A stretch of 26,546 nucleotides of DNA from a virus: the IMG/VR virus record IMGVR_UViG_3300048015_000029, positions 1 to 26,546 of that record. The stretch is one strand, 5' to 3'. Both the position numbers and the translations under genes were made by a program. The notes beneath the pieces were generated by a model that ran no database searches, was not told the origin of the DNA, and saw only the letters and a list, made by a program, of their open reading frames with translations. Positions 1-26,546 of the stretch are shown one piece after another. Numbering within the stretch: position 1 is the first letter of the stretch; each line of letters begins with the position of its first letter.

Positions 1-669
1 CCCATTGCAAAGCAATTCTTGCGAATAACCTTGTGATACTGCGATACCAGTACCGCCAAACGCAATTTGCGTCAGAGTGAATGCACCTGTCGTCTGGTTC
101 ACAACGGTGAATGTCTTCGCTGCCGCTGGAACCGCTACCGTGATATTGGCCGTCAGTACGCCGGTATAAATCAGGATTTGCGCCGCAGCCTGGGCAGCAG
201 TCAAAACGATATTCGATCCGCCTGAAACATTGATGGTTTGCGCACCATTTACGGCTGCTTGAACAAATGCCGTGGAAGCGACAGCCAGCGAGCTATCAGA
301 CTGCGCTGGACTTGCCGCTAGTGTCGGCGTCGTCAGTACCGGCGAGTTCTTTGGCGCCAGCGATCCGGCTGCGCCTGCAGTGAACCGCAATTCGATGTAT
401 TCACCATTGTTGTACGCAAGTGGCGAAGTATTCTCAAGTCCGCGCGCGCCAACCGTCAACACATCGCCGGTCCTGCCGATGCAACTCGCGACCTCCCAGT
501 TAGCCTCGAATCCGTTCACATGCTGAAACATCGTGAACAGAAAGAAATCACCATTGGTAGGCGATGGAAACTTCGCGCCGTCGCCAGCATTCAGCGTGAT
601 CGACATCGTATTTACAGCGATCGCGCCGTTCAGTGTCGATGTGGCGTTATTTGAAAATAGCTGTGCCAT
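1..669 (-). CDS. Phage tail or fibre protein, C-terminus cut off by the window edge
   Basis: An open frame of 223 codons runs from an ATG at 669 leftwards to base 1 without a stop, so the C-terminus is outside the window. The N-terminus starts MAQLFSNNA and is followed by Thr/Ser/Ala/Gly-rich beta-type sequence typical of tail-side virion proteins. Residues from about 110 on (SPVLTTPTLAASPAQSDSS, then a stretch ending in FVQAAV) resemble the linker repeats of phage side-tail fibres. Its ATG shares the A of the TGA ending the upstream gene (TGATG), so translation is probably coupled. It is the last virion gene visible in the late operon. Seen directly: the ORF, composition and coupling. Inferred: the tail/fibre role, from context and composition. 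Host recognition would normally lie in the missing C-terminal part. Confidence 0.7.
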   Translation of the reverse strand, partial: MAQLFSNNATSTLNGAIAVNTMSITLNAGDGAKFPSPTNGDFFLFTMFQHVNGFEANWEVASCIGRTGDVLTVGARGLENTSPLAYNNGEYIELRFTAGAAGSLAPKNSPVLTTPTLAASPAQSDSSLAVASTAFVQAAVNGAQTINVSGGSNIVLTAAQAAAQILIYTGVLTANITVAVPAAAKTFTVVNQTTGAFTLTQIAFGGTGIAVSQGYSQELLCNG

Positions 670-950
670 CAATACACTTTCATTTTGATGTAGAACTGGT
701 CTTGGATGATGCGACCGTCATTCGTTGTCGCCGTGACAGTGACTTCGTACTTTGTGCCAGCGACGCCGCCCATGATCCATACCTTGACGATGGTATTGAT
801 ACACAGCGTCGATTGGACGATCAGTGCCGGATCACTTACAGCAGTCACGGCACTGGCAATGAAGTCATCGCCCTCAAGGTCTTGCGAATAGTCAATCGAA
901 TAGGATTCTTTCTCCGCTGGTTGCTTGATAAACGTACCTAATACGCTCAT
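669..950 (-). CDS. Small tail/fibre-associated protein (Ig-like, fibre-tail adaptor type)
   Basis: 93 residues. The central and C-terminal part (VKVWIMGGVAGTKYEVTVTA followed by TTNDGRIIQDQFYIK) is a beta-sandwich pattern known from small phage proteins often annotated as fibre-tail adaptors, in which a K-V-W-x-x-G-G-x-x-G-T-x-Y motif is conserved. The N-terminus (TFIKQPAEKESYSIDYS) also fits that family. It lies 2 bp after the preceding gene and its stop overlaps the start of the next, so it is part of the virion operon. Probable role: a structural link between tail tube or connector and fibres. The family assignment is from memory of motif patterns, not a search. Confidence 0.7.
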   Translation of the reverse strand: MSVLGTFIKQPAEKESYSIDYSQDLEGDDFIASAVTAVSDPALIVQSTLCINTIVKVWIMGGVAGTKYEVTVTATTNDGRIIQDQFYIKMKVY

Positions 951-952
951 TG

Positions 953-2080
953 CTATGGTTCCTTTTCCATTGTGCGATCGATGAATGGGCGCAGCATTAC
1001 CCTATCGATGAATGGCCTGATCATGGTCCGCTCTGGCGGATCGATTGCATCTGCATTCACCATCGGATTTGCCAGCAGCGTGGTTACCGAAGCGAGATTT
1101 GCGGTACCTTGTTGGAACAATCCGCCAAGCGCAGTCAGTGAACCAAAGGCATTGCCTTGCCAGTTGCCCAACTTTTCATTGACGCCGGTTGCCGACGCAA
1201 TTGTCATGCCCTGGAAAGCTGCACTAGACTGAATACCGAGATTGCAGGTTGCCGATAGCGTTGCCAAACCAGAAAGCGTGTTTGCGGTGCCTTGTGTCAG
1301 CACGGTTTGAGTCGCGGTACCAGTCAGAACGCCCGCCATCAGAATAGGCGTAGGGTTCTGTGTTACCTGACCGAGCGCAGTCAACGATCCATAACAGGTA
1401 ATCCATCCCGCATCCGCTGCGCCGGTTGCGCCAAGCGTCCCAGTTCCAATTAGCTGCGACGATCCGCCCTGTATTTGACAAGGAACAGCTATGCAAGTCG
1501 ATGTCGCGGCGGGATTTGCGAAGCACTGCGCCGTGCGCAATGCATTTGCAGACAGTGATCCACCGATCGGAACCGTGTTGACGTATCCATCGCGGTAGGT
1601 ATAGCTCGATCCGTTCGGCGTAGTGCTGGCATCCGCCGATATGGTGCCGACAGCGGCGAACGATGCGGCAGTGCCAGCGATATACAGCGGGATTGCTGTT
1701 GAACCGATGCTATTCCCAACAAAGGCAGCGCTGCCATTCTGGACATCTGTACCAGTTGCTTGCAGCGATCCAGTCGCGGCAAAATACGAATTGGTGTATG
1801 TCGCAGCAAGTGCGCCGCCGGTACCGAAATTAACGGTCGATGTGTACAGCAATCCCGGAGTAGCCTGAATCGTGCTGTTTGAAACCGCATTCGCGGTTCC
1901 CATCGCGTAATACGTGAATGTCGATGCAATGCTGCCAGTCGCGACAAACTGAGGCGTATCCGAAACGATGCGCGTGCCGGTAGCCGACACGCCACCAGTT
2001 GCGATAGCGAGTGCTGCGCCCGCAATGGCGGCTCTTGTGCTGCCATTGAGGGAGGCACGATTGAGGCTGAAGCCGTCCAT
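953..2080 (-). CDS. Ala/Gly/Thr/Ser-rich repetitive virion protein
   Basis: 375 residues, strikingly rich in Ala, Gly, Thr and Ser, with many imperfect short repeats of the ATGTL/ATGSL type (for example GTLGATGAADAG and ATGSLQATGT). This suggests a beta-solenoid or stacked-strand fold like those of phage fibre and tail proteins. Four cysteines cluster in residues 180-230. The extreme C-terminus is different: a charged tail with a nine-residue tandem repeat (RPFIDRVML then RPFIDRTME). The gene lies 6 bp after its upstream neighbour and 2 bp before the next. I do not recognise a named family. The structural role is inferred from composition and from position between the adaptor genes and the fibre genes. 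Confidence 0.65.
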   Translation of the reverse strand: MDGFSLNRASLNGSTRAAIAGAALAIATGGVSATGTRIVSDTPQFVATGSIASTFTYYAMGTANAVSNSTIQATPGLLYTSTVNFGTGGALAATYTNSYFAATGSLQATGTDVQNGSAAFVGNSIGSTAIPLYIAGTAASFAAVGTISADASTTPNGSSYTYRDGYVNTVPIGGSLSANALRTAQCFANPAATSTCIAVPCQIQGGSSQLIGTGTLGATGAADAGWITCYGSLTALGQVTQNPTPILMAGVLTGTATQTVLTQGTANTLSGLATLSATCNLGIQSSAAFQGMTIASATGVNEKLGNWQGNAFGSLTALGGLFQQGTANLASVTTLLANPMVNADAIDPPERTMIRPFIDRVMLRPFIDRTMEKEP

Positions 2081-2086
2081 CAGTTA

Positions 2087-2497
2087 TTAGTCCATCGAAG
2101 CGACGAGGGTTCCCGGTGCGAATGACAGCACGTCACCAATCTGCAGCGTCTTCGGCGATGTCATTGGCGCAGAGAACAGCATGTTACCTGCCGTGGTGTT
2201 GTCATAGATCGCGACGAAGGTAATCGTGACTGCAGCGCCAGTGACAGCAGGAAATGTGACTGCCGCAACGTTGGAGCATTGGCTTGCGCTACCGGATGGC
2301 GATGGAGCCGTGAACGTGCCGATCGGCATGCGGGTGTACCATGTTCCGGTACCGACTTCATTCAGACCACCTGCTTGCGTCGGATCAGCAGTGCAAAGCG
2401 CCAGACGCAAAGCACTCACGGTCGGCGCGGTAAAGTTTGTGCCACGCAACAGTGCATTGAGCAAGTTGGTTTGCGAATAGGTGGAAAGACCTGACAT
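2087..2497 (-). CDS. Conserved phage structural protein (tail-associated)
   Basis: 136 residues starting MSGLSTYSQTNLLNALLRG. This opening, followed by a T-x-x-x-L-x-L-A-L-C-T-A-D-P-T stretch, a central F-T-A-P-S segment and a C-terminal V-A-I-Y-D-N-T-T-A-G-N-M-L-F block, is a well-known pattern in small proteins of podo- and siphophage tail modules. Function is rarely established; many are annotated simply as tail or structural protein. An AGGAG Shine-Dalgarno lies 5-6 bases before the ATG. It is followed within 6 bp by the repetitive virion protein. The virion role rests on family pattern and operon position. Confidence 0.7.
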   Translation of the reverse strand: MSGLSTYSQTNLLNALLRGTNFTAPTVSALRLALCTADPTQAGGLNEVGTGTWYTRMPIGTFTAPSPSGSASQCSNVAAVTFPAVTGAAVTITFVAIYDNTTAGNMLFSAPMTSPKTLQIGDVLSFAPGTLVASMD

Positions 2498-2509
2498 GTA
2501 ATGCTCCTG

Positions 2510-3130
2510 TTAAGTTTGTTTTTCAACTGCTGATTTGCCAACAATCGATGCGTTAAAAGAGGCGAGATACTCTTGCGCGGTGTCCGCGTTTGCTGCGTAT
2601 TCGGTGTCCTTGCTGAATGCGCGATAGAGGATGTAATCGACCAGCGCCCCGATGTAGGTGTCTGGAATCAGGATTCGATCAGTGACGGCGATATCTGCCG
2701 GTATCGCGAAGTAGGTCATTTCGACGCTGCCTGCTCCCGAACCTGTTGCCGGTTGCGGCGGGTACACGAAGAAAGTCAACGGGTCCAGGTCTGAGTACAT
2801 CGAATGCATGACGGTTGACTTAGGCTGCGATGTGTACCAAGTCGGAATGTGCGCATCCATCAATTCGCGGCTTACCGAGCGAATTGCTGATCCATTCACG
2901 TTGCGGGTTATTTCCTTTAGCTCTCTCGCATCGGCAGGCATTGCTTGCCGTGGTCCAGGAACCAAGGGCAGCGCAGCAAACTTCACATAGATGTTTGGCT
3001 TGATACTTGCTGCTTCACGCTGCCCATCGCACAGGTAGACCAATAGCTCGGTAGCGGGCCAGCGAACACCAGTGATATCGAGCAGAAGGGTTGAAGCACG
3101 GCTGATTACTGCATTGGCTATTGCGGCCAT
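2510..3130 (-). CDS. Phage connector/adaptor-type protein (DUF6682-like)
   Basis: 206 residues. The pattern LLVYLCDGQREAASIKPN near residue 30, then PGPRQAMPADARELKEITRN near residue 60, matches a family of phage proteins (I believe DUF6682) found next to head-tail adaptor genes in podovirus-like genomes. The start codon overlaps the stop of the upstream gene as TAATG, so the two are probably translated together and act in the same structure. Likely role: a head-to-tail joining ring or tail-tube component. The DUF name is from memory; the operon position is seen directly. Confidence 0.65.
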   Translation of the reverse strand: MAAIANAVISRASTLLLDITGVRWPATELLVYLCDGQREAASIKPNIYVKFAALPLVPGPRQAMPADARELKEITRNVNGSAIRSVSRELMDAHIPTWYTSQPKSTVMHSMYSDLDPLTFFVYPPQPATGSGAGSVEMTYFAIPADIAVTDRILIPDTYIGALVDYILYRAFSKDTEYAANADTAQEYLASFNASIVGKSAVEKQT

Positions 3131-3780
3131 TAAATGAATCTCCTCGGCCTCACGTATGAAGCGGCACGGCCGAACGATTTTTCGGCACGAATACGGGCGC
3201 GAGTGCGCTCAGATTCGTAAGTGCTTTGGTGGACGTTCCATGCGGAACTGGTGAACGGCTGATTAGGTATGCGCATCAATCGTGATGCGGTGCCCTGCCC
3301 GATCGCATCGGCATACTCGAAAAGGATGTCGTCTACGATCGTCGTCGTGCGCGTAGGCTTCGTCACCACTTTCATGGTGATTGCCGATGTCGACGTGAAG
3401 GCTGGTGCAACGTCGAACAGAAACGTATTCCTTGGCGTTAGCTGTACTGCCCTTGGAACGCCGCCTACCGTGTTTGCACCAGCGAATAGCTCGTTGAATG
3501 CTTCCGGGCGACTTAGCACATCGCCAGATTTGAACTGGCCCAACTCTTTCCCATTGAACCAAGCCTCAATAATCTGATGCGCTACGGTCCCGTTCGGTGT
3601 ATCAAGGTCGTTTTCGATCACTCCTTGCGTTGCATCCATTGGATCGAGTGCTATTTGCACGATGTTGGAGCGCATGCAAAAGTCAATGCATGTGTCGCGC
3701 ACATGCTGCTCCATCAACGGACCAGGACAACCGGGAACATAGGGCAACACGTAAGGCGCGAAGTCGGAGAGTTGCGCCAT
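3130..3780 (-). CDS. Phage head-tail adaptor-like protein
   Basis: 216 residues. The N-terminus (APYVLPYVPGCPGPLMEQHV then RDTCIDFCMRS) is typical of a conserved podovirus family encoded between capsid and tail genes. The C-terminus is strongly basic (RTRARIRAEKSFGRAASYVR), as seen in connector proteins that contact DNA or the portal. It is coupled by TAATG to the following gene and separated by 6 bp from the preceding one. I infer a connector or tail-tube-like role. A specific function such as that of T7 gp11 or gp12 cannot be claimed from the sequence alone. Confidence 0.6.
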   Translation of the reverse strand: MAQLSDFAPYVLPYVPGCPGPLMEQHVRDTCIDFCMRSNIVQIALDPMDATQGVIENDLDTPNGTVAHQIIEAWFNGKELGQFKSGDVLSRPEAFNELFAGANTVGGVPRAVQLTPRNTFLFDVAPAFTSTSAITMKVVTKPTRTTTIVDDILFEYADAIGQGTASRLMRIPNQPFTSSAWNVHQSTYESERTRARIRAEKSFGRAASYVRPRRFI

Positions 3781-3786
3781 CTGCTG

Positions 3787-4164
3787 TTACTTCTGCCCGT
3801 GCTTGTCGCCCGGCGCGTCGATGAAAGCATGTACCGTGTAATTGAACCTTTTGACTTCGCGCGCCTTGGTCGTACCATCCTTCGCACCTTCGTAGACGGT
3901 GTAGACTGCGTTATCCAAGGCGTGCTTGAGTTCTTCAGCGATTTCGACCTTGATACCGCGCGGGATCAATGCGTTTGCACCATTGACCTGTACGAATACG
4001 GGTTGACTGCCTACTTCACCCTCGCCTTGGTGGATGGTCAGGCTAACTTTCTTGCCGCTGAAGTTGTCGCCATGATCGGTGATCGCCACCTTATGGGCTT
4101 CGACTTCGGCTTGTTCGACTTCTGAATCGTCAATACTGGTGACCTTGGAATTTGCTTTACTCAT
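3787..4164 (-). CDS. Conserved virion-module protein of unknown function
   Basis: 125 residues with an acidic N-terminal region (residues 10-30) and a central domain containing VSLTIHQGEGEVGSQPVFVQ followed by a N-G-A-N-A-L-I-P-R-G motif. Proteins with this pattern (K-V-x-I-x-I...P-V-F-V-x-V-N-G-x-x-x-x-I-x-R-G) are regularly found just after the major capsid gene of podoviruses. An AAGG Shine-Dalgarno lies 6 bases before the ATG. A leftward terminator (4186-4209) lies just upstream, so this gene begins a transcription segment unless that terminator is read through. Function unknown; a small capsid-associated or assembly role is inferred from position only. Confidence 0.6.
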   Translation of the reverse strand: MSKANSKVTSIDDSEVEQAEVEAHKVAITDHGDNFSGKKVSLTIHQGEGEVGSQPVFVQVNGANALIPRGIKVEIAEELKHALDNAVYTVYEGAKDGTTKAREVKRFNYTVHAFIDAPGDKHGQK

Positions 4165-4185
4165 GCTGAACCTTGCCTAGAAATG

Positions 4186-4209
4186 AAAAAGGCCCGAATC
4201 AACGGGCCT
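4186..4209 (-). terminator. Rho-independent terminator, leftward
   Basis: On the minus strand AGGCCCG-TTGATT-CGGGCCT forms a perfect 7-bp stem with a 6-nt loop and runs straight into a U-run (A-run at 4186-4190 on the plus strand). It lies about 55 bp after the end of the decoration-like gene at 4265 and before the start at 4164. Confidence 0.85.
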
Positions 4210-4264
4210 GTGATGCATGGAATTGGGAATGCCGGATCACCCGGCTGCATTCACCGAGTGGTGA

Positions 4265-4735
4265 TTAGAACGGCGCTGTCGGCATCACGTGTACATCGAC
4301 GTAGCTGACCGACAGACCGGCGGAATCCAGTGGCGTGGTATTCGCCACGAAGGGAATCGCATTCGCCACCACCTTAATGATGCCGACAGGGCAGATACCC
4401 GATGAAATGAACGGCAATACCGGTACGGTCGTCGGCACGCCTAACTGAATGAAGGTTTCTTCGCCCCCCTGGAAAGTGAAGACGTTGCCGTTGACATCGA
4501 GGCCGACTGCGTAATACTGGGTGATGCCGACGTTCTGTTGCGGGTGTGTCGAGAATGCCTGCGCAACGAGTGCCGCCTTTGATTTGAAAACACCGTCAAT
4601 CGTGTATTGATATGCCGATGCCGTCTTGAATCCGGTAGCGCCAGCAGCATTAATTCCCAGACCAGCAGCGGTAAAGTTCTTATTGGCGATCAGGTCATGC
4701 AAGACTTGATCGGTAATGTCGCGTAATGCGGCCAT
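4265..4735 (-). CDS. Capsid decoration/head protein candidate
   Basis: 156 residues, beta-rich, with few charges in the second half. It begins MAALRDITDQVLHDLIANKN and includes a central AVGLDVNGNVFTFQGGEE segment. It lies directly downstream of the major capsid gene and ends in front of a strong terminator, the usual place for head-decoration or head-fibre proteins in this genome type. A good Shine-Dalgarno (AAGGA, 5 bases from the ATG) marks the start. The 75-bp gap to the capsid gene contains a short inverted repeat (GCCCG/CGGGC at 4768-4785) without a U-run. I cannot name a family; the role is inferred from position. Confidence 0.6.
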   Translation of the reverse strand: MAALRDITDQVLHDLIANKNFTAAGLGINAAGATGFKTASAYQYTIDGVFKSKAALVAQAFSTHPQQNVGITQYYAVGLDVNGNVFTFQGGEETFIQLGVPTTVPVLPFISSGICPVGIIKVVANAIPFVANTTPLDSAGLSVSYVDVHVMPTAPF

Positions 4736-4810
4736 GTAGTTCCTTGTGTGTGATGAGATTGAATTCAGCCCGAACTTAACCGGGCCAACAGTCAGAGGCA
4801 GTGTTCGCTG

Positions 4811-5812
4811 TTACGCCGTGACGCTAACCTCACAGCGGCACATCCACTGGTCATTGAGAATCACCGCGCCTTGCATCGCCTTCCACGACACGCGGCCACG
4901 CTGCGCCAGCGGATCAGAGTCGCTTGGCGTGGCATTGACGACCATCGGTGTCAGCGCGAACATGCCTTTCAAGGCGACAATCGCGTAAGCGTTCGCAGCG
5001 ACATACAGGATCGGATAAACGTCAGCGTTGATCCCGGATGTCGATGTCATCGTTCCTTTCGCGCCGCCAGCGTCGGGCCACGGCTGGAAAATCGTGGAAG
5101 ACAAATAGCGGACATCCTCGACCTTGCCGATTTCGTTTTCGTATGGGGATACCGAGCCGTACTTTTCAACCGGGACGAATGCCACCTTGCCGTCTGCACC
5201 GAGCATGTTGCGGATGTCTGCTTCACAGTCCGGGTGAATCAAGCCGATGAACGACTTGGCTGTAGGTTCGGTGCCGTAGCTTGGCGTTGATTTGGTAACC
5301 TTCGTGATCTGCTCGGCGTTCTGACGCTTGAGCGCCTTGGTAGCGCGACGCTGTACCGCGAGACTGATAGGTGTATTGACCGCGTTGCGCATCGCGCCAT
5401 TGGCGTAGACCACGTTCGCGCCGCCCTTTAGCACGCCGAAGCGCATCGTTTCGATCATCTGCGCCGCTTGCTCGCCCAACAGTTCGATGGATTCGTTCAA
5501 TACTGCATCTTCGTGGGTATCCATGATGATGTCGGTAATGGTGATCATGCTGCCGTACTGCGTCAGCGTGCAGGGGATGTCGGTCGTGGAGAGAGTCAAC
5601 GAACCGGGGGTGACGCCTTCGGCCAGCGCTGTCGGCGCGTTCGGTAGTGCGTTGTAGCGACGGAAGACGATGGTCTTGCTGTTGTTCGCTGGCAGCGGCT
5701 TCGATTGACCGAATTTTTCCAAGACCATGAACGGAATTGCACGCTTCAACAATTCCTTTTCTGCGTAAGCTGCGGTACGCGGCGAAATGTCGCCGTACTG
5801 GGTAAATGCCAT
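4811..5812 (-). CDS. Major capsid protein, N4-gp56 type
   Basis: 333 residues from the ATG at 5812. I chose this start because MAFTQYGDIS is the family's usual beginning and an AGGA lies about 9 bases upstream; the frame stays open 16 codons further up. Diagnostic N-terminal features are QYGDISPRTAAYAEKELLKR followed by a K-x-I-x-F-R-R-Y segment, characteristic of the HK97-fold capsid family named after N4 gp56. Later motifs SITITDIIMD-like (residues 86-95), GLIHPDCEADIR and a C-terminal F-A-L-T-P block agree. The neighbouring scaffold and portal genes support the call. The gene product should form the icosahedral shell. Confidence 0.9.
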   Translation of the reverse strand: MAFTQYGDISPRTAAYAEKELLKRAIPFMVLEKFGQSKPLPANNSKTIVFRRYNALPNAPTALAEGVTPGSLTLSTTDIPCTLTQYGSMITITDIIMDTHEDAVLNESIELLGEQAAQMIETMRFGVLKGGANVVYANGAMRNAVNTPISLAVQRRATKALKRQNAEQITKVTKSTPSYGTEPTAKSFIGLIHPDCEADIRNMLGADGKVAFVPVEKYGSVSPYENEIGKVEDVRYLSSTIFQPWPDAGGAKGTMTSTSGINADVYPILYVAANAYAIVALKGMFALTPMVVNATPSDSDPLAQRGRVSWKAMQGAVILNDQWMCRCEVSVTA

Positions 5813-6075
5813 GTGATAAATCCTGAATAGAGATGGACGTGAAGTCGAAAAGATGTCCACAGCGATTCAGCAAGCGCTCAAGGGGACTTTCGCCTGTCCT
5901 TTTTGCGTGCCATAAACTCGTGCGCGGGTAGGTACAGACGTGCGGATACCTGCGGCGCTTTGTGGGCGTGTCGCATTCCGGTTGTCAGCCTGTCGGCAAA
6001 AGTTCTGTGGTTCCCGTTGATGTCGCCAACGGGGAGCGCTTGCTGGCGTGTTGCGCCAGCGTCGTTATATGTGGG
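5813..6075. other. Intergenic stretch between scaffold and capsid genes, with a hairpin
   Basis: About 260 bp without a convincing gene on either strand. It contains a perfect 7-bp hairpin at 6042-6060 (GCTGGCG-TGTTG-CGCCAGC) just after the scaffold stop. No U-run follows on the minus strand, so it may be a processing or translational element rather than a terminator. The capsid Shine-Dalgarno lies at its left end. Confidence 0.5.
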
Positions 6076-7041
6076 TTATGCTTCGTTCCAGGCTGCGGCG
6101 TAGTCGTCTGCGCCTGCGCTCGGTGCATCCGGCAGGCGCAAGCCACTAGAGCGCACGCCTGCTGCGGCATCCGCGCCGTCATCGTCGTCACCGTCGCTGT
6201 CGTCCGCATCGCTACCGCTTGTGAGCGATTGCTTGTACTGAGTCAGCAGCGCGACAATCTCATCCGAACTACCAGAATCGATGACGCGCTTGGCGTTCGC
6301 TTGGTCATCTGGCGATTGACTATCCACCCAATCCTTGAACTGCTTGGAATCAGTCACTTCCATGAAGTCAGCATGCGCAGCAGCGATTGCCTTGAAATGA
6401 TTTTGCTGGCGTTCGTCGCGCAATTCTTTGATCAGTTGATCAACCGTTGCAGCGACTTTGCTGGACGCATCGCCACCACCCTTACCGACGACTTGCTTGA
6501 TCAGCGCAGTGATCAGTTGCACGAAGTCTTCGCCGAAATCAGCGGCAAGTGCAGCACCCGGATCGCTGGCGTCGTCACCGTCCGATTCAGCGTTGTCGTC
6601 TGCATCCGGTGAGTCGGTTCCATTACCGCTGTCGTCGCCGCCATCGGCACCGTTATCTGTCGCGCCTTGGTCGTTCTTATCCGATTGCTCGGCACGTTGA
6701 TTCACCATCTTGGCTTCACGATCGCCAAGTTCCTTTTCTTTGGCTTTCAATCGTCCTTCCCATGAGCGCAATTGCTGCTCGTTTTTGGGTGAACCTGCCG
6801 CCGCTTCTGGCGCTTCCGCTTCGCTCGTTGCCGCTGCTGCATCCGGCGATGCCTCGGCTGCTGCCGCTGATGCTGTGGCGTCTGCGGCTGTCGCACCAGA
6901 GGCATCGCCGGAATCGTCAGCTTCGCCATCCGCGCCGGGAGGAAAGTCGCTCGCACCTGCGCCACCTTTCGGCGCGTCTTCCTTGTTAAACTCGTCCGCA
7001 AATTCGTCTTGCGCACTCTGCATCTTCTTACTACTTGCCAT
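6076..7041 (-). CDS. Capsid scaffolding protein
   Basis: 321 residues, extremely acidic and Ala/Asp/Gly/Ser-rich. Two Asp-rich low-complexity stretches (about residues 125-160 and 275-295) surround a helical core (about residues 165-265, including DFGEDFVQLITALIKQVVGK and a Q-Q-N-H-F-K-A-I-A-A-A-H-A-D-F-M segment). A helical, charged segment also lies near residues 85-120. This architecture, together with its position between portal and major capsid genes, is typical of podovirus scaffolding proteins, which direct shell assembly and then leave. AGGAG lies upstream of the ATG. Confidence comes from composition and location, since scaffolds diverge too fast for motif recognition. Confidence 0.8.
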   Translation of the reverse strand: MASSKKMQSAQDEFADEFNKEDAPKGGAGASDFPPGADGEADDSGDASGATAADATASAAAAEASPDAAAATSEAEAPEAAAGSPKNEQQLRSWEGRLKAKEKELGDREAKMVNQRAEQSDKNDQGATDNGADGGDDSGNGTDSPDADDNAESDGDDASDPGAALAADFGEDFVQLITALIKQVVGKGGGDASSKVAATVDQLIKELRDERQQNHFKAIAAAHADFMEVTDSKQFKDWVDSQSPDDQANAKRVIDSGSSDEIVALLTQYKQSLTSGSDADDSDGDDDDGADAAAGVRSSGLRLPDAPSAGADDYAAAWNEA

Positions 7042-7072
7042 CTATTCTCCTGTCGGCCTATCTGGTTGTGGT

Positions 7073-7318
7073 CTACACACGTGGCGTTTTGCTGCGATCC
7101 GGGTCAGCGATGCAGTCGTACAATGCTTTGATCTGCATCGCCGCACCTTGCTTGCGCTCTAACTTGTCGTGGGATATGCTCACCAGTTCTGCTTGGTAGG
7201 TCGCTAACAGCGCATCGAACAAGGCAAGCACATGCCGTAGCGCCTCAGAACTGCGGTAGTCAATTACCGCCCCAAGTTCCTGCGTCACTCTGTCGCGCAG
7301 TTGCTTATCCGACTTCAT
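7073..7318 (-). CDS. Small helical protein between portal and scaffold genes
   Basis: 81 residues, mostly predicted alpha-helical (ELGAVIDYRSSEALRHVLAL, then residues 40-70 charged helix), without cysteine pairs or membrane segments. Its ATG at 7318 overlaps the portal stop as ATGA, implying coupled translation with the portal gene. I do not recognise a family. Genes in this position in similar phages are usually small assembly factors, but nothing in the sequence proves this. Confidence 0.6.
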   Translation of the reverse strand: MKSDKQLRDRVTQELGAVIDYRSSEALRHVLALFDALLATYQAELVSISHDKLERKQGAAMQIKALYDCIADPDRSKTPRV

Positions 7319-9747
7319 GCTGATGGCCCTGGCTCGGTTTTGCTTTGGCCCATACCGACATGCTCGCCAACACGTTCACCCACGTTCGCACCAACGTTCG
7401 CGCTTGGCGGTGTCAATGGATCGCTACCCGAACTTTGACCACCGCCACCATCCATCGACGGCTGCGATTGATCTGGCGGCGCTGCTGGTGCCTGTGGCGG
7501 AATCGGCAGATTTGCTGTCGCCATACCGGGCGGAACCGGGCCATCGTCCGCTACGCCGGTCTGCGCTGAACCGGGTTGTGCGGAGTTCGACGGCACAGGG
7601 CCACCTGTGTCCGTACCCGGTTGTGCCGCAATTGCCGGTGTATGATCGACCCAACCGGCACTCTTGAGGATGGCGTCGCCTGCCGGTGCCACTTCTGGCC
7701 GCTCGGTTGCCACGCCACCAGCCTCCATGCCAGCATACGCCGTGTCCACGTTCGCCTTGACGGTCAGTGCCTTGATGCGATCCACATCGGCCAAGGTCTT
7801 CGAGATATCCGCCTGCATCTGTTCGATCTTCATTTGCGTGATCTGCATCTGCAACGCCTGTATCTGCTGCGCTTGCGCCTGCTGTGCCGCTGCCGCTTGC
7901 TGCGCCTGCTGGCTGTTCTGCGCCGCTTCGACTTCCTCCTCAGTCATGACGACATCCTGCAAGTCGTGCGCTTCTGCACGTTGTCGCAACAATTCCGAGC
8001 GCTTGATGTATGGCGCATCGAGCGGGTTCGACGACATTTGCGCGAACTGGTCAAGCTGTTGCGCGCGCACCTCCTTTGCCATCAAGGAAGACGTACCGCG
8101 TGCCGTCACGTCGAAATCACCCTTGATATCGTTGTTGGGGTTGAACTGCATGTTCCACTTGTACAGCGCTTCGATGAAAGGCCGCGTAATGCCTTCGTCG
8201 TAGTTCGTGATCAAGTCCTTCATGACAATCGACGCTGACGACATGAGCATCGACATCCCTGACGCGGTGCCAGCAGCGCCTGCCGTGGCATTCTCGCCAG
8301 CCATGTAGCGCGGGATTGCCGTCACGTCGTCGGCGTTAGCCTGGAACATCTGGATAATCGGCATCAATTCCTGAATGCCGCTGTCCACATTCAGGATGCG
8401 CAGCGCCGGTGCTGTCGGGTCGTCGCCGTTGCGCTTCCATATCTTGAATGGAAACATGTCGTCGGCGTCTTCATCGTCGGCCAGCAGCTTCATGTTCGCT
8501 TCGATCTGTGGGCCAGCAGTCAACGCCGCGTGATCCAACACCATTCGCGTTGCGGCATTGATCATTTCCTGATCGTCGCGCATGATGGTTGCCAGTCCAT
8601 CGCCGAAGATGCTGGTTTCATCCTTATCGAAGTAGTACATGTGGTAGGGCCACGTGACACCGTTGATCGGCGTCAGTACGACCTTGATTACATCGCCGTT
8701 CGGGAACATCCACACGTTCGAGAAAAACGTCTCGTGCAGGCGATCAGGCGGAATGCTAACGCAGGAGTCTGCCAAGGTCTGCCCGTCGATCCATCCCCAT
8801 CGCTCCAAAAGTTCGTAGAGGCCGTCATCCTTAGTCGTGGTTGCGGTGCGCCTGCCCAGCTCTCGAATCTCCGCGTCGAACTGGCGGATGTTTTGCATGC
8901 CGTGCGGATGCGCGAGAATGTAGTCCCGAATCTTGTCGCCATCGAAGGATTTGCGTTGCGCCAAGTCGGACAACACCGAGCGCGTCAACAAGTGGCGCTC
9001 AAACACGTAGCGGCAGTTCTGTAATTCGGTTGCCGCCATGTCCGGGTAGAATCGCCACAGCGGCACGTAATCGACAAACGGCACGACGTAGCTTTCCGTC
9101 TGCATTCTCCACTTGCCTTTGACGAGCGTGAATTTGGTACGGGTCTTGCGTTCGACAAGTGGTGCTTTCAGGATGCCGGTGCCATACAGGTGACCGGAAT
9201 GCAATACCTTGCGCGAAGTCTGCTTGTACGCACACTCCGATATCTGATCGTCCATTGCCTTGGTCATGCCATCCGCAGCAGTTGCCACGGCCTTGATGAT
9301 CGCGGCATTCAATTCCTGCTTCGTCGGTGCGCGGCCAAGCTGCTGCATCAACACTTGCACAATCTGGCTGGTGGTGTTGTCGTCCAGGCTCGGAACCGGC
9401 GAAGGATCAATCGTCCAGTTGCGCTCGCTACCGGATGGGAAAAGCAGGTCGGCTACGCGTGCATCAACGGTTTTGACTTTGACGCGCGTGGAGCGATTGA
9501 ATGCCTTTGATCGGTGCTTGCCAATCAAGCGCTCTACTTCGGGATCGTAGATGCCGCGATATTGGCGCAAGTCGCGTAGCCAGCGTTGTTCGGTCGGCAA
9601 GCGTTGCAGTTCCGCATGCTTGAACTCGGCGATCAGCATGCTGCCTAGCGCATCGATGGCGACGTAAGGCGCAATCGAATCCGAATTCATACCGGCTTGC
9701 GCCGCCGCGATGTATTCGTTCTGCGCCTGCTGCTGTTGAGTGTTCAT
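7315..9747 (-). CDS. Portal protein (podovirus head-tail connector)
   Basis: 810 residues from the ATG at 9747; a TTG two codons upstream is also in frame but less likely. The first 550 residues carry the portal body, for example RQYRGIYDPEVERLIGKHRS near residue 65, VDARVADLLFPSGSERNWTI near residue 95 and MIRDDQEMINAATRMVLDHA near residue 390. Residues about 590-660 are a Gln/Ala-rich coiled coil, and the last 110 residues are Pro/Gly-rich and probably disordered. The length fits the large podovirus portals with an extended C-terminal barrel or crown. It would form the dodecameric ring for DNA packaging and exit. The gene follows a 34-codon membrane-protein ORF by 2 bp and is coupled to the next gene by ATGA overlap. 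Confidence 0.9.
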   Translation of the reverse strand: MNTQQQQAQNEYIAAAQAGMNSDSIAPYVAIDALGSMLIAEFKHAELQRLPTEQRWLRDLRQYRGIYDPEVERLIGKHRSKAFNRSTRVKVKTVDARVADLLFPSGSERNWTIDPSPVPSLDDNTTSQIVQVLMQQLGRAPTKQELNAAIIKAVATAADGMTKAMDDQISECAYKQTSRKVLHSGHLYGTGILKAPLVERKTRTKFTLVKGKWRMQTESYVVPFVDYVPLWRFYPDMAATELQNCRYVFERHLLTRSVLSDLAQRKSFDGDKIRDYILAHPHGMQNIRQFDAEIRELGRRTATTTKDDGLYELLERWGWIDGQTLADSCVSIPPDRLHETFFSNVWMFPNGDVIKVVLTPINGVTWPYHMYYFDKDETSIFGDGLATIMRDDQEMINAATRMVLDHAALTAGPQIEANMKLLADDEDADDMFPFKIWKRNGDDPTAPALRILNVDSGIQELMPIIQMFQANADDVTAIPRYMAGENATAGAAGTASGMSMLMSSASIVMKDLITNYDEGITRPFIEALYKWNMQFNPNNDIKGDFDVTARGTSSLMAKEVRAQQLDQFAQMSSNPLDAPYIKRSELLRQRAEAHDLQDVVMTEEEVEAAQNSQQAQQAAAAQQAQAQQIQALQMQITQMKIEQMQADISKTLADVDRIKALTVKANVDTAYAGMEAGGVATERPEVAPAGDAILKSAGWVDHTPAIAAQPGTDTGGPVPSNSAQPGSAQTGVADDGPVPPGMATANLPIPPQAPAAPPDQSQPSMDGGGGQSSGSDPLTPPSANVGANVGERVGEHVGMGQSKTEPGPSA

Positions 9748-9749
9748 GG

Positions 9750-9854
9750 TCAATCGATGTTAAATTCGCCACGCCATAACGCGACGAGAAACCGCACCAA
9801 CACGACGAGCGCCACACAGCCGACAGCGGCAAGCGTATAAAGAAGCATTGTCAT
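9750..9854 (-). CDS. Tiny single-span membrane protein upstream of the portal gene
   Basis: A 34-residue ORF starting MTMLLYTLAAVGCVALVVLV and ending RGEFNID. It is one hydrophobic helix (about residues 4-25) with positive residues after it. It sits between a leftward terminator (9875-9898) and the portal ATG, and its stop is 2 bp from that ATG, suggesting coupling. No strong Shine-Dalgarno is visible. Function unknown; small holin-like or leader-peptide roles are conceivable. Coding status is likely but not certain because of the size. Confidence 0.5.
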   Translation of the reverse strand: MTMLLYTLAAVGCVALVVLVRFLVALWRGEFNID

Positions 9855-9874
9855 ATTGCTATTGCGATGGAAAT

Positions 9875-9898
9875 AAAAAAGCCCCTGCGATGAGGGGC
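9875..9898 (-). terminator. Rho-independent terminator, leftward
   Basis: On the minus strand GCCCCT-CATCGC-AGGGGC forms a perfect 6-bp stem followed by a run of six U (A-run at 9875-9880 on the plus strand). It lies about 30 bp after the stop of the gene at 9929. Confidence 0.85.
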
Positions 9899-9928
9899 AT
9901 GCGTCTACTGCTAGATGAGATTGCGCGC

Positions 9929-10327
9929 CTATGCTTCCCAGGCTTTGCGGTAGGCTTCGGCTGGCGTGTCCTCTGCATCGTCATCACCGCGCGTCGTTGC
10001 TGGTGGCGCTTTACCTGCAACGATGGCTGCAACCGGCGCGGATGTACTGCCTGCCTTGGACGGCGGGATCGACTGCACCACCTTGCCATCCTTGACCGGC
10101 GGTGCTGCACTGGTCGTCGGGATTGAGTTATCGACTTCACCTGCCGAACCGTGAGCATCGCTGTTTTGCGACGGTGCATTGGCGGCATCGGCGATGATGG
10201 TCACTGCCGGAACGATGGCCGGAACTGCTGGTGCGTCACGTGCGTTCAGCGGATCGCTATCGTGGCCCCAAATTTTGCGGGCCGCCGCTTCGTAGTCGCG
10301 GTGTTGCACATCGCGCGGGTTCATCAT
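9929..10327 (-). CDS. Hypothetical phage protein between terminase and portal, low complexity
   Basis: 132 residues from the ATG at 10327, chosen because GAGG lies 6 bases upstream; the frame also contains an ATG at 10339. The N-terminus (NPRDVQHRDYEAAARKIWGH) is ordered and conserved-looking. Residues 35-115 are Ala/Pro/Thr/Ser-rich and probably disordered, and the C-terminus is a short acidic-to-helical tail (DTPAEAYRKAWEA). The end of this tail resembles the scaffold C-terminus (DDYAAAWNEA), so both tails may dock on the same partner such as portal or capsid; this is speculation from a weak match. A terminator follows. Confidence 0.6.
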   Translation of the reverse strand: MMNPRDVQHRDYEAAARKIWGHDSDPLNARDAPAVPAIVPAVTIIADAANAPSQNSDAHGSAGEVDNSIPTTSAAPPVKDGKVVQSIPPSKAGSTSAPVAAIVAGKAPPATTRGDDDAEDTPAEAYRKAWEA

Positions 10328-10342
10328 GGTTTGCCTCATAGG

Positions 10343-11866
10343 TTAATAGCCAGCTCGTGTTGGAGCTTGCGTGTTGCTGCGTCGATGGTGACGATCTTCC
10401 CGTACCGTTTTCGATGCCACGTTTTCGGCGAAGGTCAGCGCGATGGCGTCGCCGCCGTCAGGCGAACGGATGCCGCGCTTGCGCATGTCCTCTTTCGATT
10501 CGATCAAGCGCGTACCGTTTGATGCGTACTTGTAGCCCGGTGCCGAAATGTCAGCAATCAGCGCAGTATCGTTCGGCAGTCGGCACGGCAAGTCTTCCAG
10601 CCATTCCTTCATGCGATACCACATCTCCGCACGCTTGTTAGCGTACAACTCGCCGTCTTCCGCCCGTGTTGCCGAGTTCACGCCGATGGCGGGAATATTC
10701 AACTCAAGCAACCTGTCATAGATGCCGGAACCGATACCAATCTTGTCGATAAACAGAGCATCCGGCGTGAACTCTTTCCAGTAAGCCGCCAGCATTCCAG
10801 CGACTTCCATCGGCCCTTTCTTTTCGTGGTACTCGATGCGGAAGACTGTACGGCCATGACGGAATGCGATTGCTGTACGGTCAGCGCCATACTCGGCGGG
10901 ATCGCACGCAACGACGAATGCACCCGAACGCTCACGATAGGCGCTGTTGACTGCCGCCATGACCGTCGTTGGATTGATCAACGGATCATTCGTCGCCGTG
11001 CGGAATGCTAAAGCAGGCGTCGCCGGATACTCTTGATCGAACAGCCATTCAAATCCAGCGCCGTACAAGATGATCTTGTTGCGACGCCAAGCCATCTGCG
11101 CAAGGTCAAGGTCATATGCCTGCATGTACTTGTGATCTTCGCCGGATAGCTCAAAGTCAACCGGAACCAGCGCGCGATACTCGTCTTGCCAGAACCACGG
11201 CACGAAGATCGCGATGTACTCACCGATACCCGCTTCCGCGTCTTGCCATAGCAGATGGAACTTGTTGCCAATCCCGTTGGCCGTCGATTCAAGAATGATT
11301 TCCGTACCTTCGACATCCGCGACCGTGTTACCCAGTCCAGCGAAGTGCATTTCGGGATTGTCCCAAAAGCCGAATTCCGAGCCGTGCAGGTATTGCGCCG
11401 TGTTCGAGCGCCCAACGTCTTTCGATCCAGCGGTAGCCAGCAAGTAGCCACCATCAAGCGTTGCGAACTTGAGTTCCTTGGCATTCGTCGCACTGGTCGA
11501 TGGCGCAATCGGGTTATGCTCATGGTAGCGCTTCACCATGTTGAAAAGGTTGTCCGTGGCCTTTTGCTCGTGAGCCACGATGAACGCCTTTTTACCGAAC
11601 TGCATGCTCGTCCGGTGATAGAATCGTGACGCGATGTACGTTGATGCGCCCTGCTGTCGGCCTTTCAGGATCAACGCACGAATCTTGCCGGTGCGTTCAA
11701 GCTGCTCTTTCAGGCGGCTATGGATGTAGCGTTGCGCCTTGTTGAATTCCAGCGCGATCTTGCGACCTTGCTTGTCCAGAATGAACATGCAGGTTTTAGC
11801 GTGCAACTCCTGATCGTTGAGCAAGCGAGCAATCGCAGCGACATGCGCCGCCTCGTTAGCTCCCAT
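10343..11866 (-). CDS. terL: Terminase large subunit (packaging ATPase and nuclease)
   Basis: 507 residues. ATPase motifs: a Walker A-like GRQQGAST at 69-76 in which the usual Lys is replaced, a Walker B region YLHGSEFGFW with Glu164, and motif C ESTANG at 194-199. The C-terminal RNase H-like nuclease shows its acidic triad as CDPAEYGADRT (Asp322), FIDKIGIGSG (Asp374) and SPDGGDAIAL (Asp470 or Asp473). The protein cuts concatemeric DNA and pumps it through the portal. The gene overlaps the small-subunit gene by 11 bp. Full family length, no sign of damage. The Gln-Gln in place of the usual Walker A Gly-Lys is seen in some podovirus terminases. Confidence 0.93.
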   Translation of the reverse strand: MGANEAAHVAAIARLLNDQELHAKTCMFILDKQGRKIALEFNKAQRYIHSRLKEQLERTGKIRALILKGRQQGASTYIASRFYHRTSMQFGKKAFIVAHEQKATDNLFNMVKRYHEHNPIAPSTSATNAKELKFATLDGGYLLATAGSKDVGRSNTAQYLHGSEFGFWDNPEMHFAGLGNTVADVEGTEIILESTANGIGNKFHLLWQDAEAGIGEYIAIFVPWFWQDEYRALVPVDFELSGEDHKYMQAYDLDLAQMAWRRNKIILYGAGFEWLFDQEYPATPALAFRTATNDPLINPTTVMAAVNSAYRERSGAFVVACDPAEYGADRTAIAFRHGRTVFRIEYHEKKGPMEVAGMLAAYWKEFTPDALFIDKIGIGSGIYDRLLELNIPAIGVNSATRAEDGELYANKRAEMWYRMKEWLEDLPCRLPNDTALIADISAPGYKYASNGTRLIESKEDMRKRGIRSPDGGDAIALTFAENVASKTVREDRHHRRSNTQAPTRAGY

Positions 11867-12482
11867 CAGCCAGCGCGATCCGTTTCAGTACTGTTTCGAT
11901 ACCGCTTTCATTGCTGTTCTGCTGCTGATCGACGCCGAATGCCTCACGCTCCAGGGCGACAAGTGACTTGAGCGAATCGGCCAGCGTTTTCATCGTGGTG
12001 GAACGACCGGCAAGACCGATGACCTTGTTGAAAAGATCGGCACGCTTGTCCACGCCTTTTTCATCGGGACTCGCCATGAATTCGGCAAGCTGCTCGTACA
12101 GCTCAACGTTGTCGGTCTGATGTTCCAGCTCACCGAGCAAACTCATCGTGATCCGGCGCGCACGCTGAATATCGGTGCGATGCGACAAGATGATGTTGGT
12201 CTGCACCTGCGCATTCACGTCAACAAGTACGCGCTCCGAAATGTCGGATTCCGTGCGTACCACACTGCGTACCGTCGCCGTGCGTACCATCGATTCCGCC
12301 TTGGCTTTGATCTTTGGAGCTAGATCACGCTGCCAGTCGTCTTTCTTTGCACGCTTGCGGATAGCGCCTTCACTGATGCCGAACTCAGCGGCCAGGGTGC
12401 GTGAAGACTTGATGCCTGCCCGGTACTCACGCTCTACGGCAATCCAATCAGTTGCCTGTTTCTTGTTTGCTTCCTTGTTCAT
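11856..12482 (-). CDS. terS: Terminase small subunit (DNA recognition)
   Basis: 208 residues from the ATG at 12482; a GTG two codons upstream is also possible. The N-terminal helix-turn-helix is clear: DWIAVEREYRAGIKSSRTLA, then AAEFGISEGAIRKRAKKDDW. The middle and C-terminal parts are helical and suited to oligomerisation. The protein recognises the pac or cos site and recruits the large subunit. It directly precedes and overlaps the large-subunit gene. It also overlaps the end of the upstream Cys-rich gene by 35 bp. Confidence 0.88.
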   Translation of the reverse strand: MNKEANKKQATDWIAVEREYRAGIKSSRTLAAEFGISEGAIRKRAKKDDWQRDLAPKIKAKAESMVRTATVRSVVRTESDISERVLVDVNAQVQTNIILSHRTDIQRARRITMSLLGELEHQTDNVELYEQLAEFMASPDEKGVDKRADLFNKVIGLAGRSTTMKTLADSLKSLVALEREAFGVDQQQNSNESGIETVLKRIALADGS

Positions 12483-12834
12483 TGTCACGCTCGTTCATTT
12501 CATTGGTCATCACGTCACGGCATGACAGCGAACCATTCCCGTTGAGTATCAGCAAACTCATCTTGTCCGGTGCCTGACGTAGTGTGGTGATGACGATGCA
12601 TTTACTATCCACCCTACGCATCGCACTTTGCGCGAACTGCCAGCAGGTTTTCATGTCGTCGTCACGGAAGCAGCATTCGTCTACCGGCGCTTGGTCGATA
12701 TCGGATCGATGCTGTGTGTAAGCGTGACGCTCCGGGTCATCAATACACTGGGCGACGATCACCTTTTGCGTACCGTTGCTGCGATCAATCGAATCCTGCA
12801 AGGTCTGACATCTGAGTAGCGTTGCGGCGTCCAT
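12448..12834 (-). CDS. Cysteine-rich hypothetical phage protein
   Basis: 128 residues with seven cysteines spread over the first 105 residues (including a CC pair in the middle). It starts at the ATG that shares its A with the stop of the preceding gene (TAATG), which strongly supports expression. The last 12 codons overlap the terminase small-subunit start. The central part (residues 55-100) contains ordered strands such as SKCIVITTLRQAPDKMSLLI. No family recognised. Metal binding is possible from the cysteines but unproven. Confidence 0.55.
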   Translation of the reverse strand: MDAATLLRCQTLQDSIDRSNGTQKVIVAQCIDDPERHAYTQHRSDIDQAPVDECCFRDDDMKTCWQFAQSAMRRVDSKCIVITTLRQAPDKMSLLILNGNGSLSCRDVMTNEMNERDNEQGSKQETGN

Positions 12835-13127
12835 TACGCACCTTTACGCGCAACCAGCACGAAGTAGCGTTCTCCTACGCGCCAGTGATAACCGTCTGGA
12901 TCGTTGGCGGTCATGCGCTTGGCCTGTGCTTTGGACTTGATCGTGCGTGGCTGGACGTTGTTGTCCTTGATGAACCGCACCAGACCTGACATCAATTCAG
13001 GTCCGACATCCACCAGCCTGCGCTTGTCCTCGATGGCTTTACTCAGGCCAGCGAGGGCATCGGCGACTTCCGTATGGTTGGCATTCGCTACATCGGCGTG
13101 CTGGTGATCGTTAGTGTTGTGCGTCAT
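12834..13127 (-). CDS. Hypothetical phage protein, helical N-terminus
   Basis: 97 residues. The N-terminus is His/Asn-rich, followed by a helix (VADALAGLSKAIEDKRRLVD) and a basic segment (IKSKAQAKRMTA), and it ends with YHWRVGERYFVLVARKGA. Both ends are tied to neighbours: its ATG overlaps the upstream stop (ATGA) and its stop overlaps the downstream start (TAATG), so the three genes form a tightly coupled unit ahead of terminase. Function unknown. Confidence 0.6.
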   Translation of the reverse strand: MTHNTNDHQHADVANANHTEVADALAGLSKAIEDKRRLVDVGPELMSGLVRFIKDNNVQPRTIKSKAQAKRMTANDPDGYHWRVGERYFVLVARKGA

Positions 13128-13543
13128 GGTCTTCCCTTGGTGCGCGCATATGGCGCTCTGTGATGGTCATGGGTGCTTGCCCGACATTGCACGGCTCTGG
13201 CGCTAGTCGTGGTTGGCGTGGTGCTGTGATGCTTTGGCCTGATGAGCCAGAAAAGGGTTTTAAGCGAATGCTCTGCACCGCCCCATTTAGCGGCTTCTGT
13301 TCTATCGCATATTTCATGCGGAAGCATCGACGTGTCTACATTGATGCCATGCGCCAGTTCCTGTAAAAGCTCACTCTCACCTGTATTGCCATCCATTGCG
13401 GCGGCAACCCACGGCATCGCCGGGTTACGCGCGGAATGAATAGTCAGCGGTTCGATCCAAGTCGGGGCATGAGGCTCAAGGGTGTCCATGCAGCGGACTG
13501 TATCGACCGGGCTTGGTGTTGCTTCTGATTGAAACTGGTACAT
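13124..13543 (-). CDS. Hypothetical phage protein, start uncertain
   Basis: 139 residues from the ATG at 13543. The frame is open up to an ATG at 13585, but that codon lies inside a terminator hairpin (13568-13600), so I prefer a start after it. No clear Shine-Dalgarno is visible at 13543, and a still later start cannot be excluded. The best-ordered part is near residues 50-90 (NTGESELLQELAHGINVDTS then MLPHEICDRTEAAKWG). The C-terminus is Thr/His/Arg-rich. The stop overlaps the next ATG as ATGA, which supports a real gene. No family recognised. Confidence 0.5.
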   Translation of the reverse strand: MYQFQSEATPSPVDTVRCMDTLEPHAPTWIEPLTIHSARNPAMPWVAAAMDGNTGESELLQELAHGINVDTSMLPHEICDRTEAAKWGGAEHSLKTLFWLIRPKHHSTTPTTTSARAVQCRASTHDHHRAPYARTKGRP

Positions 13544-13567
13544 ACGGTGTGCGTGTTGACGAAATCG

Positions 13568-13600
13568 AAAAAAGCCCCGGCGCATTGCTGCGGCCAGGGC
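13568..13600 (-). terminator. Rho-independent terminator, leftward
   Basis: Minus-strand RNA forms an 8-bp GC-rich stem (GCCCUGGC with GCCGGGGC, one G-U pair) with an 11-nt loop, then six U (A-run at 13568-13573). The G-U pair is only possible in the leftward RNA; on the other strand it is an A-C mismatch, which fixes the direction. It ends the transcript that carries the tRNA-like locus. Confidence 0.8.
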
Positions 13601-13782
13601 GAAGCGTCATGGTTGACGCGAGGGGTAAGCTGAATAGTTTGAGGGAACCCGCAACGCGGTGGGCCTATCGGTTGTGCTGCAATGTGCAACGTGGCCGTGT
13701 CCGGTCACTTGTGTTGATAGGCGCTGTCGCCCTCAAGGATAACGACTGTGGATGCGTCAATCGTCATTCTTGAAGGAACATG

Positions 13783-13810
13783 GCCCGAAGTCGGCGATCC
13801 GACTCCGGGC
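13783..13810. other. Strong inverted repeat next to the tRNA-like locus
   Basis: GCCCG-A-AGTCGG-CGAT-CCGACT-C-CGGGC: a 12-position stem with a single mismatch and a 4-nt loop. On the minus strand it begins 3 bp after the 3' end of the tRNA-like element. There is no U-run, so it is more likely a 3' stabilising or processing element than a terminator. Confidence 0.7.
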
Positions 13811-13813
13811 AAC

Positions 13814-13884
13814 GCTGGCGGCGGGATTTGAACCCGCAAGCTGGTCGTGTGCCGACTGCTGCATCGCTTCGATGCCACGCCAGT
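13814..13884 (-). tRNA. tRNA-like element, atypical or decayed
   Basis: The minus strand shows a perfect T-arm (GCGGG-TTCAAAT-CCCGC at 13821-13837), a 6-of-7 acceptor stem (ACTGGCG at 13884-13878 with CGCCAGC at 13820-13814) and a 4-bp D-stem with a 7-nt loop (GCAT/ATGC at 13861-13875). Spacing matches a 71-nt tRNA. The anticodon arm is defective: only a GTCG/CGAC stem around GCACA can form, with no U33 and no standard 7-nt loop, and the D-loop lacks the usual GG. No CCA is encoded. I therefore call it tRNA-like rather than a working tRNA and give no isotype. It could be a decayed phage tRNA or a tRNA-mimicking RNA. Confidence 0.35.
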
Positions 13885-13886
13885 TA

Positions 13887-13910
13887 CCAGCGCGACGCAA
13901 TGCGCGCTGG
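13887..13910. other. Perfect 8-bp hairpin on the other side of the tRNA-like locus
   Basis: CCAGCGCG-ACGCAATG-CGCGCTGG: perfect 8-bp stem, 8-nt loop, beginning 2 bp beyond the 5' end of the tRNA-like element on the minus strand. It lies between the preceding gene's stop (13920) and the element, so the element is bracketed by stable hairpins. Confidence 0.7.
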
Positions 13911-13919
13911 ATTTACCCG

Positions 13920-14177
13920 CTATGTCACCATGCCATTGATGCGATTGGCGATCACACGGGCGCGAGCCGCTTCGGCCACGGATTTGTCATGCGCGACCGC
14001 CGCTGCTTCATGCACCTCTTTGTGTCGCGCCGCTTCCTTCAGGTGGCGATCTGCATGCAAATTCAATTCAGTCTGCATGTCATTGAATTGCTTGGTGATC
14101 GTATCCACCGAACGCGGCGCGGAAACTGCACGGTGAATGCGGGAAAACATCGTCTTGATCAAAGTGTTCCCCTGCAT
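13920..14177 (-). CDS. Small helical hypothetical protein
   Basis: 85 residues, almost entirely helical with many Ala, His and Arg. Residues 24-50 (DTITKQFNDMQTELNLHADR and onward) and 50-80 form heptad-like amphipathic helices, so a coiled coil is likely. It starts at the base directly after the stop of the upstream gene, implying a shared mRNA. No membrane segment, so not a typical holin. No family recognised. Confidence 0.6.
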   Translation of the reverse strand: MQGNTLIKTMFSRIHRAVSAPRSVDTITKQFNDMQTELNLHADRHLKEAARHKEVHEAAAVAHDKSVAEAARARVIANRINGMVT

Positions 14178-14474
14178 TTAGGCGGTGACCAGCGCGCGCA
14201 TCTTGGCGATGAAGTCGCTGACAGCGGCCTTGATCTTCGCAATGGCGTCACTTGCTGCATGGTCAACGTCGCCGGTAGCAGTCGATACATCACTCTCCAG
14301 CTCGTCCAGCAGGTCGAGATGCGAACTGACTGACACGTCGGTAGATGCCGGAGCGCTGTTCTCGCCCTGGACTGGCGTCAACCTCAACTTGATCGCCTCG
14401 TCCTGCGTAACCGTGACGGTATTGGTTTCAGTTGGCAGTGTTTGCGCGGATGTGCTGACATCTTGATCTGGCAT
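14178..14474 (-). CDS. Acidic Ser/Thr/Asp-rich hypothetical protein
   Basis: 98 residues. The first 45 residues are Thr/Ser/Val-rich (TLPTETNTVTVTQDEAIKLR), and the rest is helical with Asp/Ala repeats (SHLDLLDELESDVSTATGDV then a helix ending FIAKMRALVTA). An AGGAA lies 4 bases before the ATG. A terminator sits about 50 bp upstream, so the gene needs its own promoter or readthrough. It is immediately followed by the small helical protein gene. Function unknown. Confidence 0.6.
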   Translation of the reverse strand: MPDQDVSTSAQTLPTETNTVTVTQDEAIKLRLTPVQGENSAPASTDVSVSSHLDLLDELESDVSTATGDVDHAASDAIAKIKAAVSDFIAKMRALVTA

Positions 14475-14520
14475 AGGGTTCCTGTTTGTGTGTCGTTAAT
14501 AGAATCGCGTCGTAGAAATG

Positions 14521-14548
14521 AAAAAAGCCCCGCATTCGCGAGGCTTTT
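14521..14548 (-). terminator. Rho-independent terminator, leftward
   Basis: Minus-strand RNA: a 7-bp stem GCCUCGC-GAAU-GCGGGGC (one G-U pair, possible only leftwards) followed by six U (A-run 14521-14526); AAAA precedes the stem. It lies about 130 bp after the stop of the gene at 14677. Confidence 0.85.
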
Positions 14549-14676
14549 GATTTGCATTTCTACAGACTCAGTTTTTCAATCTACTGAAATGAGACTGAAT
14601 TTTGACAGGTTCGTGCCATTTTGTCGCGGCCTAAAATCTGCCATATTTTTGGCACACAGATTGATCCAGCGCGGTA

Positions 14677-15174
14677 CTACGCCCGAACGTAAGTTGCAGT
14701 ACGGCCCTTACCTTCTTTTGTCAGCTTGTCCTTGCCGTCTTTTAGCGAGAACACAGACCAGCGCACTGCCAGCTTCTTCATCTGTTCCTTCGTCCCTTTG
14801 ATTTTCAATCGGGATTTCGCTTCAGCTAAAACCTCTGCATTTGTCATCGGGCGAATCGAAACGATATCAAGCCAGAATTCAGCGCTCGTTCCCGGTAATG
14901 CATCTTTAGGCGATGTCTTCGGTGCAGCCGCGCTCTTAGCCACAGCTTTAACAACCGGCTTGGTGCGCTTGATGCGTTTTACGGTAGCCGGTTCCGCCAG
15001 TGCAGGTTTCGCGCGCTTTTGGCGGCGTGCCATTGGTACAGCCAAATCACTAGCGCCGTCACCGCCATCCAGCGCTTGTAGGCTGGCGATGATTTCTTGA
15101 ATGGCACTCTTGCGCGCATCCAGTCGCGCAATTTCTTCTTACAACTCTGCGATTGTGTTATTGATGTTAGACAT
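14677..15174 (-). pseudogene. Basic DNA-binding-type protein gene interrupted by an ochre codon
   Basis: The natural start is the ATG at 15174, with GAGGG 5 bases upstream. Codon 12 is TAA (15139-15141); before it the frame reads MSNINNTIAEL, and after it continues EEIARLDARKSAIQEIIASL in the same frame. The two sides join into an uninterrupted coiled coil if TAA was CAA (Gln). The rest has a Lys/Ala/Pro-rich basic linker (about residues 50-90), then a C-terminal domain of winged-helix type (MTNAEVLAEAKSRLKIKGTK then KKLAVRWSVFSLKDGK). The layout suggests a nucleoid-type or transcription-affecting DNA-binding protein. A shortened product could be made by restart at the TTG at 15045 or ATG at 15033, keeping the basic and C-terminal parts but not the coiled coil. 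Confidence 0.7.
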
Positions 15175-15261
15175 GTAAGCCCTCGTCGTTAGTAATTTTA
15201 GAATGCGGCATTGTAACCGCTTATTTACAACCATTTTCTTGCATCGATCGATTTTCTCAAC

Positions 15262-15828
15262 TCAGTGAATTGAAGCAGGCTCGAAACGCGCCCTGATACT
15301 ATTGGACAAATCGGCATGAGCACTTTCAGCGGCACGCTGAATTGACGGTGCCAGCGCATACGCGGCCTGCCCAAATTTCTTCACGCGGTTATAGTACGTT
15401 CTATGAGGTAAATCCTCCCAGTCTGGATGTCCCGGCTTCACGCTCTCAGGATCAGCGCAACCTTCGCGCGGCTTGCCCAACAATACGCAAACCTGTTTGA
15501 CGAGTTGCGCGTTCGGGTAGTTCTGCGGGTTGTAGAAATGATCGAAGGCTTTGAACCACTCTGCATATTTTCTGTTGTCCTTGCAAGCGTGAACTGCTCC
15601 ATTGAAATACTGCATAAACGGATCGTTGCGCGCATTCGGCGGCAAACCTGTACGCACAGGCTCGCCTTTCTCGGGTGCTGATTGTCCTTGCAGACGACCA
15701 AGCAAACTGAGACCGCTTGGCTTCATATAGAACTCTCTTGTACGACACCACTTGGCCCAGGCCTGACAACAAGCTGCGACGATATCCTCATGCTCGTTGC
15801 CAGTACGTTTCGATTTTCGCTTATCCAT
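15262..15828 (-). CDS. Phage protein with C-terminal HTH-like segment, candidate late regulator
   Basis: 188 residues with a GGGGGTG Shine-Dalgarno about 6 bases before the ATG. The N-terminus contains EDIVAACCQAWAKWCRTREF, a W-A-x-W-C-R-T-R pattern that reminds me of phage antitermination or late-regulator families. The centre has Cys and His residues (a single Cys in AVHACKD), and the C-terminal 60 residues contain DWEDLPHRTYYNRVKKFGQA, which could be a DNA-binding helix pair. It lies just before the late genes, where Q-like regulators sit. The family is not established: regulator is inference from position and weak pattern. Alternative: a conserved protein of unrelated function. Confidence 0.5.
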   Translation of the reverse strand: MDKRKSKRTGNEHEDIVAACCQAWAKWCRTREFYMKPSGLSLLGRLQGQSAPEKGEPVRTGLPPNARNDPFMQYFNGAVHACKDNRKYAEWFKAFDHFYNPQNYPNAQLVKQVCVLLGKPREGCADPESVKPGHPDWEDLPHRTYYNRVKKFGQAAYALAPSIQRAAESAHADLSNSIRARFEPASIH

Positions 15829-15870
15829 TGCACACCCCCAAGTAAATTTCGCCGGATTGTATGCATTGTT

Positions 15871-16122
15871 TCAGTTTGTCGCGAAATCCATTTCGGGATT
15901 TTTTTGTGTTGGTTCAACGATCTCGAACCCACAATCGATTGCCCAGGCAACAAAGCGATCAGCCCAAACCGAATCACCAAGTTCCCATGAGGCCACATCA
16001 CGCAAGCGCTGCATCGCGGAATCGTCTCTGATGCGCTTATCGAAAATATCGTCATCGCGTTTCAATCGCCGCGCCTGCCGAATCTTCTGCAAGATGTACT
16101 CCGGCATGCTCCGTGCGCTCAC
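15871..16122 (-). CDS. Small hypothetical phage protein, GTG start
   Basis: 83 residues from a GTG at 16122, chosen because it overlaps the TGA of the upstream gene (GTGA) and has AGGGA 8 bases upstream; the frame stays open further up, inside the neighbour. The sequence is basic at the N-terminus (MPEYILQKIRQARRLKRDDD) and ends with WADRFVAWAIDCGFEIVEPT and a short tail. No family recognised. The coupling to the upstream gene suggests a joint function. Confidence 0.6.
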   Translation of the reverse strand: MSARSMPEYILQKIRQARRLKRDDDIFDKRIRDDSAMQRLRDVASWELGDSVWADRFVAWAIDCGFEIVEPTQKNPEMDFATN

Positions 16123-16733
16123 TGCGTCACTCCCTGTTCCGTCGGCATGTCGAGAAACGAAAACAAAGACTTGAAGCCGCGCCCCTGGCCTGCCTTGTTT
16201 TTCAAGCGGGACATCCATCTCTGCGTCCCCGGCCAGAAGTCAACGCACCCGTTACTTGTTTTGACAATCAGGTGCGCGCCGCCGTTTCTTACATCAAAGT
16301 TAATTCCGCGTGCGCGTAGCGTATCTGGCGCACTCTCACGTCTCTCCGAGCGACGTGCGCTCTCGGCGTCCTTTATTTCCCGGCACATGTCGATCATGTC
16401 GCCCACTGCAAACTCCCGAATGATGATTAATTGTTGATCAGCTTGCCCAACCGTAAAAAGTGGATGCGCGAACACTATTTTTGTTTCACCTATGCCATCA
16501 GGGACTTCCTTGGCAATGGCTTCCTTATCCTTGACCATTTGACGCAGCCATTCACATAGTTGATCAGGGTCATAACTCAATCCTTTTTTCAACAACTTGA
16601 TGCGCATGTCGTAACCGTCAAGCAGCGTCATGGTTTCCGCCAGCACTTCCCGCATCGCTTGAATAGCGTTCACTTTTGTACGCTTCTGCATACGGACACG
16701 ACCCGGCTCGCCGCGCACATTGTCGTTTTTCAT
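16119..16733 (-). CDS. Conserved phage protein with DFWPGT motif
   Basis: 204 residues, two parts. Residues 20-135 are helical and charged (MREVLAETMTLLDGYDMRIK and onwards). Residues 140-190 form a small beta domain containing RGINFDVRNGGAHLIVKTSN followed by G-C-V-D-F-W-P-G-T-Q-R-W. The latter block recurs in uncharacterised phage proteins, where it is often the only conserved part. A GGGGGTG Shine-Dalgarno lies 5-6 bases before the ATG. Its stop overlaps the GTG of the next gene. Function unknown. Confidence 0.65.
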   Translation of the reverse strand: MKNDNVRGEPGRVRMQKRTKVNAIQAMREVLAETMTLLDGYDMRIKLLKKGLSYDPDQLCEWLRQMVKDKEAIAKEVPDGIGETKIVFAHPLFTVGQADQQLIIIREFAVGDMIDMCREIKDAESARRSERRESAPDTLRARGINFDVRNGGAHLIVKTSNGCVDFWPGTQRWMSRLKNKAGQGRGFKSLFSFLDMPTEQGVTQ

Positions 16734-16773
16734 TCTTCACCCCCTTGAATATCGTCGTATGTCTTTGAATCAA

Positions 16774-16929
16774 TCACGGCTTGAACGTCACAGAACTATT
16801 GAGGATGACCGCGCCCGCCCAATATGCTGCCTGCCACCAATCGCCAGCGAAAGCCAGCCGGATCGCCGCCGCTACTGACAGGGCGAGAATCAGGTAATTG
16901 AACACGCGTGGATCGTTAAATATCGCCAT
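16774..16929 (-). CDS. Small membrane protein (51 residues)
   Basis: The ORF starts MAIFNDPRVFNYLILALSVA and continues AAIRLAFAGDWWQAAYWAGA, then a short end (FKP). It holds two hydrophobic helices (about residues 10-27 and 31-45) joined by a short G-D-W-W turn, so it probably makes a membrane hairpin. Its ATG lies 2 bp after the stop of the upstream gene, indicating coupled translation. Genes of this kind occur widely in phage early operons, with unknown function. A holin role cannot be excluded but no endolysin is adjacent. Confidence 0.65.
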   Translation of the reverse strand: MAIFNDPRVFNYLILALSVAAAIRLAFAGDWWQAAYWAGAVILNSSVTFKP

Positions 16930-16931
16930 CT

Positions 16932-17531
16932 TTAAGCTGCTTTCAAGGTAATAATTTGAGCGTGAACCTGCTTGATTGCCGGTTCGCTGTTCTTCCGCTT
17001 GCGATCACGCGCGCGGATTTCCCGCATGCCCGGTGCCTGCAATCTCACAATTTTGTCTAATAGCTGTTGCACATCTTCCGGCTCCACAATCAATTCCTGC
17101 GTCTCTGGCCGGTTGGCAAACAATTCGGCAAAGAGCGGCAATCTATGCAATTCACCTTCTGCAACCTCCACGGCAATCGGATCGGTATCGACGCGCTTGA
17201 ATCGCGAAAGGTCGAAACTCATATTCCGTATATGGAATTTGCCGACTGTCGCAATCTGGTCAATTTCAATATGACCCAACGGTTCGTCGCGGTGTATTCC
17301 GTAACGATCATGATGCATATAGCGGAACGGTTCGTTGAGAAAACCCTTAGCCGTTATGCCGATTGTCGGATGATGGAATAGGAAGCGATCACAAAAGCGA
17401 CGTGGATCAACCTCGGTTGCCATTTGCCAGCCGTGACGGCCAAGCCGGTAGGTATCCGACTGCCATCCTGCAAACTTTACCGCGATGGGACTATTCTGTA
17501 ATGCCCAGTGCTTATGCTGTAAAGCTGCCAT
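16932..17531 (-). CDS. Hypothetical phage protein
   Basis: 199 residues. The N-terminal half is rich in Trp, His and Arg (GWQSDTYRLGRHGWQMATEV then DPRRFCDRFLFHHPTIGITA). The middle is beta-like (EPLGHIEIDQIATVGKFHIR). The C-terminal 60 residues are helical and basic (QQLLDKIVRLQAPGMREIRA then RDRKRKNS). The start overlaps the preceding gene by 20 bp and the stop is 2 bp before the small membrane protein. No family recognised; complete ORF, no sign of damage. Confidence 0.6.
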   Translation of the reverse strand: MAALQHKHWALQNSPIAVKFAGWQSDTYRLGRHGWQMATEVDPRRFCDRFLFHHPTIGITAKGFLNEPFRYMHHDRYGIHRDEPLGHIEIDQIATVGKFHIRNMSFDLSRFKRVDTDPIAVEVAEGELHRLPLFAELFANRPETQELIVEPEDVQQLLDKIVRLQAPGMREIRARDRKRKNSEPAIKQVHAQIITLKAA

Positions 17532-17700
17532 CGGTGATGCTCGCCTTCAGGTCTTCGATCTCGGCTTTCACGTTGCGCACGACTTGTTCTGCCACATCCA
17601 GCTTGCGCAATGCCGCCGTCAGTGCGGCTTTCGCCCTGGCTGATTTCTCGTCTGAGATTTGCTTCCGCGCTTCGGCTTCGATTTTACTTACATCAAACAT
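17512..17700 (-). CDS. Short coiled-coil protein
   Basis: 62 residues, nearly all helix with clear heptads (AALTAALRKLDVAEQVVRNV then KAEIEDLKASI). AAGGA lies 6 bases before the ATG. The start overlaps the end of the previous gene by 8 bp and the end overlaps the next gene by 20 bp. Probably an oligomeric helical accessory protein; function unknown. Confidence 0.6.
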   Translation of the reverse strand: MFDVSKIEAEARKQISDEKSARAKAALTAALRKLDVAEQVVRNVKAEIEDLKASITDGSFTA

Positions 17701-18137
17701 GTGTATTCCTTGTAATTGAAATTTTGAAAGGGACTAAAATTTGCCACCACCTGCGCCGCGCCAACTTGATTTTCATCGTGTCAATCGCCGCTTGTCTTTT
17801 CTCTATTGCTATCTCTGCCTTTGCTTGCGCAATGATGTCCTGCAACTCGTCTTCTGTGATCCCCACTGCCTGCCCCCGTGATCTTGCGAATTGCTGCCAT
17901 TGCCTCATTCGCTCGCGTTGCCCTTCGTTCGCGTCGATGGGCCAATTCCGTGTTGACTTCGCTCATCAACTGATTTGCCGCTTCCTTGCCTTCATCACGA
18001 TAGATACCCTCAAAGACACCTGCGCGTGCATGCTTAGGTGCGTCGGCCAGCTTGCGCACTTGGCAGCAACGCGCGGACTTGGTGAACCTCCCGGCATTGA
18101 CAACGCACAGAGGACATTTCTTTACGACGCTATCCAT
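17693..18137 (-). pseudogene. Cys-rich N-terminal / helical C-terminal protein gene split by a +1 frameshift
   Basis: The first frame (start 18137) gives a sensible protein with CPLC and CC motifs near the N-terminus (MDSVVKKCPLCVV, KSARCCQVRKLADAPKHARA) and a helix up to NEAMAAIRKITG. After that it turns into random-looking basic sequence and stops at 17781. The +1 frame takes over exactly there with QAVGITEDELQDIIAQAKAE and a tidy helix plus a hydrophobic WWQILVPFKISI end, stopping at 17693. The switch falls on a run of five G in the minus strand (17873-17877). Removing one G joins both halves. The N-terminal half resembles a small phage family I associate with DUF7696 (from memory). Alternatives: two overlapping genes, or programmed frameshifting. 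Confidence 0.6.
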
Positions 18138-18415
18138 ATCCTCGACGCTCCTTTCAAAGCTTTGCTCCTTTTTGAATAAACCAGGTTGTATCTTGCAAGT
18201 CTGTAGAGTGCAGTACGCACTTCTGCTACCGTCAACTCTGTGCCGTGCGCAACATCTAGCGCCTTCATACCGACAGTCGGCGCAGCGTTTTCCTTCAGGT
18301 AGACATGGACGCGCCGCGCTGTTGGCGAAAGCTTGTATCGACGCCGCTTGGCCGGAACGAAGTCGCCCTTAATATCTTGCTGAAGCTGCTTCACGATTAC
18401 TGCGAATCGATTCAT
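18122..18415 (-). CDS. Winged-helix DNA-binding protein
   Basis: 97 residues. Residues 25-90 form a winged-helix pattern: LSPTARRVHVYLKENAAPTV, then a recognition-helix region (AEVRTALYRLARYNLVYSKR) and a final beta wing (ASRIWIAS). The N-terminus is a short helix with basic residues. It overlaps the helicase-loader-like gene by 47 bp and the next gene by 16 bp. Likely a small regulator or accessory replication protein of the early operon. Confidence 0.65.
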   Translation of the reverse strand: MNRFAVIVKQLQQDIKGDFVPAKRRRYKLSPTARRVHVYLKENAAPTVGMKALDVAHGTELTVAEVRTALYRLARYNLVYSKRSKALKGASRIWIAS

Positions 18416-19181
18416 TCGCGTTTTCCTTTGCGGTATATCGCGCCACGATCTGCGCTGATTTTTCCTTACACTTTCGATCTGTATCCTGCTGTTGAGCCAA
18501 ACGTTCCTGACGATGCCTGCTTATCTTCACGTCGGGCGGCTCCAATTTCGCAAGCTCCTTTTTTATCTTGTCCATGTTTGCTTTCCACCGCTCGCGTTGC
18601 GCTTCTGCCGAAACACCCGGTAGCAACAATGGCTTGGGTTCCGGCGATGGCAGCAAGTAGGAATCATCCGGTTTAATCTTGTTTGCGCTGACCGCGTTCG
18701 CCAATACACGTTGCCGCTCATTGATATTGGTTCCAAGGGAAGCAAGCCATTTCGCCGGTTGGAATTTGCTACGCGCTGCCAACACCGCACGTGTGTACGA
18801 TTCAATGAACGCACGGCGTGCGCCGATTTTGTCGCCTGCGTCCAAGATCGTCCGGCAATCTGCCAGCGCTGTGCAAGTCTCGACAGTCCAAATCACTGTG
18901 ACCTGCTCATCGCAGCTTTGCAACGCGATGGCCCAAGCCTCGTCTGCACTCGGTCGGCCATCGGCCTCCACACAACGCACAATAATTGCGTTCGGGTTAG
19001 GTGCGAAATTAGGTTCTTCCAGGCGATAACCTGCCATCGCGCGCTCAACGACTTCCAAGGGAAATTGCGTCAATTGCTCCCACCAAAAGGTTGCCAACTG
19101 ACCTGTCGGCATTGGCTTGCCATAGGCCAGCATGGTTCCAGCCAATAGCTTGGCGAATGCAGCACGATCTGTGTGCATCAT
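18369..19181 (-). CDS. Helicase-loader-like replication protein
   Basis: 270 residues. The N-terminal domain (AAFAKLLAGTMLAYGKPMPT, then W-W-E-Q-L and F-P-L-E-V-V-E-R-A-M) followed by F-A-P-N-P-N is the pattern of phage replication proteins that sit directly after an O-like initiator. The C-terminal 100 residues are highly charged and helical (KANMDKIKKELAKLEPPDVK). The start overlaps the initiator stop (ATGA type). By analogy with lambda O and P, this protein probably brings the host helicase to the origin. The loader role is inference; no AAA+ motif is visible. Confidence 0.6.
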   Translation of the reverse strand: MMHTDRAAFAKLLAGTMLAYGKPMPTGQLATFWWEQLTQFPLEVVERAMAGYRLEEPNFAPNPNAIIVRCVEADGRPSADEAWAIALQSCDEQVTVIWTVETCTALADCRTILDAGDKIGARRAFIESYTRAVLAARSKFQPAKWLASLGTNINERQRVLANAVSANKIKPDDSYLLPSPEPKPLLLPGVSAEAQRERWKANMDKIKKELAKLEPPDVKISRHRQERLAQQQDTDRKCKEKSAQIVARYTAKENANESIRSNREAASARY

Positions 19182-20182
19182 GTTGTGGCCTCCATATTGA
19201 TCGTTCTGGATTCTTCTGCGTCAACAGGTGCATTCCCCAAGAATTCCGCCATAGCACGCGCATTTGCCGCATCAAACGATTCATGAGTGCTCAAACGGGC
19301 CTGTTTGCCATCCAGCCCGATGAAGTAGTCAACCTTCTCGGCGTTTCGCAAGATCAAATCCAGCCCGTTGAATTTCGTGTTGCGATCATTTTTCCCCATG
19401 TTGTGCGGAGTTTTGCTGCATCCACGAATTGCACGACAAATGTCCGATGCTGAATAGATTTTCAGCGCATTCGATATCAAGCCCTTGCGGTTTGCATCCA
19501 GCTTCGACTTCGGAGAATCCATCACCTTTTTCCAATATTCAAAAATCTGGCTAACCGTCTGGTCGCGTCGGTTTTGCGCGACAGGGGTGTTTACCTCAAT
19601 CTGTTCCTGTTCCTGCTCCTGCTCCTGTTCCTGATTAGGCATAGGCTTTGAATGCACCTTCGCGGAAGCCACAATCGAAGGCTTGTCGGAAGGCTTCCGC
19701 GAAGGCTTGGCAGAAGGTTGCTCGCAGGCCGCATCTTCCACAGCAATAAGCTCGTCAAAGGCGGCAACAAAGGATGGCCCTGTTTCGCTAAGAGCATTGC
19801 GAATTGCGGCAATCGCTTCGCTCTTGAGTGCGCATTCAGGTAATAGATCAAGCTCAACGCGCCAACCGCGAACGACATTCGGCGATTCCGGCTTGTTATG
19901 CCGGATGGCATTTGGCAACCATACCAGTCGGGACTTGAAATCAGCTTTCGCCATGCCTTGATCAAAGACTTCCTGAAAGGCTTCGTCAAAGGCTTCAATG
20001 TCCCAGTTCAGTTCTTCAGCCATCGATGCGCGTCCTGCACGGAATAGACCCGGAATCGGGCCAGTATGCGGCCCGGTCAGCAAGAAGAACCACAGCCCCT
20101 GTCCAGACGGCGGGATGCCAGATAGATCGCGAAATTTCTGGTCTGACCACGTGCGTACCTCAATCTTGCGGTAGCGACTCAT
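19178..20182 (-). CDS. Replication initiator, O-like, with internal repeats
   Basis: 334 residues from the ATG at 20182, chosen because MSRYRKIEVRTWSDQKFRDL is the family's typical N-terminus and AGGAG lies upstream; the longer open frame overlaps the neighbour. Residues 1-110 form the initiator-type winged-helix domain. Residues 155-195 are a linker with two repeat types: KPS-x repeats (155-169) and Glu-Gln repeats (184-194). The C-terminal domain (200-334) includes QIFEYWKKVMDSPKSKLDAN and F-N-G-L-D-L-I-L-R-N, typical of such initiators. As in lambda O, the origin may lie within the gene at the repeats. The next gene is helicase-loader-like. Confidence 0.82.
   Translation of the reverse strand: MSRYRKIEVRTWSDQKFRDLSGIPPSGQGLWFFLLTGPHTGPIPGLFRAGRASMAEELNWDIEAFDEAFQEVFDQGMAKADFKSRLVWLPNAIRHNKPESPNVVRGWRVELDLLPECALKSEAIAAIRNALSETGPSFVAAFDELIAVEDAACEQPSAKPSRKPSDKPSIVASAKVHSKPMPNQEQEQEQEQEQIEVNTPVAQNRRDQTVSQIFEYWKKVMDSPKSKLDANRKGLISNALKIYSASDICRAIRGCSKTPHNMGKNDRNTKFNGLDLILRNAEKVDYFIGLDGKQARLSTHESFDAANARAMAEFLGNAPVDAEESRTINMEATT
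19601..19633. repeat. Hexanucleotide repeat coding for Glu-Gln
   Basis: Five and a half copies of CTG(T/C)TC on the plus strand, translated on the minus strand as alternating Glu and Gln. Such tracts can change copy number by slippage and occur in linkers of phage replication proteins. Confidence 0.9.
19665..19724. repeat. 12-bp iteron-like repeats inside the initiator gene (candidate origin)
   Basis: Units begin at 19677, 19689, 19701 and 19713, each GAAGGCTT plus four variable bases (the last copy reads GAAGGTTG), with a degenerate unit at 19665. The 12-bp period equals one DNA turn plus about 1.5 bp and four codons. Location inside an O-like gene matches the lambda-type origin plan. Two further AAAGGCTTC copies, also 12 bp apart, lie near 19977-19998. 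No obvious AT-rich unwinding region adjoins, which weakens the origin call. Confidence 0.5.
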
Positions 20183-20474
20183 TGCTCGCGTTCTCCTCTC
20201 GAACAACAAGTTGGTACTGATATAGGCCGCGACGAACATGGCGACGCTTTACCAAGTGACCGCCAAACCGGCGCTTGCGCATGTGGCGCAGTTGCGCGCT
20301 GACGCTCGTTTCCGGGTCGTTCGTTTGACCTGCGATTTCGCGCAACGTGCGCCAGTGACCATCTTTCATTAGCGCGAAGATACGCGCCAGTTGATTTTTC
20401 AGGCGATTGTTGTCGCGGCTCGGCGAATAGCCTGCGCCGTCAAACACAACATTTTTCAGGTCAAGGCTGGACAT
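20160..20474 (-). CDS. Winged-helix regulatory or replication accessory protein
   Basis: 104 residues. After a short N-terminus the sequence NRLKNQLARIFALMKDGHWR, TLREIAGQTN and ETSVSAQLRHMRKRRFGGHL is a clear winged-helix fold, with a recognition helix near residues 55-66 and a basic wing. It resembles the small HTH proteins often found next to phage replication initiators. The ATG lies 3 bp after the stop of the nuclease gene, with a GGGG nearby. Its end overlaps the initiator start by 23 bp. Confidence 0.7.
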   Translation of the reverse strand: MSSLDLKNVVFDGAGYSPSRDNNRLKNQLARIFALMKDGHWRTLREIAGQTNDPETSVSAQLRHMRKRRFGGHLVKRRHVRRGLYQYQLVVREENASNESLPQD

Positions 20475-20477
20475 TCA

Positions 20478-20903
20478 TTACCCCATATTGTTTATTAGAT
20501 TCATCACCAATTGCAGCAACTCCAATTGGTTCCCATATAGCGCCTCGAACCGGGCCTTGAATGGGTGAACTGCAATCAAATCCTTGTTGTTACCGGTGCC
20601 GTCTTGATGATGACCGGCACAGAGTGGCAGCACTTTCTTGTGGCATCCTGGTTTCGTTCTACCGTCGATGTGGTGGATCGACACATAGTCGGTGGGCGTA
20701 CCGTCCAGATAGCAGGCAATGCAACCAACGACTTGCACCATCCGACTCCATAGCCGCTTTTCCGCTTCGGTAACCGTCCGCTCGCGCGACCTCATACAGT
20801 TGCGTTTAGATAGGCATTTTGCGCTCGGTCGTAATGCTCCCCGCCTAACATCGGTAGTTGCACGCTGCAACGGAGCCTTTCGCTTCAATGACACGCGTCT
20901 CAT
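20478..20903 (-). CDS. Ref-type recombination enhancement nuclease (HNH fold)
   Basis: 141 residues. A strongly basic N-terminus (residues 1-45, DNA-binding) precedes a metal-binding nuclease core: GCIACYLDG (Cys61, Cys64), SIHHIDGRTKPGCHKK (His77-His78, Asp80) and LPLCAGHHQDG (Cys95, His98-His99). It ends with HPFKARFEALYGNQLELL. This order matches the Ref family (phage P1 Ref), a RecA-dependent nuclease that cuts at D-loops and helps recombination. The start overlaps the upstream stop (ATGA). Catalytic residues appear intact. A general HNH endonuclease is the alternative. Confidence 0.78.
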   Translation of the reverse strand: MRRVSLKRKAPLQRATTDVRRGALRPSAKCLSKRNCMRSRERTVTEAEKRLWSRMVQVVGCIACYLDGTPTDYVSIHHIDGRTKPGCHKKVLPLCAGHHQDGTGNNKDLIAVHPFKARFEALYGNQLELLQLVMNLINNMG

Positions 20904-21364
20904 GCGAACCCCAGCAACAATTGATTAACAACGTTATCGAGATCGTCGCGTGTATATGTCGTGAGCACGCGCTGGAGTATCACATTGACCAAAGCGTCAT
21001 ATACGCGCTCTCGTTCGTCATGATCCATTCTGTCGAACCGCAACGACTTGGCGGTCAATCGGACTTCATTACGCAAAGTAATCGCGGTGTCGTAGAAACC
21101 GGCCAGAATCGTCAAGTCTTTGCGAAACTGATCGAATTCCTTTCTTACAGTCTGTCCCTTGTATTCCTTCTCGCCCGGCTCCCAGGCTTCAAATGCTAGG
21201 TTGAACAGCGCGAACATCTTTCGATGAAATTGCGGATTGTTGACTTTCTTGATCATCGCGCGAACGCCACAACCCATTTTCAATTTGGCGACATAAGCCG
21301 CAGCTTGTGGGTCTGCAGGTACAAGCGCGCCCGCAGCGGTTTTCAGTAACACGACTTCTGTCAT
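20900..21364 (-). CDS. DUF1367-family phage protein
   Basis: 154 residues. The opening (EVVLLKTAAGALVPADPQAA, then a Y-V-A-K-L-K-M-G motif) and the conserved NPQFHRKMFALFNLAFEAWE near residue 45 are the signature of DUF1367, common in the early ('nin'-like) regions of lambdoid phages. The role is not known. GAGGGG lies about 6 bases before the ATG. It is coupled to the Ref-like nuclease gene by ATGA overlap, which suggests a shared recombination or DNA-processing role, but this is inference. Confidence 0.75.
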   Translation of the reverse strand: MTEVVLLKTAAGALVPADPQAAAYVAKLKMGCGVRAMIKKVNNPQFHRKMFALFNLAFEAWEPGEKEYKGQTVRKEFDQFRKDLTILAGFYDTAITLRNEVRLTAKSLRFDRMDHDERERVYDALVNVILQRVLTTYTRDDLDNVVNQLLLGFA

Positions 21365-21402
21365 TTTTGCCCCTCGTGCTGGAAATTTATACAGTCCCGC
21401 TA

Positions 21403-21594
21403 TCAGCGGTTCTTGTCGTCTAGGCTTTCAGAATCAAATGCTTTAGCATTCCCATACAGGTGCCGTCGAAGAATGATCCGCAAATACTCGCTTAACGATC
21501 TGTCTTCCAGCGCAGCCAGCTTGGACAAATCCAGCAGCATGCGCTCAGTGCCTTTGGTTTCAATCCGCTCGGTGTTTTTCCTATCGTCCATCAT
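21403..21594 (-). CDS. Ribbon-helix-helix regulator, first gene of the leftward early operon
   Basis: 63 residues from the ATG at 21594, chosen because GAGGG lies 5 bases upstream. The open frame extends to 21681, but that codon lies inside an operator and at the probable transcription start. The protein reads MMDDRKNTERIETKGTERML followed by a helix pair (LSKLAALEDRSLSEYLRIIL), the Arc/CopG-type ribbon-helix-helix pattern with a short beta strand before two helices. It occupies the place of a Cro or Arc-like second regulator opposite the repressor. A strong hairpin lies in its leader (21621-21642). Confidence 0.65.
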   Translation of the reverse strand: MMDDRKNTERIETKGTERMLLDLSKLAALEDRSLSEYLRIILRRHLYGNAKAFDSESLDDKNR

Positions 21595-21620
21595 GGATAC
21601 CCTCATCCGGTGAAGCAAAT

Positions 21621-21642
21621 CGCTTTCGGCAAACCGAAAGCG
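21621..21642 (-). promoter_or_regulatory. Stable hairpin in the leader of the leftward early operon
   Basis: CGCTTTCGG-CAAA-CCGAAAGCG: perfect 9-bp stem and 4-nt loop, 17 bases before the GAGGG ribosome-binding site. No U-run follows, so not a simple terminator. It could be an antitermination (boxB-like) site, a processing site or a protein-binding hairpin. Confidence 0.75.
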
Positions 21643-21662
21643 GGTTAGCAAGCCCAAGAATT

Positions 21663-21714
21663 TAGCTTTTACGAAATTCATAGTTTATCGTAATTACGAA
21701 GTTTTTTTAAACAA
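21663..21714 (-). promoter_or_regulatory. Left operator pair and probable leftward early promoter
   Basis: The perfect palindrome TCGTAATTACGA lies at 21688-21699. A second, weaker site lies at 21663-21674 (minus strand TCGTAAAAGCTA). The same pair, in mirror orientation, is repeated at the right operator. A weak minus-strand promoter can be drawn (TTGTTT at 21714-21709, GATAAA at 21689-21684, 19-bp spacer), which the palindrome would cover. The repressor's own AATAAT -10 (21713-21718) is close to its ATG, so its message may be almost leaderless. Confidence 0.6.
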
Positions 21715-21724
21715 TAATAGAGTT

Positions 21725-22054
21725 ATGAATATTGGCCAAAGAATCCGCGAAGAACGTGAAGCTCAGGGAATGAAGCAAGGCGAGCTTGCTACCAAAGCTG
21801 GCATAGCACAAGCTACCCTATCCGAGTTAGAGAGCGGGAAAAACACAAGCAGTGTCTTTCTAGCAAGTATTGCGGATGTGCTCGGGGTAAATCCCAGATG
21901 GCTCGAAACCGGGAGGGGCACGAAACATGCCAACAAAGGATTTTCAAACACGGAATTGGCGCTCATTGCCGCTCACCGCGCAGCAACCGATGAGGGCCGT
22001 CTTTTCATAGAGATGGCTGCATCACAGGCACCCAAGCGTCCAGTCGAAGAATGA
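21725..22054 (+). CDS. Short XRE-family phage repressor
   Basis: 109 residues. Residues 5-60 are a typical XRE helix-turn-helix domain (IGQRIREEREAQGMKQGELA then TKAGIAQATLSELESGKN, with the recognition helix near 28-37). Residues 75-100 form a predicted amphipathic helix (NTELALIAAHRAATDEGRLF) likely used for oligomerisation. There is no LexA/CI-type peptidase domain, so RecA-stimulated self-cleavage is not expected. Operators of the TCGTAATTACGA type flank the gene at about 30 and 325 bp. The last 82 bp overlap a convergent, LexA-controlled ORF. As the only repressor-like gene beside divergent early operons, it is probably the lysogeny repressor. Confidence 0.8.
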   Translation: MNIGQRIREEREAQGMKQGELATKAGIAQATLSELESGKNTSSVFLASIADVLGVNPRWLETGRGTKHANKGFSNTELALIAAHRAATDEGRLFIEMAASQAPKRPVEE

Positions 22055-22176
22055 CGCGAAGCCTTCTTTGATGCTCGCTCACAAGACTTCGCGAGCGTAA
22101 GCAACTGCATTTGGAATGCAGGATTGCATTTCCTAAATGCTTTCAACAGTTCGATTTCATTGCAGTCTTCCATCAT
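21973..22176 (-). CDS. SOS-controlled small protein, antisense to the repressor end (candidate antirepressor)
   Basis: 67 residues from the ATG at 22176 (an adjacent ATG at 22173 is equally possible; GGGG lies just before). The first 35 residues form a clear helix (EDCNEIELLKAFRKCNPAFQ then MQLLTLAKSCERASKKA), and the rest, which overlaps the repressor gene, is basic and probably disordered. The helix follows the same pattern as the repressor's C-terminal helix (E-x-x-L-x-x-A-x-R ... A-x-S), so the two may bind each other. The only visible promoter is at 22263-22291, with a LexA box across it. Placement recalls phage 186 Tum and other LexA-controlled antirepressors, but I see no homology to them. 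The antirepressor role is inference. Confidence 0.5.
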   Translation of the reverse strand: MMEDCNEIELLKAFRKCNPAFQMQLLTLAKSCERASKKASRHSSTGRLGACDAAISMKRRPSSVAAR

Positions 22177-22184
22177 CCCCAATT

Positions 22185-22216
22185 CCACAAAAATTATCAA
22201 AAAATAACTTTTGTGG
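22185..22216 (-). promoter_or_regulatory. Long AT-rich inverted repeat before the SOS gene start
   Basis: CCACAAAAATTAT at 22185-22197 pairs with ATAACTTTTGTGG at 22204-22216; the one A-C mismatch becomes G-U in leftward RNA, giving a 13-bp stem with a 6-nt loop. It ends 4 bases before the GGGG that precedes the ATG, so it could control ribosome access. Confidence 0.7.
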
Positions 22217-22248
22217 TGCGGTCATACTGACATCGGGGAACAAAAGCA

Positions 22249-22291
22249 CTGTTTATACATACAGTATATCCAACTTTTTTCTGATCTGCAA
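22249..22291 (-). promoter_or_regulatory. LexA (SOS) box over a leftward promoter
   Basis: CTGT-TTATACAT-ACAG at 22249-22264 is a perfect CTGT-N8-ACAG LexA site with A/T-rich core and TA flank. A minus-strand promoter runs TTGCAG (22291-22286), 17 bp, TATACT (22268-22263). The box overlaps the -10 and the expected start point, so bound LexA should block it. Confidence 0.82.
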
Positions 22292-22378
22292 AAACTTTTC
22301 ATTGCCAGAAGATAATTTCTGATTATAAACATATCGACCTGCATCACAGGTTTATATTCCTCGCATTAATCATTAATT

Positions 22379-22428
22379 TCGTAATTACGATAATTTTAGT
22401 TGACATAAATTATCGTAAAAGCGAAAAT
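22379..22428 (+). promoter_or_regulatory. Rightward early promoter with two operators
   Basis: TTGACA at 22400-22405 with a 17-bp spacer and GAAAAT at 22423-22428 as the -10. A perfect TCGTAATTACGA palindrome lies at 22379-22390, upstream of the -35. A 9-of-12 match (TCGTAAAAGCGA) lies at 22413-22424, between -35 and -10. Binding of the repressor to the second site would block RNA polymerase. Confidence 0.75.
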
Positions 22429-22472
22429 ATTTTCAATGCAGCAAATTCATCGGCCTCGGCAGGGGAAACGAA

Positions 22473-22493
22473 ATGGCGCGGTATTCACGGTGA
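22473..22493 (+). CDS. Possible six-codon leader peptide
   Basis: ATG at 22473 with AGGGG 7 bases upstream opens a frame for six residues (MARYSR) and TGA at 22491-22493. A 7-bp hairpin (TGGCGCG at 22474-22480 with CGCGCCA at 22494-22500) covers it. The good ribosome-binding site makes translation plausible; the size makes this tentative. Confidence 0.35.
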   Translation: MARYSR

Positions 22494-22503
22494 CGCGCCA
22501 CCC

Positions 22504-22566
22504 ACTCTCAACTGATGAGCCAGGGTAAAGGCGAAACAGCGCGTAATTGCGCTGTCTTGAGTAAGT
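22504..22566 (+). ncRNA. Hammerhead ribozyme, type I topology, in the rightward early leader
   Basis: All conserved core parts are present in order. Stem I 5' strand ACT-CTCAA (22504-22511), core CTGATGA (22512-22518), stem II GCC/GGC with an 8-nt loop (22519-22532), core GAAA (22533-22536), stem III CAGCGC/GCGCTG with a 6-nt loop (22537-22554), then U-C (22555-22556) preceded by G, giving the standard GUC cleavage triplet. Stem I closes with TTGAG-(TA)-AGT (22557-22566), leaving a two-base bulge of the kind that makes loop contacts. The A15.1-U16.1 and G10.1-C11.1 pairs are kept. The expected cut is after 22556. It sits about 120 nt after the rightward promoter and 178 nt before the first gene. 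Confidence 0.9.
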
Positions 22567-22743
22567 CACGCTGCACTGTAGAAACCTCGCAGAGCCGGAT
22601 ACGTTAGCAGCGAACCGTTGGCAGTACGGGTTGCCGTGGAACTCGGCGACGAAACTGCCTGCTTAATCACTTAAGCACGCTGCAAGTCAGCGATCCGACC
22701 GCAGTCTCTATTTATCCATTCCATCCCCGAACAAAGGATCAAT
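22567..22743 (+). other. Structured leader between the ribozyme and the first gene
   Basis: About 175 bp without a gene. It contains a perfect hairpin at 22660-22677 (TGCTTAA-TCAC-TTAAGCA) and a direct repeat CACGCTGCA (22567-22575 and again at 22676-22684). It ends in an AAGGA ribosome-binding site for the GTG at 22744. After ribozyme cutting this would be the new 5' untranslated region. Confidence 0.5.
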
Positions 22744-23250
22744 GTGGAAACGAAAACGCACTGGAAACAACTGATAGACCCCCGCTTTATCGGCGCATAT
22801 GCACTTCCGAACGGGTCTGACATCACAGTCAAGATTGTCGATGTCAAGCTAGAAAATATCGTCATACAAGGCGGCAAGAAGGAAGACCATACGATTGCAT
22901 ATCTGCGCAATCAAAAGCCGTTAATCCTCAACATGACCAACTCAAAAACACTCCATCGATTGTATGGCCCATACATCGAAGATTGGATTGGCAAGGACAT
23001 CACTCTATTCGCGAGTGTGGCTCGTCTCGGAAATGAAGACGTGGAATGCATACGCATTCGCCCCACTGCCCCAAGCAAGGAGAGGCCACGCCTGTCCGAA
23101 GAGCGCTTCGCCAAAGCGCTAACACAGATCAAAGCGGGTAATTACAAGATCGAAAACATGAAGCAATTTGCACTAACGGCGCGGCAGCAGAAGCAACTGA
23201 AGGCCGTCCTTATCGAACTTACTTCCTTGAAAGAACCATCAGGAGAATGA
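22744..23250 (+). CDS. Conserved recombination-module protein, GTG start
   Basis: 168 residues from the GTG at 22744 (AAGGA 5 bases upstream). An ATG two bases earlier is in another frame. The pattern T-H-W-K-Q-L-I-D-P-R-F-I-G-A-Y, then SDITVKIVDVKLENIVIQGG, P-L-I-L-N-M-T-N-S-K-T and L-Y-G-P-Y-I-E-D-W-I-G-K is a conserved phage family regularly next to recombinase or nuclease genes. The C-terminal 50 residues are a separate helical region (RLSEERFAKALTQIKAGNYK). The stop overlaps the start of the nuclease gene. Likely role: DNA-binding accessory factor in recombination; molecular function not known to me. Confidence 0.65.
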   Translation: METKTHWKQLIDPRFIGAYALPNGSDITVKIVDVKLENIVIQGGKKEDHTIAYLRNQKPLILNMTNSKTLHRLYGPYIEDWIGKDITLFASVARLGNEDVECIRIRPTAPSKERPRLSEERFAKALTQIKAGNYKIENMKQFALTARQQKQLKAVLIELTSLKEPSGE

Positions 23251-23984
23251 ACTTGAATTTGAAAATCCGCTGCTCGTCTATCGGCAAGATCATGGCTGAG
23301 CCGAAGTCACTCGACACATCTTTGCTGCCAGAAGACTTGGCCGTCATTGCCCGCAAGACTAAGAAAACCGAAGAAGACAAAGCCCTGCTTGCACCCTACT
23401 TGGAACGAACGCTATCTGTTGGCGCAAAGACCTACATTGAAAAACTGGCGAAAGAGCATTACTACGACTATCTGGAAGTCATTACCGGCAAACAAATGGA
23501 TAAGGGCTTGATCGTCGAAAATCAATCAATCGAACTCTACAATTCGGTTTTCTTCACAAGTCACAAGAAGAACACCGAACGCCGCGAGAACGAATGGCTT
23601 TCCGGCGAGTGCGACATCATAGTCCCACGCGAAGAAGGCATTGACATCAAGTCCTCATGGTCATTGGCGACCTTCCCTGCAACAGCAGCGCAAGCACATG
23701 ATTCTGACTACGAATGGCAATGTCGTGGATACATGGCGCTGTGGGATGTGCCACGCTGGAGCGTAGCCTACTGTCTGGTCAATACGCCGGATGAACTCAT
23801 CAAATACGAGCAGTCTGACCTGCACTACGTTGACCATATTGACGCAACCAAGCGTGTCACGGTCGTCAAATATGAGCGCGACTTGGCCTTAGAAAATCGC
23901 ATCTACGTGAAGGTCGAAGCGGCGCGAAAGTACTTCTACCAAATCACCCAACAAATGATTTACGAGCATCAGGAGGCAGCGTAA
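23247..23984 (+). CDS. YqaJ/lambda-exonuclease-like recombination nuclease
   Basis: 245 residues with the PD-(D/E)XK core: E-N-Q-S-I-E-L-Y near residue 91, [20 protein letters not shown] with Asp123, Asp133 and Lys135, and a helix with a Gln/Arg pair ([12 protein letters not shown] near residue 155). These are the catalytic motifs of phage 5'-3' exonucleases and YqaJ-type recombinases, which make single-stranded tails for annealing. The ATG overlaps the previous stop (ATGA). The AGGAG is very close to this ATG, so the TTG two codons later is another possible start. SSB is encoded next. No RecT or Beta-type annealase is recognisable, unless the preceding gene fills that role. Confidence 0.78.
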
Positions 23985-24415
23985 TGGCGTCAGTCAATAA
24001 AGTCATCCTCGTTGGCCGAATTGGCAAAGACGTAGCGTTGCGCCACATGCCGAACGGCGACGCAGTGGCGAACGCTTCACTCGCGACTTCCGATTTCTGG
24101 ACAGATAAAACAACCAACGAGCGTCGCGAACTGACCGAATGGCATCGCATCACGCTCTACCGCAAGTTGGCCGAAATTGCCGGACAGTACGTCAAGAAGG
24201 GCACGCAAGTCTATTTTGAAGGCAAGCTCCAGACGCGCAAATGGAAGGACAAGGATGGCATCGAACGGTTAGTAACAGAAATAATTGCTGACACCATGCA
24301 AATGCTCGGAAGTTCGCTCTGTAATAGCAGGCAATGCGATAGCGACGGGACTGGATCGACGACTAACGCGACACCCGTTGCCGATCAGCACCGTGCTCAT
24401 GACATTCCTTTTTGA
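23984..24415 (+). CDS. ssb: Single-stranded DNA-binding protein
   Basis: 143 residues. The N-terminal OB fold is textbook: [34 protein letters not shown] and [20 protein letters not shown]. It is followed by a short variable linker and a C-terminal tip HDIPF, which is related to the bacterial DDDIPF tip but lacks two of the three acidic residues. GGAGG lies before the ATG, which overlaps the previous stop as TAATG. The protein coats single strands made by the nuclease and during replication. The weakened tip may alter contacts with host SSB partners. Confidence 0.93.
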
Positions 24416-24433
24416 CTTAGGTCGCAACAATTA

Positions 24434-24677
24434 ATGCCAATTACAAAGCAGCGGCTTGCAGAAGAGTTGCAATGCAGCGAACGACATATTGAGCGGCAAG
24501 TATGCCCAGGAATGCCGTATATCCCGTTTGGATCACGATCACATCGGCTGAAGCATTGAGCATATTCGGGAGTTGGCCGGGATCAACGTCGATCATCAGC
24601 AACTTCGACGCAGGGTGAAGGACAACATTTCATACGAAAGACGCAGGAAGCGCAAGAGCGTTGCGAACGAACTTTAA
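24434..24677 (+). pseudogene. Small HTH gene (excisionase/MerR-like) split by a frameshift
   Basis: Frame one: ATG at 24434, 41 codons, MPITKQRLAEELQCSERHIE then R-Q-V-C-P-G-M-P-Y-I-P-F-G-S, ending with TGA at 24557-24559. This is the common HTH pattern of small phage proteins in which L-A-E-x-L-x-x-S-x-R-x-I is followed by G-M-P-x-x-x-x-G. In the +1 frame the protein continues sensibly from 24555 (IEHIRELAGINVDHQQLRRR, then a basic tail) and stops at 24677. Skipping one base near 24551-24557 joins both halves into one protein of about 80 residues. It follows SSB by 18 bp. Damage or sequencing error are the simplest explanations. Confidence 0.6.
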
Positions 24678-24716
24678 TACAGGAAAGTGCGGGAATTTTA
24701 CCTTCAGACCAAAGCG

Positions 24717-24878
24717 ATGAAAACAGACAAGCCAAATATTGATCAAGAAACAATCAGCGAGAACGCAGCAGCAGACGAAGGCGCGGTTATCGGCAATACC
24801 AGTAGCCGTAGTATTCTGATTACGGAGCCTATTATTTTGACGCCGTTCGCGCGCAAGCTGGACACGTCGTCTATTTGA
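24717..24878 (+). CDS. Small hypothetical protein
   Basis: 53 residues from the ATG at 24717 (the open frame extends ten codons further up with no better start). Sequence KPNIDQETISENAAADEGAV then residues ending in RKLDTSSI: mostly acidic and disordered, with a short hydrophobic patch (ILITEPIILTPFA). No Shine-Dalgarno is obvious. It lies 26 bp before the excisionase gene. Coding status uncertain. Confidence 0.35.
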   Translation: MKTDKPNIDQETISENAAADEGAVIGNTSSRSILITEPIILTPFARKLDTSSI

Positions 24879-24904
24879 AGAATATTTAAGGTAAGGATGA
24901 TTGC

Positions 24905-25180
24905 ATGAACGTTGACCGCTCTCATGTATTGAAATTAGCTAGTGCATTATCGGAAATCATTGAGGCGTCCAACGATTCTCAACCAGCAATTCCGCAAGTA
25001 CATCGCTATGTGACGATTGCATTGGCATCGCAAATAACGGGTTTTACTGAAAATGCCATCAGGCGAAAGATTCAAGATGGTGTTTGGATCGAAGGCAGGC
25101 ATTGGAAACGCGCACCAGATGGGCGCATCGTAATAGACATGGAAGGGTATGCAAAGTGGGTAGAACGGGTAGCGGCGTAG
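24905..25180 (+). CDS. xis: Excisionase
   Basis: 91 residues. The C-terminal half is the excisionase pattern: RYVTIALASQITGFTENAIR, then R-K-I-Q-D-G-V-W-I-E-G-R-H-W and PDGRIVIDMEGYAKWVE, a winged-helix fold that bends att-site DNA and directs the integrase towards excision. AAGGA lies 8 bases before the ATG. The gene overlaps the integrase start by 25 bp, which fits joint expression. The N-terminal 30 residues are a variable helix. Confidence 0.85.
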   Translation: MNVDRSHVLKLASALSEIIEASNDSQPAIPQVHRYVTIALASQITGFTENAIRRKIQDGVWIEGRHWKRAPDGRIVIDMEGYAKWVERVAA

Positions 25181-26508
25181 AAGTTCGTAAGAGCAGCATT
25201 CGTATTACATTTATGTTTGAAGGGATTGAATGCAAGGAAAGGCTAACGGTTGACGGTCATGCAATGGCACCGACACCAGCGAATATCAACTATGCAAACA
25301 GATTAGCAGCAAAGATACGCAAAGCCATTGCTATCGGCACATTTAGCTTCGCGGAATACTTTCCTGACTCTCCACGCTGCGAAAAAGAGGCTTTAAACTC
25401 GTTTGGGGCGCTCGCTGATATGTGGTACGACTCGATCATGCAACTTACCGGTGCCACAATTAGCCAGTATGCAAGCGCTATCAGGTTTTGGAAAGAGACG
25501 TTCGGGGCTGACATGCCAATAGACAAGTTGACGCACAAACTTATCAAGTCAAAGATTGGGAAGCATAAGTGGCCCTCCGCAAAAACGCATAACAACTACC
25601 TGATCGCGTTACGCGGAATCTTTGCCTTGGAATATACCGGTACGCGATCCATCAGCAATCCCATGATCGGTATCGAGAACCTGAAGACGGTCAAGACGTT
25701 GCCCGACCCGCTTTCAGCCAAAGAGCGTGACTTAATTCTTGGGAGTATGGCGGAACACTGCGATCCACGCATATGGGCATACTTCAGTTTCGCGTTCTAT
25801 ACGGGAATGCGCCCCGAAGAATTGATTGCCTTGCGTTGGTCTGACATCGATTTTCAACACGGGGTAGCACGAGTGCAGCGTGTGCGAACCTTCAAAGGAT
25901 CGGTACGGGATGGGTCAAAGACGCATGCCGAGCGCGATGTCGATCTTGTGCCGCAGGCATTGGAGGCACTTCGCGTGATGAAAAAATACACGTTTATGAA
26001 GGGAACGGAATACGACATTTTTGAGCGCCCGGAATGGCACCCTAGCGAGGGCAGTAAGGGAGGGAAACCGACTGAAGCTGGCCCGTGGCACGACGAGCGA
26101 AGTCAACGTGATCAATATTGGAAACCTACGTTGCGACGACTCGGTATTCGCATGCGTCGCGCATACGCTACTCGGCACACATATTGTACGGTTGCGCTAA
26201 TGGGTGGCGTGAATCCGGCTTACATTGCCGACCAAGCAGGCCACTCTGTTAAAATGCTTTTGGAGAAATATGCCCGTTGGATGCCGGGCGAAGACGGAGG
26301 AAACCAGCGAAGGAAACTGGAGGCTGCAATGCAGAATTCCTCCCAAATTCCTCCCAACATAACCAAGATGCCCGATAACCAGTTGATTATAAAGGACGTT
26401 CTTGGTAGGCGCGATTGGACTCGAACCAACAACCCCCCGCCACGTGAGATCAATTGTCGGTGTATGCAGGTCGCTCTTTTTGGAATAAATAAAACCATTT
26501 GGATGTGA
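25156..26508 (+). CDS. int: Tyrosine integrase, C-terminus overlapping the attachment core
   Basis: 450 residues from the GTG at 25156, chosen because MGRTGSGVEVRKSSIRITF is the family's typical N-terminus (arm-binding domain). Catalytic residues: Arg219 (FYTGMRPEEL), Lys255 (GSKTHAERDV), Tyr337 and Arg340 (YATRHTYCT, where Tyr replaces the more common His, as in several phage integrases), His363 (AGHSVKML) and nucleophile Tyr372 (EKYARWMP). The core-binding domain lies at about 80-165. The final 50 residues run over a tRNA-derived att core and contain GRRDWTRTN, the telltale translation of an antisense tRNA 3' end. It follows and overlaps the excisionase gene. Confidence 0.93.
   Translation: MGRTGSGVEVRKSSIRITFMFEGIECKERLTVDGHAMAPTPANINYANRLAAKIRKAIAIGTFSFAEYFPDSPRCEKEALNSFGALADMWYDSIMQLTGATISQYASAIRFWKETFGADMPIDKLTHKLIKSKIGKHKWPSAKTHNNYLIALRGIFALEYTGTRSISNPMIGIENLKTVKTLPDPLSAKERDLILGSMAEHCDPRIWAYFSFAFYTGMRPEELIALRWSDIDFQHGVARVQRVRTFKGSVRDGSKTHAERDVDLVPQALEALRVMKKYTFMKGTEYDIFERPEWHPSEGSKGGKPTEAGPWHDERSQRDQYWKPTLRRLGIRMRRAYATRHTYCTVALMGGVNPAYIADQAGHSVKMLLEKYARWMPGEDGGNQRRKLEAAMQNSSQIPPNITKMPDNQLIIKDVLGRRDWTRTNNPPPREINCRCMQVALFGINKTIWM
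26403..26438 (-). other. attP core: 3' end of a host tRNA gene
   Basis: The minus strand reads through a perfect tRNA T-arm (GTTGG-TTCGAGT-CCAAT, with one G-U) and then CGCGCCT-A-CCA, i.e. 3' acceptor strand, discriminator and encoded CCA (TGG at 26403-26405 on the plus strand). No matching 5' half lies to the right. It overlaps the integrase C-terminus. From memory the tail resembles betaproteobacterial tRNA-Val(GAC); this is unverified. Confidence 0.8.
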
Positions 26509-26535
26509 TGCAAAAACTATAATTCACTTTGCATC
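26507..26535. repeat. Inverted repeat just after the integrase gene
   Basis: GATGCAAA (26507-26514) and TTTGCATC (26528-26535), a perfect 8-bp inverted repeat with a 13-nt AT-rich spacer containing TATAAT. It could be an arm-type integrase/excisionase site, a promoter operator or a weak terminator; no U-run follows. Confidence 0.6.
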
Positions 26536-26546
26536 TCGTTAATGAA

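Follow-up and report, generated by a model that had tools for sequence, protein, structure and literature searches.

The question raised by this locus is whether a short segment in the 5′ leader of a phage early operon is a genuine self-cleaving ribozyme and, if so, what its cleavage would do to the message that carries it. The window analysed here is the whole of a 26.5-kb IMG/VR virus record (26,546 nucleotides), and all positions refer to it unless a contig is named. The evidence makes it probable that the element is a true hammerhead of type I, lying in the 5′ leader of the early operon of a temperate phage and most likely serving, through its predicted catalysis, as a constitutive RNA-processing or stability element. 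Its parts are as follows.

22507-22561, plus strand: type I hammerhead ribozyme, whole predicted motif from stem I to stem I (descriptor, covariance model R1, shuffles)
22507-22511, plus strand: 5′ strand of stem I, CUCAA, partner of UUGAG at 22557-22561 (sequence, pairing check)
22512-22518, plus strand: catalytic core CUGAUGA, C3 to A9, with G8 at 22517 (sequence)
22519-22532, plus strand: stem II hairpin, GCC-AGGGUAAA-GGC (sequence, fold)
22533-22535, plus strand: core G12, A13 and A14 (sequence)
22536-22555, plus strand: stem III hairpin, 8 pairs including A15.1-U16.1, loop UAAU (sequence, fold)
22556, plus strand: C17, with predicted cleavage on its 3′ side; GUC triplet at 22554-22556 (hammerhead consensus position)
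22557-22561, plus strand: 3′ strand of stem I, UUGAG (sequence, pairing check)

On the plus strand, 22507-22561 reads CUCAA-CUGAUGA-GCC-AGGGUAAA-GGC-GAA-ACAGCGCG-UAAU-UGCGCUGU-C-UUGAG. All consensus positions of the core (C3, U4, G5, A6, N7, G8 and A9; G12, A13 and A14; the A15.1-U16.1 pair; H17) are present at 22512-22518, 22533-22536 and 22555-22556, with A15.1-U16.1 formed by 22536 and 22555. The closing pairs 1.1-2.1, 10.1-11.1 and 15.1-16.1 are likewise intact, and the structure opens at stem I. An intact core with its core-closing pairs is the basis on which hammerhead candidates have been accepted or rejected (PMC3088659). Stem I consists of five uninterrupted pairs adjoining the core, and stem III of eight (22536-22543 with 22548-22555), the last of which is G-U. 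Stem II comprises just three pairs (22519-22521 with 22530-22532) and carries an 8-nt loop, AGGGUAAA; it is shorter than its counterparts in the phage hammerheads sampled, a comparison biased by scan patterns that favour longer stems. The first-pass annotation had claimed all conserved core elements in the right order, a type I topology and cleavage after 22556. The sequence, the descriptor and the pairing check bear out the first of these, the descriptor recovers the type I form on the transcribed strand, and the predicted cleavage site is correctly placed relative to the hammerhead consensus. The 6-bp stem III hairpin that it described is present with 8 pairs rather than 6, and the two-base bulge that it placed in stem I can be dispensed with, since the five unbroken CUCAA/UUGAG pairs suffice.

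A descriptor demanding at least 3, 4 and 3 pairs in stems II, III and I, respectively, matches the window once, on the transcribed strand, and neither a type II nor a type III topology was found. This minimal descriptor also matches 68 sites in 19,272 dinucleotide-preserving shuffles of the window (512 Mb), and none of the 19,272 combines a stem III of at least 8 pairs with a stem I of at least 5. The covariance model R1 was built from 20 gap-free type I hammerheads on other IMG/VR contigs, with the window excluded; the training sites were picked by pairing, so that their 100% pairing is by construction. With filters off, R1 scores the window site at 33.1 bits (E 7.7e-10, a rough value from a short calibration) and reveals no further hammerhead in the window, the runner-up scoring 9.3 bits.

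At gathering thresholds, Rfam, including RF00163 and its clan, gives no match in the window; the gathering score is a detection threshold and not a defining trait of hammerheads. The best sub-threshold match is the RAGATH-1-hammerhead (RF03152), with 24.0 of the 56.3 bits required, an E value of 0.073 and coverage of model positions 25-77 only. As a control, nine contigs, in each of which the descriptor finds between one and six clear phage type I hammerheads, likewise gave no gathering match, and those of smaller contigs reach about 25-30 bits with the hammerhead models, all under the cut-off. Consequently, the empty gathering search does not refute the assignment, because the clear phage hammerheads of the control contigs are missed as well. 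The covariance check suggested at first pass thus comes out empty with Rfam at these thresholds, as it does for the control hammerheads, and positive with R1. Furthermore, thresholds that miss clear phage type I hammerheads mean that standard annotation undercounts the hammerheads of phages.

The surroundings of the element are summarized below.

21685-21701, plus strand: operator-like copy upstream of the repressor gene (repeat search)
21725-22054, plus strand: HTH repressor gene (Pfam HTH_3 and Phage_CI_repr; PHROG transcriptional repressors)
22376-22393, no strand assigned: operator-like palindrome, TTATCGTAATTACGAAA exact on the minus strand (repeat search)
22400-22428, plus strand: sigma-70-like promoter, TTGACA-17-GAAAAT (consensus match only)
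22410-22426, plus strand: second operator-like copy, between the -35 and -10 hexamers (repeat search)
22557-22743, plus strand: predicted 187-nt 5′-OH leader on the operon message, structured (fold z-score -1.99)
22744-23250, plus strand: first operon gene, phrog_21613 (function not assigned), GTG start (PHROG)
23247-23984, plus strand: exonuclease, phrog_5715 (PHROG)
23984-24415, plus strand: single-stranded-DNA-binding protein (PF00436, E 4.7e-36)
24905-25180, plus strand: excisionase (domain and PHROG searches)
25084-26508, plus strand: tyrosine integrase (domain and PHROG searches)

The promoter hexamers are TTGACA at 22400-22405 and GAAAAT at 22423-22428, and the hammerhead follows the -10-like hexamer at a distance of 79 nt. 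When up to 3 mismatches are allowed, the 17-bp TTATCGTAATTACGAAA gives 4 matches (21685, 22376/22377 and 22410) against 0.05 expected, a count in which the palindrome at 22376/22377 is included on both strands; two of the operator-like sites flank or overlap the promoter core. The promoter, these repeats and the gene content agree with the earlier placement of the hammerhead between a repressor-controlled promoter and the recombination, SSB, excision and integration operon. The repressor gene lies upstream on the same strand as the operon, and this co-directional arrangement ruled out a divergent immunity region of the lambda type. The leader at 22557-22743 shows no convincing match to any Rfam family. 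A 30-codon ORF (22436-22528), the possible leader peptide of the first-pass annotation, starts at the predicted transcription start and has its TAA stop inside hammerhead loop II; a Shine-Dalgarno sequence is lacking, and an open frame of this length is nothing unusual.

Hammerheads are frequent in other phages. Two IMG/VR pattern scans gave at least 326 descriptor sites in at least 199 contigs among the matches listed, and 319 of these 326 listed sites are not inside a same-strand ORF of at least 120 aa. For 241 of the listed sites, a same-strand ORF starts within 400 nt, at a median distance of 113 nt (lower quartile 28 nt). The predicted cut in the L120/L349/L352 family falls directly before a Shine-Dalgarno sequence and start codon, and hammerheads near recombination genes occur on L056, L065, L125, L135 and L222. 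An early-region position is therefore uncommon but not unique among the matches listed. Clear type I hammerheads are very numerous on contigs L031-L254, with as many as six on a single contig piece, and those tested are all under the Rfam gathering thresholds. On L106, a 1.9-kb piece with a hammerhead at 1807 also holds a RAGATH-16 match (86 bits, over the cut-off) and a sub-threshold RAGATH-4 match, with sites at 479-549 and 727-853.

The nearest longer relative of the window by terminase is contig G001 (91% protein identity), with head-region DNA about 77-78% identical. G001 and the window are collinear as far as the NinB-gene region and once more at the excisionase and integrase; in the interval between these stretches, G001 carries different regulators and another recombination cassette and lacks a hammerhead. 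A comparison of window positions 21700-24900 with L347 shows the early module before excisionase and integrase replaced, in the nearest relative, by a different cassette, with a 144-aa HTH regulator, a 316-aa RecT-like-looking protein and a 235-aa exonuclease-like protein. Relatives of the first operon protein were located in 29 viral loci and 1 genome locus and those of the exonuclease in 10 loci, and no hammerhead was found in any of these loci. The search for relatives by the integrase protein confirmed none; that for similar leader DNA in phages and plasmids returned nothing convincing, and none was seen among the 353 loci compared. Genuine hammerheads can escape a model search run with default filters, as happened with that of L306, which the descriptor recovered, and absence from the model-only-searched parts of the relatives is consequently less certain. 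Judging from the sequences, the hammerhead-bearing early region thus appears so far only in the window among the backbone and cassette relatives compared, and conservation lends no support to the element, because none of these relatives was found with a hammerhead at this place. Two terminase relatives, L277 (6351-6404) and L306 (5680-5745), have another type I hammerhead, distinct from that of the window. It is encoded on the strand of the late genes and lies downstream of a tRNA-Gln gene (anticodon TTG), at a distance of about 245 nt in L277 and 410 nt in L306, where a link to tRNA or late-transcript processing is possible. Consequently, hammerheads occupy different places in this phage group, and these two do not represent conservation of the one in the window.

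This distribution is consistent with a degenerate or inactive passenger that arrived together with the early cassette, or later, and has no present function, an explanation that also fits the short stem II and the competing fold that is more stable on the flanked RNA (see below). Decay, however, should have hit at least one of the core positions or closing pairs, all of which are intact, while stem III is an uninterrupted 8-bp helix and the R1 score lies far over background. A passenger is thus unlikely, although it survives better than the other alternatives.

In fold prediction, the hammerhead is the minimum-free-energy structure of the minimal 57 nt. Upon extension by 6-8 nt on each side (71 nt), an alternative built from ACCC/GGGU pairing and, across the core, CUCA/UGAG pairing is 4.2 kcal/mol more stable, tertiary contacts being ignored. 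The upstream partner is the following segment.

22500-22503, plus strand: ACCC, complementary to GGGU at 22523-22526 in loop II; tentative (complementarity search)

This ACCC/GGGU complementarity lies on the 5′ side of stem I, and a match of this length has a chance of about 0.12-0.20. It is possible that it represents a tertiary contact between the stem I flank and loop II, or else a competing misfold. A pseudoknot is common in hammerheads and critical for high-speed activity (PMC3088659). Among phage hammerheads with a loop II of at least 6 nt, at least 4 pairs to the stem I 3′ flank are found in 14 of 33, versus 4.1 expected with loops swapped; the 3′-side loop II contact in the window comprises only 2 pairs. 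A perfect 7-bp hairpin, UGGCGCG/CGCGCCA (22474-22500), ends at the ACCC stretch and may insulate ribozyme folding.

The alternative fold could also act as a switch of hammerhead activity, in which folding, translation of the 30-codon ORF or a ligand decides between cutting and none. The predicted 4.2 kcal/mol advantage on the flanked RNA and the position of the TAA of ORF 22436-22528 within loop II are consistent with such a switch. On the other hand, ACCC/GGGU may just as well be a contact between stem I and loop II by which cleavage is accelerated, and phage hammerheads whose loop II is large show complementarity of this sort, although theirs involves the 3′ side of stem I; the leader ORF, moreover, lacks a Shine-Dalgarno sequence, and the match is short enough to arise at the frequency given above. 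A switch of this kind is somewhat less likely than a passenger. Its fuller form, in which loop II would pair with ACCC, perhaps under the control of ribosomes on the 30-codon ORF, and so set message cutting and with it the amount of recombination and excision proteins, is less probable still. Finally, a chance coincidence within a structured leader that has another role, such as antitermination or translational control, is very improbable: the downstream leader is structured by itself (z -1.99) and the Rfam gathering search is empty, but clear phage hammerheads also fall under the Rfam thresholds, the motif quality is reached by 0 of 19,272 shuffles (512 Mb), and the independent model R1 gives an E value of 7.7e-10.

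Phage hammerheads are already known, and what is less usual here is the position in a repressor-controlled early leader. Active prophage hammerheads cleave in vitro within native polycistronic fragments of about 2 kb, a cloned prophage fragment self-cleaves in E. coli, and many bacterial hammerheads, including prophage ones, lie near integrase genes (PMC3088659, 2011). The role of prokaryotic hammerheads is an open question, with a link to phages noted (2017 review, PMC6155905). The window element shares with the bacterial and prophage type I hammerheads (PMC3088659; RF00163) the core consensus, topology, GUC triplet, phage location and a nearby integrase gene. In contrast to them, it is a single copy under the RF00163 gathering score, directly downstream of an operator-flanked promoter and separated from the start codon by a structured leader of 187 nt. 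It resembles the RAGATH-1-hammerhead (RF03152) in the order of the core, the short stem II and stem III, whereas its 24.0 bits are well under 56.3 and model positions 1-24 are unmatched. The HHphage of haloviruses HF1/HF2 is likewise a virus-genome hammerhead upstream of a DNA-metabolism gene, in that case a helicase, but it is a variant hammerhead 13 nt from the start codon in a lytic virus of halophilic archaea (PMC3088659). Among IMG/VR phages, the hammerheads of L056, L120, L277 and L306 are also type I, and that of L056 likewise lies directly upstream of a gene, in a same-strand block leading to a YqaJ-like exonuclease. Many of the others differ in that their predicted cuts fall about 25-45 nt before a start codon, among the matches listed, and those of L277 and L306 differ in lying downstream of tRNA-Gln.

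For the preferred reading, a constitutive hammerhead, the following course can be proposed. Upon derepression or infection, transcription would start near 22435, and the ribozyme would fold as soon as 22561 is transcribed and cut itself after C22556, presumably also in vivo. A 5′ piece of about 120 nt, ending in a 2′,3′-cyclic phosphate, would be released, and the operon message would be left with a 5′-OH end and 187 nt of structured leader ahead of its GTG start at 22744. Such unregulated processing would strip the promoter-proximal segment from the message and likely serve to provide a defined 5′-OH end, with a stability that may be unlike that of a 5′-triphosphate message. A 5′-OH RNA end is no substrate for pyrophosphate removal. 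In enterobacteria it is a poor end for 5′-monophosphate-sensing decay, whereas in Bacillus a 5′-OH end produced by a ribozyme can accelerate decay; in the host of this phage, the effect on stability could go either way. Constitutive co-transcriptional cleavage giving a 5′-OH message is thus the most likely function, and translation control via the 30-codon ORF is only a possibility. The regulatory role in the lysis-lysogeny choice put forward at first pass finds no support. As a single hammerhead within the defined promoter-operator-leader of an inducible operon, the element offers a clean test bed for the effects of self-cleavage, which could show whether self-cleavage alters message level, translation or lysogeny.
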